From assembly GCA_022827225.1 (NCBI GenBank), contig JAJDTJ010000016.1:1-64000 (forward strand): 64,000 bases of DNA. The letters are read 5' to 3'. Positions 1 through 64,000 of this stretch are shown here, in pieces (position 1 is the first letter of the stretch; each line of letters opens with the position of its first letter). The notes beneath the pieces are model-generated. The model was given only the letters and a program-made list of their open reading frames with translations. It ran no database searches and had not been told where the DNA came from. This DNA is from Candidatus Poribacteria bacterium. Its GTDB lineage: Bacteria; Poribacteria; WGA-4E; WGA-3G. Both the position numbers and the translations under genes were made by a program.

Positions 1-271
1 GCAAATAGCGGTCTCAAGATTTTTTGCCAAGTTCAATGAAAAAACAAACTCACAGAATATTAATGTCCGTTTTCAAGACGATACACCCCTGCCTTTTGAC
101 AAGGCAGCATAAGTTTACAATATCGTCCAAACTTTAGTATTTTACCATAACGTTCAATATTTATCAAGGTTTCATACATTTATCAAACACCTTTAGATAC
201 ATTTCACGTAAAAAATCTTCATTGAATTTTATAGGTTCATTACAATCAAAAACTTGCAAACACATTTTAAC
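1..271. other. AT-rich intergenic sequence, no gene seen
   Basis: This stretch is AT-rich, has no credible open reading frame and no hairpin that I could recognise. It ends in the promoter of the first gene. Confidence 0.5.
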
Positions 272-301
272 TTGACAAATTTCTGTAAAAACGACTATTA
301 T
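272..301 (+). promoter_or_regulatory. sigma70-type promoter of the PQQ-propeller gene
   Basis: A perfect -35 box TTGACA (272-277) is followed after 18 bases by TATTAT (296-301), five of six matches to the -10 consensus. Transcription would begin near 308, giving a leader of about 65 bases before the GTG start at 373. Confidence 0.65.
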
Positions 302-372
302 AGTTATGAGGGGTCTAATACGCTTGTATTTAGATGTAATTTTACCTTTACCGAAAGAAAAGGAATCCGCAA

Positions 373-1917
373 GTGGCGCGAATTCAAAAACCGATTCGCT
401 GGTGGCTTCTGTTCGTTATTGTTGCTCTTGCGATCATAAGTCTGTTAATCATACAGATTTCGGACGCGGGTCACCGTCAAGACAAAGTGCTCTGGACAAC
501 GCTGGTTGTTATTATCACAACCGGTCTTGGTGTTTTATGGCTATTAGGTTTTTCGCGTTTAGAATGGCGGCGGAAGTTACTCACACTTATCGTCGTTATC
601 CTTGTGGGTTCTCTTACGGGCATCGCATTTCGGTTCAAAGGCTTCAGCGGCGACCTCATCCCGACATTTGAATGGCGATGGCGCGGTGAACCGACGACCT
701 TCCGACAAGATACCGGTGAAACATCTACACTGCAAACCGCCGCTACCGATTATCCACAATTCCTCGGACGGCACCGGAACGGTGTCGTAACCGGTATCGA
801 GCTAAACCGCGATTGGGACACATATCCACCGAAACTTGTCTGGCAGCGACCTATGGGTGCAGGTTGGTCCGGTTTCGCAGTCGTTGGCGATTCTGCGATC
901 ACACAAGAACAGGAAGGCGACTGGGAGAGGGTGGTCTGTTATGACCTATACACCGGTGAAGTCAAGTGGAGCCATAAAGACCGAGCGCGCTATAGTTCGC
1001 CGCCAGCGGGCCTCGGACCGCGGGCGACACCGACGATTTCGGGAAACCGGGTTTACACCGTCGGTGCAACAGGGATTCTCAACTGTTTAGACTTTCAGAC
1101 AGGTAACCAGCTCTGGACAGCCGATACCTTCGAAGAAAATAATGCCGAACCGCCACCTTGGGGGGTCAGTGTTTCGCCGCTCGTCTTCGATGAACTTGTT
1201 ATCGTTAGTGCCGGTGGCGCAGTCGCATATCACAAAGATACAGGCGAAATCGTATGGACAGGCTACCGGATACAGAGCGGTTATAGCTCACCGTTCGTGA
1301 CAACGCTGTTAGGCACCGAACAGATCGTGCTTTTCAACCAAGGGTTAATCACCGCCCATGAACCGCTCACAGGTGAACTTTTGTGGAAACAGCCGTGGGT
1401 AGAATCTTATGCCGAATGTGTGGCGCAGCCCGTCCCGATCTCTGATAACACACTCCTCGCATCAACCGGCTACGGAGCAGGGGCTAAACTTTATCAATTC
1501 TCGCGTAACCCGACCGGTGAATTTGACGTTTCCATTGTATGGGAAACGATAAATCTCAAAGCAAAGTTCACCAATATCATCTATTACGAAGGCTATCTGT
1601 ACGGGCTTGACGACGGGATTTTCGCTTGTATAAATCCAGAGGATGGTACACGTCAGTGGAAACGTGGCAGATACAGGCATGGGCAGACATTGCGCGTCTC
1701 GGACATCCTGCTGGTGACGACGGAATCCGGTGATGTCGTCCTCGTCGAACCGAACCCAGAACGCCACATTGAATACGGACGCTTTAAGGCATTAACAGGT
1801 AAAACGTGGAACACGCCCGCGCTCGCCGGGGACTACTTGCTTGTCCGTAATAGTAGCGAAGCAGCATGCTATCAACTACCAACAATCAACACTGAAACCG
1901 ATAGTGACCCGGAATGA
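373..1917 (+). CDS. membrane-anchored PQQ-like beta-propeller protein
   Basis: This 514-residue protein starts at GTG, eight to nine bases after AAAAGGA. Residues 1-90 contain three hydrophobic helices (about 10-28, 39-60 and 67-88). The rest is periplasmic and carries repeated PQQ-propeller blades with the typical 'G-x-x-x-W' strand ends: TGEVKWSHK, TGNQLWTAD, TGEIVWTGY, TGELLWKQP and DGTRQWKRG. The family includes BamB-like scaffolds and quinoprotein-dehydrogenase-like folds. No dehydrogenase catalytic aspartate or heme motif is evident, so a scaffold or sensor role is more likely than redox catalysis. It has its own promoter and is followed 86 bases later by a secreted serine-hydrolase gene. 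Confidence 0.8.
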   Translation: MARIQKPIRWWLLFVIVALAIISLLIIQISDAGHRQDKVLWTTLVVIITTGLGVLWLLGFSRLEWRRKLLTLIVVILVGSLTGIAFRFKGFSGDLIPTFEWRWRGEPTTFRQDTGETSTLQTAATDYPQFLGRHRNGVVTGIELNRDWDTYPPKLVWQRPMGAGWSGFAVVGDSAITQEQEGDWERVVCYDLYTGEVKWSHKDRARYSSPPAGLGPRATPTISGNRVYTVGATGILNCLDFQTGNQLWTADTFEENNAEPPPWGVSVSPLVFDELVIVSAGGAVAYHKDTGEIVWTGYRIQSGYSSPFVTTLLGTEQIVLFNQGLITAHEPLTGELLWKQPWVESYAECVAQPVPISDNTLLASTGYGAGAKLYQFSRNPTGEFDVSIVWETINLKAKFTNIIYYEGYLYGLDDGIFACINPEDGTRQWKRGRYRHGQTLRVSDILLVTTESGDVVLVEPNPERHIEYGRFKALTGKTWNTPALAGDYLLVRNSSEAACYQLPTINTETDSDPE

Positions 1918-2003
1918 TCCGGTCTTCCGAACTATTTCTCACATTTTCATAATATTCCCTCTGCATCGTTGCGGATAAAAAACCAAAAAGGAAGGACAGT
2001 AAG

Positions 2004-2942
2004 ATGTTAAGGGGCAGAACAAAGTTATTTACATTCTTAATATGTTGTAGTATCGCAGTATTGCTTCCGGCCTATCAGGCCTCAGCGGCGACCTATCAGA
2101 ATATCCCGCGTAAATACCAGCGAACGATAGATTCGCAACTCGAAGCAGATTTTGAATACTATATTAAGAGACAGCGTAGGCGGAAACTTCTGTACCCATC
2201 TGATCGCACCAGTTTCGTCGTCTACGACATCTCGAAAAATAAGAAATTGGTCTCCATCAACGAAGATCGGCAGATGATGGCGGCATCAATCATTAAGAAC
2301 TTTGTTATGCTCGCGTATTTCCACGAAGTCAAATATGGACGGCAGCGGCACACCGATCATAATCGCGAACACCTCAGGGCAATGATATGGAAAAGCTCAA
2401 ATTCGTCTACCAACTATTTCATTAATTTGCTCGGGGGACCGGGGCGCGTGAATCGGATACTGAAAAGCAACTATCCCTACTTTAAGCAGACAAAAATTGT
2501 GGAAAAAATTCCGCCCGGCGGACGAACGTATAAAAACATGACCTCCGCTCGCGACTTGAACACATTTTTCTTGCGGTTGTGGCAGGATAGACTCCCGCAT
2601 TCCGATAAAATGAAGTGGTACTTCAAGTTGAAAAACGGGGACTATATCTTCAAACAGACCTATATCCCTGCTTATGTAGAGGTTTACAACAAGACCGGGA
2701 CCGTTTATGGATTGGTAGGAGACGGCGGCGTATTGGTCCTAAAAGACCCGCAGGGGCGGTCACGTCCCTACATCTTCATCGGACTGATGGAGGACAGAAC
2801 CAAGACGAGCCTGAGAAATCGGTGGTTATCCTTTTACGACTGGAAGAACCGGCGCGCAAATATCTTACGCCGACTCTCCGAAAAGGCTTATAAGTACATC
2901 TACGAAAATCATTACGGCGGCAGGCTCACACGGCGTAATTAG
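2004..2942 (+). CDS. secreted class A beta-lactamase-fold serine hydrolase
   Basis: The 312-residue protein has a signal peptide (cleavage probably after ASA, near residue 28) and the three landmarks of the penicillin-binding/class A beta-lactamase fold: S95-I-I-K98 (nucleophile serine and lysine), S131-S-N133 in the SDN position followed by S-S-T-N, and K230-T-G232. Spacing fits class A enzymes and related peptidoglycan D,D-peptidase-like proteins. A glutamate equivalent to Glu166 was not located, so real lactam hydrolysis is doubtful and a cell-wall-linked or unknown hydrolase role is equally possible. AAGGAAGG lies before the ATG. Lysine- and arginine-rich surface segments flank the active-site core. 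Confidence 0.78.
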   Translation: MLRGRTKLFTFLICCSIAVLLPAYQASAATYQNIPRKYQRTIDSQLEADFEYYIKRQRRRKLLYPSDRTSFVVYDISKNKKLVSINEDRQMMAASIIKNFVMLAYFHEVKYGRQRHTDHNREHLRAMIWKSSNSSTNYFINLLGGPGRVNRILKSNYPYFKQTKIVEKIPPGGRTYKNMTSARDLNTFFLRLWQDRLPHSDKMKWYFKLKNGDYIFKQTYIPAYVEVYNKTGTVYGLVGDGGVLVLKDPQGRSRPYIFIGLMEDRTKTSLRNRWLSFYDWKNRRANILRRLSEKAYKYIYENHYGGRLTRRN

Positions 2943-2962
2943 TCAATGTCAAGGAATCACTT

Positions 2963-3619
2963 ATGCGACGTGTTGTTGACATCGGTAGACGCATCGAACT
3001 CGTCCCGATGGACCCCCACTTCAATGACATCAGTATCGGACTCTACCGTCAGGGTGCAAATAACGGGAACAACACCCCTGTCTTTCTGGTGCATACCTAC
3101 AGTCGTATCTCCGGTGCTGCCGAGAGGATCGAAGCTGTGGTCGCAGCGATGCAAGTGCTCGGTGGGATGCTGAAAAACGCCGACGGGCTGCTGCATTTTC
3201 CGTGTAACAGCGCACACGAAATGGCGTGTCGGCGGGTCTTTCTGGAAGCGTGTAAACTCGCACCGGATACACCTGCTGAACCGCGTCCGTTAAGTATCCT
3301 CGATAAGAAATCGCAACTCATGGTTACCGTTGATTCGAGAGGGGAAGGCATCTATCGGGTTACTGCGGAAGGTGAAGGGCGCGGCGCGGCGCGACGCATC
3401 TCAGCGATTGCTGGTGGCTTGGCAAAATTAGGTGAAATGGAGCCTGTTGCAACTGACGAGAGGGACACCGTTGCTTTTGCCTGTGGGCAGTCGCACGACG
3501 CGCTTGTCGGACTCCTGCTGATGCGGGCACCGAACGTCAGAGTCGCCTTGCGTGAAGAAGAGATGGGAGCCGCACGCGGTGTACTCAGCGCCCCGAGTCA
3601 ACAGCCCCCGAGTCAATAG
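2963..3619 (+). CDS. protein of unknown function with two internal repeats, each with CxxxH(E/D)
   Basis: I do not recognise the family. The 218 residues seem to be an internal duplication. Residues 50-94 (SGAAERIEAVVAAMQVLGGM, then FPCNSAHEMACRRVFLEA) align with residues 140-189 (RGAARRISAIAGGLAKLGEM, then FACGQSHDALVGLLLMRA). Each half carries a C-x3-H-(E/D) motif, C81/H85/E86 and C174/H178/D179, that could bind a metal or a thiol-linked group. There is no signal peptide, so it is probably cytoplasmic. It is 33 bases upstream of a MtaA/UroD-like methyltransferase and probably co-transcribed. The proline- and glutamine-rich C-terminus is encoded by a 15-base tandem repeat that runs past the stop codon. 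AAGGA precedes the ATG. Confidence 0.7.
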   Translation: MRRVVDIGRRIELVPMDPHFNDISIGLYRQGANNGNNTPVFLVHTYSRISGAAERIEAVVAAMQVLGGMLKNADGLLHFPCNSAHEMACRRVFLEACKLAPDTPAEPRPLSILDKKSQLMVTVDSRGEGIYRVTAEGEGRGAARRISAIAGGLAKLGEMEPVATDERDTVAFACGQSHDALVGLLLMRAPNVRVALREEEMGAARGVLSAPSQQPPSQ

Positions 3620-3636
3620 ATCCCGAGTCAATAGAC
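3592..3636 (+). repeat. three tandem 15-base repeats spanning a stop codon
   Basis: Three near-identical units beginning CCCGAGTCAA occupy 3592-3606, 3607-3621 and 3622-3636. The first encodes PSQQP, the second contains the TAG stop, and the third is untranslated. Slippage of one unit would move the C-terminus of the upstream gene. Confidence 0.75.
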
Positions 3637-3652
3637 ATAGAGGAGACCGAAG

Positions 3653-4702
3653 ATGCCGAATGCAATAACGGGGCGTGAGCGTGTACTCGCCGCCCTCCGC
3701 AACGAACCGACTGATCGCACCCCCGTGTGTAATCCGACCTCCGTCGCCACCGTCGAACTCATGGATTTGGTGGACGCGCCTTTCCCACAAGCGAATCGAG
3801 AGCCGGAACTGATGGCACGTCTCGCGGCCACGGGATACACCGAACTCGGCTTCGATACCATCATGCCGGTCTTCACGATTATCCAAGAATCCAGTGCACT
3901 CGGATGCAAAATCCAGTGGGAACAGAAGGATAACTGGCCCACCGTCAAAATGCGGGAACCGATCTGGGAGGATGTCGATGACATCGTTATCCCGAACGAT
4001 TTCCTAACGCATCCAGATACACAGTGTGTCCTCGAAGCGATTAAAATCTTGAAGAAAGAATACGGCGACGAAGTCGCCGTCATCGGAAAAACGATGGGAC
4101 CCTGGTCGCTCGGCTACCACTGCTTCGGTGTCGAACCGTTCCTCTTATTATCGCTTGACGACCCGGGTAAAACGAAACTCGCACTCGACCGGATGAAGGA
4201 AGCGACTGTACAATTCGGGGTCGCACAGATTGAGGCGGGTGCAGACGCACTGACGCTCCCCGACCACGCGACGGGTGACCTTGTCAGCGGCGAATACTAC
4301 CAACGCTACCTCCGAGACCTACACATCGAATTCGTCGAGCGTATCCCGATCCCGTTGATACTGCATATCTGTGGGCGCACGGTCGACCGCATGGAATACA
4401 TCGCACAAACTGGGATGGCAGCCTTCCATTACGACTCCAAAAACGAACCGGAAGAGTCTATGGACATCGTGAAAAAACGGATCGCACTCGTCGGCAATAT
4501 TAATAACCCCGAAACACTGTTCTCCAAAGCACCTGAAGACGTTAAAGCAGAGGTCGTAAAAAACTTGGACGCAGGTGTGCCATTGATAGGCCCCGAATGC
4601 GCAATCCCGCTTCAGACGACTATCGAAAACCTCCAAGCTATCCCGGAAGCCGTTCAGGAGTGGCACCGCGAAAAAACGCGGACAGCAAGGAAAACCTTAT
4701 GA
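3653..4702 (+). CDS. MtaA/UroD-like corrinoid-type methyltransferase
   Basis: The 349-residue cytoplasmic protein belongs to the uroporphyrinogen decarboxylase superfamily (COG0407). It begins with the family hallmark 'R-E-R-V-L-A-A-L-x-N-x-P-x-D-R-x-P'. The putative zinc site of MtaA/MtbA methylcobamide methyltransferases is visible as H238-I-C240 followed by C316, so it is probably a methyltransferase rather than a heme-pathway decarboxylase. The methyl donor and acceptor cannot be told from sequence. No corrinoid protein gene is adjacent. GGAG precedes the ATG by about eight bases, and the stop overlaps the start of the dockerin-thioredoxin gene (ATGA), which suggests translational coupling. 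Confidence 0.82.
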   Translation: MPNAITGRERVLAALRNEPTDRTPVCNPTSVATVELMDLVDAPFPQANREPELMARLAATGYTELGFDTIMPVFTIIQESSALGCKIQWEQKDNWPTVKMREPIWEDVDDIVIPNDFLTHPDTQCVLEAIKILKKEYGDEVAVIGKTMGPWSLGYHCFGVEPFLLLSLDDPGKTKLALDRMKEATVQFGVAQIEAGADALTLPDHATGDLVSGEYYQRYLRDLHIEFVERIPIPLILHICGRTVDRMEYIAQTGMAAFHYDSKNEPEESMDIVKKRIALVGNINNPETLFSKAPEDVKAEVVKNLDAGVPLIGPECAIPLQTTIENLQAIPEAVQEWHREKTRTARKTL

Positions 4703-6063
4703 AAAAATTGACCTGTTTGTTGCTAATGCTCAGTTTAGCACTCCTCGCTTCGACAGCAGGCTACGCCCAAGAAGGGACAGATATTGAGACCTTGCGGGCA
4801 GCCGATGTCAACAGCGATGGCATAATAGACATCCTTGATCTGGTGTTGATCGCTTCGCATTTCGGCGGAACTGTCGCCGAGGATCAGACCCCTAACCCGG
4901 ATGTCAACGGTGATGGTCATATCAACATTCTTGACTTGGTACTCGTTGCGAGTCATTTTGGCGAAACCGTCAGACCGCCTGTTGTATTCCTTAGCGCGGC
5001 ACCAGAAATCGGTTCTGAACTTGACACGAACGGAACGATTACCCTGACCTTCAACAAGCCGCCGGAGGGTGTTACTGTCGGCACTGGCGTTGCCATAACG
5101 CAAGGAAACACTGTCACGATCACCGGTCCGTTCACACCGGGGGACTTGGTGTTGACGATCACTTGGGCAGACGGCACCGAAACCCTCTCTTATGCTATCA
5201 GACCGCTTGTCGCATTCGTTGACATTGACCCGACTGTCAATTCACTGCTGACCGTAGACGGTCGTATTATCGTTACGTTCGACAATCCGGTACAGGATGT
5301 TACTGTCAATACAGGCACCGCCACAACGGATGGGAATACTGTCACGATCACCGGTCCGTTCACACCTGGCGAGCTGGAGTTGACGATTACTTGGTCGGAT
5401 GGAAGCCTAACGTTCACTTACACGGTCGCGGAACCGGATACGGAGGCACCCTCAATCACCGGTGGCACCATCAGCGATGGCGATACAGGTGTTGACCGAC
5501 GCGCGACGATTGAGATTGAATTCAGTGAAGAGGTAACCGGCACTATCGCGCTGCACACCGAAGCCGGTATAGATGTCGGGTGGATAGGCACGGTTGAAGG
5601 GGACACAGCAACGCTTGAATTCGTCGCAGGCAGAGAGCTTAATCCAGAAATCAAATACGTTATTGCTGGAAGCGTCAAAGACGCTGCCGGTAACGAGACC
5701 AAGATCAACATTCCCTTCACGACTGCAAGTCTAACCTCTGGGGTTCCGATTGAAGTCACCGATGCGAACTTTGATACCCTTGTGCTTGAATCTGAGGTTC
5801 CGATTGTGGTTGAGTTTTATACCGACTGGTGACCGTTCTGTCAAAGAATGGTGCCAGTTGTCACCGAAATTGCTTCAGAGAATCGAAACACATTTGCTGT
5901 TGGAAAATTGAACAGGGAAAAGCAGCCCGAAACAGCCAAAAAGTATGGGATTAGACATCAACCTATTTACATCATATTCAAAGATGGAGAGGAAGTCGGA
6001 CGTTTCGCAGGCGTGACACCGAAAAACGACTTCGTCGCGAAGGTGCTTAAGGCTATAAATTAA
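4699..6063 (+). CDS. secreted dockerin-like / Ig-like / thioredoxin selenoprotein (TGA read as Sec)
   Basis: Read through the TGA at 5830, this gene encodes 454 residues. In order: a signal peptide (1-24), two dockerin-type calcium loops (DVNSDGIIDILDL and DVNGDGHINILDL) each followed by a short helix, two similar beta-sandwich repeats ending in TVTITGPFTPG, an SbsA-like Ig domain beginning DTEAPSITGG, and a C-terminal thioredoxin domain. The thioredoxin active site reads D-W-U378-P-F-C381, in place of W-C-G-P-C, followed by the family proline and a cis-proline strand (RHQPIYIIF). Frame and homology continue without a gap after the TGA. A start at 4699 is preferred because AAGGA lies just upstream and a signal peptide begins there. 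It probably acts outside the cytoplasm as a thiol/selenol oxidoreductase. The alternative is a nonsense mutation, argued against by the identical arrangement in the next gene. Confidence 0.8.
5830..5832 (+). other. in-frame TGA, predicted selenocysteine codon (Sec378)
   Basis: The TGA replaces the first cysteine codon of the thioredoxin CxxC motif (U-P-F-C). Flanking protein sequence on both sides fits one continuous thioredoxin fold. Other genes here end normally at TGA, so a general reassignment of TGA is not supported. Confidence 0.75.
5833..5865 (+). promoter_or_regulatory. candidate bacterial SECIS hairpins after the TGA
   Basis: Two stem-loops lie directly after the TGA. The first (5833-5851) pairs CCGUUCU with AGAAUGG (one G-U pair) around the loop GUCAA. 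The second (5850-5865) pairs GGUG with CACC, with an inner C-G pair closing the loop AGUU about 23 bases from the UGA. Bacterial SECIS elements are hairpins close downstream of the UGA with G or GU in the apical loop. The second hairpin fits that spacing better. Pairing was judged by eye only. Confidence 0.45.
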
Positions 6064-6090
6064 CGTTAGTTTGATAGGAAAAGAAAACAC

Positions 6091-6699
6091 ATGAAAAAAT
6101 TGGTTTTTTCGTTGTTCATGCTCAATTTGGTGTTCGGTTTTTGGACAACCGGTTACGCCGAACACGAGGCTTACGATGCGCGGCGTGCAGCCGATGTTAA
6201 CGCCGACGGCTTCGTGAGCATACTCGACCTCACATTCATCGCCTCACATTTTGGTGGGATGCCTGCCGAAGATCAGATGCCTAACCCGGACATCAACAGG
6301 GACGGGATCGTCAATATCCTTGACCTCGTGCTTGCAGCAAGCTATTTCGGTAAAACATCCGGTATCGCGTTTGAAGTTACCGACAAAACTTTTGACGACA
6401 TCGTTCTCGGTTCCGAACTCCCGATCGTTGTAGAATTTAAATCCGAACGCTGAATATACTGTATACTGATGAAGCCTGTGGTCACAGCCGTCGCATTAGA
6501 ATATCGGGATACCTTTACCTTCGCTAAATTGGATGTCAACACACAACCCGAGAAAACGCGGGCGTACAACATCCGCGGCACGCCGACCTACATCGTGTTC
6601 AGGGATGGCGAAATTGCAGGAGCGTTTGTAGGGGCAATGCCAATCGGTGCATTGGTAGAACGTATCCTCGGAATCTTAGAAATCGAAGAAACTGAATAG
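6091..6699 (+). CDS. secreted dockerin-like / thioredoxin selenoprotein, short paralogue (TGA read as Sec)
   Basis: Read through the TGA at 6451, the protein has 202 residues: signal peptide (1-24), two dockerin-type loops (DVNADGFVSILDL, DINRDGIVNILDL) and a thioredoxin domain. It is a compact paralogue of the preceding gene without the Ig-like region. The two align across the TGA (VPIVVEF-x4-U versus LPIVVEF-x4-U). The active site reads R-U121-I-Y-C124, lacking the usual tryptophan, and the cis-proline strand is RGTPTYIVF. Both genes have an ATG 18 bases after the TGA, which would make naive callers split each gene in two. AGGAAAAG precedes the start, 27 bases after the first selenoprotein gene, so one transcript is likely. 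Confidence 0.78.
6451..6453 (+). other. in-frame TGA, predicted selenocysteine codon (Sec121)
   Basis: The codon occupies the same alignment column as Sec378 of the preceding paralogue and forms a U-x-x-C pair with Cys124. Confidence 0.75.
6474..6489 (+). promoter_or_regulatory. candidate bacterial SECIS hairpin after the TGA
   Basis: CUGU (6476-6479) pairs with ACAG (6484-6487) around the tetraloop GGUC, with one more G-C pair beyond a C-C mismatch. From memory, the SECIS of E. coli fdhF also presents GGUC at its apex. The loop begins 26 bases after the UGA. The stem is short, so confidence is limited. Confidence 0.42.
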
Positions 6700-6707
6700 A
6701 TCGGGTT

Positions 6708-8654
6708 TCACGGTGTCGCTGCACCAAAGCCTCCGCGAACAAACACACCCTCCCGATGATAAAACCACCACTCCAATAGTAGCAGGATACATGCGAGCAG
6801 TGCGGGGAACCGCCACACCTCTTGTGTCATCGGTTGCAATCCGTTTTCTATGGGTACCAACGTGTCTGTTTCGGTCGTCGCTGCCGAGTGCGAGAGTGCC
6901 GACGTGTCAGCGTCAAGTAGATTAACGGTGAATTCCAGCGGTCTCTCATCGACATAAAGCGTATAGACCCCGACCTGATCCGTCTCGGTGAATAGTGAAT
7001 CTGCGACTTTAACCCGCTTTTTATCGGGTTTCTCAATGTGTAGGGTAGCACCTTCGGCGATAGATGTAATCCTTATCGGTTCGCCGGTTCGGAATGCGTG
7101 CCGTGTCCGCCCATCCGTAAATTCGAGGGGTTGAAGCGTTGCCGTTGCGGACGCGAATCGCGCCAAAGACTGATAGACAAACAGCGGTGCATCCGGGATC
7201 GTCGTCGCGAAGTTAGAGACCTCTGGGTTGAACGCGTCGAACTCAAAAACGAGGAACTGGCGACCCGAGGCTTGCGCGATCCATATCAGGACACCTTCCT
7301 CCGTTTCAACGAGCGGACGTCCTGAGAGTGGCAGCGTTCGGTACGTCGATTTAAGTACCCGCACCTTTTGTAACGATATGTTTGTCATGAGCCGATGTGT
7401 CTCAGCCGTCTGAATAACGCGCACCGGTGCGTCAACTTCTTTAACGGCACCCTCTGCCTCTCCGATGAACGGCAAGGTGTTACCTGGATGGATAAAAATC
7501 AGATGTGTTCCGGGAGCAGCATCAGCAGAACGTGCCAAAGCCTCGCGTCCCGCCGGTGTGCCGCCATCGAAAATCGCTATATCGGCATCGCCGGTCCCGA
7601 TGTAATCTGCGGGAACAACCTGATGCAGGTCTACATGTGCTCCGTACGTCTCTAAAAGCGTCGGGAGCAGAGACTTTTCGTTGTCACTGACGAGCAGGAT
7701 TCGGAGTTGCGATACACCGGACAAGACGGCGGCGGCACTGTTATCCAGTGCGAAGTCGTCTGCTACCCGAAGATGGACGCGAATAACCTTACCCACCAAA
7801 CCTGCCGGATCATCTGAAAACAGGACAGGCTTCGCCGCCTGTGCCGGGATAGATACCGTTTTGCTATCGAAAGTGGCGTTTTCAACCGCCAGTTCGACCT
7901 CCACTTCTCTAACGGTATCCGTGAAATTCTGAATACCGACCAACACCTCGTATTGGTCTCCCACAATTTCGGCGTTGAAACGGACGATGCCGATGTTCTC
8001 AGCATCCGTACCGACACCGATTTTATGGACGGAAAGCGAGGTCTCCGGTCCGTTCTCAAAGTTCTCAAAACTATCGCTAATCAGGAAAACTTGGTCTTGT
8101 GGCGACTCCACATAGCGGGCTGCGGCATCAAAGACGGGGCGGAGATTGCGTGGCGTATGGCTTTGCGGGATAGCTTCTATGGCGGTGTCGAGTTTCGCGG
8201 TATCTGTCGTGAAGGCTGCTCGGATATAAGCGTCAGATTCGGTAGCACTTGTTATCATGAGCATCATACCGCCGCCAGCGGAGACTTCTTCTATATGCTT
8301 GCGTGCCGCCTGCTTTGCCAAATGAAGACGTGTTTTTCCTGTCTCCGTCGATAGCATACTTGCGGAATTATCGACGATGAGAATTGCGCGCCCCGGTATA
8401 AATCCGGGTCTACGGAGTGCCGGACGCGCTGCGCTGAAGATGACAAGCAGAAGAAATAGGACTTGTAGTATCGGGAGTAGTAGGTTCCGGAGCCGTTGGA
8501 AAGGGACATTCGCTCGCCGGTCCTCGTCGGTCGAGAGCCAGAGCATGATACTCGAAACGCGGTGGGTGTGGCGGCGCAGCTTCAGAAAGTGAAGTGCCAC
8601 CACGATCGGGATAACGCCGAGTAGGTAAAACGCGGCAGGGTTCAGGAACTGCAT
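6708..8654 (-). CDS. BatA-like membrane protein with von Willebrand A domain
   Basis: The 648-residue protein starts with the BatA N-terminal module: a membrane helix near 8-25, the L-W-L-S-T-D segment and a second helix near 58-76. A VWA domain follows, whose metal-ion site is D95-N-S97-A-S99. A long periplasmic beta-rich region and a C-terminal membrane helix (about 622-638) follow. Such proteins (COG1721/BatA group) usually sit near MoxR ATPases and transglutaminase genes and are thought to assemble envelope complexes, but none of those partners is adjacent here. GGGGAG precedes the ATG. It converges on the selenoprotein genes with an 8-base gap. Confidence 0.8.
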   Translation of the reverse strand: MQFLNPAAFYLLGVIPIVVALHFLKLRRHTHRVSSIMLWLSTDEDRRANVPFQRLRNLLLPILQVLFLLLVIFSAARPALRRPGFIPGRAILIVDNSASMLSTETGKTRLHLAKQAARKHIEEVSAGGGMMLMITSATESDAYIRAAFTTDTAKLDTAIEAIPQSHTPRNLRPVFDAAARYVESPQDQVFLISDSFENFENGPETSLSVHKIGVGTDAENIGIVRFNAEIVGDQYEVLVGIQNFTDTVREVEVELAVENATFDSKTVSIPAQAAKPVLFSDDPAGLVGKVIRVHLRVADDFALDNSAAAVLSGVSQLRILLVSDNEKSLLPTLLETYGAHVDLHQVVPADYIGTGDADIAIFDGGTPAGREALARSADAAPGTHLIFIHPGNTLPFIGEAEGAVKEVDAPVRVIQTAETHRLMTNISLQKVRVLKSTYRTLPLSGRPLVETEEGVLIWIAQASGRQFLVFEFDAFNPEVSNFATTIPDAPLFVYQSLARFASATATLQPLEFTDGRTRHAFRTGEPIRITSIAEGATLHIEKPDKKRVKVADSLFTETDQVGVYTLYVDERPLEFTVNLLDADTSALSHSAATTETDTLVPIENGLQPMTQEVWRFPALLACILLLLEWWFYHREGVFVRGGFGAATP

Positions 8655-8674
8655 TTTTGTCTCCCCGCGGTGAG

Positions 8675-9073
8675 TTAACTCGCATCCTCCGCTTTTTCCT
8701 TGAGGCTTTCGAGGACCTCTTCGGCGTCCAATTTACCGACTTCGCCGTAGTCTTGGAGACGTTCACACGCTGCGCGAACCTTATCGTGTTCGTCAAGTTC
8801 CATATAGATATTCGCCAAATTTTTGTGCATCTCTCGGAACACGCCGGGCCAATTCCGCTCACCCTCTTTGTCAATGATGCGGTTAGCGTTCTTAAGTGCG
8901 GTATCAACAACGGCATCCAGAGCAGCCTTGTCCGCAACAGAAATACTAAAATCCGGTTCTTTACGTTTCTCGTTATAGGCTTTCAATTGCCCGATTGCCT
9001 TATCGCATTCGTTGTATGTTTTTTCGATGCTTAACGCGCCTTCAAAAATTTTTGATAAAAATCCAAATTTCAT
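8675..9073 (-). CDS. small helical protein of unknown function
   Basis: This 132-residue protein starts at MKFGFLSKIFEGALS, chosen because GGAG lies just upstream, while a start 48 bases further upstream has none. It is charged, almost entirely helical, and its middle (about residues 60-120) looks like TPR-type helical hairpins (NLANIYMELDEHDKVRAACE). No signal peptide is seen. It lies 20 bases upstream of the BatA-like gene on the same strand and is probably co-transcribed with it. Confidence 0.65.
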   Translation of the reverse strand: MKFGFLSKIFEGALSIEKTYNECDKAIGQLKAYNEKRKEPDFSISVADKAALDAVVDTALKNANRIIDKEGERNWPGVFREMHKNLANIYMELDEHDKVRAACERLQDYGEVGKLDAEEVLESLKEKAEDAS

Positions 9074-9087
9074 AAAGTCTCCGAATA

Positions 9088-9130
9088 GTTTGTAGGTTGG
9101 GGTGACTGTAGAGAAACCCAACCTACAAAC
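9088..9130. repeat. REP-like palindrome, perfect 14-bp arms
   Basis: GTTTGTAGGTTGGG (9088-9101) and CCCAACCTACAAAC (9117-9130) are perfect inverted arms around a 15-base loop. Palindromes ending in GTAGGTTGGG are dispersed in many environmental bacterial genomes. It could also form a terminator after the LamG gene. Confidence 0.75.
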
Positions 9131-9154
9131 TTTAGTGTGGGTAACCCAATAGTG

Positions 9155-9931
9155 TTAGAAATCGGTTTTCAGTTCGCCCCACGTCACCGCCAATTTATCG
9201 CGTGCCTCGACTGCGAGCACCCCTGGAATACTCAGTTCCATGGATTCCTGGACTTCCTCTTCTGTCAACGCCTTGTCGTAAATGACGACTTCGTCGATAA
9301 TCGCGTCTTCGACTCTGTGGACGTTGGGGTTCTCGCCAGCACCGATATAGATCGCTGCTTCTTTGTACTCGGGCCAGGTGAAATTCTCTACCTGCGCACC
9401 GATAAATTCGCCGTTGACGTAAATCTTACCGTCCTTACCGTCGGCGACTAACACGTAGTGGTACCATTCATCTAATTCAAATTGGAAGTTTCCGAGACTC
9501 TTATCGACGTGGTGACCCGCATCCCAGAACGGATTGAAGGTCGGGTTCACCATCGTCCGGAACTCGCAACATCCGGCATCAATAGCCTCAATCGAGATGA
9601 TACCATCGTACGCCGAGTGCTCGTTGAGATAGAACCACGCTTCCATCGTGATTTCACCGCTCTTGCCGATCGGGACGATGAAATCGTTGGCTGCCATCTG
9701 CACGATCCCACCGTTGAGATGGATCGCTTTCTTGAACTCGCCATCAACGAGTGAACCCTTCCCGACGAGTTCAGCATCGTTCCCGTTCCCAGAATCATCT
9801 GGCACCGTCTTGCCGCTCAATTTATCGAAAGAGTAATAGACGATGATATTCTCTTCCTCAATTGCATAAGAGAGCCCGACAGCGAATACACAAATCGCCG
9901 CAAGCCCTAACAGGATTAAATATCTAAGCAT
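9155..9931 (-). CDS. secreted LamG-domain (concanavalin-like) protein
   Basis: The 258-residue protein begins at MLRYLILLG, preceded by a perfect AAGGAGG. An upstream in-frame ATG would delay the signal peptide by 43 residues and is rejected. After the signal peptide comes a LamG/Laminin_G_3 jelly roll: YYSFDKLSG at the first strand, DDSGNGNDAELVG, ITMEAWFYLNE, WYHYVLVADGKDGKIYVNGE and the typical final strand IIDEVVIYDKALTEEEV. Such domains bind glycans or proteins outside the cell. The C-terminal tail VEARDKLAVTWGELK resembles the tail of the unrelated secreted protein at 59860-60711, suggesting a shared sorting or anchoring signal. Confidence 0.85.
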   Translation of the reverse strand: MLRYLILLGLAAICVFAVGLSYAIEEENIIVYYSFDKLSGKTVPDDSGNGNDAELVGKGSLVDGEFKKAIHLNGGIVQMAANDFIVPIGKSGEITMEAWFYLNEHSAYDGIISIEAIDAGCCEFRTMVNPTFNPFWDAGHHVDKSLGNFQFELDEWYHYVLVADGKDGKIYVNGEFIGAQVENFTWPEYKEAAIYIGAGENPNVHRVEDAIIDEVVIYDKALTEEEVQESMELSIPGVLAVEARDKLAVTWGELKTDF

Positions 9932-9965
9932 GTGTATGCCCTCCTTGGGTATTTGAACTAAAGCA

Positions 9966-9994
9966 ATTCTAACATAAACAGGTAAGCGTGTCAA
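9966..9994 (-). promoter_or_regulatory. promoter of the LamG gene
   Basis: Read on the minus strand, TTGACA (9994-9989) is followed after 17 bases by TAGAAT (9971-9966). This is a near-consensus sigma70 promoter with start near 9959, upstream of the AAGGAGG and the ATG at 9931. Confidence 0.65.
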
Positions 9995-10021
9995 AATATT
10001 ATTTTCTTTTTTGACACGCTT
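9984..10021. repeat. 13-bp inverted repeat over the -35 box
   Basis: AAGCGTGTCAAAA (9984-9996) and TTTTGACACGCTT (10009-10021) are perfect inverted arms with a 12-base AT-rich loop. One arm contains the -35 box of the minus-strand promoter, so it may be an operator. It could also be a bidirectional terminator. Confidence 0.6.
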
Positions 10022-10133
10022 CTGTTTCAAGGTTCCCTCGTCCGTTGTAAAGGGTCCCATTAATTCTGAAATCCACTATAAACAGATCACGGTTCCAAAG
10101 GATCAAACGACAGATACAGTCCTTATAAAAAGA

Positions 10134-10163
10134 TTGACATCCTGTTACCGAAAAAGGTATAAT
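10134..10163 (+). promoter_or_regulatory. consensus sigma70 promoter of the Uma2 gene
   Basis: TTGACA (10134-10139) and TATAAT (10158-10163) are both perfect matches, 18 bases apart. The predicted start is near 10170, about 50 bases before the ATG. Confidence 0.72.
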
Positions 10164-10219
10164 ACTCGTCAGAACCTTAAGATACGTTTTTCATGCTCCA
10201 CGGCAGAGGAGAAACACCG

Positions 10220-11050
10220 ATGCAGACGCACACAAATAGACGCGATATATCTTATGCACCCACAGATACAGCAGACCTCTACCCTGATACGGATGGTAAA
10301 CCGATGGCAGCAAGCGACCTCCACTTGGAAATCCTCATCTGGCTTATACAGGCACTGCGGGAACATTTCGCCGCTATGCCCGATACTTACGTCTCCGGCG
10401 ATATTCTCACCTATTACACCGAAGGCAACCCTCGTGATGTCGTTGCCCCTGATGTTCTTGTCTCTTTCGGCATCGGTCAAAAGCGGCGACACACATACAA
10501 AGTCTGGGAAGAGGGCAAAGTTCCAGATTTTGTGATGGAATTCTCAAGTAAGACGACGTATCGGAACGACCTCACCGACAAGAGGGCGCTCTACGCTGCG
10601 CTCGGCATATCGAACTATCTGCTCTATGATGCGGAGTCCCTTTATCTGTCTCCACCGCTCATGGGTTTTCGGCTTGTAGCGGGTGTGTATGTACCGATAG
10701 AACCGGGTGCTGATGGACGTATCCATTCAGATGTTCTGAGTTTAGATTTCGTTATACAAGAGGGGCGTTTGCGGGTTTACGATCCGATGGGTGGCGATTG
10801 GCTGCAGACACCGGCGGAGATGCAGGCTGCCCGCGCTGACCGGGAAGCAGTTGCCCGTCAGGAGCAGCACGCCCGAGCGGAAACCGCTGAAGCCCGCGCT
10901 GACCGGGAAGCAGTTGCCCGTCAGGAGCAGCACGCCCGAGCGGAAACCGCTGAAGCCCGAGCGGAAACCGCTGAAGCCCGAGCGGAAACCGCTGAAGCAG
11001 AAGTCGAACGCCTCCGAGAACAACTTGCACGCCTACAAAAACGTCCTTGA
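10220..11050 (+). CDS. Uma2-family (DUF820) putative endonuclease with repetitive coiled-coil tail
   Basis: The 276-residue protein starts at MQTHTNRRD, preceded by AGAGGAG. Residues 15-190 form the Uma2/DUF820 fold of the PD-(D/E)XK superfamily, with the conserved P-D-V-L-V strand, D-F-V-M-E-F-S and K-x3-Y-x3-G-x-x-x-Y-L-L-Y-D. Residues from about 204 on are an alanine/glutamate/arginine-rich coiled coil built from two 21-residue units containing ARADREAVARQEQHA and extra RAETAEA heptads. Uma2 proteins are very abundant in some cyanobacteria and Poribacteria, and their role is not established. It has its own strong promoter and stands alone. Confidence 0.82.
   Translation: MQTHTNRRDISYAPTDTADLYPDTDGKPMAASDLHLEILIWLIQALREHFAAMPDTYVSGDILTYYTEGNPRDVVAPDVLVSFGIGQKRRHTYKVWEEGKVPDFVMEFSSKTTYRNDLTDKRALYAALGISNYLLYDAESLYLSPPLMGFRLVAGVYVPIEPGADGRIHSDVLSLDFVIQEGRLRVYDPMGGDWLQTPAEMQAARADREAVARQEQHARAETAEARADREAVARQEQHARAETAEARAETAEARAETAEAEVERLREQLARLQKRP
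10829..10996 (+). repeat. coding tandem repeats (two 63-base units plus two 21-base units)
   Basis: A 63-base unit is present at 10829-10891 and 10892-10954 with essentially identical sequence. Its last 21 bases (GCCCGAGCGGAAACCGCTGA plus A) are then repeated at 10955-10975 and 10976-10996. Identity at the DNA level points to recent expansion. Confidence 0.85.
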
Positions 11051-11066
11051 TGTGTATAATCTCCTC

Positions 11067-11122
11067 TGTAGGAGCGAGTGTTTCTGTGGATTTCTGCGTA
11101 TTTCTTGTCGCTCGCGATCTTT
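11067..11122 (+). repeat. dispersed REP-like repeat, copy 1
   Basis: The element begins TGTAGGAGCGAG, contains TTTCTGCGTATTTCTTG and ends CGCTCGCGAT. A second copy in opposite orientation lies at 14393-14465, on the other side of the PSD1 gene. Confidence 0.6.
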
Positions 11123-11240
11123 CATAAGAAAACGTCAACTTATGTAGATGAAAATCAAAATCAAAACCGAAACCTAAATTGTCCTGACGTGCAAGGCGTA
11201 TGGTATTGCCTACGCAGAGAAATGGAGGGAGTATTCTGTA

Positions 11241-14200
11241 ATGTTACCGACTCACCTATTACGTTTAGAGGCTTCAGTATTATGGACACGCATCGGTTGG
11301 ACGGGTCTTATCGTCGTCCTTTTCGGATTGACAACGGTGTTACAACCCGCCGATGCCGAGAAACTTCAGTTTGGCAGAGATATCCGACCGATCTTGTCGG
11401 ATAAATGCTACGCGTGCCACGGTCCCGATCCAGCGGTGCGCCAGGCGGACCTACGACTCGACACGAAAGAAGGCGCGTTTTCCGAACCGAGCGGTTACCC
11501 GATCATCGTCCCCGGCGAACCCGAAAATAGCGAACTCGTGCTACGGATAACACACGAGAACATCGATCAGCGGATGCCGCCACAGATCGCAAACCGCCAA
11601 CCGACACAAAAAGAGATTGAAACGCTTATCCAGTGGATCGCTGAGGGTGCCGAATGGGAAGAACACTGGGTCTATGAACGCCCTAAACGGGTGGAGCCGT
11701 CTGCCGTAGAAAACGCAGTATGGGTCCGAAACCCGATTGACGCGTTTATACTCGGTAGATTGGAGGCAGAAGGACTCACACCGTCAACCGAAGCGGACAA
11801 ACGGACGCTTATCCGGCGTTTGAACTTCGACTTGACCGGACTCCTGCCGACACCCGCTGAGGTGGAACACTTCTTGAGAGATGAGAACCCCGACGCCTAC
11901 GACGCACTCGTCAATAGACTGCTCTCTAAACCTGCTTACGGCGAACAGTTGGCAACGTACTGGCTCGATCTTGTACGGTATGCGGATACGAGCGGTTACC
12001 ATGCTGACGAAAACGTGAGCATTTGGCCCTATCGGGATTACGTAATAAAAGCGTTTAACGACAATATGCCGTTTGATCAGTTCACGCTCGAGAATCTTGC
12101 GGGTGATCTCCTACCGAACGCCACAATTGAACAGAAAGTCGCCTCCGGTTATAACCGTCTGAATCAGACGACCTCAGAGGGCGGTGCCCAAGCGAAAGAA
12201 TATCTTACGATTTATGCCGCAGATCGCGTCCGAACGACAGCCTCTGTCTGGTTAGGCGCGACCGTCGGCTGCGCACAGTGCCACGACCATAAATTTGATC
12301 CGTATACTGCGAAAGATTTCTATAGTTTCGCTGCATTCTTCGCCGATGTTCAGGGACCCGGCGTATACGGCGGCGGCAGTAAATGGGAGCCTGTTGTCCT
12401 GCTGCCGACACCGGTACAGGCATCCGCTCTACAAGAGATTGACGACGAATTGGCAAAGTTGGACCGGGTCTTCAAGGCATCATCCCCCGGATTGGAAGCA
12501 GAACAGGCGGCGTGGGAAGACGAGATTCGCTCGCAGCTCGTGTCAACCGAACCGACCGATTTCGCATGGCTGGACGACGTACAATCAAACGGCGGTAGAA
12601 CCGAAGGCACGTGGAAATTTGTCGGCAGAAACGAAGCGCCCGTTTTCAGCAAGCGGTTCTCACGTCAACAGATAGCAGCACCCGACAAAACCGTTCAGCA
12701 CTATTTCCACGCTGCGAAGCGGACCTTCACGCTCGCTGAAGGCGATAAACTTTTTGCTTATGTCTGGCTTGATCCCGAAACACCGCCGGAGACGGTGATG
12801 CTCCAGTGGAACGATGGGGATTGGGACCAGCGCGCATTTTGGGGTGAAGATAAAATTAACTTCGGTGAAATCGGCACAGATGCACCGAATCACAGACCCA
12901 TGGGACCGCTACCGGAAACAGGGAAATGGGTACGGCTTGAAGTGGACCCCGAAGTCGTCGGCTTGAAACCTGAAACCGTTTTGAACGGTATCGCGTTCGT
13001 TCAGTTCGGTGGTACTGCTTACTGGGATGTCGCAGGGATCGCCACGACGCGTGCCTCCGCAGTGAAATATACGCATACATCGCAGGTGATTAACGCAATT
13101 CATATCGACCCGTCCATCAGAACGGCAAGCCAGCGTGAACTGATCGCTGCGGAATATCGCAGCATCACGCCCGCACTTGACGGTATCCGAAACGAGATGG
13201 CGGACCTACGGAAACAGAAGACCGAGATCGAACGGCAGGTCCCATACTCACTGACGACGGTATCGACACAACCGCGGACGACACGCGTGCTACCCCGAGG
13301 GAATTGGATGGACGATTCGGGCGAGATCGTTGAACCGATGATACCTGGTTTCTTAGGGGACCTAAATATAAGAAACCGCCGTCCAACCCGATTGGACTTC
13401 GCACGATGGGTCGTCTCAAAGGAGAATCCGCTGACAGCACGCGCCTTCGTGAATAGACTCTGGGCACGCTACTTCGGCACAGGGCTCTCCCGCGTCTTAG
13501 ACGACCTCGGTGCACAAGGTGAAGCACCTGTACATCCTGAGTTACTCGATTGGCTTGCCGTGGAATTTATGGAGAGCGGTTGGAACGTCAAGCATATCGT
13601 GAAGCTTATGGTTACCTCAAGCGCTTACCGTCAATCCTCGAAATCGACGGAAGTCCTGGAGGAAAAAGACCCGTACAATCGATTAATTGCGCGTCAATCC
13701 CGCTGGCGACTCGATGCCGAGACGATCCGCGATAATACGCTGCTATTGAGTGGACTCCTCATTCCGACAATCGGCGGACCGAGTGTGAAACCGTACCAAC
13801 CGAAGGGGTACTATTCTAACTTGAATTTCCCGAAGCGTACGTATGTCCACGATAAGGACGAGAACCAGTATCGCCGGGGTCTTTATACACACTGGCAGCG
13901 GACATTCTTGCATCCGAGTATGATGGCGTTTGATGCACCGAGCCGTCAGGAATGCACCGCCGAGCGTGCAACCTCGAATACACCGATGCAGGCACTCACG
14001 CTACTCAACGATCCGAGTTATGTTGAAGCGGCGCGTGTCTTTGCGACGCGGATTATCCGTGACGGTGGCGAATCTGTTACAGAGCGCATCAATTGGGCGT
14101 ACCAGTGGACACTGTCTCGTCTCCCGCAGCCGCAGGAACTGGAGATTATGACGCAGCTGTATGAAAAGCACGAAGCCGAGTACACCGCTAATCCTGATGC

Positions 14201-14327
14201 TGCTGGTGCGCTTGTCGCAACGGGTGAAGCCCCTGTAACAGAAGGTCTCGAAGCCGACGAACTTGCTGCATGGACTTCCGTTGCACGGGTCGTCCTGAAC
14301 CTGCATGAGACGATTACTCGGTATTAA
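11241..14327 (+). CDS. PSCyt1-PSCyt2-PSD1 planctomycete-type cytochrome c protein
   Basis: The 1,028-residue exported protein has a membrane/signal segment near 15-38 and then PSCyt1 (PF07635) with the heme site C56-Y-A-C59-H60. Next come PSCyt2/DUF1549 (about 155-360), with RRLNFDLTGLLPTPAEVE and a second CxxCH, C344-A-Q-C347-H348, and PSD1/DUF1553 in the C-terminal half (RLDFARWVVSKENPLTARAF onward). A beta-rich insert sits between DUF1549 and DUF1553. These proteins are common in Planctomycetes and relatives, nearly always paired with DUF1501 proteins, and are suspected of acting in polysaccharide or sulfated-glycan breakdown. That function is unproven. Here its DUF1501 partner lies 2.3 kb downstream instead of next door. 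Confidence 0.9.
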   Translation: MLPTHLLRLEASVLWTRIGWTGLIVVLFGLTTVLQPADAEKLQFGRDIRPILSDKCYACHGPDPAVRQADLRLDTKEGAFSEPSGYPIIVPGEPENSELVLRITHENIDQRMPPQIANRQPTQKEIETLIQWIAEGAEWEEHWVYERPKRVEPSAVENAVWVRNPIDAFILGRLEAEGLTPSTEADKRTLIRRLNFDLTGLLPTPAEVEHFLRDENPDAYDALVNRLLSKPAYGEQLATYWLDLVRYADTSGYHADENVSIWPYRDYVIKAFNDNMPFDQFTLENLAGDLLPNATIEQKVASGYNRLNQTTSEGGAQAKEYLTIYAADRVRTTASVWLGATVGCAQCHDHKFDPYTAKDFYSFAAFFADVQGPGVYGGGSKWEPVVLLPTPVQASALQEIDDELAKLDRVFKASSPGLEAEQAAWEDEIRSQLVSTEPTDFAWLDDVQSNGGRTEGTWKFVGRNEAPVFSKRFSRQQIAAPDKTVQHYFHAAKRTFTLAEGDKLFAYVWLDPETPPETVMLQWNDGDWDQRAFWGEDKINFGEIGTDAPNHRPMGPLPETGKWVRLEVDPEVVGLKPETVLNGIAFVQFGGTAYWDVAGIATTRASAVKYTHTSQVINAIHIDPSIRTASQRELIAAEYRSITPALDGIRNEMADLRKQKTEIERQVPYSLTTVSTQPRTTRVLPRGNWMDDSGEIVEPMIPGFLGDLNIRNRRPTRLDFARWVVSKENPLTARAFVNRLWARYFGTGLSRVLDDLGAQGEAPVHPELLDWLAVEFMESGWNVKHIVKLMVTSSAYRQSSKSTEVLEEKDPYNRLIARQSRWRLDAETIRDNTLLLSGLLIPTIGGPSVKPYQPKGYYSNLNFPKRTYVHDKDENQYRRGLYTHWQRTFLHPSMMAFDAPSRQECTAERATSNTPMQALTLLNDPSYVEAARVFATRIIRDGGESVTERINWAYQWTLSRLPQPQELEIMTQLYEKHEAEYTANPDAAGALVATGEAPVTEGLEADELAAWTSVARVVLNLHETITRY

Positions 14328-14392
14328 TCTTTGGTTGTTTAGAACGGTTAAGCGCGGTTTTATGAAGAGTAAATAATATTTCGGTAATCGTT

Positions 14393-14465
14393 AAATATCG
14401 CGAGCACAAGAAATACGCAGAAACGCCCAAGCAAATACCCCAAGCAAAAATACTCGCTCCTACTA
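14393..14465 (-). repeat. dispersed REP-like repeat, copy 2 (inverted)
   Basis: Read on the minus strand it begins TAGGAGCGAGTATTTTTGC, contains GTTTCTGCGTATTTCTTG and ends GCTCGCGATATTT, matching copy 1 at 11067-11122 apart from an internal insertion of about 17 bases. The remaining gap up to 14555 holds nothing else I can name. Confidence 0.6.
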
Positions 14466-14555
14466 AGAGTTTGTTGATGCATTACCGAATTAAATTCTTA
14501 AACTTCATGCAACCGCGCCTCAATTACATATTAGAGTGATTCTCGGAGATTATCA

Positions 14556-14990
14556 ATGAATTTAAAACAAGTCTTATCTGGGCTGGCGCGTGTTTTGCTC
14601 ATTTCAAGTGGTCTCTGTATACTACTTGGGTTAATTAATGGAATTCTTAGAAATAGTTGGGATGTGTTTTCTATAGGTCTTATGGGTTTGCTCCTATTTC
14701 TCATAATTGTTACCCTTTACCTCATCATTGAATTAATCGTAAGACGCTTTACGAGCCAGAAAACTTTAGACGCTATTCTCAAAACACCGGACCCAATACC
14801 ATTAAAATGGTGGCAGATAGAATCTCTTTTGAAGGCGTTTGGCGCAAAGTCCATTCCGGGAAAAGCATCGACGAGGATCAAGTTTGAATTGAACGGTGTT
14901 ATCGTAACGTTTCACCAATCTCACAATCGAAAAGAAGCGTACGCTTACCAAGTGAGGGACGCTCGGCGTTTTCTGGAAGATCAGAAATAG
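14556..14990 (+). CDS. HicA-family toxin domain fused to two membrane helices
   Basis: The 144-residue protein has two hydrophobic helices (about 12-31 and 39-62), a short linker and a C-terminal HicA domain (82-142). The domain reads KWWQIESLLKAFGAK, STRIKFELNGVIVTFHQSH and YQVRDARRFL, the pattern of the HicA subfamily with 'F-H-x-x-H-x-x-K-E' and 'Y-Q-V-R-x-x-R-x-F-L'. HicA is normally a soluble mRNA-cleaving toxin of about 60-80 residues. No usable internal start codon lies just before the HicA domain, so the fusion seems real. A HicB gene starts four bases after the stop. ATG is preceded by GGAG. Confidence 0.78.
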   Translation: MNLKQVLSGLARVLLISSGLCILLGLINGILRNSWDVFSIGLMGLLLFLIIVTLYLIIELIVRRFTSQKTLDAILKTPDPIPLKWWQIESLLKAFGAKSIPGKASTRIKFELNGVIVTFHQSHNRKEAYAYQVRDARRFLEDQK

Positions 14991-14994
14991 TTCT

Positions 14995-15345
14995 ATGAAA
15001 TACAAAGAGTATAGCGCACATATTGCGTACAGTGAAGAGGATGGATGCTATGTCGGTCATATTGCAGGTATAACCGATATTATTGGGTTTCACGCGGACA
15101 CTGATTCTGAACTTCAAGCGGCTTTTGAAGAAGCTGTGGAAGATTATCTGGAAACGTGTCGGAAACTGAATAAGCCACCTCAAAAATCATATTCCGGAAA
15201 GTTGAGGTTGCGAATTCCGCCGGATATCCATGTAGCGATTGCAGAAGCTGCAGAAGCGAGTGGGAAAAGTCTTGATCAGTGGGCAACAGAGACTTTCACA
15301 CATGCGGTTTCTGTGCAATCAAAGACTCAGGATCCAGAGTCCTAA
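14995..15345 (+). CDS. HicB-family antitoxin
   Basis: The 116-residue protein has the degraded RNase-H-like HicB fold at its N-terminus (YSAHIAYSEEDGCYVGHIAG, then a helix with AFEEAVEDYLETC) and a ribbon-helix-helix DNA-binding C-terminus (KLRLRIPPDIHVAIAEAAEA, SLDQWATETF). HicB neutralises HicA and represses its own operon. It sits immediately behind the membrane-linked HicA gene, in the usual toxin-antitoxin order. Confidence 0.88.
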   Translation: MKYKEYSAHIAYSEEDGCYVGHIAGITDIIGFHADTDSELQAAFEEAVEDYLETCRKLNKPPQKSYSGKLRLRIPPDIHVAIAEAAEASGKSLDQWATETFTHAVSVQSKTQDPES

Positions 15346-15374
15346 TCCAAAAAATAGGAGTTGTAGGAAAAATC

Positions 15375-15743
15375 ATGCAAACAAACATATTCACTTTACC
15401 GGTCAGCCTTGAACAGGTTGCTGCTTTGATTAAACGGATGCATCCAGAAGACCGGCAGCGATTGCTGGCAATGGTACCGGAGTTGGCTGCTGAAGCGATC
15501 AAACAAGAAAAGTTGATTGACGAGGCGAATCGAACTGTTGAGCAACTCAAAGCGGAACTTCTTGCAGAACTCGGAGGAGAACCTTTATCTTCGGATGAAC
15601 CCTTTTTAGATGGACTCACGCTTGGGCAATATCTTGAGTTATCTGAAGCGGAGCGTGCAAAACTTTGGGACGAATGGGGTGAAATTGCCCTTGAAGACAT
15701 GGAAAAAGTAGAGGTTCACCCAAATGCGCTGCCTGCTCGATAA
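15375..15743 (+). CDS. small acidic protein of unknown function
   Basis: The 122-residue protein begins at MQTNIFTLPVSLEQV, with AGGAAAA just upstream. A longer frame from 15279 overlaps hicB and is rejected. The N-terminus (LPVSLEQVAALIKRMHPEDRQRLLAMVP) resembles short antitoxin-like proteins that are widespread in cyanobacteria and Poribacteria, in which a similar 'x-x-L-P-x-x-x-R-x-x-L' helix precedes a toxin gene. No toxin follows here. It is probably in one operon with hicAB, 29 bases upstream. I would not assign a function. Confidence 0.6.
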   Translation: MQTNIFTLPVSLEQVAALIKRMHPEDRQRLLAMVPELAAEAIKQEKLIDEANRTVEQLKAELLAELGGEPLSSDEPFLDGLTLGQYLELSEAERAKLWDEWGEIALEDMEKVEVHPNALPAR

Positions 15744-15815
15744 AGTTACAGCACGTCACATCAAGGTTTTTTCAGAACACTAATCTTGACAACAGAAAAA
15801 TAGCGGAGATAAAAC

Positions 15816-16151
15816 ATGAAATTCATAAGTTGGAAAAAAGGCGTTTTCTATCTGACGCTTGTCGTATCCACTGTATTCGGGGTTTTGATGGCGACGAAAA
15901 CCGCTTTCTATAAACATTTCTTTCAGCCAATGTCCGACAAAACACAAGATATTGCAAGGATACAGTATGAAATTCCGATTGCAACACAACTGGGATTTTT
16001 CGCGGAATTTCTGATTATGTTCGCTGTGCCATTCGGTCTGATTTGGCTTCTGTCCTTCGTTACAATGCGTATTTTTGTGCGGGGTTTCACGGCTTCTGAC
16101 TGGTCTCTATCCCTAACAAGGACGATGCGAACAAAGGACTCACGAAATTAA
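15816..16151 (+). CDS. small two-helix membrane protein
   Basis: The 111-residue protein has two hydrophobic segments (about 10-27 and 58-84) and the core pattern 'W-K-K-G-(V/I)-F-x-L-T-L-V-x-S-x-x-F-G', also found in the next gene. Family unrecognised. GGAG precedes the ATG by seven bases. The last 25 residues differ from the neighbouring paralogue. Confidence 0.6.
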   Translation: MKFISWKKGVFYLTLVVSTVFGVLMATKTAFYKHFFQPMSDKTQDIARIQYEIPIATQLGFFAEFLIMFAVPFGLIWLLSFVTMRIFVRGFTASDWSLSLTRTMRTKDSRN

Positions 16152-16201
16152 GAACGAGCAACTGATTTAGTGAAAAAATTGTTTGTGGGAAGGTGTTTGT
16201 T

Positions 16202-16561
16202 ATGGATTCACTTTTGGGTGTACTTGCAGTTGCAATTTTGGTGTTTTGTCTCCTTGTGGTGGTTATGGCTGCGCTGCGTCCGTCCCTTTCTATTTCTATC
16301 ATCCGAGGGTTTAGGAGTAAGGATGCTGAATCTGACGATGAGATGGAAGAAGAAATTAAGTCCATCAATTGGAAAAAAGGAATTTTCAGACTAACACTCG
16401 TTTTTTCTGTTCTATTCGGATTTTTTTCTGGAATAATCAGTGCAAATATCCATGATTCCGGCGGTGCTTTTTTAGAAGCGTTTTTCATGTTTTTTGCGTT
16501 GACTTGGATAATTTACTTCGCTACAGGTTTTGTCATCAGAGGTTTCGCAAATAAAAAATAG
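16202..16561 (+). CDS. small three-helix membrane protein, paralogue of the preceding one
   Basis: The 119-residue protein has an N-terminal helix (about 4-25), a charged linker (KDAESDDEMEEE) and a C-terminal region (INWKKGIFRLTLVFSVLFG to FVIRGF) clearly related to the gene at 15816. The start at 16202 is chosen because GGAAGG lies nine bases upstream. A GTG nine bases earlier overlaps that site. Function unknown. Confidence 0.6.
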   Translation: MDSLLGVLAVAILVFCLLVVVMAALRPSLSISIIRGFRSKDAESDDEMEEEIKSINWKKGIFRLTLVFSVLFGFFSGIISANIHDSGGAFLEAFFMFFALTWIIYFATGFVIRGFANKK

Positions 16562-16625
16562 TGCTAAACCGATGTGAGAAACCCAGTTAAACACAGACTA
16601 TCTGAAGGAATAGGAGGTTTTAGGT

Positions 16626-18065
16626 ATGGCTATAGATATTCGCGAAAAAACCAATCTTCGTCTTACGAGACGCACGTTTTTAGGGAAAACAGTACGGAGT
16701 GTCGGATCGCTTGCACTCGCATCTTTACTGACACCCTCAATTATCAATGCTGCACCAGAGATTCAGAGATGGCCCGGGATTATTACTGAACCCCATGTGC
16801 CACCCAAGGCAAAAACCATTATCCATCTCTGTATGGCGGGCGGTCCTTCGCATTTGGAGACTTTAGACTACAAACCGAAACTTGCAGAACTCCACGGGCA
16901 ACCGATGCCGAAGTCTTTCACCGAGGGACAACCGATTGCACAACTCCAAGGCCAAGCCAATAGACTCAAATGCTTAGGGCCCACACACGAATTTCAGAAA
17001 TTCGGAGAATCTGGACAGGAGATGAGCACTGCGTTCCCGCATATCGCAAGTCTCGCAGACGATATCTGTATCGTGCGCTCCCTGAAGACTGAGCAGATTA
17101 ATCACGATCCGGCACACACCTTCATGAACACCGGTACTGCGATCGCTGGTAGACCGAGCATGGGCTCGTGGCTGCTCTACGGACTCGGGAGTGAAAACGA
17201 AAATCTACCGGGTTATGTTGTTCTGATATCTTCTGGTGGCGGTCAAGACCAACCGATTGCCACGCGGCAGTGGCATAGCGGATTCCTTCCGGGTCAGTTT
17301 CAAGGCGTACAGTTCCACTCAACAGGCGACCCTGTTCACTATGTTGCCAATCCTGGCGGTGTGGACACAGAACAGCAGCGCGACGTTGTAGATGCCGTGC
17401 AAGCGTTGAACGGTATCCTTGACGAGACGGTAGACGATCCGACAATCGCAACGCGTATCAGTCAGTACGAAATGGCATTCCGAATGCAGACGAGTGTCCC
17501 CGAATTAACCGACATCTCTAAAGAGCCTCAGCATGTGCTTGATATGTACGGTGCGAAACCGGGTGACGGCTCCTATGCCTCGAACTGTCTGCTTGCAAGG
17601 CGGTTAGCAGAACGCGGTGTCCGGTTTATCCAACTCTACCATCGCGGTTGGGACCATCACGGCGGTATTGAGAATGCTATTAAGACGACCTCTGGCTATG
17701 TCGATAAGGCGACCGCTGCGCTCGTTAATGACCTCAAACAGCGCGGTATGTTGGACGATACGTTAGTGATTTGGGGGGGCGAGTTCGGACGGACACCGAT
17801 GGCACAAGGCACCGGACGCGACCATCATATTCAAGGGTTCTCGATGTGGATGGCAGGTGGCGGAATCAAAGGCGGTATCAGTTACGGGAACACCGACGAA
17901 TTAGGCTACAACGCCGTTGAAAATATCGTGCATGTCCACGACTTCCACGCCACGATGCTACACCTCTTCGGGATTAACCACGAAAAACTCGTCTACCGCT
18001 TCCAAGGTCGGGATTTCCGTCTCACAGATGTCCACGGGCACGTCGTCCAAGATATCCTTGCTTAA
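16626..18065 (+). CDS. DUF1501 Tat-exported protein (sulfatase/phosphatase-superfamily fold)
   Basis: The 479-residue protein begins with a twin-arginine signal (LTRRTFLGK, residues 13-21) and a hydrophobic stretch ending near AAPE. The mature part carries the DUF1501 hallmarks: HLCMAGGPSHLETLDYKPKL, the NHDPAHTFMNTG segment, GWDHHGG, LVIWGGEFGRTP, GRDHHIQGFSMWMAGGGIKG and a final HDFHATMLHLFGI. DUF1501 is related to alkaline-phosphatase/sulfatase enzymes and pairs with PSD1 cytochrome proteins such as that at 11241. AGGAGG precedes the ATG. Confidence 0.9.
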   Translation: MAIDIREKTNLRLTRRTFLGKTVRSVGSLALASLLTPSIINAAPEIQRWPGIITEPHVPPKAKTIIHLCMAGGPSHLETLDYKPKLAELHGQPMPKSFTEGQPIAQLQGQANRLKCLGPTHEFQKFGESGQEMSTAFPHIASLADDICIVRSLKTEQINHDPAHTFMNTGTAIAGRPSMGSWLLYGLGSENENLPGYVVLISSGGGQDQPIATRQWHSGFLPGQFQGVQFHSTGDPVHYVANPGGVDTEQQRDVVDAVQALNGILDETVDDPTIATRISQYEMAFRMQTSVPELTDISKEPQHVLDMYGAKPGDGSYASNCLLARRLAERGVRFIQLYHRGWDHHGGIENAIKTTSGYVDKATAALVNDLKQRGMLDDTLVIWGGEFGRTPMAQGTGRDHHIQGFSMWMAGGGIKGGISYGNTDELGYNAVENIVHVHDFHATMLHLFGINHEKLVYRFQGRDFRLTDVHGHVVQDILA

Positions 18066-18103
18066 AAGTAGCAGGCGCGCTATAGAAATTGAGAGGCTGC
18101 AAA

Positions 18104-19393
18104 GTGACCTATAAGAAAAAAGTGAACCGGATTTTAGTTTATATCTTCATCCTATCGGTGCTAACGATCCCTGTCTTCAGTCAGGATTTTCCTGTAGCGG
18201 AACCTGAAGCAGTTGGACTCTCTACCGAAAGACTCTCAAGAATCGATAGGGTCATGGAAACGCACATCGCTGAACAGAAAATCGCTGGCGGTGTTATACT
18301 GATTGCGAGGCACGGAAAGATCGCGTATCTCAGTGCTCACGGTATGATGGATGTTGAAGCAGAAAAGCCGATGGCACCCGATACCATGTTCCGTATCGCG
18401 TCAATGACCAAGCAGATTACGAGTGTCGCTGTAATGATGCTTTATGAGGAAGGGCATTTTCGCTTACATGAACCGGTCTCAAAGTTCATTCCGGCTTTCA
18501 AGGAGATGCTTGTACTGCCACCCGAAGATACCGAAGATTCGGCAGCACCTGTCCGTGCTACACGGCAGATTACCATCTGGAATCTGCTCACCCACACGTC
18601 TGGTCTAACGTATCACTGGAATGAGCGACTCGGTCCGCAATACAACGATGCGGGTATCACCCACGGGCTTCTGCAAGATGAGAGTACGCTGGCAGAGAAA
18701 ATGAAAGTGTTGGCGACGATCCCATTGTTGCATCAACCGGGTGAAAGCGTTGAATACGGTCTATCTATAGATGTACTCGGTTATCTCGTCGAGGTCGTAT
18801 CAGGGATGCCACTCGATCAGTTTTTCGCTGAGCGTATTTTCAAACGGCTCGGTATGACAGACACACATTTCTTCATTCCAGAAGCGAAACGTGAACGGCT
18901 TGCAACGGTATATGAGCGAACCGGAGACGGTCCGATCATGCGCAAATCCAAAGAGCCGACAGTGAACGGTTCACTGATCTATTCAACGGACTACCCATAT
19001 AACGGTCCACAAACTTATTTCTCGGGTGGTGCAGGGTTAGTCTCTACTGCCTCTGATTATGCCCGTTTTGCACAGATGATGCTCAACAACGGAGAATTTG
19101 ACGGTATCCGATTATTGAGTCGGAAAACTGTTGCCTTGATGACGACGCATCAGCTTGCTGATATGGGTGTCGATTTCGGATTCGGGCTCGGTTTCAGCAT
19201 CGTCCTTGACGCATCAGACCTTAGAGAGATCGGTTCCGTTGGTGCGTATAGCGGCGGCGGGTTCTTCTTTACCAGTTTCTTTATCGACCCTCAAGAACAG
19301 ATGCTCGGTATCTTTATGTCTCAATTGCATCCGGGCGGTAGTGATCTCGCGGAGAGAATTCGTATTCTTAGTTACCAAGCGATCACCGATTAA
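18104..19393 (+). CDS. serine hydrolase, class C beta-lactamase family
   Basis: The 429-residue protein starts at GTG after GAGAGG, then has a hydrophobic signal segment (about 9-26). The nucleophile motif is S100-M-T-K103, with the typical 'F-R-I-A-S-M-T-K' context. The HTSGL motif follows near residue 165, and a Y-G-L segment stands where the catalytic tyrosine is expected. The C-terminal GGAGLVSTASDYARF is usual for the esterase/beta-lactamase C group (PF00144). Most environmental members are esterases or D-aminopeptidase-like enzymes, not antibiotic-resistance lactamases. Confidence 0.87.
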   Translation: MTYKKKVNRILVYIFILSVLTIPVFSQDFPVAEPEAVGLSTERLSRIDRVMETHIAEQKIAGGVILIARHGKIAYLSAHGMMDVEAEKPMAPDTMFRIASMTKQITSVAVMMLYEEGHFRLHEPVSKFIPAFKEMLVLPPEDTEDSAAPVRATRQITIWNLLTHTSGLTYHWNERLGPQYNDAGITHGLLQDESTLAEKMKVLATIPLLHQPGESVEYGLSIDVLGYLVEVVSGMPLDQFFAERIFKRLGMTDTHFFIPEAKRERLATVYERTGDGPIMRKSKEPTVNGSLIYSTDYPYNGPQTYFSGGAGLVSTASDYARFAQMMLNNGEFDGIRLLSRKTVALMTTHQLADMGVDFGFGLGFSIVLDASDLREIGSVGAYSGGGFFFTSFFIDPQEQMLGIFMSQLHPGGSDLAERIRILSYQAITD

Positions 19394-19452
19394 AATTGAA
19401 CATCCAACAGAACGGACGCAAAATCCATTCGTAGAGGAAGGAATTAAAAAAT

Positions 19453-20484
19453 ATGCCAAGAGAACTTATTGCACCTGCCCAAGAACAGGTCGCGTTCCGA
19501 GAATATGAGAGTCCACCCTTGCAAGCCGACCAAATCCGTGTCAAGAGCCGGTTCGGTGCCGCCAAACACGGTTCAGAGATGGCATCGTATAAAGGGTATG
19601 CCGGTCCGCGCGGCGGCTACGATGGCGAATATAAGATATTTCGAGCGAACAACGCTGGGATGGTACACTATCCATCAGGACTTGGGAACATGTGTGTCGG
19701 CGAGGTAACTGAGATCGGTTCGGACGTTACCGAATTTGAGATTGGAGAGCAGGTCTTTCGACACAGTTCTTTCCGCGAGGAAAATGTCTGGCACGCAGCA
19801 GGGACCCGAAAACTTCCTGACGGCGTGCCGTGGCAGGCAGCCGTCTGTCTCGACCCAACAGATTTCGCCTTGGGGGCGGTGCGCGATGGTAATGTCCGTA
19901 TTGGTGATGCAGTGGCAGTCTTTGGACTCGGTGGTATCGGGTTGATGGCACTCCAGCTCGCAAAGTTGGCGGGCGCCTATCCTGTCATTGGTGTTGATCC
20001 GCTTGAATTGCGCCGCAATGTGGCACTTGAATGTGGTGCAGATGCCGTCATTGATCCTGTAACAGAGGACGCAGGTTTGGAAATTAAAAAGGCGACCAAC
20101 AAGCGTGGGGCAGATGTCTGTATTGAATATAGCGGTCATCATACGGCACTACAAGCGGCGATCCGTGGCGTGACGTATTTAGGAACGGTTGTCGCTGGCG
20201 CGTGGCCCGGCATCTATCCCGCTGGGTTGGACCTCGGTGCCGAAGCTCATTTCAATCGACCGACGATTATCTTCTCACGCGCTTGTAGCGAACCGAACCC
20301 CGAATATCCGAATTGGAATGAAGGCAGACTCTTTGAAATCAGTCTGCGGCTCCTTTATAATGGCAGCCTGAAGTCTGAACCTGTTATTTATCCTGTTGTC
20401 GATTTTGATGATCTCTTGGTTGAGTACCCAAAGATCGCAACACACCCGGGTGAGAATGTAAAGTTAGGCGTTCGATTTGCATAA
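19453..20484 (+). CDS. zinc-type alcohol dehydrogenase family (MDR) oxidoreductase
   Basis: The 343-residue protein has a GroES-like N-terminal half (PLQADQIRVKSRFGAAKHGSE, MCVGEVTEIG) and a Rossmann half with the NAD(P) loop G-L-G-G-I-G near residues 158-163, followed by an acidic residue (GVDPLE), suggesting NAD preference. The usual catalytic-zinc cysteine is not evident, so it may resemble zinc-independent or inositol-type dehydrogenases. Substrate unknown. GAGGAAGG lies before the ATG. Confidence 0.82.
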   Translation: MPRELIAPAQEQVAFREYESPPLQADQIRVKSRFGAAKHGSEMASYKGYAGPRGGYDGEYKIFRANNAGMVHYPSGLGNMCVGEVTEIGSDVTEFEIGEQVFRHSSFREENVWHAAGTRKLPDGVPWQAAVCLDPTDFALGAVRDGNVRIGDAVAVFGLGGIGLMALQLAKLAGAYPVIGVDPLELRRNVALECGADAVIDPVTEDAGLEIKKATNKRGADVCIEYSGHHTALQAAIRGVTYLGTVVAGAWPGIYPAGLDLGAEAHFNRPTIIFSRACSEPNPEYPNWNEGRLFEISLRLLYNGSLKSEPVIYPVVDFDDLLVEYPKIATHPGENVKLGVRFA

Positions 20485-20506
20485 CCCTTATTTTCAGAGA
20501 AGAATC

Positions 20507-20555
20507 CTCCTTGACACGATACGACCTAATTTTTCAAGGTGGTTGTGTCAAGGAG
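20507..20555. repeat. 11-bp inverted repeat between genes
   Basis: CTCCTTGACAC (20507-20517) and GTGTCAAGGAG (20545-20555) are perfect inverted arms with a 27-base loop. It may be a terminator-like structure for the dehydrogenase gene or an operator for the next gene. Confidence 0.5.
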
Positions 20556-20596
20556 AGATTCCGCATACCGAAATAAGCTTGGAGAAGAAGATAGCC

Positions 20597-21541
20597 ATGA
20601 CTGCTGGAATCATGCTGGCTTTACTAAGCCTGGCATCATCCCAAATTACTGGTGACACCGCAATGGAAAGCGTTGAAGTAACGCCGAAAGTTGAAATCGT
20701 AGAGATACCGAGCGAATTTTCTGTTTTTAGACAAGTCGGTTGCGACAGATATGTCAATGTTTTCGGCGTTCACATCTTCGCAAGCCCAACGACTCCTGAA
20801 GATAAACTCTCTCACGCTGCAGGCGTTTTGGCACAATACTTTGATAACAACGAAGACGGTGTTCCTGACAACATGCTGGTGCTCAGTCATCTGGTGAGCC
20901 GAAGCGTCTTCATCATTATGCCGGGAACAGAGGCGGAGATGGAAGCGTTGGAAATGGATGTGATAGCAGACGCAGGCTATCGGTTCGGTCAAGACCTATA
21001 TGGTGAAGAGACCAAGCCAGATTTCCTTGTTGACGGCAAAATCAACGCGCCCGATGGTCACTACTACGACGGAGCATTAGAGGAAATTCTGCATTCCATT
21101 ACACAACATGGTTATGCGAATGCTTACCCCGAAGTGTTCGGGGAGAAGCGGGGGGCCGTCTTAGCGAAGTGCATGGATACCGCCCGGGGCGGATATTTCG
21201 AGAAAGTGCCGAAAGGCGGGCCCAAGAGCGGATATCCGGCAGAAGCTTGGTACCACTATACAGATGAAACTTGTGACTATAGTTGTATGGTTACGGAGTA
21301 TATCTACTGGGCTTTGACATCAATATTGGGAACACAAGACTTTCCAGGGCGACACGAGGCACTCGAAGTCGAATGGGAATTGAATACCAGAGAACTCGTT
21401 AAAACTGGGGATGCTGCAGTCTATAAACTTCTAACAGACCCTCAATACAAATTCCCGATCAAAGCACCAGATGGAAACTACAAACCATCGGCATTTCCTG
21501 TTACAGTTGTTCCTATCATCGCCATCACAGATGAAGATTAA
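20597..21541 (+). CDS. putative exported protein of unknown function
   Basis: The 314-residue protein starts at MTAGIMLALLSLASS, after GGAGAAG. A longer frame beginning inside the previous gene is rejected. The first 25 residues look like a weak signal peptide. It contains one calcium-loop-like stretch (DNNEDGVPDN) and a helix ALEEILHSITQHGYANAYPE that faintly resembles a metal-site helix but is not a canonical HExxH. There are four clustered C-terminal cysteines/tyrosines (DETCDYSCMVTEY). Family not recognised. It converges with the oxidoreductase gene 20 bases downstream. Confidence 0.6.
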   Translation: MTAGIMLALLSLASSQITGDTAMESVEVTPKVEIVEIPSEFSVFRQVGCDRYVNVFGVHIFASPTTPEDKLSHAAGVLAQYFDNNEDGVPDNMLVLSHLVSRSVFIIMPGTEAEMEALEMDVIADAGYRFGQDLYGEETKPDFLVDGKINAPDGHYYDGALEEILHSITQHGYANAYPEVFGEKRGAVLAKCMDTARGGYFEKVPKGGPKSGYPAEAWYHYTDETCDYSCMVTEYIYWALTSILGTQDFPGRHEALEVEWELNTRELVKTGDAAVYKLLTDPQYKFPIKAPDGNYKPSAFPVTVVPIIAITDED

Positions 21542-21560
21542 TGACGGTAGCAGAGATATA

Positions 21561-22550
21561 TTATCGTAGCCCTGCTGCCCGCAGCACGGTTTCCTGAACC
21601 GTAAACTCGTGGTCGAGGGAGCGATCAGGGGATTTCTCGCCCCGAATATCCGCGACAAAGGCTCGAAGGCTTTCGACGTAACGCGGACGTGGTTCAACAG
21701 GCACTGTCTGCCAACCTTTTACATACCCATCGCGTTCCTCGTCAAGACACAGCCGCAACGCTGGCGGTTCAAGCGGTTCAAGAATTGCGCTCCCGCGTGT
21801 CCCGTAAACTTCCAATCGCCTCGATTTACCTGAATCAACTTCCAACGCCGTTGACTCAAGAATCGCTAATGCTTTTGGGTATTCAAACACAGCCGCGGTG
21901 TTGTTCCGATACCACGGCACATCGTGTCCATCATGTCTTGAAAAGGGTGTTACCCGTGTTGGTCGCCCCAACAATGCAACGATAATATCGGTGAGATGAC
22001 AGGCGAGGATAAACATAATGCCGCCGGAGTGTTCACCGAGTGAATCCCAGCGTTGCCAATGGCTTTCATTTGAAAGTCCTGATGAGATTCTTGCCCGAAC
22101 AGAAAAAACATCACCGAATTTGCCGGAGTTTGCCCAATCGAGGATAAATTGGAAGCCAGCATTGTATCGGAACATATAACCGAGTTGAACGAGCAGATTT
22201 TTATCACGGGCGATGTCCAAAACCTCTCGAAAGGTGTCAAGGTTATCACCTGCAGGTTTATCGAACCAAACGTGCTTGCCGTGTTCAAGGATCTCCCGGG
22301 CAAAGGTGAGATTCTGCGACACACGTCCCTGCGCTGCAATCCCGACGATTGTCTCATCTTCGAGTATCTCTTCTTTAGATGCAAACCAGTGAACGCCGTC
22401 ATAGACCGAGTTTTGACCAAGGGTCTCCCGCACCTCTAATGATGGTTCAAAAACACCGGCGAACTCAATGTCGTCGCTCTCTTTCATCACGCGGGCTTTT
22501 CCTCCAGCGTGGTCGTGCGAAATACCGTATTGTGCAAGCCGCATTTTCAT
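21561..22550 (-). CDS. Gfo/Idh/MocA-family NAD(P)-dependent oxidoreductase
   Basis: The 329-residue protein has an N-terminal Rossmann domain (MRLAQYGISHDHAGGKA), the family motif in the form H-V-W-F-D-K-P-A-G (residues 92-100, EKP in most members) and the C-terminal beta-sheet substrate domain. A histidine in GIMFILACHLTDI stands where the catalytic H-x-x-D/H is expected. Substrates of this family are mostly sugars or inositols. AGGAG lies seven bases before the ATG. Start could also be the second methionine. Confidence 0.85.
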   Translation of the reverse strand: MKMRLAQYGISHDHAGGKARVMKESDDIEFAGVFEPSLEVRETLGQNSVYDGVHWFASKEEILEDETIVGIAAQGRVSQNLTFAREILEHGKHVWFDKPAGDNLDTFREVLDIARDKNLLVQLGYMFRYNAGFQFILDWANSGKFGDVFSVRARISSGLSNESHWQRWDSLGEHSGGIMFILACHLTDIIVALLGRPTRVTPFSRHDGHDVPWYRNNTAAVFEYPKALAILESTALEVDSGKSRRLEVYGTRGSAILEPLEPPALRLCLDEERDGYVKGWQTVPVEPRPRYVESLRAFVADIRGEKSPDRSLDHEFTVQETVLRAAGLR

Positions 22551-22607
22551 TCTTTTTCTCCTGTTTGAAACCTGTGATTCCTAAAAATATCTGGTAAAGT
22601 TTAATAT

Positions 22608-22624
22608 GATTCTATCATAGAATC
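22608..22624. promoter_or_regulatory. small palindrome in a divergent promoter region
   Basis: GATTCTA-TCA-TAGAATC is a perfect 7-bp inverted repeat in the 134-base gap between the divergent oxidoreductase and glutaredoxin-like genes, a plausible repressor site. TGcTAAAAT at 22669-22677 looks like an extended -10 for the plus-strand gene, leaving almost no leader. Confidence 0.35.
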
Positions 22625-22684
22625 CACATTGGGTCATTTAAAAAATGCGTGCGATTTTTAGCGACCTGTGCTAAAATCTAAGGT

Positions 22685-22966
22685 ATGGATTTCCCAATTC
22701 AACTTCAATTCTACACAAAACCGGATTGCCCGCTCTGTGACGAGGCGAAGGTCGTGCTGCAAAGTATCGGAGTGAAGACATCTGTTGCAGTAGAGGAAAT
22801 TGACATCACGAAGAATCTGGGGTTATTCACAAAATATAAGCATCTGATTCCTGTGCTTGAGTTGGATGGACAGCAGCTCTTTGTGCATCGTATTGTTCGG
22901 AGAAAATTGATGTGGCACTTGCGATGGTACAGGTTTCGGAGGTTTTTGGCGAAGTTTTCGGACTAA
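22685..22966 (+). CDS. glutaredoxin-like protein (DUF836/thioredoxin fold)
   Basis: The 93-residue protein has the redox motif C15-P-L-C18 in the context FYTKPDCPLCDEAK, typical of the small DUF836 glutaredoxin-like group. It has no signal peptide and is cytoplasmic. The arginine-rich tail (RRKLMWHLRWYRFRRF) is unusual for the family. AAGG is close before the ATG. Both active-site residues are encoded as cysteine, unlike the two thioredoxins at 4.7-6.7 kb. Confidence 0.78.
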   Translation: MDFPIQLQFYTKPDCPLCDEAKVVLQSIGVKTSVAVEEIDITKNLGLFTKYKHLIPVLELDGQQLFVHRIVRRKLMWHLRWYRFRRFLAKFSD

Positions 22967-22997
22967 ACTTGCTATAAAAAAGAACGAGGAGACAAGT

Positions 22998-24617
22998 ATG
23001 GCTTTTCCATCTCATGGGACAGTACACCGCTCCACCGTAACAGGTACACGCGGAATGGTGACAAGCGCGCATCCACTCGCAAGCCTTGCAGGTGCACGTA
23101 TGTTGCTTGCGGGGGGCAATGCGTTTGATGCAGCGGTCGCAGTGGCTTCGACACTCAACGTCGTTGAACCTTATATGTCGGGGATCGGTGGCAATGGGTA
23201 TATGTTGCTCTATAGTGCGGAGGAGAAGAGACACCGCGTGATAGATTATCTCGGCACTGCGCCTTACGCGGCAACGCTGGATGTCTATCCGACACTCGAA
23301 AGTCAGCAAATTGGTATCCGTGCCGGTATGGTGCCCGGTGGATGTGGCGGATGGTTGGAATTACTGGAGCATTACGGAAGCATGGATCCTGCAGATGTCT
23401 TCGCACCAGCGATTGAATTGGCAGAAAACGGATACGCCGTCACCGTCAAGAATGCCGAATTCATGGCAGGTGCGTACCACTATTTTTCGGAAAGGGCTGT
23501 AGAGGTTATCGCCTCGCGCGGGAGAACCCCACATCCCGGTGAACTTTTGGTGCAAAAGGACCTTGCACAAACGTTCCGCACGGTTGCGGAAGGTGGTGCT
23601 GAGGCGTTCTATCGCGGTGAGATTGCCAAAGAGATTGTCCGGTTTTCTCAAGAGACTGATGGGTTAATAACCGATAAGGATTTGGCTGACTTTGAGGTGG
23701 AGTGGCAGGATCCGATCTCTGTTACCTATAAAGATTATGAAGTCTACTGTCCACCGCCACCTTGTTCAGGTTTTCAATATCTGGAGACACTGAATATTTT
23801 AGAGAACGATGCACTCGGTGAACTCGGACACAATACCTCGGAATACCTGCATCTACTCATTGAAGCGATTAAGTTAGCGAGTGCGGATAGAGCCGAATAC
23901 GCACCCCGTCCGAACCCACCGATTGAGCGGTTGTTGTCTAAAGACTATGCGCGAGCACAGCGTGAACGCATCGGCGAGCAGGCAGCGGTCAGCGGCGGTG
24001 AACGTTGGTCAAAAGACAAACTCCCTGGCGAGATCCTCGCTGACGACTGGACAACCGAATGCACAACCCATTTTGATACCGCTGACGCAGCGGGCAATAT
24101 CGTCGCTGTGACGCAGAGTCTTGGACAACCCTTCGGTTCCGGCGTAATCCTCGGTTCAACCGGGATATTTCTCAACAATTTTATGAACTGGTTTGATAGA
24201 ATTCCAGAGAGTCCAAACGCCGTCGGACCGCATAAACGGATAGAGATGTGCATGTCGCCGTGTCAAGTCTGGAAAAATGGGAACCCGTTTGCCGCGATTG
24301 GCACCCCCGGCAGCCACGGTATCCTCCAGACGACGCTGCAGATGGTGTTGAATCTGATTGAACACAAGATGAACGTTCAAGCGGCGATTGAGGCACCGCG
24401 CGTTCGGTTGGTAAATCCGGGTAAACATGTCAGCATGGAAGGACGTATTCCTGCTGCCGTGCGTGCCGCATTGGAGGCACGCGGGCATGAAGTAGAGATT
24501 TTGCCCGATTGGACAGCAACTGTGGGCGGTGGACACGGGATCGCTTTCGATCCCGAAGAGGGCAGTTTCATGGGCGGTGCTGACCCACGCCGCGATGGAT
24601 ATGCCATAGGCGTGTGA
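22998..24617 (+). CDS. gamma-glutamyltransferase family protein
   Basis: The 539-residue Ntn-hydrolase proenzyme shows the family landmarks: GMVTSAHPLASLAGARMLLAGGNAFDAAVA near the N-terminus, the self-processing site C-T356-T-H-F with T356 as the likely new N-terminal nucleophile, then AGNIVAVTQSLGQPFGSG and the C-terminal GGADPRRDGYA. No signal peptide is visible, so unlike classical GGT it may be cytoplasmic. Substrate might be glutathione, gamma-glutamyl amides or cephalosporin-type amides. A second family member lies at 58204. GAGGAG precedes the ATG. Confidence 0.88.
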   Translation: MAFPSHGTVHRSTVTGTRGMVTSAHPLASLAGARMLLAGGNAFDAAVAVASTLNVVEPYMSGIGGNGYMLLYSAEEKRHRVIDYLGTAPYAATLDVYPTLESQQIGIRAGMVPGGCGGWLELLEHYGSMDPADVFAPAIELAENGYAVTVKNAEFMAGAYHYFSERAVEVIASRGRTPHPGELLVQKDLAQTFRTVAEGGAEAFYRGEIAKEIVRFSQETDGLITDKDLADFEVEWQDPISVTYKDYEVYCPPPPCSGFQYLETLNILENDALGELGHNTSEYLHLLIEAIKLASADRAEYAPRPNPPIERLLSKDYARAQRERIGEQAAVSGGERWSKDKLPGEILADDWTTECTTHFDTADAAGNIVAVTQSLGQPFGSGVILGSTGIFLNNFMNWFDRIPESPNAVGPHKRIEMCMSPCQVWKNGNPFAAIGTPGSHGILQTTLQMVLNLIEHKMNVQAAIEAPRVRLVNPGKHVSMEGRIPAAVRAALEARGHEVEILPDWTATVGGGHGIAFDPEEGSFMGGADPRRDGYAIGV

Positions 24618-24622
24618 TGTAA

Positions 24623-25072
24623 ATGATTCATCCAAAACACATTGTTGCCGTTTCTGGATTGATAAGTCATCCCAACGGTAAAATCTTGCTCATACGTAGT
24701 CCGCGCCGGGGGTGGGAGTTTCCGGGCGGTCAAGTTGAAAAAGGTGAAAACCTTATTGAGGCGTTGCAACGTGAAATTCAAGAGGAATCTGGAGTTACAG
24801 CATCCATCGGGTCCTTGGTTGGTGTCTACTCAAACATCAAATCTCCAACCAAATTAATATTCGGTTTTTTAGGAGATTACGTCAGCGGTGAATTAACCAC
24901 CAGTGCAGAGAGTGTAGAAACCGAGTGGGTTGCACGTCATTCAGTTTTGCAACATATATCGCATCCGGTTATTTATGATCGAATCAAAGATATGCTTGAT
25001 TTTTCAGGACGTGTCATTTATCGCGTTTATACTACTGATCCGTATCAGGTTTGTGAACAACGTTTTCTGTAA
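24623..25072 (+). CDS. Nudix hydrolase
   Basis: The 149-residue protein has a complete Nudix box, G36-x5-E42-x7-R50-E51-I-x-E54-E55-x-G57-V, so it should hydrolyse a nucleoside diphosphate linked to some moiety. Substrate not predictable. It begins five bases after the gamma-glutamyltransferase stop with no clear Shine-Dalgarno site, so translation may be coupled. Confidence 0.88.
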   Translation: MIHPKHIVAVSGLISHPNGKILLIRSPRRGWEFPGGQVEKGENLIEALQREIQEESGVTASIGSLVGVYSNIKSPTKLIFGFLGDYVSGELTTSAESVETEWVARHSVLQHISHPVIYDRIKDMLDFSGRVIYRVYTTDPYQVCEQRFL

Positions 25073-25150
25073 AATCGAGGTAAGTCAGTTTCGTTAACAA
25101 AACATTTTTTCAAACTTCATATTCATCATAATATTTTTTACGGAGGAATT

Positions 25151-26188
25151 ATGAAAGGTCTTAACATTTTAAACAAATACTTTTGCTTGTTATTAGGTTT
25201 ACTTGTAATCTGTGGTTGCGGAAGGGTTCAAGACGTAATCCGTCCCGAACCATCAAGCCCACCACTCCGCGTAACCATGATATATCCGAGCGATTGTGTT
25301 GGCTCTGCAGCTTACTGCGATGCCTTCCATATCGGTGTCCGGGGAGCAGAGGAAGAACTTGGAATTACGCTAACGGAAGTTAACGGTAATGAAGACGATC
25401 CTGTAGCGACAGAGATGCTCCTAAGAGATGCAGCGCAGCGTTCAGAACTTGTTTTGACAGCGGGTTATCAGATGGGAGACGTGCTCGCTCGCGTGGCACC
25501 CGAATTTCCTGAGGTCAAATTCGCAATCTTTGATGTTGTGCTTGATATTCCAAATGTGGCTTCTGTGAACTATAAATCCAACGAGGGATCGTTTCTGGTC
25601 GGGGCAATTGCAGGTTTAAAATCGGAAAGTAACAAGATCGGCTATATCGGCGGTGCAGATGTCCCCCTATTACACGAATTTGAAGCCGGTTATATCGCTG
25701 GGATTCACGCTGTCAATCCGGACGCGGATGTCACGGTAGAATACATTAGCGAGGATGCGACAGGTTTCGGTCAACCTGAAAAAGCGAAAGAATTGGCACT
25801 ATCACAATATGCAAACGGGATTGATGTGATTTATGTCGCTGCCGGTGGATCCGGTCAAGGGGTACTCGAAGCAGCACAGGAGCAACAGAAGTTCATCATT
25901 TGGGTCGATTCCAACGGTAATCATCTCGCCCCAGGAATTGTCTTGACGAGTATGGCAAAAGAGATTCCAGCTTCCGTGCAGCGTATCATCGCAGAAACAG
26001 TTGAAGGTAATTTTATGGCGGGTATCCGATACTTTGGACTTGAGGACGGTGCGGTTAGTTATGCTATTGATGAGCACAATCAGCCGCTGCTTTCGGATGA
26101 CATCATAGCGACTGTTGGATCGCTGAATGCACAAATCATTTCTGGTGAGATTGTCGTTCCTGACACGGTTTCGCTTCCACGTGAATAG
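25151..26188 (+). CDS. BMP-family (Med/TmpC-like) substrate-binding lipoprotein
   Basis: The 345-residue protein has a lipoprotein signal with the likely lipidated cysteine at C23 (G22-C23). The mature domain is of the basic membrane protein family (PF02608): VTMIYPSDCVGSAAYCDAFHIGV, KIGYIGGADVPLLHEFEAGYIAG and DVIYVAAGGSGQGVLEAA. These proteins bind nucleosides or related ligands and deliver them to an ABC importer. No permease or ATPase gene is adjacent, so it is an orphan or a sensor. CGGAGG precedes the ATG. Confidence 0.86.
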   Translation: MKGLNILNKYFCLLLGLLVICGCGRVQDVIRPEPSSPPLRVTMIYPSDCVGSAAYCDAFHIGVRGAEEELGITLTEVNGNEDDPVATEMLLRDAAQRSELVLTAGYQMGDVLARVAPEFPEVKFAIFDVVLDIPNVASVNYKSNEGSFLVGAIAGLKSESNKIGYIGGADVPLLHEFEAGYIAGIHAVNPDADVTVEYISEDATGFGQPEKAKELALSQYANGIDVIYVAAGGSGQGVLEAAQEQQKFIIWVDSNGNHLAPGIVLTSMAKEIPASVQRIIAETVEGNFMAGIRYFGLEDGAVSYAIDEHNQPLLSDDIIATVGSLNAQIISGEIVVPDTVSLPRE

Positions 26189-26294
26189 TATCTATAGAAC
26201 TGGTTTCCGAAATGTGCCACAGGAAACCAACGGTTTCCTATGTTACAGATGTTACAGAAAACTGTTTTGTATATTCTTTACAAAAGGAGAGTTC

Positions 26295-26681
26295 ATGCTG
26301 AATCAATATCCGTATCCAGAGTATGAAGGCAGGCGAAATATCGTGATTGGAATTTTGGTAACCTTGCTTACCTGTGGTATCTATGGGCTTTATTGGCAAT
26401 ACAAACAGATGGAGACGCTCAATGCTTGGTTGAAGAGAGATGAGTATTCTTTTTGGCTCTGGCTACTTCTTTCGATTATCACTTGTGGTATTTACGGCTT
26501 CTATTATGAGTATAAAATGGCAAACGGCATTAATACGGTACAAGCTGATAATGATTTGGTATTCGATTCAAGCCTACCCGTCATCTGTGTTCTGTTAGCG
26601 ATTTTTGGTTTTGGTATCGCTTCACTTGCCGTTCAGCAGCACCAAATTAACAGACTTTACGGACGAACACCTAATGTTTAA
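26295..26681 (+). CDS. DUF4234 membrane protein
   Basis: The 128-residue protein has three hydrophobic helices and the two DUF4234 signatures 'T-C-G-I-Y-G-(L/F)-Y' (LLTCGIYGLYW and IITCGIYGFYY). The start is MLNQYPYPE because AAGGAG stands nine bases upstream. A 56-residue upstream extension overlaps the previous gene and is rejected. Function of the family is unknown. Its last bases overlap the start of the DUF2752 gene. Confidence 0.82.
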   Translation: MLNQYPYPEYEGRRNIVIGILVTLLTCGIYGLYWQYKQMETLNAWLKRDEYSFWLWLLLSIITCGIYGFYYEYKMANGINTVQADNDLVFDSSLPVICVLLAIFGFGIASLAVQQHQINRLYGRTPNV

Positions 26682-27045
26682 CCATACAATTCTCGCACGT
26701 CTATTTCTTATCGGTTTAGGGGCAGTAGGACTTTACACCGCAGCGTCTGAAATATCCGCCGAAGCAGTTTCGCTGATTCCGTGTATATTCCATTCGTTAA
26801 CGGAGTTGGCATGTCCTGGGTGTGGTATGACGCGGGCATGTATTTCTTTAGTTCAGGGGCAATTCTATGCTGCATGGTGCTACCACCCGTTCTCTTTTTT
26901 AATTGTCGGGTTGGCTATTGCAGCAGCGTTCTTCCCGATGCAATTAAAAATCGCATGGAACCGTTGTTCGCTGGCAACCCAAAATTTGATTGTTATTGGT
27001 GGGATTATCCTCTGTTTATCTATCTGGCTCATAAGAATTTATTAG
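26674..27045 (+). CDS. DUF2752 membrane protein
   Basis: The 123-residue protein has the DUF2752 signature C47-P-G-C50-G-M-T-R54-A followed by 'L-x-x-G-x-x-x-x-A-W-x-x-x-P', plus three or four membrane helices. The start overlaps the end of the DUF4234 gene by eight bases, a common pairing for these two families. It converges on the YCF48-like gene with a 10-base gap. Confidence 0.85.
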   Translation: MFNHTILARLFLIGLGAVGLYTAASEISAEAVSLIPCIFHSLTELACPGCGMTRACISLVQGQFYAAWCYHPFSFLIVGLAIAAAFFPMQLKIAWNRCSLATQNLIVIGGIILCLSIWLIRIY

Positions 27046-27055
27046 GTTTTGAATC

Positions 27056-28015
27056 CTAATGACTCCGTAGAATTGTCCCTCTCGCTCCGACGATCCAACC
27101 GGTGTTTTTATGGAGATGGATGTCCTGCAAGTTATATTGTACCGGTGTCGGATAGCGGCTCCATGTCTGACCCCCGTCTGTTGTGTGAAGGATTAAGCCT
27201 TTTTCGCCGACTGCCCACCCCTGTTTCGCGTTTCGGAAAGCGACGGCTCGCAACGCTTGGTTCACGGTGGATTTCTGTCTGCCCCATGTCCGTCCCCCGT
27301 CAGTCGTATGCAGAATGAGGCCATCCGACCCTACAATCCATCCGTGTGTTAGGTTGGCGAAATCGACAGCAAATAAGTATACGTCAGTCGTATTACTTTT
27401 CTGTCGGACCCACCGTTTTCCACCGTCTTGGGTATGGAGTATCTCGGCATCCTCGTTTTCGCCGCCGCCGCCGACGATCCAACCGTGGTCAGCATCCACA
27501 AAATGGACGCCCCATAGATGCGTCTTGGAAAGATTGTTCTGGCTTTCCCAACGGTTTCCGCCGTCTGTGGTGTGGAGAACAGCTCCTGACCCGCCGACTG
27601 CCCAGCCTTCAGCCGTACTGATGAAATGCATGTCCAAGATCCCCGGCGGTCTCGGACCTTTACCACGGACTTGGTGTTGGACGCGCCAAGAACCGCCGCC
27701 ACTGCCGGTGTAATGCACCTTCCCGATGCTTGTAAGCCACCCGCTATTCGGGGTCGCGAAGTTAACCGCTGTGAACGTGTCTTTTGATACAGATGCCGCC
27801 TGCCAAGTCATTCCGCCGTCAGCAGTCGATAGTATTGTTCCAGCCGTTCCGACCACCCAGCCATGTTTTGTGTCTGCGAAATGTACCCCGTACAGGTGTT
27901 GGTTTGTACCGCTTTCAATCTGTTGCCACTCAAATTGGACCGGGTCCTCGGAACAACCGAGGTAACCAAAGACACCAGATAAGACGATAAGTGCAAGGTA
28001 ACTTTTCTTTAACAT
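27056..28015 (-). CDS. YCF48/BNR-like beta-propeller lipoprotein
   Basis: The 319-residue protein starts at MLKKSYLALI, after GGGGG. Its lipobox is Y-L-G-C21. The mature protein is made of seven YCF48-type repeats with the pattern 'G-W-x-V-G-x-x-G-x-I-L-x-T-x-D-G-G-x-x-W' (for example HGWVVGTAGTILSTADGG). In cyanobacteria Ycf48 assists photosystem II assembly, while in heterotrophs such proteins are envelope proteins of unknown role. The internal repeats are conserved enough at the DNA level that recombination between blades is possible. Confidence 0.85.
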   Translation of the reverse strand: MLKKSYLALIVLSGVFGYLGCSEDPVQFEWQQIESGTNQHLYGVHFADTKHGWVVGTAGTILSTADGGMTWQAASVSKDTFTAVNFATPNSGWLTSIGKVHYTGSGGGSWRVQHQVRGKGPRPPGILDMHFISTAEGWAVGGSGAVLHTTDGGNRWESQNNLSKTHLWGVHFVDADHGWIVGGGGENEDAEILHTQDGGKRWVRQKSNTTDVYLFAVDFANLTHGWIVGSDGLILHTTDGGRTWGRQKSTVNQALRAVAFRNAKQGWAVGEKGLILHTTDGGQTWSRYPTPVQYNLQDIHLHKNTGWIVGARGTILRSH

Positions 28016-28069
28016 TTTGGCCCCCAATTAAAATTTTATTGCATCTATTTCTGATTCGTGGTAAACTAC

Positions 28070-28098
28070 ATTGTATGGAATTTCCTGTGGATTGTCAA
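28070..28098 (-). promoter_or_regulatory. promoter of the YCF48-like gene
   Basis: On the minus strand TTGACA (28098-28093) precedes TACAAT (28075-28070) by 17 bases, close to the sigma70 consensus. Start of transcription would be near 28063. The rest of the 28016-28304 gap shows no gene. The kinase promoter within it could not be identified. Confidence 0.62.
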
Positions 28099-28304
28099 GT
28101 GCCTATCAGATATAGCAAGGATGTAGCAAGTTTCGTGCCAATTGGGAGAACACCGTGCTGAATGGACGCTCTACGGAATAGCCATAAAATCTTGCACGAA
28201 ATCGGTCATCCTTTGGTTCCGAGTTGCACAAAATAGGGCAGTGTTTTTCGTGGCTACCGTCTACAGACAGAAACGCGTCTTGATTGATACAGATTCGAGG
28301 TCTT

Positions 28305-29210
28305 ATGTACATTGTCGGAATTGATGGTGGCGGGACAAGAACTGTCGGTATTCTGACGACAGAAACAGGAGAACACCTTGCACAGGTTGAATCGGGCCCA
28401 TCAAACTACCACGTCGTTGGTGAAGCAGAAACGCGGACTGTCTTGGAAAATATCATAAGTGAACTCCGCGAAAAAGCAGAGATTCCGTCAGTTGCTTCTA
28501 TCCGTTTCTGTCTCGGAATGGCAGGTTTAGGACGTGCCGAGGATAGAAAAATAATAGGCAGAATTTGTGATGAACTCGGCATGAGTGGAAATCGTATCCT
28601 CACGCACGATGCACACATCGCGCTCGTCGGTGGCACTGAGAAACAGCACGGTGTGATTGTTATCTCAGGGACCGGTGCTATCGTCTACGGTATCAATGCT
28701 GACGGTAAAGAAGCGCGAGCGAGTGGATGGGGGTATCTGCTCGGTGATGAAGGCAGCGGCTACGACATCGCCATAAAAGGGCTCCGTGCTGTCGTTCGCG
28801 CTGCCGATGGTAGAGCCGGTTCCACCGCATTGACAAACCGAATTCTGAATGAACTCAAACTGAACGCGCCGGACGAACTCATCCGCTGGGCACACGCTGC
28901 CAGCCGGGGGACCCTCGCGCAGCTATCTGAAGTCGTTTTTAACACTGCCCGAGCAGCGGACCCGATCGCGGAACAGATTGTTGACGATGCCACCGATGAA
29001 CTCGTCTGCGCTGCAAACAGTGTGATTAAGCAGTTAGAATTCGACGGGACGTTTGATGTTGTGCTCAGCGGCGGTAACCTTATCCACCAACCGATGTTCG
29101 CGGATAAACTCCGTCACCGGTTTGCGAAGATTCAGCCAAAGGCAGCAGTGCAACTCCCGAAACATGAACCTGCATACGGTGCTGTGTTATTAGTGCAAGA
29201 TAGTTTTTAG
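28305..29210 (+). CDS. BadF/BcrA-type amino-sugar kinase (GlcNAc/MurNAc kinase-like)
   Basis: The 301-residue ASKHA-fold kinase starts at MYIVGIDGGGTRT, with the phosphate-1 loop at D7-G-G-G-T-R-T, phosphate-2 near VISGTGAIVYG, the GDEGSGYDI segment and the adenosine motif VVLSGGNLI. This pattern is that of N-acetylglucosamine kinases of the BadF/BadG family, which include the clostridial MurK able to phosphorylate both GlcNAc and MurNAc. The position just before murQ supports a MurK-like role. GAGG precedes the ATG. Confidence 0.85.
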   Translation: MYIVGIDGGGTRTVGILTTETGEHLAQVESGPSNYHVVGEAETRTVLENIISELREKAEIPSVASIRFCLGMAGLGRAEDRKIIGRICDELGMSGNRILTHDAHIALVGGTEKQHGVIVISGTGAIVYGINADGKEARASGWGYLLGDEGSGYDIAIKGLRAVVRAADGRAGSTALTNRILNELKLNAPDELIRWAHAASRGTLAQLSEVVFNTARAADPIAEQIVDDATDELVCAANSVIKQLEFDGTFDVVLSGGNLIHQPMFADKLRHRFAKIQPKAAVQLPKHEPAYGAVLLVQDSF

Positions 29211-29238
29211 AAGGACACCGTATCCAAACCGAGGGATA

Positions 29239-30132
29239 ATGAAAAAAACGGAGCAACGAAACCCGAAATCCATTGACATAGACCTTAAATCGACATCAGA
29301 GATCGTTCGGGTTTTCCATGAAGAGGATAGAAAAGCCATCGCGGCGGTAGAGGCGGAGTCCGATGCAATCGCACACGCAATTGATCTCTGCGTTGCCGCG
29401 TTTCAATCCGGCGGCAGGTTATTTTATGTCGGTGCAGGAACAAGTGGTAGACTCGGTGTATTGGATGCCTCCGAATGTCCACCCACTTTTAGCACACCAC
29501 CGGAGATGGTACAGGGGATTATCGCGGGTGGTGATGTCGCCTTGCGCCGTTCGGTGGAGGGCGAGGAGGACAAACCTGAACGCGGCGCACAAGCGATTCG
29601 AGAACGACAACTCACACCGCAAGATATACTCGTCGGCATCGCAAGCAGTGGACGAACACCGTACGTTATAGGGGCATTGAAGGAAGCACACACCATCGGC
29701 GCAACGACAATATTTCTCTGCTGCGTACCAGCGCCAGCACACCTGAAGGAATGCGTGACACATTTCATTACACCGATTGTCGGACCGGAGATTATCACCG
29801 GATCGACGCGTTTGAAAGCCGGAACCGCCACAAAGTTGGTTCTGAATATGCTCACAACCGCTGCGATGATCAAACTCGGCAAAGTCTATAACAACCTCAT
29901 GGTAGATGTCCACGCTTCCAACACGAAACTGGTCGCGCGGAGTATTCGGATCGTTCAAACCGTCACAGGTGTAGATGCAGCGACCGCCGAGGCAGCACTA
30001 ACACAAGCAGAAGGACGCGCAAAAGTCGCTATTGTAATGCTCACACAACGGATAGATGCAACCGATGCCGTTGCGTTGTTAGAAGAACATGGTGGTTTCC
30101 TGCGTTCTCTGCTTCCACCCGATAATTTATGA
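29239..30132 (+). CDS. murQ: N-acetylmuramic acid 6-phosphate etherase
   Basis: The 297-residue protein matches MurQ along its length: TEQRNPKSIDIDLKST at the N-terminus, the SIS domain with YVGAGTSGRLGVLDASECPP and GIASSGRTPYVIGAL, the GTATKLVLNMLTTA helix and the YNNLMVDVHASNTKL motif. It cleaves the D-lactyl ether of MurNAc-6-phosphate to give GlcNAc-6-phosphate in peptidoglycan recycling. Usual family length is about 300 residues. It is 28 bases behind the amino-sugar kinase that would supply its substrate. GAGGGAT precedes the ATG. Confidence 0.94.
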   Translation: MKKTEQRNPKSIDIDLKSTSEIVRVFHEEDRKAIAAVEAESDAIAHAIDLCVAAFQSGGRLFYVGAGTSGRLGVLDASECPPTFSTPPEMVQGIIAGGDVALRRSVEGEEDKPERGAQAIRERQLTPQDILVGIASSGRTPYVIGALKEAHTIGATTIFLCCVPAPAHLKECVTHFITPIVGPEIITGSTRLKAGTATKLVLNMLTTAAMIKLGKVYNNLMVDVHASNTKLVARSIRIVQTVTGVDAATAEAALTQAEGRAKVAIVMLTQRIDATDAVALLEEHGGFLRSLLPPDNL

Positions 30133-30244
30133 CTTTGTTCGTAGGACAATTTGTGACCATCTCTGGACGCGTTTCCAGAGGTAATGTATATGGTTCAGTG
30201 GTTCTTGAAGATTGCTATGTCGTTCGTTGAAAAGGAGAAAACTT

Positions 30245-31195
30245 ATGGCTACCAAAGTTGGGCTTGCCAAAACCGGCAGGCGACGTTCTAATGTTTTTCA
30301 GGCGTTGGACAATATACGTGCCGACTTGGCACCGAGGGTCTGTGAACAGGTGCTGTTGAAACCGAATTTTCTGTCTAGCACCAATCAGCTCGCCTCATCG
30401 CACGTAGATGCAATGCGGGGCGCACTGGATTTTCTGTTGAGCACGCCGCAGCCACCGAAAGAGGTTATCATTGCCGAAGGCGCGAACGAGAAATTCTCCG
30501 GTGAGGCGTTCCAAATTTTCGGTTACGAGGCACTCCAAGCGGAATACGATGTCCCAATCCGGCTTGTGGATTTGCATCAAGAGACCGAATGGGTAGAGAC
30601 AAAAGTCTTTCTTGCCGGACGTGACGAGGAGACTGTCCGTATGCCGAAGACGGTTCTCGATTGCCCTTGCACCCTCTCGGTCGCCATCGCGAAAACGCAT
30701 GATGCTGGGGTCGTGACACTCGCCATGAAGAATATGATTATGGGCACCATACATAAAGCGGATCGGATTAAAATGCACGGCTACCATAGCCACGCTGATC
30801 GGGTGCTACCACGCGAGGCACAAACGCTGAATATCAACCTGCTCCGGCTTTCACGACACCTCAAACCCGATATCGCTATCGTTGACGGCACCGTCGGACT
30901 GCAGGGTAACGGACCGGGTGGCACCGATTCTGTCCCGCTCGGTATCGCTGTCGTCAGTGGCGATGTGTTCGCAGCGGATGCAGTCACGACCAAGGCGATG
31001 GGATTTGAACCGTTGGAGATCGGGCTATTCCATTATGCAAACGAAATGGGATACGGCACCGCGGACCTAAACAACATTGAGATCGTTGGACCCGCTGTCG
31101 AGACGGTGGCGACATCTTTTAAACCGCATGAAACAACCGAACAGCAGTTCCAGTGGCAGGAAGCGCACGCTGAGGATTATCTCGCCGCTGATTAA
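30245..31195 (+). CDS. DUF362 family protein
   Basis: The 316-residue protein starts at MATKVGLAKTG, after AAGGAG. It has the DUF362 pattern: VLLKPNFLSS, SHVDAMRGALDFL, VIIAEGANEKFSGEAFQIFGY, a central TLSVAIAKTHDAGVVTLAMKNMIMG and PDIAIVDGTVGLQGNGPGGTD. No 4Fe-4S ferredoxin motif is present, unlike longer family members. Function of the family is not established. It probably follows murQ in the same transcript, though a 112-base gap separates them. Confidence 0.85.
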   Translation: MATKVGLAKTGRRRSNVFQALDNIRADLAPRVCEQVLLKPNFLSSTNQLASSHVDAMRGALDFLLSTPQPPKEVIIAEGANEKFSGEAFQIFGYEALQAEYDVPIRLVDLHQETEWVETKVFLAGRDEETVRMPKTVLDCPCTLSVAIAKTHDAGVVTLAMKNMIMGTIHKADRIKMHGYHSHADRVLPREAQTLNINLLRLSRHLKPDIAIVDGTVGLQGNGPGGTDSVPLGIAVVSGDVFAADAVTTKAMGFEPLEIGLFHYANEMGYGTADLNNIEIVGPAVETVATSFKPHETTEQQFQWQEAHAEDYLAAD

Positions 31196-31306
31196 TAGCT
31201 TGGTTTTATCGGTAATTGTAGCCTGCAACAAAGGCGCGGGCGGACATACGCCGATTAACGTTATTTAACCCATTCGCCTAAACGAACCGCAAGGTAAAAT
31301 TAAAAA

Positions 31307-32203
31307 ATGAAACGTTTCTTTCATATATTGATCCTGTTTTCGTTCATTCTCACGACCCCGGCATGGGCATGGTGGGGCGGTGGACACGATATCATGACAC
31401 AGGCAGCCGTCAAATCACTCCCTGATGAAGTCCCCGAATTTTTCCGAAACGCCGGTAAAATGGTCGCTCACTGCTCCTATGACCCTGATCTATCTAAGGA
31501 GCGAGGCACGCCACACGCACGGCAAGCTGAATACGGAGAACACTATATTGATGTAGAGCTCTTCGGAGAGCACCCGATTCCAGACGGGCGTGAGGCGCAT
31601 ATTCAGCTATGTGCCGAACTCGGATTTACACCGCGAGAAGTCGGTACACTTCCGTATGCCTTGGCGGAATGGACGGACCGACTTGCACTCGCTTTCGCTG
31701 AGTATCGCAAATGGCCCGACAACCCGATGATCCAGAACAAGTGCTTCGTCTATGCCGGTTTCCTCGCACACTACGCACAGGATATGTGCCAACCGTTACA
31801 CCTAACCATTCATTTTGATGGGATTAAACAAGAAGACGGCACACGTCTACATAAGGGCATCCATGAGAAGGTCGATTCAGCCGTTGAGATGTTGAAACTC
31901 GACCCGATGGAACTTGCTAAATCACAACAGATTGAAGCCGTCACTGATCTGATGCCCGCAATCATTGAGCAGATTAAAAGCGGACACACTTTGGTAGATA
32001 ATGTTTACGAGCTTGCGGACGATTGGCAAGATCTGAAGAACCCGACCCCCGCTTTAACCGATTTTGTGAATAATCGGGCGCGTGAGTCGGTGCGTTGGAC
32101 TGCCTCGCTCTATTTAACCGCGTGGAAACTCTCTGAAAACATCAGGCTACCCGGTTGGCTTGACCGCGCAAAAAACGATGCAGACGCATCACATTCACAC
32201 TAA
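31307..32203 (+). CDS. secreted S1/P1-nuclease or zinc phospholipase C-like hydrolase
   Basis: The 298-residue protein has a signal peptide ending near AWA, so W22 or W23 becomes the new N-terminus, as in the zinc-dependent phospholipase C and S1/P1 nuclease superfamily whose N-terminal tryptophan binds zinc. Further ligands of the three-zinc site are visible: H27 and D28, D59, H155-x3-D159, H165 (CQPLH) and H186-x3-D190 (HEKVD). The split between nuclease and lipase cannot be made by eye. The histidine-rich tail (ASHSH) might also bind metal. It lies 14 bases before the SBP56 gene. Confidence 0.82.
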   Translation: MKRFFHILILFSFILTTPAWAWWGGGHDIMTQAAVKSLPDEVPEFFRNAGKMVAHCSYDPDLSKERGTPHARQAEYGEHYIDVELFGEHPIPDGREAHIQLCAELGFTPREVGTLPYALAEWTDRLALAFAEYRKWPDNPMIQNKCFVYAGFLAHYAQDMCQPLHLTIHFDGIKQEDGTRLHKGIHEKVDSAVEMLKLDPMELAKSQQIEAVTDLMPAIIEQIKSGHTLVDNVYELADDWQDLKNPTPALTDFVNNRARESVRWTASLYLTAWKLSENIRLPGWLDRAKNDADASHSH

Positions 32204-32217
32204 AAGGAGAAATAAAT

Positions 32218-33609
32218 TTGTTACAACAATGGAAACCTGACCCGACTTTTTACCCATCACCCAAGATGGCGATTGAGGCACCTATCGAAGAGCTCGCTTA
32301 TGTCGCTGCACCTCGGGATGATGGCAAACCTGATACGATGTGTGTTGTTGACCTCAACACAGCGTCTGATACTTATGGCCAGATTATCAATCAATTGGAG
32401 CTCGGCGTTCGGGACGAAATCCATCACTTCGGTTGGAATGCTTGCAGTGCAGCACTCTGTCCTTACGCACCGCACCCTTACATAGAACGACGTTACCTCG
32501 TTGTGCCGGCACTCCGGGGTTCTCATATCTACATCCTTGATGTGAAACCCGACCCGAAGGCACCGCAGCTCGTTAAGACTTTGACGGCTGCTGAAGTTGA
32601 AGATCGGTCCGGATATACGCGTCCACATACGGTACATTGTGGACCCGAAGGTATCTATATCAGCGCACTTGCCTCAGCAGGTTCCGAAGAGGGACCCGGT
32701 GGGATATTCCTCATGGATCATTACAATTTTAATATTCTGGGGCAATGGGAAGTTGAGCGCGGCTCTCAATCCCTCTCTTATGATTTCTGGTGGCACTTGG
32801 GCTACGACATCGCTGTCACCAGCGAATGGGGCTACCCCGGAATGATTGAGAACGGTGTGAGCCTCGAAGATTTGGGAGCACGCAAGTTCGGGCATAAGAT
32901 TCATATCTGGGATATCCGACACCGGAAAAATATCCAGACGTTGGATTTAGGCGACGACTATCAGATGATATTGGAGCTGCGTCCTGCACACGACCCGACA
33001 AAGGCGTATGGATTTGTCAATGCCGTACTGAATATGAATGATCTCTCGAGTTCCATCTGGACGTGGTACAAAGACGGCGACGATTGGGGCATCCAAAAGA
33101 TTATTGATATTCCTGCACAGGCACCAGAAAATCCGGATGATTTGCCACCCGCTTTGAAGGATATCGGCATGATTCCGCCCCTTGTTACCGATCACATCCT
33201 CTCGTTGGATGACCGGTTCCTGTATGTCTCGTGTTGGGGTACCGGCGAGTTGTTGCAATACGACGTGTCCGACCCGTTCAATCCGAAGCACGTTGGGACC
33301 CTTGAGATCGGTGGGATTACGAAATCGCATCCGCACCCTGCAGCTGGACCTGTCAGCGGTGGACCACAGATGGTTGAATTAAGCCGCGACGGCAAACGTC
33401 TCTATTTCACTAATTCTCTCTACGTCGCCTGGGATAACCAGTTCTACCCCGACGGTGCGAATGGGTGGATGGTGAAAGCTGATGTAAACGTGGAAGATGG
33501 TGGACTCGAATTCGATCCTAACTTCTTCGTAGGTTTCGGCGACAGTCGCGCCCATCAGATTCGCTTGCAAGGTGGCGATAGCTCATCGGATACTTTTTGT
33601 TATTCGTAG
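32218..33609 (+). CDS. selenium-binding protein 1 family / methanethiol oxidase (SBP56)
   Basis: The 463-residue protein starts at TTG, eight bases after AAGGAG. It has the SELENBP1 propeller pattern: FYPSPKMAIEAPIEELAYVA, HHFGWNACSAA, RPHTVHCGPEGIYISALA, YDFWWHLGYDIAVTSEWGYP, GMIPPLVTDHILSLDDRFLYVSCWGTGEL and SGGPQMVELSRDGKRLYFTNSLY. Bacterial homologues oxidise methanethiol in the periplasm using copper. No signal peptide is present here. Whether this version binds selenium is unknown, but the window also encodes two probable selenoproteins. Confidence 0.92.
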   Translation: MLQQWKPDPTFYPSPKMAIEAPIEELAYVAAPRDDGKPDTMCVVDLNTASDTYGQIINQLELGVRDEIHHFGWNACSAALCPYAPHPYIERRYLVVPALRGSHIYILDVKPDPKAPQLVKTLTAAEVEDRSGYTRPHTVHCGPEGIYISALASAGSEEGPGGIFLMDHYNFNILGQWEVERGSQSLSYDFWWHLGYDIAVTSEWGYPGMIENGVSLEDLGARKFGHKIHIWDIRHRKNIQTLDLGDDYQMILELRPAHDPTKAYGFVNAVLNMNDLSSSIWTWYKDGDDWGIQKIIDIPAQAPENPDDLPPALKDIGMIPPLVTDHILSLDDRFLYVSCWGTGELLQYDVSDPFNPKHVGTLEIGGITKSHPHPAAGPVSGGPQMVELSRDGKRLYFTNSLYVAWDNQFYPDGANGWMVKADVNVEDGGLEFDPNFFVGFGDSRAHQIRLQGGDSSSDTFCYS

Positions 33610-33616
33610 GAATTTC

Positions 33617-33684
33617 GTAGGGGTTGGGAATGTAATACAAGGAACGGATTTAGTCTATCCGTAGACTAAATCCGCCACCCCTAC
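33617..33684. repeat. large palindrome (13-bp inner and 8-bp outer arms)
   Basis: CGGATTTAGTCTA (33645-33657) and TAGACTAAATCCG (33662-33674) form a perfect stem with a 4-base loop, nested within GTAGGGGT (33617-33624) and ACCCCTAC (33677-33684). It is REP-like and could end transcription after the SBP56 gene. Confidence 0.7.
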
Positions 33685-33725
33685 TGAATAAAAAATGATG
33701 GTTCTATATCCAGAAAGGCATTTTT

Positions 33726-34367
33726 ATGGATACTGGCTCATGGTTAAGTTACACGCTCATGGGCGTATATCACGGCATTAATCCGGGGATGGGTTGGCTT
33801 TTTGCAGTCGCTTTAGGCATGCAGGAAAAACGGAGGCGTGCCGTTATCGGTGCGCTCTTTCCGATGGCACTTGGACACGCGATATCCATCGCCGTTGTCG
33901 TGTTCGTTATCGCCTTGGCACAACGGCAACTGCCGGAGGGTGTTCTGCGAATCGCATGTGCGACTGTCCTGTTTGGGTTCGGTGTGTATAAGTTTTTCAG
34001 CGCACGACACCCGAAATGGGTTGGGATGCGTGTTAACTTCAAAGACTTAACGATCTGGTCCTTCTTGATGGCTTCCGCCCACGGTGCAGGTTTGATGCTG
34101 GTACCATTCTTGTTGCGGATGCCGGCTGCTGAGGCTTCCGCACATACACACCACGCAACCGCAAGCATGACAGATAGTACTGTGATGTTATTATCTGCAG
34201 TCGGCGTGCATACGCTCAGTTTTTTCGTTGTGACGGGGATTGTGGCGGTTATCGTTTACGAGGTGGTAGGACTGGCACTGCTCCGCAAGGCGTGGTTTAA
34301 TATGGACTTGTTGTGGTCTATCGCTCTGATGATTGCTGGTATTGTCACCCTTTTTTGGAAGCATTAA
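33726..34367 (+). CDS. polytopic membrane protein, possibly transporter-like
   Basis: The 213-residue protein has about six hydrophobic helices. The N-terminal YHGINPGMGWLFAVALGM and the central SAHGAGLMLVPFLL resemble the histidine/proline motifs of nickel-cobalt exporters and related LysE-like proteins, but I cannot assign it firmly. A histidine-rich loop (SAHTHHATASM) lies between helices. AAAGG precedes the ATG. Its stop codon overlaps that of the converging nucleotidyltransferase gene by four bases. Confidence 0.65.
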   Translation: MDTGSWLSYTLMGVYHGINPGMGWLFAVALGMQEKRRRAVIGALFPMALGHAISIAVVVFVIALAQRQLPEGVLRIACATVLFGFGVYKFFSARHPKWVGMRVNFKDLTIWSFLMASAHGAGLMLVPFLLRMPAAEASAHTHHATASMTDSTVMLLSAVGVHTLSFFVVTGIVAVIVYEVVGLALLRKAWFNMDLLWSIALMIAGIVTLFWKH

Positions 34368-34894
34368 GCCTCTTCCTTAATCTGATCGGGGAGCAACTTA
34401 ACGTTGTATTTTTCTTGCAATGCCCGTAGGTCAGCAAAGTCTGTATCTTGTAATGTATATCCAGAATGCGAACGCACTTGGTAATCCACTGATAGGCACC
34501 GGACTTCCCGACCCCCGATAAAACCTACGGCGTTCAACTCCGATTCGGTGATAATCCAGTCAATCTCGCCGGGCCCGTAGATTGCACCTCCGCCTTCGAT
34601 AAGTTCGATAACGTGGAAATCAATCTTTCCGTGCAGTCGATGCCCCATCACAAAGTTCCGATCCTTACGATCATCTGTATAAACATCAACGAAACCATGC
34701 GCCGAAAGTGCTTTGGTTAGGACTGCGGAATCTTCCCATGAAATAATAATATCCAAATCTGAATGCTCCCGAGTACACTCATCTAATAAGGCATCAACAC
34801 CCCATCCACCATCAATCCAAACTTTGATACCGAGTTCATCAAAGAGATCAAGGAACCAGTGAACCTTGTCAGCGGTCATCTGTTCTTTTTTCAT
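34364..34894 (-). CDS. Lnu/AadB-like nucleotidyltransferase domain protein
   Basis: The 176-residue protein has the nucleotidyltransferase pattern of lincosamide and aminoglycoside adenylyltransferase-like proteins: WIDGGWGVDALLDE at 26-39 followed by S45-D46-L-D48, the metal-binding D-x-D. Later KIDFHVIEL supplies the third acidic residue. Many chromosomal members have no resistance phenotype, so drug modification should not be assumed. AAGGAGG precedes the ATG. It follows the HD gene by 38 bases on the same strand. Confidence 0.8.
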   Translation of the reverse strand: MKKEQMTADKVHWFLDLFDELGIKVWIDGGWGVDALLDECTREHSDLDIIISWEDSAVLTKALSAHGFVDVYTDDRKDRNFVMGHRLHGKIDFHVIELIEGGGAIYGPGEIDWIITESELNAVGFIGGREVRCLSVDYQVRSHSGYTLQDTDFADLRALQEKYNVKLLPDQIKEEA

Positions 34895-34932
34895 TAATGA
34901 ACCTCCTTGAAGGAATTACATGAAATCTCTTG

Positions 34933-35496
34933 TTAGAGGAGCTTCAAGGCTGCTTCATAGTTACTTCTAACGATGTCTTGGACATCCTTTCGTAACTTCT
35001 GCCAGCTCCGTTGGAGTTTTGCCTTAACCCATGTCTTACCTTCATCAATTCCCATTCCGTGGTGAATATACGCCAAATATAAAAGCGAAGGAACATGTTC
35101 AATATGGGACATTGCATCGGCGTTGGCAAGACATGCGCCTTCCGCACTCCGATATTCAACTCTGACGCTTGCTCGATGTGTCGCGATAGCGTCCTTGACA
35201 GCTTCCGTTTTTTTTCCTGGATAGCCGAAACGCTTGAGGAGTTTTTCTGCTTCAATTGGCCCATGAACGTGATGATCTTCATAGAGTGCTTTGTCCTTTA
35301 TGCTGGCGTAATCATGAAGTAACGCCGCGAGTTCGACAATTTCGGGATCAGCATCAAAGCGTGGGGCGAGTCGTTTTGCGTTTTGAATGACAGGTAAGAT
35401 GTGATGCGTCCAAATATCGTGACCGAAGATGTTGGTGTCAGCAGCACAAGCCTGTTCGACAATCTCCTCAATTCTATTTTTTATGGTTTCAATCAC
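34933..35496 (-). CDS. HD-domain phosphohydrolase
   Basis: The 187-residue protein starts at GTG after AAGGAG. HD-superfamily residues are visible: H31/H32 in WTHHILPV, H61-D62 in ALLHDYASI, the H75-H-x-H78 cluster and a later D in LANADAMSH. It should bind divalent metal and cleave a phosphate bond, perhaps in a nucleotide. Substrate unknown. It heads a two-gene operon with the nucleotidyltransferase. Confidence 0.85.
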   Translation of the reverse strand: MIETIKNRIEEIVEQACAADTNIFGHDIWTHHILPVIQNAKRLAPRFDADPEIVELAALLHDYASIKDKALYEDHHVHGPIEAEKLLKRFGYPGKKTEAVKDAIATHRASVRVEYRSAEGACLANADAMSHIEHVPSLLYLAYIHHGMGIDEGKTWVKAKLQRSWQKLRKDVQDIVRSNYEAALKLL

Positions 35497-35840
35497 GGAA
35501 CGTTCTCCTTTTGCGATATGGGTTTACAACTTGTTCTTAACAGTATTAAGAATACCACAAAATTGAAGTTCAGACAACTGAAAGTTGCGTCTCCGAAAAC
35601 GGATTGTCTCGAATTTCTGGGATACGAACTATCTTTTGTTAAAGAAAAAGCATCTATTTAATTGTAGGTTTCACTATAATTGCGCGTCAAGGACTTTACA
35701 CACCTTCCAAAATGAAAATTTGCTTTTTTTAATGCACCGTGCTATAATTTCTTTTCAGTATCAAGAATATTGTAAAATGGACTCGAAAACAACGATTTTT
35801 AAATTGGACCATCAAGCTGCCCCGAAAGGAGAACCTTGAA
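35497..35840. other. intergenic region upstream of the DUF4432 gene
   Basis: This 344-base AT-rich gap between divergent genes holds no credible gene. GTTCTTAACAGTATTAAGAAT near 35530 is a weak palindrome close to the HD gene, and a good plus-strand promoter lies at 35720-35748. Confidence 0.5.
35720..35748 (+). promoter_or_regulatory. promoter of the DUF4432-lipoprotein operon
   Basis: TTGCTT (35720-35725) and a perfect TATAAT (35743-35748) are 17 bases apart. Transcription would start near 35755, about 85 bases before the TTG start at 35841. Confidence 0.6.
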
Positions 35841-36929
35841 TTGATAAACCTATATGGAGCAACGTATGACAGGATACAACTGCTTCGCCACGTCGGAGAT
35901 ATATCCCAAATTGCACATGCAAAGATGTATCAACTGACGGATGGCAATGAAAAAGGTGTTGACGCGATTGACTTCCGAACCGGTAGCGGCTTAAATTTCA
36001 CTGTGCTACCCAGCCGCGGATTGGATATCTCTTATGCAGAATACCAAGGTATTCCGCTCTGCTGGCGTTCAAGTACAGGCGATGTCAATCCTGCACATTA
36101 TGAACCTGAAGGGATCGGCTGGCTACGCAGTTTTTACGGCGGTCTATTGACGACCTGCGGTATGCGGCAAGTCGGTGTACCTAACGAAGATGATGGCGAA
36201 GTATTAGGACTCCACGGTAGAGTCTCAAACATCCCTGCCAAAAACATTTGGGTCGACAGCCGATGGGAGGGACACCGCTATATGTTATGGGCACAAGGGA
36301 AGGTTAAAGAGACCACAGCATTAGGTGAACACCTTTTGCGTACCCGCAGAATTTGGACAGAGCTCGGCTCGCGTACGTTGCATATTGAGGATATTGTCGA
36401 AAATTTGGGATACCAAGATTCACCGCACATGTACCTCTTCCATATTAATGTCGGATTTCCGATCCTCACGCAAGATAGCGAGCTGCTTGCACCCTCCTCG
36501 CAAGTAACCCCGCGCGACGACATCGCCGCCGCAAACCTGAACAATTATAACCTCTGTGAACCGCCAACTGTTGACTTCCAAGAGCAGGCATTTTATCACG
36601 AAATGGAGCCTGATGTTGATAATCATATCCGTGTCGCCCTCGTAAACCGCAATTTTAACAATGGGCAAGGGATCGGTGTATCCGTACGCTACCACAAGAC
36701 CCAGTTCCCGAACTTTGTTCAATGGAAAATGTGTGGTGAAGGTACCTATGTTTTCGGGTTAGAACCCTCAAATTGCGGCGTGGAAGGTCGGGCAAAAGAA
36801 CGTGAACGCGGTTCTCTAAGGTATATTGAACCCGGTGGACGCAGACATTATGAGGTCGAAATCGGCGTGTTAACTTCCAACGCAGAAATCGACGAACTGC
36901 AAGAAAAAATCGCAAAAACCCAAAATTAA
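35841..36929 (+). CDS. DUF4432 family protein (aldose 1-epimerase-like fold)
   Basis: The 362-residue protein starts at TTG, nine bases after AAAGGAG. It shows DUF4432 features: GVDAIDFRTGSGLNFTVLPSRGLDIS, GIGWLRSFYGGLLTTCGM, LHGRVSNIPAK and HMYLFHINVGFPIL, with histidines placed as in galactose-mutarotase-like proteins. It likely binds a sugar, but catalysis is unproven. It is 19 bases before the DUF3352 lipoprotein gene and probably co-transcribed. Confidence 0.88.
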   Translation: MINLYGATYDRIQLLRHVGDISQIAHAKMYQLTDGNEKGVDAIDFRTGSGLNFTVLPSRGLDISYAEYQGIPLCWRSSTGDVNPAHYEPEGIGWLRSFYGGLLTTCGMRQVGVPNEDDGEVLGLHGRVSNIPAKNIWVDSRWEGHRYMLWAQGKVKETTALGEHLLRTRRIWTELGSRTLHIEDIVENLGYQDSPHMYLFHINVGFPILTQDSELLAPSSQVTPRDDIAAANLNNYNLCEPPTVDFQEQAFYHEMEPDVDNHIRVALVNRNFNNGQGIGVSVRYHKTQFPNFVQWKMCGEGTYVFGLEPSNCGVEGRAKERERGSLRYIEPGGRRHYEVEIGVLTSNAEIDELQEKIAKTQN

Positions 36930-36948
36930 CGCTGTTAAGGAGAAAGAA

Positions 36949-39273
36949 ATGAAAAAGTATTTGGCTTTACCGCTTATTGCCCTCCTATTACTGACAACAT
37001 CCTTGTTTATCAGTTGTAGTGCAAAAGAGCAAACATCAACACCACCAATGGTAGAAACATCTCCGCCACCGGATCAAGAAATGGCAGATGGTTCGGACTC
37101 ACCTGAGGCGGAACTCAGAGAGAAACCGCACTCACCCGAAGCGGAGCTGGCGGAGAAACCACACTCACCTGAATCGGAAGTAAAAGAGAAACCTCGTTCC
37201 CCCGAAGCGGATGCTGGCGACAAATCACGTTCCCCCGAAGCGGAGCTGGCGGAGAAACCACACTCGCCCGAAGCGGACGCTGGCGACAAATCACGTTCTC
37301 CCGAATCGGAAGTAAAAGAGAAATCCCATTCCCCCGAAGCGGATGCTGGCGACAAATCACGTTCTCCCGAAGCGGAGCTGGCGGAGAAACCGCACTCGCC
37401 CGAAGAAGAAACACCCCGAGAAACTAAACCTGAAGAGACAGAAATAGTCCCAAACCTGGAGATCCCGGAAGGTAGTGTGCTACATCTGATTCCGGAGGAA
37501 ACGATCGGGCTCGTCTATTGTCCGAGTCTGCTCGAATTGGATTATCGCATTAATACATTGGTGACAGACTTAATTCCGACGGATGAAGCCCCGGAAGTCC
37601 TCGCCAGAATCTTAGCGGATACCTTCAGTGCTGGGTTTGAAAGTCTCGCTGAGTTAGAAGAAATCGGACTGGATTTGGACCAAGATTTCGCGATCTTCAT
37701 GACCACTTTAAATCCACCTGCTATCTCCGCAACCGTCCATCTAACAGACCCCGAAGCGATGAAGGAGGTGATTGACGCTGAAAGCGAAGGCAGTGCCCCG
37801 ACCGAATATAACGGCGTAACCTATTGGAGCACGACCGGCGGCGATGGTCATTTCGCTATTTTAGGGAATATGCTCGTCTTCTCACAGTCTGCCAAAGTGT
37901 GTGAGAGTGCAATTGATGCCTATAAAGGGGCGAAGCCATCTGTCGTAACCCATCCCGCGTATAGCGCATTCCTTACAGATATTATGGCGGGGGACGCTCA
38001 AGTCGCACTCCACTTTAATCTCAAATCCGTCGCGCCTCTCATGATAGCTTCGCTTGAAAGGGAATCGGAATCAATGAGAGACAGCATCGAAAGCGATCCT
38101 GCTGCTATGTCGGTGGCTCCATTTTTTGGAAGTATGTTCAGCACAGCCATAGACTTTCTTGAGCAAGCGGAATCATTAAGTGCAACGCTTGAAGTGAAGG
38201 GAACCGATGTTCAGCTCGCACCCTCTTTAAAATTCAAGAACGGGAGCGAAATTCGGCAGTCCTTGAAAAAGATGATTCCTGACGAATTGGCAATCCTTAA
38301 CGATCTCCCAAATCTCGCTTTTGTGAATGGTGCCTATCAGATGGACCAAAAGTTCATGATCGATATGCACATGATATGGCTAAAAATGTTCTCAGCAGAG
38401 AAGCCGGAACAGCAAGAGAAACTCGACGGACTCACACAGCAGATAACTACGTTTTATGAGTCTCTCGGCGATGAGATCGGTTTCTCGGTCAATTTTGGCG
38501 ATAGTATTATCCCTGATTATATGATCATCTATACGGTGAAGGATAAACAACAGGCACAGGGATATATGGAAAACGTGTTCATTGAGCAAATGCTCAGCAG
38601 TATCGGGGTCCTGCGCGATGTTGTTGGAAACTCGCCGGGATTAACCATCTACGATGGGGCGCATGCCGGTGAATCCTTGATGCACAACGACATTGAAATT
38701 AAAAGCTACGTCTTCCCGAATTTCGGTTCGATTTTTGAACAGGTGCCGCCTGAAGCTGCTGGAATGTTTCCCCAAGAGTGGCACTGGTACTACGCCTTCC
38801 ACGAAGACCAACTCTTTTTCGCTACCGGAAGTGCCGAAATGATTAAAGCAGCGTTGGACAGAAAATCTGAAATGGGCGAAGGTCTCCCTGAAGCGGATGC
38901 TGACGACCCATCACATTCGCCTGAAGCGGAATTGGCGGAGGAACCACACGCACCCGAAGCAGGGCTGGCTGAAAATCCGAGTTATCAGAAACTTATTGAG
39001 ACGCTCGGAACCGACAATAACGTCTTTTTGGCACTTTCACCGATAACCGCGGTGAAAAGCGTCATACCTATTGTGTCGAAAGCAGATCCAGCTGCCGCCG
39101 CAGCGATGCAAATGTTTGCTGGGATGTTTATGAATATGCCGGAAAACTATAGCCTCGGTTTCTCCGCGAAGGTACAAGAGGACAGTATCGGCCTAAATTT
39201 GCTTCTCACCCTCGGCGACTTCAAGCAAGCCATCGAAATGATAATGATGATGCAGAGTATGGGCCAAATGTAA
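36949..39273 (+). CDS. DUF3352-like lipoprotein with an 11-residue minisatellite
   Basis: The 774-residue protein has a signal peptide with the probable lipidated cysteine at C23. Residues 51-149 are nine units of 11 residues that start SPEAE or SPEAD and alternate between AELAEKPH-, ADAGDKSR- and SEVKEKPR-type endings. The region is highly charged and presumably disordered, forming a stalk. From about residue 165 the protein resembles DUF3352 (PEETIGLVYCPSLLELD, LNPPAISATVHLTDPEA, FAILGNMLVFSQS). Three more units of the same repeat interrupt the C-terminal part (residues 646-678). A strong terminator follows. GGAG precedes the ATG. Confidence 0.82.
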   Translation: MKKYLALPLIALLLLTTSLFISCSAKEQTSTPPMVETSPPPDQEMADGSDSPEAELREKPHSPEAELAEKPHSPESEVKEKPRSPEADAGDKSRSPEAELAEKPHSPEADAGDKSRSPESEVKEKSHSPEADAGDKSRSPEAELAEKPHSPEEETPRETKPEETEIVPNLEIPEGSVLHLIPEETIGLVYCPSLLELDYRINTLVTDLIPTDEAPEVLARILADTFSAGFESLAELEEIGLDLDQDFAIFMTTLNPPAISATVHLTDPEAMKEVIDAESEGSAPTEYNGVTYWSTTGGDGHFAILGNMLVFSQSAKVCESAIDAYKGAKPSVVTHPAYSAFLTDIMAGDAQVALHFNLKSVAPLMIASLERESESMRDSIESDPAAMSVAPFFGSMFSTAIDFLEQAESLSATLEVKGTDVQLAPSLKFKNGSEIRQSLKKMIPDELAILNDLPNLAFVNGAYQMDQKFMIDMHMIWLKMFSAEKPEQQEKLDGLTQQITTFYESLGDEIGFSVNFGDSIIPDYMIIYTVKDKQQAQGYMENVFIEQMLSSIGVLRDVVGNSPGLTIYDGAHAGESLMHNDIEIKSYVFPNFGSIFEQVPPEAAGMFPQEWHWYYAFHEDQLFFATGSAEMIKAALDRKSEMGEGLPEADADDPSHSPEAELAEEPHAPEAGLAENPSYQKLIETLGTDNNVFLALSPITAVKSVIPIVSKADPAAAAAMQMFAGMFMNMPENYSLGFSAKVQEDSIGLNLLLTLGDFKQAIEMIMMMQSMGQM
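37099..37395 (+). repeat. 33-base coding minisatellite, nine units
   Basis: Nine 33-base units starting TC(A/C/G/T)CC(T/C)GA encode SPEAE/SPEAD undecapeptides. Unit types recur in mixed order, and some pairs are nearly identical at the DNA level, which points to repeated unequal exchange. A degenerate tenth unit follows. Confidence 0.88.
38884..38982 (+). repeat. second cluster of the same 33-base repeat, three units
   Basis: Three units encoding LPEADADDPSH, SPEAELAEEPH and APEAGLAENPS lie 1.5 kb downstream of the main array in the same gene. They divide the C-terminal folded part. Confidence 0.8.
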
Positions 39274-39286
39274 CAAACCAACTTCT

Positions 39287-39328
39287 AACTCGCCCACAAA
39301 CTCGTTGTGGGCGAGTTTCTTATTATTA
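39287..39328 (+). terminator. rho-independent terminator
   Basis: AACTCGCCCACAA (39287-39299) and TTGTGGGCGAGTT (39305-39317) form a perfect 13-bp GC-rich stem with a 5-base loop, followed by TCTTATTATTA. It ends the DUF4432-lipoprotein operon. Confidence 0.88.
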
Positions 39329-39479
39329 GCCTTCCGAAAATAGCTGTGAATCACAAAAAGTCTTATTAGGGCATTTACATATTTTATTTTAATTTTAAGA
39401 ATATGTCCTAACCTAACTGATGCTTAAACCCTTATGCCTATTGACTTTATAGCACTTTAAAATTTGACTAAAAAAAAAT

Positions 39480-39508
39480 TTGACTAAAAATGAGATTTTT
39501 GATAATAT
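39480..39508 (+). promoter_or_regulatory. promoter of the porin gene
   Basis: TTGACT (39480-39485) and TAATAT (39503-39508) are 17 bases apart in a very AT-rich stretch. A 15-base repeat (AAATTTGACTAAAAA) occurs twice here, so a second -35-like box lies just upstream. The leader would be about 140 bases. Confidence 0.5.
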
Positions 39509-39653
39509 ATCCTCCTACACTTCTGTGAAAATATGAAGTTTTTGAACGTTTCGTAACGGATATTTTCCTGCGTGGGTTTGCCAGAGAATGTTTAGAACCT
39601 ATCCGCATCTGGTATTAAACTTACGTTATTACGGACCCAAGGAGGAAAGGCTG

Positions 39654-40931
39654 GTGCATAAACAAATGAGTTTCATATTCAGTTTCGGCATCGCATTTTT
39701 GCTGATCGTTTCTCCGTTCGCGATGGCTGCTGATACAACCGAAGAGACGACGGAAGCTGTTGAGGCCGCGGAACCCAAGAAAAGTCCGATTAAAATCGGC
39801 GGGGCGATGCGTGTGAACTATGCCTATGGTACTTATGGCAGTGAGGACAGCCCACACCGCCGAGGTGAAAAAATCGGCGATGTAGACCTTGAAATTTTCC
39901 GGCTCAATGCTGATCTCGACTATCACAACATCATCAGTAGACTTGAATACCGGTGGTATAATGACTACAGCATGATACATACGGCATGGTTAGGATATAA
40001 TTTCGGTGATTTCGGTACACTTAAAGCAGGTATTGTGCGTGTCCCCTTCGGCCCGACTGCTTACGGTGTTTCGACGAGCTGGTTCTTCGACCAGCATTTT
40101 TATGTCGGACTCGCTGACGATATGGATATCGGTATCAGATGGACTGACACCCTTGATAAATTGACACTTGATGTAGGGTACTACCTTATGGGCGAATTCC
40201 AGACCGATGGAAGTAGTCTTGCGAGTTCTCTCTACAGTTACGACGTTGTCAAGTGGGAAGAAAAGGCTGATGCAAACGGAAACGTTGAATGGGGTGCCGG
40301 TGAAAACGGTTATGATGAGCAACACCAATTTAACGTCCGCGCCATCTACGCGCTTGAGAATATCGGGGATTTCGGTGTTTCCGCACAATACGGTTTGCTA
40401 AAAGGAACGGATGTCGGGGACGATGATAGTGGTAACCACTACGCGATCTCCGCACATGCTAAGAATACCTTCGCTGACTTCACGCTTTTTTCGCAATTCT
40501 CCTATTATGCGCATAACATCACTGACGATACGCCTTGGGGCACCGGAGACTTAATTCCGATGGGTGCTTATGACTTCGCCTGGCCCGTCGCATCTACTGG
40601 ATTAATACCCGCGTTGTCGCTACGATATGGCGGGATAGATACCTCCGGCATCTCATGGATTGACAGTGTTACGCCTTATGCAGAGTGGAGCACTATCTTC
40701 AAAACTGTGGATGATTACAATGCGAGTACCCTCATAACGGTCGGCGCGAGTTGGACGGTCTTAGGTGCTCTCTATGTGTATAGTGATTTTGCACTTTCTG
40801 ACGGCAACTTTTTTGTTGGGAACACGGGAGATAACTACGGGAATATCCTTACAGGGGTTAACCACGTAGGTGCCAACGGAAATAACGTCTGGCATTGGCG
40901 CCTCAATTTTAACTTTGGTTATTATTTCTAA
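39654..40931 (+). CDS. outer-membrane porin-like beta-barrel protein
   Basis: The 425-residue protein starts at GTG, eight bases after AAGGAGG. An ATG four codons later is a possible alternative. A signal peptide ends near AMAAD, followed by an acidic linker (TEETTEAVEAAEPK). The rest consists of alternating aromatic/polar beta strands (SRLEYRWYNDY, FDQHFYVGLADDMDIGIRW, FTLFSQFSYYAHN) and ends with NFNFGYYF, a terminal aromatic residue of the kind recognised by the BAM complex. The overall pattern resembles phosphate/polysaccharide porins (OprO/OprP group). It lies upstream of a BCCT transporter gene and may supply its substrate across the outer membrane. Confidence 0.82.
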   Translation: MHKQMSFIFSFGIAFLLIVSPFAMAADTTEETTEAVEAAEPKKSPIKIGGAMRVNYAYGTYGSEDSPHRRGEKIGDVDLEIFRLNADLDYHNIISRLEYRWYNDYSMIHTAWLGYNFGDFGTLKAGIVRVPFGPTAYGVSTSWFFDQHFYVGLADDMDIGIRWTDTLDKLTLDVGYYLMGEFQTDGSSLASSLYSYDVVKWEEKADANGNVEWGAGENGYDEQHQFNVRAIYALENIGDFGVSAQYGLLKGTDVGDDDSGNHYAISAHAKNTFADFTLFSQFSYYAHNITDDTPWGTGDLIPMGAYDFAWPVASTGLIPALSLRYGGIDTSGISWIDSVTPYAEWSTIFKTVDDYNASTLITVGASWTVLGALYVYSDFALSDGNFFVGNTGDNYGNILTGVNHVGANGNNVWHWRLNFNFGYYF

Positions 40932-40952
40932 GTGGCTACGCGACTTTCCATC

Positions 40953-40979
40953 ATAAGCGCGCTTTGTAAGTGCGCTTAT
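40953..40979. terminator. hairpin between porin and BCCT genes
   Basis: ATAAGCGC (40953-40960) and GCGCTTAT (40972-40979) are perfect inverted arms with an 11-base loop. There is no clear U tract, so it may attenuate or stabilise the mRNA instead of stopping transcription. Confidence 0.45.
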
Positions 40980-41033
40980 CACTCCGTACACGGTTGAAAA
41001 CTGTCAAATCAACTCTAAAAGGAGAATTTTGAA

Positions 41034-42656
41034 ATGCGCGAAGAAGGAAAACAACCGCAACACATGCAGGAAAGGGAATATAAGAAGTTATTCGGTTTAG
41101 ATATTTACTTAACGCCTGTATTCGTGATTTCCAGTATCGCCATCGTCGTTTTTATTATAGGTTCTCTCATTTTCCAAGAGGGGGCAACAAAACTCTTTGG
41201 AGGCCTCCGAGTCTGGCTCACCACGAACCTCGACTGGTTGTTCATGATTTCTACCAACCTTGTTTTTATCTTTTGTGTCGTTGTGGCACTCTCGCCGCTC
41301 GGTAAGGTCCGTCTCGGCGGTGCAGATGCGAAGCCTGAATATTCCTACTTAACTTGGCTTGCGATGCTGTTTGCTGCAGGTGTCGGTATTGGGCTTCTCT
41401 TCTTTGGCGTTTCGGAGCCGATTACCTATTTTCAAGGGGGTAGTTATTCGCCACTCGGAATAGAAACGATTTACGACCCAGAGACGATCTACAACGCTGA
41501 AAATGTTCCCGATGCTGCGGATCCCAAGGTTCAAACGGCGGCTTCCGTCGGTATAGCGACAACGGTCTTCCACTGGGGTCTACAAGGCTGGGCGATCTAT
41601 GGCGTTGTTGGACTTGCACTCGCCTTTTTCGCTTACAACCGAGGGTTACCACTCCTCATCCGATCCGCCTTCTATCCCATATTCGGTGACCGGATCTGGG
41701 GTTGGCCCGGACACATCATTGACACCTTCGCCATATTCGCAGGTATTTTCGGACTCGCAACTTCGCTCGGTTTAGGGGTACAACAGGTAACCTCCGGACT
41801 TAACTATCTGTTTGGGATACCGGCGAACAGTCTCACGATGGTACTTTTGATTGTTGGGATTACCGCTATCGCGCTGATCTCGGTGATGACGGGTATTAAT
41901 GTGGGTATCAAACGTCTGAGTCAGTTCAACATAATTCTCGCCTTTTTATTATTGGCGGCTATTATCCTTCTCGGTCCAACGGGTTATATTTTTAAAAGTC
42001 TGTTCACCGGGCTTGGTGCTTATGTCATGAAGATTGTACCGCTCAGCAACTGGATCGGGCGCGAGGACACTGCCTTCTTCCACGATTGGACGACCTTCTA
42101 CTGGGCATGGTGGATCGCTTGGGCACCCTTCATCGGTACGTTCATTGCTCGCATTTCAAAAGGACGTACAGTTCGCGAATTCGTAATCTTTGTCCTTCTG
42201 TTACCGACACTGTTATGTTTAATCTGGTTCAGTGCCTTTGGTGGCACCGCTATCCATCAGTTCCTCACTGATGGACTCACCGGTGTAACCGAAGAAGTTG
42301 AGACCTATAATTACGAACTTGCGCTGTTCAAAATGTTTGAAGGGATCCCGTGGACAATGTTGCTTTCCTGTGTCGCTATGACGTTGACGATCATCTTTTT
42401 TGTTACCTCATCCGATTCTGGTTCTCTGATTATTGACATTATCGCAGCGGGTGGCAAAGTTGACGCACCGATACCGCAACGTGTGTTTTGGTGTACTGCG
42501 GAGGGTTTGGTCGCTATCGCGCTCTTACTTGGCGGAGGCTTGAAATCTTTACAAGCCGCCTCCCTCGCGACGGGCTTCCCGTTCGCAATCGTGCTATTAG
42601 GCATGGGTGCCTGCGTCTGGGTTGGGCTGAGTCGTGAAGTACGTGAATCTCAATAG
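41034..42656 (+). CDS. BCCT-family betaine/carnitine/choline transporter
   Basis: The 540-residue inner-membrane protein has twelve hydrophobic helices. Signatures are AAGVGIGLLFFGVSEP in the third helix region and the tryptophan-rich WTTFYWAWWIAWAPFIGTFIARIS of the eighth helix, which forms the quaternary-ammonium site. The C-terminal regulatory tail is very short (LSREVRESQ), unlike osmosensing BetP. Substrate could be glycine betaine, choline, carnitine or DMSP. AAGGAG precedes the ATG. Confidence 0.93.
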   Translation: MREEGKQPQHMQEREYKKLFGLDIYLTPVFVISSIAIVVFIIGSLIFQEGATKLFGGLRVWLTTNLDWLFMISTNLVFIFCVVVALSPLGKVRLGGADAKPEYSYLTWLAMLFAAGVGIGLLFFGVSEPITYFQGGSYSPLGIETIYDPETIYNAENVPDAADPKVQTAASVGIATTVFHWGLQGWAIYGVVGLALAFFAYNRGLPLLIRSAFYPIFGDRIWGWPGHIIDTFAIFAGIFGLATSLGLGVQQVTSGLNYLFGIPANSLTMVLLIVGITAIALISVMTGINVGIKRLSQFNIILAFLLLAAIILLGPTGYIFKSLFTGLGAYVMKIVPLSNWIGREDTAFFHDWTTFYWAWWIAWAPFIGTFIARISKGRTVREFVIFVLLLPTLLCLIWFSAFGGTAIHQFLTDGLTGVTEEVETYNYELALFKMFEGIPWTMLLSCVAMTLTIIFFVTSSDSGSLIIDIIAAGGKVDAPIPQRVFWCTAEGLVAIALLLGGGLKSLQAASLATGFPFAIVLLGMGACVWVGLSREVRESQ

Positions 42657-42659
42657 AAA

Positions 42660-42780
42660 TCGGCTGCCAGCAATCGGCAGCTGGAAGAAGGGGTATCGGT
42701 TCTCGGTAGTCGGTTAAGGGGTTCTGATAGCGTCAAATATCTCTTAACCAACCGCCGAAAGCCGAAAACTGAAAGCCAAT
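42660..42780. repeat. dispersed CGG-type palindromic repeats
   Basis: This gap holds small nested inverted repeats: GCTGCC and GGCAGC around 42662-42680, and GTTAAG and CTTAAC around 42711-42750, embedded in GTCGG/CCGAAAGCCGAAAACTG-type sequence. It resembles low-complexity 'cgg-ctttcgg' repeats common between genes in such genomes. It leaves no room for a normal promoter of accA. Confidence 0.5.
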
Positions 42781-42784
42781 AACT

Positions 42785-43756
42785 ATGAACGCAACAGAAC
42801 TTGAATTTGAAAAATCGCTCATTGAATTGGAACGCCACCTTACGCAGTTAGAGGCGTTTGCGGAAGCGCACCCGGAGCTAGACCTCACCGAAGGGATGGA
42901 TGCGCTGAAACAGAATGCGGATACGCTGACAAAACAGACGTTCCAAAAAATCAGTCGTTGGGATAAAGTGAGGTTGGCGCGTCATGCCCAGCGTCCGCAA
43001 GCGCCTTTCTATATTGAGGCACTCCTTGAGGAACCCACCGAACTCCACAGCGATAAGTTGTACGGCGACGATCGCGCACTCATTGGCGGTTTCGCCTGGT
43101 TTGACGGACACCCCGTCGTCTATCTGGCACAGCAGAAAGGCACAAGCCTCGAGGAGCGGCAGGAGATGAATTTCGGTTACACGCACCCGGAAGGCTATCG
43201 CAAAGCGAGGCGGTTGATGCAGTTAGCGAATAAGTTCAACCGTCCTATCATCTGTTTTGTTGATACGCCGGGGGCACACTTTGATCTCCGTTCCGAGGAA
43301 TACGGACAGGCAATGGCGATCGCCGAAAATCTGGCAGAGATGATGATGCTCCGTGTTCCGATGCTTGTCATTATTATCGGTGAAGGTGGAAGCGGCGGCG
43401 CACTGGCAATCGCACTCGGGAACCGAGTCTTGATGATGGAATACGCTGTCTATTGCGTCGCACCGCCTGAAGCCTGCAGCGGAATCGTATGGAAGGACAA
43501 AGGTGAACACGCACCGGAAGCGACCGAAGGCTATAAACCGACCGCCCCCGATCTCCTCAAGTTAGGTATCATTGATCAAGTCGTGCGTGAACCCCTCGGT
43601 GGTGCGCATAGAGACCCGGATGCCGCAGCACGCAGCATCAAACGTGCGATACGCAAACATCTTTCGGAATTGATAGAAATGTCGCCGGAACAACTCGTCC
43701 AGCAAAGGTTCGAGCGTTATCGACATATCGGACTTTACGGCGAAGATGATACTTAG
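42785..43756 (+). CDS. accA: acetyl-CoA carboxylase carboxyltransferase subunit alpha
   Basis: The 323-residue protein matches AccA from end to end: N-terminal helical part with FEKSLIELERHLTQLEA, KISRWDKVRLARHAQRPQA, the crotonase-like core with FGYTHPEGYRKARRLMQLA, FVDTPGAHFDL, IIGEGGSGGALAIALGNRVLMME, and EACSGIVWKD. With AccD it transfers CO2 from biotin to acetyl-CoA in fatty-acid synthesis. accD is not in the window. No clear Shine-Dalgarno site precedes the ATG. The DUF711 gene follows after 15 bases. Confidence 0.95.
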   Translation: MNATELEFEKSLIELERHLTQLEAFAEAHPELDLTEGMDALKQNADTLTKQTFQKISRWDKVRLARHAQRPQAPFYIEALLEEPTELHSDKLYGDDRALIGGFAWFDGHPVVYLAQQKGTSLEERQEMNFGYTHPEGYRKARRLMQLANKFNRPIICFVDTPGAHFDLRSEEYGQAMAIAENLAEMMMLRVPMLVIIIGEGGSGGALAIALGNRVLMMEYAVYCVAPPEACSGIVWKDKGEHAPEATEGYKPTAPDLLKLGIIDQVVREPLGGAHRDPDAAARSIKRAIRKHLSELIEMSPEQLVQQRFERYRHIGLYGEDDT

Positions 43757-43771
43757 GCGGGTGCCCACGAC

Positions 43772-44902
43772 ATGAAGATCCGAACTATCACAACAGGTAT
43801 TCCGCTCCCGTTTGCGCCATACCAACTTCAACGTGCTGCGAATTTTAACGCCGCCTGTCAAGCCTATTTTGAAGCGCACGGTTACGATGTACAAACAACT
43901 CGTGTCAGTTCCCAAATCTGGGATGAGGCACGAGATGTAGAGCCAATCCTTGCGCTGGCGTCTGAGGCGCGAGCATTAGGTATCGAATTCCTTAGCTTGG
44001 GGACGATCCTTCCCGCTAAGCGACACACAGAAACGCATCTCGCTTGTGTCGCCGATGTGATTGTCCGGAGCGAAACACTCTTTGCTACGGTCACGCTTAC
44101 GACACCCTCTGGGGGCGTGGCATCGGATATCGCTGAAAACGCCGCGCGTATCATTCAACAGATCGCGCACCAAACCGATGCCGGCTACGGGAACCTCCGA
44201 TTCGCAGTCCTGATGAACTGCCCACCGAATACGCCATTCTTCCCGGCGGCATTCTGGCACGACACGCGAACGAACTTCGGCATCGGGTGGCAGGCAGCTG
44301 ACCTCGTGCAACACGCTTTCACAGATGCCCCGAATTTAGAAACCGCTCTCCAAAACCTAAAAACCGTCATGGAAGTAGAGGGACAGAAGATTGTCGAACT
44401 CGCAGAAAGTTTGGCACAGGAGTGGGGTGTCCGGTTCGTCGGTATAGATGTGTCACCTGCACCGATGGGTGACGAGAGCATCGCCTACGCTATGGAGCAA
44501 CAACTACCAGGGTACTTCGGCGAACGTGGAACGCTAACAGTTGCTGCCGGATTGACACAGACGCTCAGATCACTCGATCTACCGCTCTGTGGATACTCAG
44601 GATTAATGCTCCCTGTACTCGAAGATGTCGGACTCGGTGTGCGGAGTGAAGCAGGTTATTTTAACCTCGACAGCCTGCTCCTCTATTCGACTGTCTGTGG
44701 GACCGGGTTGGATACAATCCCTATACCGGGCGATGCCTCAATATCTCAAATCGCTGCTATTCTAACGGACGTTGCCACCCTCTCTATTCGGTTGACCAAA
44801 CCGTTATCGGTACGTCTGTTTCCTGTTCCCGGATGCAACGCAGACTGCCTGACGGAATTCGATTCTCCGTACCTAACAAACACCACAGTGATGCAGATAT
44901 AG
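43772..44902 (+). CDS. DUF711 family protein
   Basis: The 376-residue protein begins MKIRTITTGIPL and contains FLSLGTILPAK, RFAVLMNCPPNTPFFPAAFW, FVGIDVSPAPMGDESIAYAMEQ, LPLCGYSGLMLPVLEDVGL and GLDTIPIPGDAS, the pattern of DUF711/UPF0210 proteins related to glycyl-radical-like barrels. The catalytic role is unknown. It is close behind accA and probably co-transcribed, though a functional link is not obvious. Confidence 0.82.
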   Translation: MKIRTITTGIPLPFAPYQLQRAANFNAACQAYFEAHGYDVQTTRVSSQIWDEARDVEPILALASEARALGIEFLSLGTILPAKRHTETHLACVADVIVRSETLFATVTLTTPSGGVASDIAENAARIIQQIAHQTDAGYGNLRFAVLMNCPPNTPFFPAAFWHDTRTNFGIGWQAADLVQHAFTDAPNLETALQNLKTVMEVEGQKIVELAESLAQEWGVRFVGIDVSPAPMGDESIAYAMEQQLPGYFGERGTLTVAAGLTQTLRSLDLPLCGYSGLMLPVLEDVGLGVRSEAGYFNLDSLLLYSTVCGTGLDTIPIPGDASISQIAAILTDVATLSIRLTKPLSVRLFPVPGCNADCLTEFDSPYLTNTTVMQI

Positions 44903-45000
44903 CCCGAAGACCACCGTTATGAACAGAGCCATCAACGCGTAGGCAAAACCGGGGGACCCAGCCCCTACGGCACGCACCGCTAATTATCATTTTTTTTCAC

Positions 45001-45029
45001 TTGCCAATTGTCACGACTTTTGATAAGAT
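45001..45029 (+). promoter_or_regulatory. promoter of the bicupin-sulfatase operon
   Basis: TTGCCA (45001-45006) and TAAGAT (45024-45029) are 17 bases apart, four and five of six consensus matches respectively, about 60 bases upstream of the ATG at 45092. Confidence 0.45.
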
Positions 45030-45091
45030 GATGCGAACGGAGTTTGATGCACATTGTGCAATTATAACTATACATCGGAGGTAACTTTACA

Positions 45092-45820
45092 ATGTATATG
45101 CGGCACTGGCTACAGAGTCCTTCGAGTCTAACACACGGTAACATCATTAAACGTGAGATTTTTAGCAAACGCACAGAGGACTCCGCCGACAAAGAGGGCG
45201 CGATTTTAAGATATGTTGACAGCTTCTCTCGGTGCTACCTTGAACCGAGGATCGCTTCTGTGCCTACGGCACTTGATGATAGGCAGCTGATTTTTTACAT
45301 CGTTGACGGTTCCGGTACATTTGAGGCGGGAGACTTGAAACAGCAAGTTACAGAGGGAGATGCAATCTTAGTGCCACCCGGACTCAACCATGTCTTGGAA
45401 AATTTGGAGAGCACGCCGTTAGAGTTTCTGATATTGGAGGAGGTACTCTCCGATGGCGTAGAGGCACCGCGCAAGGATGCCCTTATCCGCAACTACCGAG
45501 AACGCCCTTTAGGGCAAGGACATTGGACGCATCTGGTACATCCGATTTTTGGGCCGGACGACGGCTTAGTGACGCTCCACTCGGTACTGATGGTGCGGAT
45601 TGAAGCCATGCAAACGCCTGATACCCACGGCCACGGGCCCGATATGGACGAGGTGTGGTATATGCTCGAAGGCAATGGCATCCATGTTGTCAGTAGGAAT
45701 GTATATCGGCAGATGCCGGGCGATGCTGTCTCTGTGGCTTCGTCTAACCCAGGGCATAGTCTAATCAATGACACAGATGAACCCTTGAAAACCTTCTACT
45801 TTGCGAGGTATGACCGATAA
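45092..45820 (+). CDS. two-domain cupin protein
   Basis: The 242-residue protein has two beta-barrel cupin domains. The first contains IFYIVDGSGTFEAGD and GDAILVPPGLNHVLEN. The second contains DTHGHGPDMDEVWYMLEGNG and PGDAVSVASSNPGHSLIN, with histidines and a glutamate suited to a metal site. Possible roles include sugar isomerisation, oxygenation or ligand sensing. It lies 10 bases before the sulfatase gene. GGAGG precedes the ATG. Confidence 0.82.
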   Translation: MYMRHWLQSPSSLTHGNIIKREIFSKRTEDSADKEGAILRYVDSFSRCYLEPRIASVPTALDDRQLIFYIVDGSGTFEAGDLKQQVTEGDAILVPPGLNHVLENLESTPLEFLILEEVLSDGVEAPRKDALIRNYRERPLGQGHWTHLVHPIFGPDDGLVTLHSVLMVRIEAMQTPDTHGHGPDMDEVWYMLEGNGIHVVSRNVYRQMPGDAVSVASSNPGHSLINDTDEPLKTFYFARYDR

Positions 45821-45830
45821 AGGAATCGCT

Positions 45831-47288
45831 ATGGCTGATAAACCGCATGTGCTTCTCATTTCAACCGACCATTGGCCCAACTCACTTCTGGGTGTCAGCG
45901 GGCATCCAGCGATACAGACACCGACACTTGATGCGCTTGCGCGTGCTGGCACCCGATTCACACGCGGATACAGCGAATGTCCCGTCTGCGTTCCTGCACG
46001 GAAAACCTTGATGACCGGTGCGACAACCCGCACCCACAAAGATAGGGTTTTCAACGATCGGAAGGGAATAGATGGACTGCCGACAATCGCACAGACGTTT
46101 CGCAATGCCGGGTATCAGGCTTACGCTGTCGGTAAACTGCACGTCTATCCGCAACGTGACCGCATCGGGTTCGACGATGTACTCTTAGGCGAGGAAGGCA
46201 GGTTGCAATACGGGGCTATTGACGATTATGAACTCTTTCTCGGTGATAGAGGCTACGCCGGTCAGCAGTTCGCACACGGGATGTGTAACAACGATTACCT
46301 CAACAGACCTTGGCACCTCCCCGAAGATTGCCACGTTACGAACTGGAGTACGCAGCAGATGGTTCGGATGATTAAACGGCGGGACCCGACCCGTCCGGGG
46401 TTCTGGTACCTCTCCTATTGCCATCCGCATCCGCCGTTGGCACCGCTCCAATGTTATATGGACATGTATCGCGATATCGAAGTGGATATGCCGTATTGTG
46501 GCGAATGGGCAAAGCAGAGCGAGGGGCTTCCTTTACCGATAAAAGGACGGCAAAAAAAGGACGAACACTTTAACGAAGATCTCGTCCGTTCGGCACGTCA
46601 AGCCTTTTATGCCCTTTGTACACACATTGACCATCAATTGCGGCTCGTTATCGGTACTTTACGTGAAGAAGGCTTGTTGAACAACACGATTCTGCTGTTC
46701 ACATCGGATCACGGCGATATGCTCGGTAACCATGGGATGTGGGCGAAGCGACTTTACTACGAAGATTCTGCGAATGTACCGATGCTCCTCGTCGGCACTG
46801 CCGGCGATGAACGCGTAGGACATCATAGGGTTGATGACCGACTCGTCGGATGGCAGGACGTTATGCCGACGCTCCTCCACCTCGCGGGGATTGATATCCC
46901 TGACACCGTAGACGGGATACCGATGGTCGGCGACGAAAAGCGCGAGTGGTTGTACGGCGAATGTGGTGAAGGCGGCAGCGCGACCCGTATGATCCATGAG
47001 GGACGTTTCAAATTAATCTACTACGCCACCGGTAACTACCGACAACTCTTCGATCTGGAAGAGGATCCGAGGGAACTCAACGATCTCGCCGATTCACCCG
47101 CATCCGCCGAAATCCTTGACCGATTAACGGACATCCTCATGGGTGAACTTTACGGCAGCGATGAGAAATGGATCCAAGATGGTAAGTTGGTGGGTTTACC
47201 TGACCGTGAATATCGTCCTTCGGCAAACCGAGCCTTATCCGGTCAACGCGGACTCCACTGGCCCCCACAGCCATCTGTCGGGCGTTGA
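45831..47288 (+). CDS. Cys-type sulfatase
   Basis: The 485-residue protein begins MADKPHVLLISTDHWP, AAAGGA being just upstream inside the end of the cupin gene. The formylglycine site is C53-V-P-A-R57 within CPVCVPARKTLMTG, so an anaerobic or aerobic sulfatase-maturing enzyme elsewhere must oxidise C53. Metal-site residues include D13-H14 at the N-terminus and the later LFTSDHGDMLGNHGMW. There is no signal peptide, so the substrate is probably a small sulfate ester taken into the cytoplasm, or a phosphonate/phosphodiester in related hydrolases. Confidence 0.9.
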   Translation: MADKPHVLLISTDHWPNSLLGVSGHPAIQTPTLDALARAGTRFTRGYSECPVCVPARKTLMTGATTRTHKDRVFNDRKGIDGLPTIAQTFRNAGYQAYAVGKLHVYPQRDRIGFDDVLLGEEGRLQYGAIDDYELFLGDRGYAGQQFAHGMCNNDYLNRPWHLPEDCHVTNWSTQQMVRMIKRRDPTRPGFWYLSYCHPHPPLAPLQCYMDMYRDIEVDMPYCGEWAKQSEGLPLPIKGRQKKDEHFNEDLVRSARQAFYALCTHIDHQLRLVIGTLREEGLLNNTILLFTSDHGDMLGNHGMWAKRLYYEDSANVPMLLVGTAGDERVGHHRVDDRLVGWQDVMPTLLHLAGIDIPDTVDGIPMVGDEKREWLYGECGEGGSATRMIHEGRFKLIYYATGNYRQLFDLEEDPRELNDLADSPASAEILDRLTDILMGELYGSDEKWIQDGKLVGLPDREYRPSANRALSGQRGLHWPPQPSVGR

Positions 47289-47304
47289 ATAGAATTTCTA
47301 AAAA

Positions 47305-47390
47305 TGGTAGGTGCGGTTTTGCGGCGTACGTGAAGAAACACCCCAGCAAAAACCCCAAATGCGACCTGCATTCCAAACCGCACCACGCAA
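47305..47390. repeat. REP-like palindrome with GGTGCGGTTT arms
   Basis: Inverted arms of the GGTGCGGTTT/AAACCGCACC type bound this element. Its inner part, GAAGAAACACCCCAGCAAAA, recurs in similar form near 63863 (GAAGAAACACCCTATCAAAA). The rest of 47289-47653 holds one promoter and no gene. Confidence 0.6.
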
Positions 47391-47454
47391 TCAGTGTTTT
47401 CTATCTAACTCCACGATTCCGATAATCAATACCTATATTCCCGAATTAAAACCG

Positions 47455-47502
47455 TTGAATTTCTAAGCCAAATGTGGTACTATTTTAACGAACTAATTCG
47501 TT
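47455..47502 (+). promoter_or_regulatory. promoter with a palindromic site for the former hsd operon
   Basis: TTGAAT (47455-47460) and TACTAT (47478-47483) are 17 bases apart. Immediately after, AACGAA-CTAA-TTCGTT (47487-47502) is a perfect palindrome across the expected start point, well placed for a repressor. It lies 150 bases before the hsdM stub. Confidence 0.4.
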
Positions 47503-47653
47503 ATTCAAGGCGTTTTTGTACCGTAAACTTTTAGTTTGCATGCTATCAGACACAACAAAATATAGATACTTACTGCTTGGTGCAACTTGCAGGCGCGACG
47601 GTGTATTTTTAGTTAATTGTAAATCTACTATAGACAGGACTCTCTAAGGGATT

Positions 47654-47725
47654 ATGGGAAGAAAAAAATCGAACGAAAATTCTAATAAAAACGGCGCAAC
47701 GCTCGGTTTTGGAGATGAGTCATGA
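47654..47725 (+). pseudogene. hsdM: N-terminal stub of a type I restriction-modification methylase (hsdM)
   Basis: A 23-codon frame encodes a basic, asparagine-rich N-terminus ending N-G-A-T-L-G-F-G-D-E-S. This is the characteristic beginning of one large HsdM group (basic/Asn-rich, then 'N-G-A-(T/N)-L-G-F-E-x-x-L-W'). The reading frame then stops in TGA overlapping the ATG of the AlbA_2 gene. The remaining roughly 450-500 codons of hsdM are absent, so this looks like a deletion remnant that now serves as a translated leader. It could be a chance short peptide, but the hsdS remnant downstream argues for a lost locus. Confidence 0.65.
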
Positions 47726-49476
47726 ATTTCAGCGACGAAGAAATCAAACGCCAAATGCGCTTAGGTGAAGATAACCGTTGGGAATTCAAAGAAATTGTGT
47801 TCGCCGGAAATGTGCCTAAGGGCCCCCGTCGTGACGATCTGGCAGATGAACTCGCCGCATTCGCTAACACGGATGGTGGTATCATGCTGTGCGGTGTAAC
47901 TGACAGTGGTGATATTCAAGGTATGTCGCGCGAACAGATGGACGAATTGGAAAAACTATTGACCGAGATCTGTACTGACACGATTAAACCCTCAATTCGT
48001 CCTGCTATTTTTCGTACAGAAATAGAAGAAGGCAAACCGTTCCTGCTCGTTGAAGTCCCACCAGGCTATGCCCTGCACGATAGTCCTGGTGGTGGCTACC
48101 ATCGAGTCGGCAGCTCAAAACGCAAAATGACTAGTGATGAACGGTTACGTCTTGCACAGAAGCGCGGACAAACACGTTTCCTCTGGTTTGATAAACAGCC
48201 AGTTCCGGAAACAGGTTTTGGATCATTGGACGAATCTCTTTGGAAACCGTTATTGAGCGCCGAAGGTGCCGCTGCGCCTGAATTGGCACTCGAAAAAATG
48301 GGGCTTCTGACCAATGACGAAAACGGTACAACGCGTGCTACTGTGGCGGGTGTTCTCTTGTGCAGCCGTTCACCCGAAGAATGGCTCCCAAACGCCTGCA
48401 TTTCAGCAACTTGTTATCGTGGCAAAGACCGCGCCTCTGGACAGATAGATGCACAAACGATTACAGGACCGTTGAATCGACAGATTTCTGAAGCGGTTGC
48501 CTTTGCTGTGCGTAACATGCGTGTTGGTGCCTACAAGAATCCGGCTCGTGTTGATCTGCCACAATACAGTGAAAAGGCACTTTTTGAAGCGATCGTCAAC
48601 GCAGTAGCCCACCGCGACTACACAATTCAGGGTAGCAAGATTCGACTCTCAATGTTCACAGATCGGCTTGAAATAAACTCCCCGGGAGGCTTACCTAATA
48701 ATCTAACAATTGAGAGTATGGAGGTCCGACAATCAACGCGCAATGAAGCTCTCACCTCTATGCTTGGAAGGATGTCTGTTGGGAATATACGCGGCTCGGA
48801 GGACCGACAATTTTTCATGGAACGACGCGGAGATGGTGTACCTATCATCTTTCGCGAAACGAAGGCATTAAGTGGAGAACCGCCACAGTATCAACTCATT
48901 GATGGTTCAGAGCTTGTTCTCACAATTCCAGCAGCTGCCACTGAAGCGACACGCGTAGTGGCTTCTATCCAATGTGATCTTCCCGATTCTACCATCAGAA
49001 AAGTAGATGTATTAATGCTGTTTCAGAATAACGCGATAGCACGCAGATTCACGGCTGGGAGCGGTGATGTACATATCAGTTTGCCAGTTGTAAATCTACC
49101 GATGACGGTGTTCATAGCTGCAGATGGTTGCTCCGCATATCTTGAACACAATTGGGTGCCAACACAAGGCGAACTTACCGTTGAAATGCAACCTTTACCT
49201 GAAGGTGGTTCAGCACTCTTTCCTAAAGGAAAAGGCGATCTGCCAGGCTTGTCAGGAAAAATAAATCTAATCCGCGACGCTTATGACCGACCTTTCCTCT
49301 ATGCTTCTAATATTACCATAAATGAAGGACAGCGACAACCGGTTCATTTTATTCTTGGCGAGGATTTGCGTCTCACTGATGCCGACGGAAAAGAGTTGAT
49401 GATACGTATCGTTGCAATCGTAGGTAGAGCTGTACTCATAGAGTATCGACCTTATACCAATGGAGAAAAAAAATGA
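47722..49476 (+). CDS. AlbA_2/Schlafen-like ATP-binding protein with C-terminal beta domain
   Basis: The 584-residue protein has an N-terminal AlbA_2 (Schlafen) domain (about 15-140: NRWEFKEIVFAG, LADELAAFANTDGGIMLCGV, GYHRVGSSKRKM). A RecG-like/HATPase_c_4 region follows, with YSEKALFEAIVNAVAHRDYTIQGS and LEINSPGGLP. Family members regularly sit inside type I restriction loci or act as transcription regulators. After about residue 400 there is a beta-rich extension not usual for the family (VHISLPVVNLPMTVFIAADG), which may be a carrier or effector domain. GGAG precedes the ATG, which overlaps the hsdM stub. It is the only long intact gene of the locus. Confidence 0.8.
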   Translation: MNFSDEEIKRQMRLGEDNRWEFKEIVFAGNVPKGPRRDDLADELAAFANTDGGIMLCGVTDSGDIQGMSREQMDELEKLLTEICTDTIKPSIRPAIFRTEIEEGKPFLLVEVPPGYALHDSPGGGYHRVGSSKRKMTSDERLRLAQKRGQTRFLWFDKQPVPETGFGSLDESLWKPLLSAEGAAAPELALEKMGLLTNDENGTTRATVAGVLLCSRSPEEWLPNACISATCYRGKDRASGQIDAQTITGPLNRQISEAVAFAVRNMRVGAYKNPARVDLPQYSEKALFEAIVNAVAHRDYTIQGSKIRLSMFTDRLEINSPGGLPNNLTIESMEVRQSTRNEALTSMLGRMSVGNIRGSEDRQFFMERRGDGVPIIFRETKALSGEPPQYQLIDGSELVLTIPAAATEATRVVASIQCDLPDSTIRKVDVLMLFQNNAIARRFTAGSGDVHISLPVVNLPMTVFIAADGCSAYLEHNWVPTQGELTVEMQPLPEGGSALFPKGKGDLPGLSGKINLIRDAYDRPFLYASNITINEGQRQPVHFILGEDLRLTDADGKELMIRIVAIVGRAVLIEYRPYTNGEKK

Positions 49477-49721
49477 CAGTAAAAGAATTAATGGAATTTC
49501 TCGAAAAATACCCTGATGATTTACGAGTTGTTGTCAACGGCTATGAAGATGGTTATGACGATATTTTACCAGAACGGATTTTGAGCAGAAAAATAGAGTT
49601 GGACGCTGGAAAACATGACTGGGAAGGAAAACACGGTGATCCACCCTATGAGGGTGAAGAAACGACTGATGATGCCAAAATTGTAGATGCTTTGGTTTTC
49701 TGCCGTGCTCCGTATTATTAA
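49473..49721 (+). CDS. small acidic protein linked to the restriction locus
   Basis: The 82-residue protein (MTVKELMEFLEKYPDDLRVVV at the N-terminus) is rich in Asp, Glu and Tyr and starts with an ATGA overlap to the AlbA_2 gene, so translation is coupled. Similar short proteins beginning 'x-T-V-x-E-L-x-x-x-L-x-x-x-P-x-D-x-x-V' are frequent in mobile regions, with no known function. Confidence 0.65.
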   Translation: MTVKELMEFLEKYPDDLRVVVNGYEDGYDDILPERILSRKIELDAGKHDWEGKHGDPPYEGEETTDDAKIVDALVFCRAPYY

Positions 49722-49753
49722 AATAGATTGAAAACAATTCTCAGAGATAGGTT

Positions 49754-49954
49754 ATGACGTTTGATTTTCCCGATGGATGGCAACTTCAATCTGTCGAGGA
49801 TAGCATGAAAGCGATTATTGATTATCGCGGTAAAAGTAGTGGCAAACACATCAGAAACAGAATCGCTTACTAACTTGCGTGACACGCTGCTTCCAAAACT
49901 CTTGTCCGTGAAATTCGCGTAGACGATACAGCTGGGATATTGGAGGGAACTTAG
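49754..49954 (+). pseudogene. hsdS: internally deleted, frameshifted hsdS remnant
   Basis: The first 27 codons (MTFDFPDGWQ..., then IIDYRGK) look like the start of an HsdS target-recognition domain. After about 30 codons, sequence in another frame reads ETESLTNLRDTLLPKLLS, and after one lost base EIRVDD to a TAG at 49952. 'L-R-D-T-L-L-P-K-L-L-S-G-E-I-R-V' is the well-known C-terminus of HsdS. So about 1 kb between the two ends is missing, with two frame changes. The specificity subunit cannot be functional. Confidence 0.75.
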
Positions 49955-50338
49955 ATGCCTCAGCAGACCGTTCCGCACATTGAATCACCGCGTGTGAAAA
50001 ACTATCGCGCGTTACATAATATAGAATTAAAACAACTCAAACCGCTGTCTGTATTCTTGGGAGCAAATGGTAGTGGAAAATCAACACTTTTTGATTTCTT
50101 CGCGTTTCTCTCTGAATGTTTCACAATCGGGTTGCTTCGAGCATATAGCAAGAGAGGAGGACTTAAGGAGCTGGGGACACGAGGCTCTGATGGACCGATT
50201 GAATTTGCGTTGAAATATAGAGAAAATCCTAAAACACCGGTTATCACCTCTCGGAAAATTTTAGAATTTCTTGACAAAATTTCCGAAATTTACTATATTA
50301 ATATATTAACAATATCTTTTTCGGGGTTTAATCTATAA
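49955..50338 (+). pseudogene. truncated AAA (RecF/AAA_21-like) ATPase
   Basis: The frame begins directly after the hsdS stop, with GGAGGG before its ATG. Residues 9-94 are a typical start of an AAA_21/OLD-like ATPase: VKNYRALHNIELKQLKPLSV, the Walker A loop GANGSGKST, FDFFAFLSECF and DGPIEFALKYREN. Intact relatives run to about 350-400 residues with Walker B and signature motifs. Here homology ends near base 50236 and the last 30 codons are AT-rich sequence that overlaps a promoter. The gene therefore lost its 3' three quarters. Confidence 0.72.
50271..50299 (+). promoter_or_regulatory. promoter of the STAS gene
   Basis: TTGACA (50271-50276) and TATATT (50294-50299) are 17 bases apart. They lie inside the 3' end of the truncated ATPase frame and about 90 bases before the STAS ATG, marking the right edge of the decayed restriction locus. 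Confidence 0.65.
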
Positions 50339-50390
50339 ATTTGTAAATCTGTATCAATAATTACACAACTAACTTATGAAAGGAAGATAG

Positions 50391-50744
50391 ATGTTAGCAG
50401 AAATACGCCAAAGAGAAGGAGTCATTGTTGTCCGGCCTACCGGACGCATGATCGGTGCGGCAAACGCTGAAATTAGAGAGCAGATTAATGAGGAACTTGA
50501 AGAGCATTTTGAGTCTCCGAAAGTCATCTTTAATCTCGAAAATGTTACCCGTATGGATAGTAGCGGACTCGGCACGCTTGTTTCTGTAAACGTGACTGTC
50601 TCTCGCAAAGGCGGCCGGACCGCTCTCGTCAATGCTGGCGCACATATCCGTAACCTCCTAATCCTCGGACGATTAATGACTGTCTTTGAAAGCTACAATA
50701 GTGAAGAAGAAGGCATCCTTGCACTCACTTCTGAGGAAAGTTAA
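50391..50744 (+). CDS. STAS-domain anti-sigma factor antagonist
   Basis: The 117-residue protein is a complete STAS domain of the SpoIIAA/RsbV type. The phosphorylatable site is in R-M-D-S57-S58-G-L-G, as in antagonists controlled by a partner serine kinase. It would release a sigma factor by binding the anti-sigma kinase when unphosphorylated. No kinase or phosphatase partner is adjacent. AAGGAAG precedes the ATG, and the gene has its own promoter. Confidence 0.9.
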   Translation: MLAEIRQREGVIVVRPTGRMIGAANAEIREQINEELEEHFESPKVIFNLENVTRMDSSGLGTLVSVNVTVSRKGGRTALVNAGAHIRNLLILGRLMTVFESYNSEEEGILALTSEES

Positions 50745-50879
50745 CGCGCGGTAGAGCCATTTAGTGCACCGTTAAACGAAACCTAATTGAAACTAAGTGG
50801 CTCCACATAAACAAGAAATCACGCTTCTCACTCACACGAGAATTCCTAAGAGGAGACCAAGGTAGAGAAAAGGAAATTT

Positions 50880-52034
50880 ATGGCAAACCAGAACCTACCG
50901 ACGTTTACTGTCAACGCCGGTTTCCATGATCGAGACGGCTGTCCCGTCAGTGTTGATGTTGACCATCCGGGTATAAGCCGACTTCACGATCGCGCCGTCA
51001 CATTAACAGATACGGTTTCAGGCAACGTCGTCGCAGCACAGTGCTATGCCAATGAAGAGGGTACAACTACTTTAAACTGGATACTCGATGGTCTCGCAGC
51101 GGGTGAATCGCGTACCTATAGCCTCTCAGAGGGCAGCGTCGCTGGTAAATCAGGCGTTCAATTCAATGAGGAAGCCGAAACCATCGCTATCACGCTCAAT
51201 GATCGGCTGTTTACGACGTTCCGCTACGCGCAATCGCAATTCCGTCCCTATTTCTTTCCTGTCCTCGGTCCGAATGGACGCGAGGTAACGCGCGGTGAAA
51301 CCAGCGACATCTCCAAAGATCACGTCCATCACCGTTCGCTCTACGTCGCATACGGTGAGGTGAATGATGTGGACCTCTGGGGTGAAGGCAGTAATTCGGG
51401 GAAGGTCGTTCATCAAGGTTTCACACACAAACAGGGCGGTGCTGTCGTCGGTAGGATTTATACACAAAATAACTGGGAAACGCGATCCGGTGATGTCTTG
51501 ATGACGGACACGCAGAACTTCCGAATCTATAACCTACCTGAGGATGCCGCTCTCCTTGATTTAGATCTCACGTTTATCGCTTCAACCGGCGATGTTCATT
51601 TCGGAGATACCAAAGAGGGTGGTATCATGTCGATCCGCGTCCATCCATCGATGAACGCTTCTGATGGCGGAAAGATCGAAAACGCATTCGGCGGTGTCAA
51701 TGAAAACGAAACGTGGGGCAAACGCGCGAACTGGTGTGATTATTCCGGTGTCGTTGACGGGACACCCCTCGGGATCGCTGTGTTCGATCATATTGTCAAC
51801 CCTCGCTATCCGACATACTGGCATGTCCGGAACTACGGGTTAATGGGGACAAACATTTTCGGCAGCGGCACCTTTGAACGGGATCCGTCTAAAGATGGCT
51901 CCTACACACTCAAACAAGACGAAGAGATGCACTTCCGGTTCCGCGTGCTGATCCATGCAGGTGATGCCACCGTCGGAAAAGTCGCGGAAAAATATCACGA
52001 TTTCATCAACCCCCCTACCGTTATCGTTTCCTAA
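50880..52034 (+). CDS. PmoA-family (DUF6807) protein
   Basis: The 384-residue protein carries the pattern of the family annotated as PmoA/DUF6807: RPYFFPVLGPNGREVTRG, KDHVHHRSLYVAYGEVNDVDLWGE, the long beta-sandwich LDLDLTFIAS, and YWHVRNYGLMGTNIFG near the C-terminus. The name is historical and no methane oxidation is implied. Members accompany sugar oxidoreductases in PVC-type bacteria, consistent with the Gfo/Idh/MocA gene that follows. AAAAGGA precedes the ATG. Confidence 0.85.
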   Translation: MANQNLPTFTVNAGFHDRDGCPVSVDVDHPGISRLHDRAVTLTDTVSGNVVAAQCYANEEGTTTLNWILDGLAAGESRTYSLSEGSVAGKSGVQFNEEAETIAITLNDRLFTTFRYAQSQFRPYFFPVLGPNGREVTRGETSDISKDHVHHRSLYVAYGEVNDVDLWGEGSNSGKVVHQGFTHKQGGAVVGRIYTQNNWETRSGDVLMTDTQNFRIYNLPEDAALLDLDLTFIASTGDVHFGDTKEGGIMSIRVHPSMNASDGGKIENAFGGVNENETWGKRANWCDYSGVVDGTPLGIAVFDHIVNPRYPTYWHVRNYGLMGTNIFGSGTFERDPSKDGSYTLKQDEEMHFRFRVLIHAGDATVGKVAEKYHDFINPPTVIVS

Positions 52035-52071
52035 CCTCAGAACCTACACCAGATCAACCAAGATGCTGAAT

Positions 52072-52098
52072 GGAACTGAGGCACTAAGCCTCGGTTCC
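52072..52098 (+). terminator. terminator-like hairpin after the PmoA-family gene
   Basis: GGAACTGAGGC (52072-52082) pairs with GCCTCGGTTCC (52088-52098) around ACTAA, an 11-bp stem with one T-G wobble. The following sequence is only weakly T-rich. Confidence 0.5.
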
Positions 52099-52161
52099 TA
52101 TCCGCTTCCTTAGCAGAACGCTAATGACGAGAACTGCGTGCCATACTAAAGGAGATTCACA

Positions 52162-53229
52162 ATGCCGATTCCAACGATTCACGTCGGATGTACCCATTTC
52201 GCACACGGACGCTTACAAGCACAAGTCAATTCACACGGATTAGAACCTGTTGCGTGCGTAGACATTAACCTTGATGCTGCAAAAGGAGGCGTTGAATCAA
52301 TAAATGGTGCGCCCGAAGGTTTGTCAGAACGTATTTATACGACTATAACCGAGGCGAAAGAGAAACACGATGCACAGGCATGTCTGATTTATGCCGCTAC
52401 AACCGCTCACGCCAAGTTAATCGTCGAAAGCCTGAATCTCGGCATGCATACGCTCTGCGTTAAACCGATCGCGACAACGCAGGCAGAATTCCACGATATT
52501 ATCCGCGCCCATAAAGCGAATCCGGGTTTAATTCTCGTCCAAGGTCAGAACAAACGCTGGAACCCCGCCGCCGCGAAAATGAGAGAATGGCTCCGCGAAG
52601 ATGGCGGTATCGGTGAAATGTTGGGCGGCGAATGCCGTTTCTGGATACGTCAAAATCTATTTACCGGCCCCGACTCTCGGCAGCCTGATGCTTACGTTGA
52701 TGGGCTTTATTTCCACGCGGGTTGCAGCCATCAACTTGACCAACTCGTTGGAGCCAAGGGGCTTCCCAAGTACGTTACAGCACAGGTTCACAACCGTCGT
52801 GACCCTGCATTAGGACAGATAGAAGCTTGGGGTACTGCCGGTGGAAACGCCTTGATGGAATACGCAAACGGCGCACCGTTTACGTATGCTGGCACACGTG
52901 CTGGGCACATGGGTGCTTACGGATGGAGTGGAAGTTGGACGTTCCACGGTGAAGAGGGGGACCTCCGGCGAGATGGCGGCCACCTGCAACTTTTCCGAAC
53001 AGGGCAAGAGATTGAAAACCTCACCCTACAAGACTTGCACGCTGGGCTGATTGAGGATGACAGACTCCAATTCGATGCTTTCGCTGAAGCAATTACAACA
53101 GGGAAAGACCGAGACTGGATTCAGGACACGACCCTCGGCACATGGATACTGATGGAAGCCTGTAACGAATCGGCGCGAACACACGAACGTGTTGATGTGG
53201 AAGCATTTGCTAAGAAGATGCTTACTTAA
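52162..53229 (+). CDS. Gfo/Idh/MocA-family oxidoreductase
   Basis: The 355-residue protein has an N-terminal Rossmann domain (IHVGCTHFAHGRLQAQVNSHG, a divergent glycine loop), MHTLCVKPIATTQAEF in the position of the EKP motif (here V-K-P), and the C-terminal beta-sheet domain with LYFHAGCSHQLDQLVG, whose histidines suit catalysis. Likely acts on a sugar or cyclitol. AAAGGAG precedes the ATG. The lipoprotein family begins 21 bases downstream. Confidence 0.85.
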   Translation: MPIPTIHVGCTHFAHGRLQAQVNSHGLEPVACVDINLDAAKGGVESINGAPEGLSERIYTTITEAKEKHDAQACLIYAATTAHAKLIVESLNLGMHTLCVKPIATTQAEFHDIIRAHKANPGLILVQGQNKRWNPAAAKMREWLREDGGIGEMLGGECRFWIRQNLFTGPDSRQPDAYVDGLYFHAGCSHQLDQLVGAKGLPKYVTAQVHNRRDPALGQIEAWGTAGGNALMEYANGAPFTYAGTRAGHMGAYGWSGSWTFHGEEGDLRRDGGHLQLFRTGQEIENLTLQDLHAGLIEDDRLQFDAFAEAITTGKDRDWIQDTTLGTWILMEACNESARTHERVDVEAFAKKMLT

Positions 53230-53250
53230 GTTTCAGCGGAGGATCTGGTA

Positions 53251-54507
53251 ATGAAACTTTTTAAGCTAATATTTCTTATAGCACTCAGTGCAACAATACT
53301 CATTGGGTGCGACAGGCAACTTCTATCACCGATAGATCCTACTGATCCATCGCAAACTACGGTACAATTCGCACAAAAAGCATTGTCGGACCTTGCGGAC
53401 ACCGCTGCTAAACGTGGATTTGTTGATCTTGCTAACGCTGCAAACGAAGTCGCAGAAGTCCTTACAGTAGAACAGGAACAAAGAACAACAGGAATAGCAT
53501 TCTTGAAACTTTATCAGGAAGCATACACCTTACAAGATGCATTTGCTTTAGCAAGCTGCGGGATAACATTGGAAGGGTTTTCTATGGTGTCCGGGCGTGC
53601 AGCAAGGACATACATAACAGATCCATACTTAACAGAATCAGCGGTGGAACCGAGTGCCAGGGAACAAGTATTGGAAAACCTTGCTCAAGAAGCATTGAAT
53701 GCAAAAGCGATATTACGGCAGTTTCCTGCGGAGAACGCTTTTATTCCCTTTGCTTTCGGGTACAAACCGTCCCAATATCTTCCTTCAGGCGCTGTGATAG
53801 TATACTTTCAGTCGTGCAACAACGAAATAATCATAAATTATGACGAAACAATTCGGTCAGTGTTTATAACGCGGGCAGCTGTAGTTGAGTTTCTGACTCT
53901 CAAAGGATACGCGATGGTGCAAGAGGAATTACCATTTACTAATTATAAGTTTATAGATTTAAATAATTATGAGTCTATAGACTTAAATGCGGATGTTAAT
54001 CCATATTCTGTTAGGGAAGAATTACTCTCTATTCCCGGTGTCGCGAGAATAAGTATCTGTGGGGATGAATACATTCCCGGGCCTCCTGTCACAATAGAAG
54101 AACCGACCTTCAATGCGCAACCATTTTTTATTATCGTAGACCGGGTAAGGGAAAGATACAATGAAGCTTGGTGTCAAGGCAACTTTGACATGATAGACAG
54201 TATCTTAATTGAAGAAAGCGGGGTGGATTTCTTTAATTATTCCTTCGTCCGCAATCTTGCAGATATCTATGCAGAAGAAATTCCGGAGGCTGCAGAACGT
54301 ATCCGTACAAACGGTTTTTCCCTTCACAGTATAGCAGTTGCGTTTCTTTATATCTATTCTTGGCATTCAGAGAAAAGTCACGAAGAGATTACTGAACGCT
54401 TCCGACAATCCATCAAAGACGGATATGTGACTATAGAGCATTTTAGAGGTGGAACAAGTGTTAATAATCTACACATCGAGGCACCAAGCATCCCTATCAT
54501 TGAGTGA
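53251..54507 (+). CDS. tandem lipoprotein family, copy 1
   Basis: The 418-residue protein has a classic lipobox L17-I-G-C20 followed by RQLLSPIDPTDPSQTTVQ. Then comes a helical part (about 30-180, ALSDLADTAAKRGFVDLANAA), a linker with FIPFAFGY, and a ferredoxin-like middle part (about 190-275: IINYDETIRS...AVVEFLTLKGY...ELLSIPGVARI) resembling a subtilisin-propeptide/I9 fold. The C-terminal domain reads RYNEAWCQGNFDMIDSILIEESG and FVRNLADIYAEEIPEAAERI, NTF2/SnoaL-like in flavour. Function unknown. It begins directly at MKLFKL, without the MQSPHG-type extension of copies 2-4. GGAGG precedes the ATG. Confidence 0.75.
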   Translation: MKLFKLIFLIALSATILIGCDRQLLSPIDPTDPSQTTVQFAQKALSDLADTAAKRGFVDLANAANEVAEVLTVEQEQRTTGIAFLKLYQEAYTLQDAFALASCGITLEGFSMVSGRAARTYITDPYLTESAVEPSAREQVLENLAQEALNAKAILRQFPAENAFIPFAFGYKPSQYLPSGAVIVYFQSCNNEIIINYDETIRSVFITRAAVVEFLTLKGYAMVQEELPFTNYKFIDLNNYESIDLNADVNPYSVREELLSIPGVARISICGDEYIPGPPVTIEEPTFNAQPFFIIVDRVRERYNEAWCQGNFDMIDSILIEESGVDFFNYSFVRNLADIYAEEIPEAAERIRTNGFSLHSIAVAFLYIYSWHSEKSHEEITERFRQSIKDGYVTIEHFRGGTSVNNLHIEAPSIPIIE

Positions 54508-54524
54508 ATTATGGAGGCTTCATA

Positions 54525-55562
54525 ATGCAATCGCCGCACGGTATCACTACTTCAGTGCTTCAAATGAAATGTTTTAAGCTACTTTTTTTTGCTGCCCTCA
54601 ACACCATAATGCTCACAGGATGTGAGAGGGAATTTGTATCCCCGATAGATCCTACTAATCCGTCGCAAACTACGGTACAATTAGGACAAAAAGCACTGTC
54701 GGACCTTGCTGACACCACCGCTGAACGTGGATTTGTCGACCTCGCTAACGCTGCAGATGAAGTCGTAGGAGTTCTTGAAATAGAAACAGGAACAATAGCA
54801 GAGCCCGCACCGGAATTCTTGAAACTTGCTCTTGAAGCAATGGCTTTGGAACGAGCATTTGTTAAAGCAGCATGCGGAATAGAATTGCGAAATTTTGCTA
54901 TAGCATCGGTGTATGCAGCAAAAGCACACGTAACGGAAATAATAGGTAATGAGGAATACAGACGGTGGCCACTGCACTCCTTACTGGCTTACTATCCTGC
55001 CGAAGAACCGAGTAACATGGAACAAGCATTACAGAACCTTACCCAAGCGGCATTGAATGCGGAAGCGGCATTGCAGCAGTTGCCTGCTGAAAATCCTTTC
55101 ATTCCCTTCGCTTTCGGATATGGGCTACGCATTGATGCGTATGAAGACTACGCAGACTATTACTCTTGGGATCCAAATTCTCCGCTTGACTATCTCCCCA
55201 ACCATCCACCTAAGAGTGTTGAAATAATAGATAAAGTGAGGACAAGATATAATGAGGCATGGTGCCAGGGGAACTTTGACCTTATAAATAGTATCTTAAT
55301 TGAAGAAAGTCGGTTAGATTTCTTTGATTATGCTTTCGTCCGCAACCTCGCTGACATCTATGCAGAAGAAGTTCCTGAGGACGCAAACCTTATCCAGGCA
55401 AATGGTTTCTCTCTCCGCCCAATAGGGATTACATTTCTAACTATTTACTTTCAGCATTGGGGACAAACCCTTGACGAGATTATTGAAATCTTCCGGCAAA
55501 CTGTCAGAAATAGAAATATGGGTATTGAACCTGTGACAATTAAGCACTCTCACTACCCTTAA
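54525..55562 (+). CDS. tandem lipoprotein family, copy 2 (middle domain lost)
   Basis: The 345-residue protein starts at MQSPHGITTS, after GGAGG. A 14-residue extension precedes MKCFKLLFF, which is equivalent to the start of copy 1. Lipobox L30-T-G-C33. Helical and C-terminal domains match copy 1, but after FIPFAFGY the propeptide-like middle domain is missing and replaced by a short tyrosine-rich linker (YEDYADYYSWDPNSP), leaving about 60-75 residues fewer. The C-terminal domain (RYNEAWCQGNFDLINSILIEES) is well conserved. Confidence 0.72.
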   Translation: MQSPHGITTSVLQMKCFKLLFFAALNTIMLTGCEREFVSPIDPTNPSQTTVQLGQKALSDLADTTAERGFVDLANAADEVVGVLEIETGTIAEPAPEFLKLALEAMALERAFVKAACGIELRNFAIASVYAAKAHVTEIIGNEEYRRWPLHSLLAYYPAEEPSNMEQALQNLTQAALNAEAALQQLPAENPFIPFAFGYGLRIDAYEDYADYYSWDPNSPLDYLPNHPPKSVEIIDKVRTRYNEAWCQGNFDLINSILIEESRLDFFDYAFVRNLADIYAEEVPEDANLIQANGFSLRPIGITFLTIYFQHWGQTLDEIIEIFRQTVRNRNMGIEPVTIKHSHYP

Positions 55563-55582
55563 TACAATAACAGAGGCTTCAT

Positions 55583-56770
55583 ATGCAATCTCCACACGGT
55601 ATTATTGTTTCAGTGTTTCGGTTGAAGTTTTTTACACTGCTTTTTCTTGCAGCACTCAGTGCAACAATACTCATTGGGTGTGAAAGGCAACTTTTATCAC
55701 CGATAGATCCGACGGATCCATCGCAAACTACGGTACAATTAGCACAAAAAGCACTATCGGAGCTTGCTAATACCGCTGCTGAACTGTCATTTGTCGAGTT
55801 CGCTAATGCAGCAAGTGGAGTCGCAGAAATACTTGCAATTGAAGATGGGGCATCAGTGGAGCCGACTTACTTCAGAATAGTTGAGCTTGCTCGGTCAGCA
55901 ACTGCTTTCGCGCAAGTATTTGTTAAAGCAGGATGCGAAGTAGAAGCATTGCAAAAATTTGGTGAAGCGTCTGTAAACGTAGCGAAAGCCTACACAATAA
56001 GGGATGCAGAGGATATGGAACAAGCATTGCAAAAACTTGCACAAGCGGCAGTAACAGCGGAAAAACTATTGCAGCAGTTTCTAACTAATGACACCTTCAT
56101 TCCGTTTGCCTTCGGGTACGATTACACGCCTTATAGGGCAAACAATCTCTATATCCCCGGTCAAATATTAGTAGCGTATGACGATACAATTCGACCGGAG
56201 ACTGAAACACGTACAGCAATAAAAGAGTTTCTGACCCTCAAAGGCTACACGGTGGAATTAAAAACGGGATCCTGGTTTGATTCGATAGTTTTAGATGTGG
56301 CTGTTGATCCGCTTTTTCTTGGAGAAGGATTGATCGAAAAAATTCCCGGCATTGCGTCTGTGCAGCCCAATTTTCTTTACGCACCTACCGTTGACGATGA
56401 ACCACCTTTGCCTCCTCCTTTGCCCCCTAACGCTGTAACAACAAATCGAATAATACATCAAGTGAGGACAAGATATAATAAGGCTTGGTGTCAGGGCAAC
56501 TTTGACCTTATAGACAGTATCTTAATTGAAGAAAGTGGATTGGATTTCTTTGATTATGCTTTCATCCGCAATCTTGCAGACATCTATGCAGAAGAAATTC
56601 CGGAAGCTGCTGAACGTATTCAAACAAATAGATACTCCCCCGGTTCAATCGCAGCAAAATTCTTAGAGATCTACTTTCAAGATTCGGAGAAAACTCTTGA
56701 CGAGATTATTGAACTCTTCCGGCAATCTGTCAGAAATAGGCATGTAACAATTGAGGACTCTTACTGGTAG
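55583..56770 (+). CDS. tandem lipoprotein family, copy 3
   Basis: The 395-residue protein starts MQSPHGIIVSVFRLKFF, with lipobox L30-I-G-C33. All three parts are present. The middle one reads ILVAYDDTIRPETETRTAIKEFLTLKGYTVE and IPGIASVQPNFLYAP, the clearest match to a protease-propeptide fold. A proline-rich linker (DDEPPLPPPLPPN) precedes the C-terminal domain. The DNA around the lipobox is nearly identical to copies 1 and 4. GAGGC lies before the ATG, 20 bases after copy 2. Confidence 0.72.
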   Translation: MQSPHGIIVSVFRLKFFTLLFLAALSATILIGCERQLLSPIDPTDPSQTTVQLAQKALSELANTAAELSFVEFANAASGVAEILAIEDGASVEPTYFRIVELARSATAFAQVFVKAGCEVEALQKFGEASVNVAKAYTIRDAEDMEQALQKLAQAAVTAEKLLQQFLTNDTFIPFAFGYDYTPYRANNLYIPGQILVAYDDTIRPETETRTAIKEFLTLKGYTVELKTGSWFDSIVLDVAVDPLFLGEGLIEKIPGIASVQPNFLYAPTVDDEPPLPPPLPPNAVTTNRIIHQVRTRYNKAWCQGNFDLIDSILIEESGLDFFDYAFIRNLADIYAEEIPEAAERIQTNRYSPGSIAAKFLEIYFQDSEKTLDEIIELFRQSVRNRHVTIEDSYW

Positions 56771-56794
56771 ATTTTAGAATTAATTAGGCATTAC

Positions 56795-56873
56795 GGGTTT
56801 GTAGGAGGGAGCTCCGATTCCCGACTACGAGTAGTTTTGGTCGCGATTCGGAGATCGCTCCTACAGAAAACCT
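56795..56873. repeat. REP-like palindrome between copies 3 and 4
   Basis: TGTAGGAG (56800-56807) pairs with CTCCTACA (56858-56865), and CTCCGA (56812-56817) with TCGGAG (56848-56853). Its outer part matches the TGTAGGAGCGAG end of the repeat at 11067. Confidence 0.65.
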
Positions 56874-56931
56874 GCTTCTTTAATTTTAAAGTTCATCATA
56901 CTACCTATTGATACAATAACGGAGACTTTAC

Positions 56932-58188
56932 ATGCAATTGCTACACGGCATAACTGCTTTAGCGTTTCGGCTGAAATGTTTTAAACTACTTTTTTTTACT
57001 GTCCTCAGTGCTATAATCCTCACCGGGTGCGAGAGGCGACTTGTATCACCGATAGATCCGACGGATCCATCGCAAACTACTGCACAATTAGCACAAAGAG
57101 CACTCTCCGACCTTGCCGATACCGCTGCTGAACGTGGATTTGTTGATCTTGCTAACGCAGCAAGTGACGTTGCAGAAGGCCTCGCGACAGAAACAGGAAC
57201 AACAACAGAAATGGCATTTTTGGAACTTGTTCAGGAGGCAGAGGTTTTACAAGTAGGATTTGCTTCGGCAAGCTGCGGGATAACATTGAGAGAATTTGCT
57301 ATGGCATCCCAGCAAGCAGCACATACCTACGTAACAGAAGCAACGATAGAACCGAGTGACACCGAACGAGTATTAGAAAACCTTGCTCAGGAAGCATTGA
57401 ATGCAGAAACGGTATTGCGGCAATTTCCCGCTGAGAACCCTTTCATTCCCTTCGCCTTTGGGTATGCTCCAGGCACCGACTCGCCGGGTGAATCTTTCTA
57501 CGTTCCGGACCCGGACCCGAGGCCCGATCCACTTTACGAGCCTGGTGTAATATTGATACAGTATGACGCAACAATTCGGCCGGTGACCGAAACGATAGCA
57601 GCCGTGATTGAGTTCCTAACTAACAAAGGGTACACAGTCACAACAGAAGGAGTACTTGACCTTATTGAAGTCATAGATTTAGGTGTGGATGTTGATCTGC
57701 ATCCTATTATGGAAGAATTAATCACTATTCCCGGCGTAGCATTAGTTCAGCCTAATTATCTTTACTACCCTAGCGTGCCTCGAGAAATACTAATATCACC
57801 CGCGCCCGCAGCACACATCGCCATCATAGACAAAGTGAGAACAAGATATAATAAAGCTTGGTGTCAGGGCAACTTTGACGTGATAGACAGTATCTTAATT
57901 GAAGAAAGCGGGGTGGATTTCTTTGATTATTCCTTCGTCCGCAATCTTGCAGATATCTATGCAGAAGAAATACCTGAGGCAGCAGAGCATATCCGGACAA
58001 GCGGTTTTTCCCTTCGCTCAATAGCAAGTGAATTTCTTGGGGTTTATTTTTCGTATTTTGGAAAAAGTCACGAAGAGATTATTGAACACTTCAGGCAATC
58101 CATCAGAAACGGAAATGTGATTATAGAGCATTCAAGACCCAGGATATGTATCGGGAATATGTGCAGTCAGGCGGTAATCTACCCTTGA
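56932..58188 (+). CDS. tandem lipoprotein family, copy 4
   Basis: The 418-residue protein starts MQLLHGITALAFRLKCFKLLFF, with lipobox L30-T-G-C33. Middle domain: VILIQYDATIRPVTETIAAVIEFLTNKGYTV and IPGVALVQPNYLYYP. C-terminal domain as in the other copies (RYNKAWCQGNFDVIDSILIEESG). It ends with an extra cysteine-containing tail (RICIGNMCSQAVIYP). GGAG precedes the ATG. The next gene, a gamma-glutamyltransferase, begins with the related sequence MQTPHGS. Confidence 0.72.
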   Translation: MQLLHGITALAFRLKCFKLLFFTVLSAIILTGCERRLVSPIDPTDPSQTTAQLAQRALSDLADTAAERGFVDLANAASDVAEGLATETGTTTEMAFLELVQEAEVLQVGFASASCGITLREFAMASQQAAHTYVTEATIEPSDTERVLENLAQEALNAETVLRQFPAENPFIPFAFGYAPGTDSPGESFYVPDPDPRPDPLYEPGVILIQYDATIRPVTETIAAVIEFLTNKGYTVTTEGVLDLIEVIDLGVDVDLHPIMEELITIPGVALVQPNYLYYPSVPREILISPAPAAHIAIIDKVRTRYNKAWCQGNFDVIDSILIEESGVDFFDYSFVRNLADIYAEEIPEAAEHIRTSGFSLRSIASEFLGVYFSYFGKSHEEIIEHFRQSIRNGNVIIEHSRPRICIGNMCSQAVIYP

Positions 58189-58203
58189 ATAATGGAGGCT
58201 AAT

Positions 58204-59832
58204 ATGCAAACACCACACGGCTCAGCGTTTCGCCCGTCTGTAATGGGCAGGAACGGAATGGTTACTTCTGGACACGTGCTCGCCTCACAGGCAGGCATTC
58301 AGACGATGATGGCAGGCGGCAACGCTGTTGATGCAGCTATCGCCACTGCTGTTGCTCTCGGTATGGTTGAACCCGCTGGCTCTGGACTCGGCGGCGACGG
58401 GTTTATCCTCATCTATTGGGCGGAAACAGGGAAGGTCGAAGCGGTAAACGGCACTGGACCCGCCCCGCGTGCCGCAACACGGGAAACCTATCTCAAGGAT
58501 GGCGGAATCCCGATGAAAGGCATACGGAGTGTTTCAGTGCCCGGGATCGTTGACGCTTGGCTTCTCGCACACGAACGCTACGGCACCCTCAAATTAGAAG
58601 ATGTTTTCGCTCCCGCAATTTCGCTCTGTGAAGACGGATTTCCGGTCAGTCATAGACTTGCAGGGGGACTTAGAGGTGAGAACGAACGTTTCGCCGCGGA
58701 ACCGGACAGTCGGGCTATTTTCACAAACGATGGTGAACCTATTCCCGCTGGTCAGTTCATCGCTAACCCTAATCTCGGTGCCACCCTCCGAAAGATCGCA
58801 AAACATGGGAGGGATGTGTTCTACAAGGGTGAAATCGCTAAGGCTATCGGTGAATTCAGCCGCGCCTACGATGGACTTTTGACTGCCGAGGACCTCGCTA
58901 ATTACCAGGCACACTGGGCTGAACCGATACATGTTAACTACCACGGATATGAAGTTTATGAGATGCCCCCTAATTCAAGTGGGCATATTCTGCTTCAAGA
59001 ATTGAACATGGTTGAACTATTCGATTTGCAAGCCTTGGGATGCAATACTCCCGAAAGTGTGCATCTGATGGTCGAAGCGAAAAAACTCGCCTTCGCTGAC
59101 CGCGAGAAATACATGGCAGACCCGAATTGGGTTGATATTCCGTTAGATGGCATGTTATCGAAATCTTACGCCGCTGAACAAGCCAAACGGATCGATTTCG
59201 ATAAAGCGGCTTTTGATGTGCCAGCCGGTGGACCAGAGGCACACGAAGATACGACCTGTTTCTGCACCGCAGACCGCGCAGGAAATCTCGTCTGTGTGCT
59301 ACAGAGTATCCAATCAGGATTCGGTTCCAGTTTAGTTGCTGGAGATACAGGGATCCTTTTGAACAATCGCATGACCTATTGGCATCTTGAAGAGGGACAC
59401 CCGAACTGCTTAATGCCGGGCAAACGCGTCCGACACACCATGAACCCTGTTCTTGTTACGAAAGATGGGCAGCCGTTTTTGGCATGTGGCACACCCGGGG
59501 CGGATACGCAGGTTCAGACAAACCTACAACTCGTCACGCATGTCCTCGATTTCGGAATGACTCCACAGGAGGCGGTTTCTGCGCCGCGCTGGCGTAGCCT
59601 ACAGAATCCGATGGAATCCACCATTCCTCATACTTGCTCGAATGACCTGCAGTTAGAGAACCGATTCGCTTCGGATACTAAGGACGGATTAGCAGAGAAA
59701 GGACACGAACTCCAAATTGTAGGGGATTGGGGTGGTCCGGGGAGTGCACAGATGATAATGGTTCATCCGGAATCTGGCGCGCTTATCGGAGGCTCCGATC
59801 CAAGAACAGACGGGTACGCCGTCACTTTTTAG
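58204..59832 (+). CDS. gamma-glutamyltransferase family protein, second copy
   Basis: The 542-residue Ntn hydrolase starts at MQTPHGSAFRPSVMG, five bases after GGAGG. It has GMVTSGHVLASQAGIQTMMAGGNAVDAA, GSGLGGDGFILIYW, the processing site D-T350-T-C-F with T350 the likely nucleophile, AGNLVCVLQSIQSGFGSSLV and GGSDPRTDGYAV. No signal peptide. It is clearly paralogous to, but diverged from, the protein at 22998. Its 5' end resembles the 5' ends of lipoprotein copies 2-4. Confidence 0.88.
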   Translation: MQTPHGSAFRPSVMGRNGMVTSGHVLASQAGIQTMMAGGNAVDAAIATAVALGMVEPAGSGLGGDGFILIYWAETGKVEAVNGTGPAPRAATRETYLKDGGIPMKGIRSVSVPGIVDAWLLAHERYGTLKLEDVFAPAISLCEDGFPVSHRLAGGLRGENERFAAEPDSRAIFTNDGEPIPAGQFIANPNLGATLRKIAKHGRDVFYKGEIAKAIGEFSRAYDGLLTAEDLANYQAHWAEPIHVNYHGYEVYEMPPNSSGHILLQELNMVELFDLQALGCNTPESVHLMVEAKKLAFADREKYMADPNWVDIPLDGMLSKSYAAEQAKRIDFDKAAFDVPAGGPEAHEDTTCFCTADRAGNLVCVLQSIQSGFGSSLVAGDTGILLNNRMTYWHLEEGHPNCLMPGKRVRHTMNPVLVTKDGQPFLACGTPGADTQVQTNLQLVTHVLDFGMTPQEAVSAPRWRSLQNPMESTIPHTCSNDLQLENRFASDTKDGLAEKGHELQIVGDWGGPGSAQMIMVHPESGALIGGSDPRTDGYAVTF

Positions 59833-59859
59833 TCAACAAGAAATCATAGGAGGATCATC

Positions 59860-60711
59860 GTGAATAACAGATTTATCGGAGTCGTCGCATGTACGACCCT
59901 TATAGCAACCTTTTGTCTCGCCACATCACTGGTATGGGCAGCTGATGTTGTTCTATTTGAAGAAGATTTTGAAGGTGTACCACTTGGGGCAAGCATAAAG
60001 GAACAGGTTAAAGATAACAAAGTCTGGTCGGGGACACCGCCTGAGGGTTGGGAAATTACAAACGAAAACCCCAAAGACTTGGGTATGCCTGAATGGAGGA
60101 CCTGGGCAATTGTTGACCTTGAATGGTGGACAGCAACAGCGGAAGACCAACGACGTAGTGAGTTCACAGGGGTCCATAATGACGGCAAAGGCATCGGTAA
60201 AGGTGCCGTTTCTGATCCTGATGAATGGGACGATTGGGGAGGAAATGGCGACCCTGATGCTATTAGCCGTTGGAATGGCCACTTGATTACGCCGTCTATT
60301 AAAATCAAAGGGGCAGCAGCGAAATCACTCATCTTAACGCTCGATTCGAGTTGGCGACCTGAAGATACGCAAAGCGCAGAAATCACTGTCAGTTTTGATG
60401 GCGGCGCGGAGGAGCGTATCCTATTCTTCGAGAGCGTCGGTATTAATGCAGGGGCACATACGCTTGTCACCATCCCTACCCTCAACATGGATGAGGAAGA
60501 AATAAAAGATGGAGAACAGATAAACGAGACCTTAGAAATCCCGATTGACAATCCGGCAAACGCCGCTGAGATGGTCATCAGTTTTGGGGTCATTGAGGCA
60601 CAGAACGATTGGTGGTGGGCTATAGATAATATTCAGCTCGTAAGCACCGCATTTTCTGTAGAGCCAAAGCATAAATTAGCGGTTAGGTGGGCAGACCTCA
60701 AATCCCAATAA
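59860..60711 (+). CDS. secreted beta-sandwich protein with shared C-terminal tail
   Basis: The 283-residue protein starts at GTG after AGGAGG. A signal peptide ends near VWAAD. The mature part begins VVLFEEDFEGVPLG, typical of carbohydrate-binding or MAM-like jelly rolls, with LITPSIKIKGA, LTLDSSWRPEDTQSAEITVSFDGG and WWWAIDNIQL at the last strands. The tail VEPKHKLAVRWADLK matches the tail of the LamG protein at 9155 (VE-x-x-x-KLAV-x-W-x-x-LK). Likely an extracellular glycan- or surface-binding protein. Confidence 0.78.
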   Translation: MNNRFIGVVACTTLIATFCLATSLVWAADVVLFEEDFEGVPLGASIKEQVKDNKVWSGTPPEGWEITNENPKDLGMPEWRTWAIVDLEWWTATAEDQRRSEFTGVHNDGKGIGKGAVSDPDEWDDWGGNGDPDAISRWNGHLITPSIKIKGAAAKSLILTLDSSWRPEDTQSAEITVSFDGGAEERILFFESVGINAGAHTLVTIPTLNMDEEEIKDGEQINETLEIPIDNPANAAEMVISFGVIEAQNDWWWAIDNIQLVSTAFSVEPKHKLAVRWADLKSQ

Positions 60712-60765
60712 CAACTCTCTTTTGTCAAATTGTGAGTGGCTCGACATCGTTTATGGTTCAGTGAA

Positions 60766-60810
60766 AAGGGCTGCACCTATTTCAAAGTGTAGCCCTTCCT
60801 TTGTATCTTG
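60766..60810 (+). terminator. rho-independent terminator
   Basis: AAGGGCTGCAC (60766-60776) pairs with GTGTAGCCCTT (60787-60797), 11 bp with one G-U wobble, followed by CCTTTGTATCTTGTTTT. It ends the transcript of the secreted protein. Confidence 0.8.
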
Positions 60811-60826
60811 TTTTAGGAGCGAATTA

Positions 60827-61879
60827 ATGAAAATTTTAGTTACAGGCGGCACTGGTCGCATCGGGTCCAACCTTGTCAAAAAACTGCTGGAAAAAGGACA
60901 CGACATCCGGAGTTTCGTCTATCCGGGTGATGTCAACCGTGTCGGAAGATGGGACGGTACTGAACGCGTCGAAACCGTCCTCGGCGATCTCCGCGAATAC
61001 GAGGATGTAAAAAAAGCCGTTGAAGGCGTGGATGCTATCTATCATATCGCCGCTGCGTTCGGCGGTCCATTTGATAACCGTCAATACTTGGCGATCAATG
61101 GTATGGGGACGCTCAACATCTTGGAGTGTATCCGTGAATTCAATCCGAACCTCCATCGCCTCGTTTATGCCTGTACGGAAGCGATTTATTGGGAGTTGAC
61201 CGAAAAAGGACGGCTTTTCAATGAACCGATCACCGAAGACAGGGTCGCTAAATACCATCACATGCCTTATTTCCTTACGAAATGGATCGGTGAGGAATTG
61301 TGTATGACCTACCACCATCAATACGGCGTGCCTTCCACAGTTTTCCGTTTCACCACCGTTATCGAACCGAGCGAATTTCTCAACGAAGATGGGTTACCAA
61401 AGCAGTTCGTCTTCAGTCCTATCTACAATAGGTATAAGAATTATAAAGGCGACGATCCGACTGAATTAGAGACCGCTGAGACCGTCAAAAGTCTCTGGGA
61501 CGGACAAGAGAAGTTCATCCTCAAACGTAACCTTGATGGCCGACCCTATAAAGAGCATTTTACCGATGTTCGAGATATCGTGCAAGGATTGGTTTTAGGG
61601 ATTGAGAAAGATGCTGCTGTTGGTGAAGAATTCACACTCGGTGGAAATGGTGTTTTCAAACATGAGGAAGTCATCCCATACCTTTGTGAACGCTACCGTA
61701 AGGATTTCGTTGATGTCAAACTCCCGCAACCGCTCTACTTTGAATTCGATTTGAGCAAAATCAAGACGCTATTGGACTATGAACCGCAACACGACATAGC
61801 AAGTATCCTTGATGCCGCTGAAGCGATGCGACGCGGTGAAGATGTCGGCATCATTCCGACAGGCGTTCGGTGGGGGTAA
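60827..61879 (+). CDS. NAD-dependent epimerase/dehydratase (extended SDR)
   Basis: The 350-residue protein begins MKILVTGGTGRIGSNLVKKLL, the glycine-rich NAD loop G-x-x-G-x-x-G at the very N-terminus, after AGGAG. A longer frame upstream runs through the terminator and is rejected. In place of the catalytic Y-x3-K, Y-F-L-T-K occurs in HHMPYFLTKWIGEEL. Substrate is probably a nucleotide sugar or a polyketide-like alcohol. Confidence 0.85.
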   Translation: MKILVTGGTGRIGSNLVKKLLEKGHDIRSFVYPGDVNRVGRWDGTERVETVLGDLREYEDVKKAVEGVDAIYHIAAAFGGPFDNRQYLAINGMGTLNILECIREFNPNLHRLVYACTEAIYWELTEKGRLFNEPITEDRVAKYHHMPYFLTKWIGEELCMTYHHQYGVPSTVFRFTTVIEPSEFLNEDGLPKQFVFSPIYNRYKNYKGDDPTELETAETVKSLWDGQEKFILKRNLDGRPYKEHFTDVRDIVQGLVLGIEKDAAVGEEFTLGGNGVFKHEEVIPYLCERYRKDFVDVKLPQPLYFEFDLSKIKTLLDYEPQHDIASILDAAEAMRRGEDVGIIPTGVRWG

Positions 61880-61902
61880 CAATCGTCTCTCGACACTTTT
61901 CC

Positions 61903-61932
61903 TTGACACATACCGAAAAAATACGTTAAACT
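61903..61932 (+). promoter_or_regulatory. promoter of the DUF1549/DUF1553 gene
   Basis: TTGACA (61903-61908) is followed after 18 bases by TAAACT (61927-61932), four of six matches to the -10 box, about 50 bases before the ATG at 61984. Confidence 0.5.
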
Positions 61933-61983
61933 CTTAAAAAGTTTGTTCAAGTCCAAATTGTGCTCCAAGGAGGTTCATCCGCC

Positions 61984-63642
61984 ATGAAAAAATCTTTTGG
62001 AATAACCACACGTTTTTTGCTTATTCTGTTTGCGCTCGCGTTCTTAACGCTGAATTGCGCCGAAGTTACAGTCACACCGACACGACAACGACAGGTGTCG
62101 TCAAGTACGAAGCACCTCGACCGGCACATCAACGCCGTCCTTAAAAAAGAAGGTATCCAACCGTCAGGCATATCAGAAGATACGGAGTTTTTGCGTCGCG
62201 TTCACCTCGATTTGACGGGAAAAATCCCTACACCTGAAGAGGTCTTAGATTTCGTCCAAGACGGTTCCGCTAACAAACGCCAGAAAAAAATTGATCAACT
62301 GCTCGGGAGCGAAGCATATATTGACTATTGGGGCGGTTTGTGGGTGAAATGGTTAATCGGTAGACGCGGTGATAATGATGATAGACGCATCGGATTGGCA
62401 TCTTGGGTGAACGGTGCATTAACGAAAAATATGCCGTACAATCAGTTCGTGCAAGAACTCATCGTGGCGAATGGCGAACTCAAGGATAACGGTGCCGGAA
62501 ACTACGTCATGCGTTATGATCGCTCTCCTGCTGTTCTTACTTCACATAGCTCACGACTGTTTTTAGGACTTCCTATGCAGTGTGCGGAATGTCATGATCA
62601 TAAGGCAGAAGTTTGGAGTCAAAAGGATTTCTACGGTATCGCCTCCTTTTTCGCCGGTATTAATAGCGAACAGAAGGGGTATATCCAGGGCGTGGATATG
62701 ATCGGTGATGAAAAACGGATGGAGAATTACCTGATTACTGACAAACCGCAAAGGGCGCTTTGGGTGGAAAGACTCGATGAAGAAGTCGCCCCACGTTTCT
62801 TAGGCGGCGCGGAGTACGAAGGTTCACTCACTCAGAAGCGCGAAGCACTTGCACAGTGGATGACCGATAAATCCAACCCTTATTTTAGCCGGGCAATCGT
62901 CAACCGTATCTGGAAACATTTTATGGGACGCGCCTTCGTTGAACCTATTGATGGATTCGGCGTAGAAAATCCGCCCACCAACCCAGAATTGTTGGACTGG
63001 CTCGCAAATGATTTCGTTATCCACGATTACGATTTACAGCACTTAACGCGGACGATCCTTAACTCGGAAACTTATCAGCGTACCTCAAAAACAAATGCGA
63101 GTAACAAAGATGACGATATCTATTATTCGCATGCCTACGTGAAACCTCTAAGTGCTGAGCAGTTCTTCTACTCGCTACTGCAAGCGACCGGATTTGAACG
63201 GCTTCAGCATATCAAAATGAAGGGGAATAATAGGCAAAGTGGTGAGGATCGCATCGGTATGCTACGAGACCTTGAACGGAGGAAACGGGATCATCTCAAC
63301 AAGTTCCTTTTCTTACTTGATAACGGCGAGATGGAAGAGATTGAGGCTTTCAATGGAACTGTTCCACAAGCACTCATGATGATTAATGGTGAGATGGTGA
63401 ACGACAGTGCCGGACACGATGAACGCGGCAGTTTTGTCAATTACGTCTTACAAAAATGGCGTGAACCTATTGACCGTGTAGAGTATCTCTATCTCAACAT
63501 CCTCTCACGGCCCCCGACTGCGAAAGAGAAAACCTATTTCCAACGCTATCTGGAACGCAGCCTCTATCGGAACAAAGATTTGGCTTACGAAGACCTCTAT
63601 TGGGTCTTATTAAACTCAGCCGAATTTTCGCTTAATCATTAA
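61984..63642 (+). CDS. DUF1549/DUF1553 lipoprotein (planctomycete-type, without PSCyt1)
   Basis: The 552-residue protein starts nine bases after AAGGAGG. The signal peptide ends in a lipobox-like L-T-L-N-C. It contains DUF1549 (RRVHLDLTGKIPTPEEVLDF, the heme-type motif C200-A-E-C203-H204 in MQCAECHDHK) and DUF1553 (REALAQWMTDKSNPYFSRAIVNRIWKHFMGR, PELLDWLANDF). Compared with the 1,028-residue protein at 11241 it lacks the N-terminal PSCyt1 domain and the beta-rich insert. A DUF1501 gene usually follows such genes and may lie just beyond this window. Confidence 0.88.
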   Translation: MKKSFGITTRFLLILFALAFLTLNCAEVTVTPTRQRQVSSSTKHLDRHINAVLKKEGIQPSGISEDTEFLRRVHLDLTGKIPTPEEVLDFVQDGSANKRQKKIDQLLGSEAYIDYWGGLWVKWLIGRRGDNDDRRIGLASWVNGALTKNMPYNQFVQELIVANGELKDNGAGNYVMRYDRSPAVLTSHSSRLFLGLPMQCAECHDHKAEVWSQKDFYGIASFFAGINSEQKGYIQGVDMIGDEKRMENYLITDKPQRALWVERLDEEVAPRFLGGAEYEGSLTQKREALAQWMTDKSNPYFSRAIVNRIWKHFMGRAFVEPIDGFGVENPPTNPELLDWLANDFVIHDYDLQHLTRTILNSETYQRTSKTNASNKDDDIYYSHAYVKPLSAEQFFYSLLQATGFERLQHIKMKGNNRQSGEDRIGMLRDLERRKRDHLNKFLFLLDNGEMEEIEAFNGTVPQALMMINGEMVNDSAGHDERGSFVNYVLQKWREPIDRVEYLYLNILSRPPTAKEKTYFQRYLERSLYRNKDLAYEDLYWVLLNSAEFSLNH

Positions 63643-63726
63643 TTGTGTTGCATCTACAATTGATGACACACCAGCAGCATTTCGGGACGATTAATTTTCG
63701 GTTTTATTCTAATTTTTGGTTCCCAG

Positions 63727-63761
63727 GTCCGGTAGGTGCGGTTTCCTAACCGCACCCGGAC
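63727..63761. repeat. REP-like palindrome GGTGCGGTT
   Basis: GGTGCGGTT (63735-63743) and AACCGCACC (63748-63756) form a perfect stem with a 4-base loop, with outer GTCCG/CGGAC arms. It shares the GGTGCGGTT core with the element at 47305. The rest of 63643-63978 holds a second hairpin (ACCCCC/GGGGGT near 63884-63901) and no gene. Confidence 0.7.
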
Positions 63762-63978
63762 TGAAAAGGGAAAATCAAACATCTATGAAATCCAATAATT
63801 TATCTAAAACTATAGTAGATTTCAAAATTAATGGAGCACTCAATAGCGGACGAAGGAACCTTGAAGAAACACCCTATCAAAAACCCCCTACGAGGGGGTG
63901 GTCTCCGCAATCACTGAAATGTCTCTTTAATTATTGACTTTACTATAAATACCCCTAACACTTGAGGAGTCGTATAAA

Positions 63979-64000
63979 GTGTCTACATTTTTTAAAGATA
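63979..64000 (+). CDS. possible 5' end of a gene running out of the window
   Basis: A GTG start with GAGGAG ten bases upstream opens a frame (M-S-T-F-F-K-D) that is still open at the last base. Position after a DUF1549/DUF1553 gene suggests, but does not show, a DUF1501 gene. Confidence 0.3.

Follow-up and report, generated by a model that had tools for sequence, protein, structure and literature searches.

In cellulosome-type cohesin-dockerin systems, the cargo of the dockerin is a glycoside hydrolase, and periplasmic thioredoxin-like reductases that are fed by DsbD are also a known system. Thioredoxins with selenocysteine (Sec, U) in the redox motif have been described as well. A 2026 review (PMC13188914) lists in its main text the bacterial Sec-thioredoxin (Pfam ID PF00085) with a UxxC motif, and the part of the Global Ocean Sampling study (PMC2398784) that covers the Trx-like 1 family (COG0526) includes marine Sec-thioredoxins with UxxC.

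Here we describe a tandem pair of genes from “Candidatus Poribacteria” found in a window of 64,000 nucleotides (the whole stretch of DNA analysed, from contig JAJDTJ010000016.1). The pair shares with the bacterial Sec-thioredoxin, as presented in the main text of the review, the thioredoxin fold, a redox motif that begins with a predicted Sec, Sec machinery in the genome, and the existence of Cys homologues. In contrast to that protein, the genes stand in tandem, each with its thioredoxin domain preceded by an export-like leader and a dockerin, and gene 1 also encodes an Ig-like domain. The likeness to Trx-like 1, as covered in that part of the ocean survey, lies in the UxxC Sec-thioredoxin itself. 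The terms dockerin, cohesin, and Poribacteria are absent from the main text of the review, and an exported tandem dockerin fusion of a Sec-thioredoxin was not found in the literature searched. The statement of an earlier sequence-only reading of this DNA that it knew of no described family with this architecture is in line with these searches, but UxxC Sec-thioredoxins as such have long been known.

The comparison extends to the other two systems. The type I dockerins with two calcium-loop repeats and the presence of cohesins in the same genome recall the cellulosome, whereas the cargo here is a redox domain rather than a glycoside hydrolase, and dockerin-cohesin binding is predicted. With the DsbD-fed reductases, the pair has in common the likely location and electron source (a single DsbD-TM gene); it differs from them in that Sec replaces Cys and a dockerin stands where they have a membrane anchor.

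The gene pair and its in-frame TGA codons

Gene 1 (4699..6063, + strand; 454 aa if its one TGA is read as Sec) combines an N-terminal leader, MKKLTCLLLMLSLALLASTAGYA (4699..4767), with a Dockerin_1 domain containing two D-x-N-x-D-G repeats (4801..4953; Pfam E value, 6.5e-11), an Ig-like region with a Big_5 domain (5437..5724; 1.1e-15), and a thioredoxin domain (5749..6045; Pfam Thioredoxin, 1.9e-22). Gene 2 (6091..6699, + strand; 202 aa, again with one TGA read as Sec) encodes a leader (6091..6159), a Dockerin_1 domain (6190..6333; 1.9e-10), and a thioredoxin domain (6373..6663; 2.4e-18). The dockerins of both genes match the Dockerin_1 model as type I, with two calcium-loop repeats. The leaders are hydrophobic by eye and look like signal peptides, and the structure model of gene 2 has a low-confidence helix at positions 2 to 20. 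The pair is flanked by two conserved neighbors: upstream, a gene for an MtaA/CmuA-type (URO-D fold) methyltransferase (3653..4702, + strand), which overlaps gene 1 by 4 bases, and downstream, a convergent gene for a 648-aa protein (6708..8654, − strand), which has a weak NCBIfam match and which we take to be BatA-like.

Each of the two reading frames is open except for a single TGA, located at 5830..5832 in gene 1 (TDW-U-PFC) and at 6451..6453 in gene 2 (SER-U-IYC). The sequence-only reading had placed both codons exactly at the first CxxC cysteine (giving U-P-F-C and U-I-Y-C) of dockerin-bearing proteins with thioredoxin sequence on either side. This is borne out by the frames at 5830 and 6451, by Pfam thioredoxin matches that run through the TGA in both genes, and by the Dockerin_1 matches. 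The best sequence matches of both genes in the PDB are thioredoxins that align through the TGA site, and the gene 2 model, built with Cys for U, has a thioredoxin fold (pLDDT, 90.0) in which the TGA residue directly precedes the active-site helix. The whole genome contains 17 thioredoxin-family matches; 5 of these have one TGA each, and in all 5 it occupies the first CxxC position, which argues against placement by chance.

The earlier proposal that both proteins contain Sec is matched by the gene content of the genome, where selA, selB, selC, and selD are all found. The selA match scores 522.8 bits; selB (367 bits) adjoins the gene for tRNA-Sec (anticodon UCA; 76.4 bits); and selD (358.6 bits) has an in-frame TGA of its own, within VKCAGUASK. 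Because the UGA codons stand at the first catalytic cysteine of a thioredoxin and the genome encodes a full Sec gene set, Sec insertion in gene 1 and gene 2 is a well-supported prediction.

Conservation, Cys forms, and alternative readings of the UGA

Of 36 genomes in the genus, the one described here included, 34 have a gene 2 orthologue with the TGA. In one of the other two (G005), where the TGA was not seen, the gene 2 match begins just past the site; read on L059, whose genome has SelA in the same place and with the same score as G005, this orthologue is a gene broken at the TGA site. In the other genome (G027), a close orthologue of gene 2 was not found; the TGA-bearing thioredoxins seen there have only ~50% identity. 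Identical segments were counted once in the orthologue alignments, and three copies of the window (L023, L026, and L067) were left out of the locus comparison.

In the public protein catalogue, the Sec forms stand as stubs, often of 120 aa for gene 2 and, for example, of 377 aa for gene 1. Among the 120 listed relatives of gene 2, 85 are short, with 84 of the 85 ending where the TGA would fall, and 34 are full-length fused proteins with Cys-x-x-Cys. Fused homologues with Cys at the TGA, for which the sequence-only reading had proposed a search, are represented by these 34 proteins and by a syntenic orthologue in L056, located between the same two neighbors. The genome of L056 encodes selB and tRNA-Sec, so the Cys form there does not go along with a loss of the Sec trait; selA was not found there, which may reflect a gap in the assembly, and the use of selA loss as a control for this orthologue was dropped in view of the selB and tRNA-Sec genes. 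In the gene family as a whole, the starred branches of the tree (calculated without P0084) force at least 5 Sec/Cys changes, and the best quick tree has 8; the direction of change is not settled by this tree, which comes from a quick search of 111 columns and has 50 of its 103 inner branches open.

The short form would by itself be a complete leader-dockerin protein, and the UGA could be pictured as a selenium switch with two products, a short dockerin (or dockerin-Ig) protein at low selenium and the full redox protein when selenium is sufficient. We consider such a switch unlikely, given that any Sec-UGA should cause termination to some extent. The probability is lower still, and quite small, that the TGA is a true stop, so that short dockerin (or dockerin-Ig) proteins are made and the thioredoxin part is either untranslated or restarted at an ATG. 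Both genes do have an in-frame ATG six codons past the TGA, and the short catalogue proteins counted above end at this site. However, a methionine six codons on is found at the same place in the Cys forms, which are fused in one frame; a restarted product would have neither the leader nor the first catalytic residue; the genome has the Sec genes; and purifying selection persists downstream of the TGA. In gene 2, the median pN/pS of this part is 0.20 (33 of 33 orthologue pairs), and in gene 1 selection is weaker, with a pN/pS of 0.60 (18 of 27 pairs, the other 9 having been left out for failing the length or identity filter). The least probable alternative is that the UGA is decoded, through loose readthrough or a suppressor tRNA of another kind, as Cys or some other residue: opal-reading Cys tRNAs are described in some bacteria and the aligned residue in homologues is Cys, but the only tRNA-Sec match above the cut-off in the genome, directly after selB, is called SeC(tca) by ARAGORN.

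Predicted function outside the cytoplasm

Both genes are thus very probably read through the UGA as Sec. The products would be UxxC thioredoxins that are predicted to be exported and that their N-terminal dockerins probably hold in place outside the cytoplasm. Judging from the genes present, SelD would provide selenophosphate and SelA would form Sec-tRNA-Sec. SelB would then bind the hairpin just past each UGA, where both a hairpin and sequence constraint are seen, and deliver Sec. The leader would direct the product to the general secretion pathway. Its dockerin would bind one of the cohesin modules of the same genome. At its destination, the UxxC site may reduce oxidised groups, such as disulfides, on extracytoplasmic proteins; the likely source of the electrons is the single DsbD-type membrane transporter. 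In this genome, 17 of 18 cohesin matches lie above the cut-off and there is one DsbD-TM match (183 bits); these 17 cohesin domains and the one DsbD-type transporter point to a possible redox system outside the cytoplasm that is docked on cohesins and fed by DsbD.

A broader and more tentative reading, possible but rather less than even in our estimation, is that Poribacteria have several exported Sec-thioredoxins that plug through dockerins into a cohesin scaffold and are recharged by DsbD, forming a modular, redox-active analogue of the cellulosome. Public annotation would have missed such a system through the truncation of its Sec copies by gene callers at the Sec codon, an annotation error that the catalogue stubs expose. 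If the predictions are correct, an exported, scaffold-bound form joins the known Sec-thioredoxins, and a sponge-associated phylum invests selenium in extracytoplasmic redox chemistry. The repeated Sec/Cys exchange within one gene family also makes it a good case for studying why Sec is kept or lost.

Candidate SECIS elements

The bacterial SECIS (bSECIS) model, as given in the main text of PMC13188914, specifies a loop of 3 to 9 nt with a G in the first two places, an upper stem of 4 to 16 bp, a distance of 16 to 37 nt from the UGA, and an energy of −7.5 kcal/mol or lower; according to the same text, some known genes also fail it. We scanned for hairpins with our own coding of this published model. 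The bSECIS check that went with the earlier selenoprotein proposal had a divided outcome, with the gene 2 hairpin fitting the model and that of gene 1 failing on stem and energy.

Single-sequence hairpin stability is poor evidence. In the window, the 54-nt folds of both genes are unremarkable against shuffles (z of −0.48 and −1.36). Against synonymous randomisation, the mean z is +0.74 for gene 1, −0.44 for gene 2A, −1.38 for gene 2B, −1.77 for the other Sec family, and +0.35 for the Cys paralogues. An RNAalifold comparison with independently randomised alignments (the real value was reached by 0 of 200 in all four Sec groups and by 2 of 200 for the Cys rows, with L049, L056, and L130 left out of the latter) was dropped, since this randomisation breaks the relatedness of the rows and flatters every group. 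The Sec groups were picked for holding the TGA, so their 100% TGA is there by construction and is not evidence.

The candidate element of gene 1 (5850..5865, + strand) has a GGUG/CACC stem with a C-G pair and an AGUU loop 23 nt past the TGA. The loop and spacing of this consensus hairpin fit the bSECIS model; its stem is interrupted by a 1+1 internal loop and reaches only −4.5 kcal/mol. In the scan, 1 of 28 gene 1 orthologues passes, which is below the synonymous-random copies. Wherever orthologues retain the residue, each of codons +8 to +13 is represented by one and the same codon, compared with a mean dominant fraction of 0.75 in 47 other columns, and one pair of the consensus stem covaries, appearing as C-G, U-A, and A-U among orthologues. 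A second hairpin nearer the TGA, into which the window's own 54 nt fold at minimum energy, was set aside: it has 80.4% paired cells versus 97.9% for the consensus hairpin, its covariation is within that of shuffles, and its loop is too close to the UGA for the model.

In gene 2, the candidate SECIS (6466..6499, + strand) consists of a CUGU/ACAG upper stem of 4 bp with a GGUC loop, 26 nt from the UGA, on an outer stem of 6 bp, and meets the bSECIS model at −7.7 kcal/mol; with shorter flanks, its energy is −4.7 kcal/mol. Two-sided changes in its stems were not found among the orthologues. Hairpins that pass the scan are present in 13 of 18 gene 2A sequences, a rate similar to that of synonymous-random copies (mean, 0.59; maximum, 0.89).

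Two thioredoxin genes with an in-frame TGA

Gene 1 (positions 4699 to 6063, plus strand) and gene 2 (6091 to 6699, plus strand) each contain one in-frame TGA, at 5830 and 6451, respectively. When this codon is read as Sec, Pfam recognizes Dockerin_1, Big_5, and Thioredoxin domains in the product of gene 1 and Dockerin_1 and Thioredoxin in that of gene 2, with the thioredoxin match crossing the TGA in both. Thioredoxins from PDB (2 per gene among the matches listed) also align through the site and have Cys there, which agrees with the sequence-only reading that the TGA replaces the first CxxC cysteine and is flanked by thioredoxin sequence on both sides. A structural model of the gene 2 protein, built with Cys replacing U (mean pLDDT 90.0), has a thioredoxin as its best PDB match (1.0 A rmsd) and is predicted to place the TGA residue immediately N-terminal to helix 122-137. 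Neither protein reaches the cut-off of any NCBIfam model. The two genes very probably encode real selenoproteins, a variant of the known Sec-thioredoxins.

The genome containing the window (G000; 5.6 Mb, 151 contigs, completeness 89.4) encodes all four components that the same reading had singled out for a search: selA (522.8 bits), selB (367 bits), selC, the tRNA-Sec with a UCA anticodon (76.4 bits) located directly after selB, and selD (358.6 bits), which has its own TGA within the motif VKCAGUASK. Judging by these genes, the organism has the capacity to make Sec. One TGA is found in 5 of the 17 thioredoxin-family matches of G000 (both window genes and those on contigs C120, C96, and C103), always where the motif has its first Cys.

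On contig C103, locus L035 (64969-65235) encodes a leader, a thioredoxin-like domain with TDW-U-GTC, and a long tail that is TPR-like by eye; it is likely a further Sec protein. The Sec-thioredoxin L024 (C120, 4362-4655; AEW-U-GFC) has a lipoprotein-like leader and lies ~5 kb from a Cys paralogue, L022 (9568-9864; TDW-C-PFC). Such Sec and Cys pairs on a single contig recur in several relatives. The fifth thioredoxin with a TGA, L025 (C96, 34936-35244), contains AEW-U-GAC, and a scan with the published bacterial SECIS model finds a strong hairpin 35 nt past its TGA.

Conservation, gene neighborhood, and Cys forms

Conservation was surveyed in 60 genomes, including G000, 36 of them in the genus and 24 outside. 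The thioredoxin part of gene 2 is matched in 59 of the 60, and within the genus, 34 of 36 genomes have an orthologue with one TGA. Of the other two, G027 has no close gene 2 orthologue, and in G005 the best match begins past the site, where the gene, read on locus L059, is broken. On L059, the break around the Sec site (about 930-1110) adjoins a gene 1 that retains its TGA. Outside the genus, TGA is absent from the gene 2 matches of 14 of 24 genomes (those among the matches listed); 9 more have matches below those listed, and 1 has no match. All 29 named loci matched by gene 2 come from Poribacteria, which makes the organism of G000 a likely member as well. Because 52 of the 60 genomes, including 33 of the 36 within the genus, have a SelA match of E 1e-40 or better, the Sec trait is wider than the gene 2 protein. 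Past the TGA, gene 2 has a median pN/pS of 0.20 (33 of 33 pairs) and gene 1 one of 0.60, the latter from the 18 of 27 pairs left after filtering.

Gene 2 has a methyltransferase gene upstream in 18 of 23 loci and a BatA-like gene downstream in 21 of 23, and either of genes 1 and 2 may come first. In most loci missing a neighbor, the contig end comes first; it is no clear explanation for L059, without the methyltransferase, and L048, without a BatA-like gene within about 1 kb. In the window, the last four bases of the methyltransferase gene (3653-4702) are also the first four of gene 1, and the two genes therefore likely form one operon. The methyltransferase gene product is a URO-D-fold protein that scores over the NCBIfam cut-off for MtaA/CmuA methyltransferase families.

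Fused homologues with Cys in place of the TGA, proposed earlier as a check, do exist: 34 full-length ones are found among the best 120 of 478 gene 2 relatives, and locus L056 adds another. In the same set, 84 of 85 short relatives terminate in residue types preceding the TGA, and one catalogue protein, P0084, is out of frame at the site. A thioredoxin motif is found in none of the best 120 of 661 gene 1 relatives, 116 of which finish with one of seven tetrapeptides that directly precede the TGA in the loci. The Cys orthologue in L056 is flanked by the same two neighbors, with gene 1 absent from the stretch; its genome retains selB and tRNA-Sec and gave weak matches only in the selA search, which may reflect an assembly gap. 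A quick tree of 107 rows has 8 changes of the Sec/Cys label, counted without direction, at least 5 of them by the starred branches.

Candidate RNA signals

The bacterial SECIS model given in PMC13188914 has a loop of 3-9 nt with a G in its first two places and an upper stem of 4-16 bp, located 16-37 nt from the UGA, at -7.5 kcal/mol or lower. We coded this model with a continuous 4-bp stem at the loop and compared each family with 20 synonymous randomisations. The scan is passed by 10 of 16 members of gene 2B, the window's type of gene 2 (random mean 0.27, maximum 0.56), 13 of 18 of the other type, gene 2A (0.59 and 0.89), all 12 of the other Sec family (0.47 and 0.75), and 1 of 9 Cys paralogues (0.16 and 0.33). 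The SECIS prediction suggested by the sequence-only reading gives a mixed result: the gene 2 hairpin reaches the loop and energy values of the published model, but just 1 of 28 gene 1 orthologues passes (random mean 0.28, maximum 0.43). The candidate hairpin of gene 2 in the window (6466-6499) has a GGUC loop and -7.7 kcal/mol, a stability no greater than that of shuffles; the hairpin of L048, a gene 2A relative, is more stable than shuffles (z -2.72). No two-sided changes are seen in the hairpin stems of gene 2B or gene 2A.

In gene 1, every orthologue that retains the amino acid uses the same codon at +8 (CCA), +9 (GTT), +10 (GTC), +11 (GCC), +12 (GAA), +13 (ATT), and +15 (TTA). In 47 other columns, the dominant codon has a mean fraction of 0.75, and the top three of 51 windows for codon constraint fall in this frozen stretch. 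There the RNAalifold consensus of 28 orthologues has a small hairpin, in which GGCG/CGCC is followed by a 1+1 internal loop, then by a C-G pair that closes the AGUU loop 23 nt past the UGA. The hairpin is weak, at -4.5 kcal/mol in the window, and the single covarying column pair (C-G in 18, U-G in 6, U-A in 2, A-U in 1, and unpaired in 1) lends it little support. The scan also returns the AGUU loop in 5 of the 6 listed members of the other Sec family. We read the frozen stretch as a putative RNA signal whose form the published SECIS model does not cover. In the window, 54 nt of gene 1 favor a different fold closer to the TGA, which was rejected, being less conserved and having covariation not above shuffles.

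Literature and proposed mechanism

Thioredoxin UxxC is already a known selenoprotein in PMC13188914, the main text of which never mentions dockerin, cohesin, or Poribacteria. Sec-thioredoxins appear in listings in PMC2398784, PMC1794560, and PMC9312934, and a passage of PMC1794560 describes Sec/Cys exchange. PMC5649159 reports SelA together with SelB in most of the sponge symbiont bins, which belong to various phyla. In the open-licence PMC literature, we found nothing combining selenoprotein, dockerin, and thioredoxin, or Poribacteria and dockerin. For selenoprotein with dockerin, the one paper returned describes, judging from the abstract, a tool for CAZyme domains; by title, Poribacteria with cohesin gave nothing on this topic, secreted bacterial selenoproteins with a thioredoxin domain and signal peptide gave a snail genome and ER oxidants, and none of the 8 listed of 19 thioredoxin/dockerin/cohesin matches dealt with a selenoprotein.

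In the proposed mechanism, Sec would be inserted at the UGA of both genes and the proteins exported, their dockerins docking to cohesin; with DsbD as the electron source, they would reduce proteins outside the cytoplasm. G000 encodes one DsbD-TM protein and, for a genome of the Poribacteria type, many cohesin domains: 17 of 18 matches, in 17 places, are over the cut-off.
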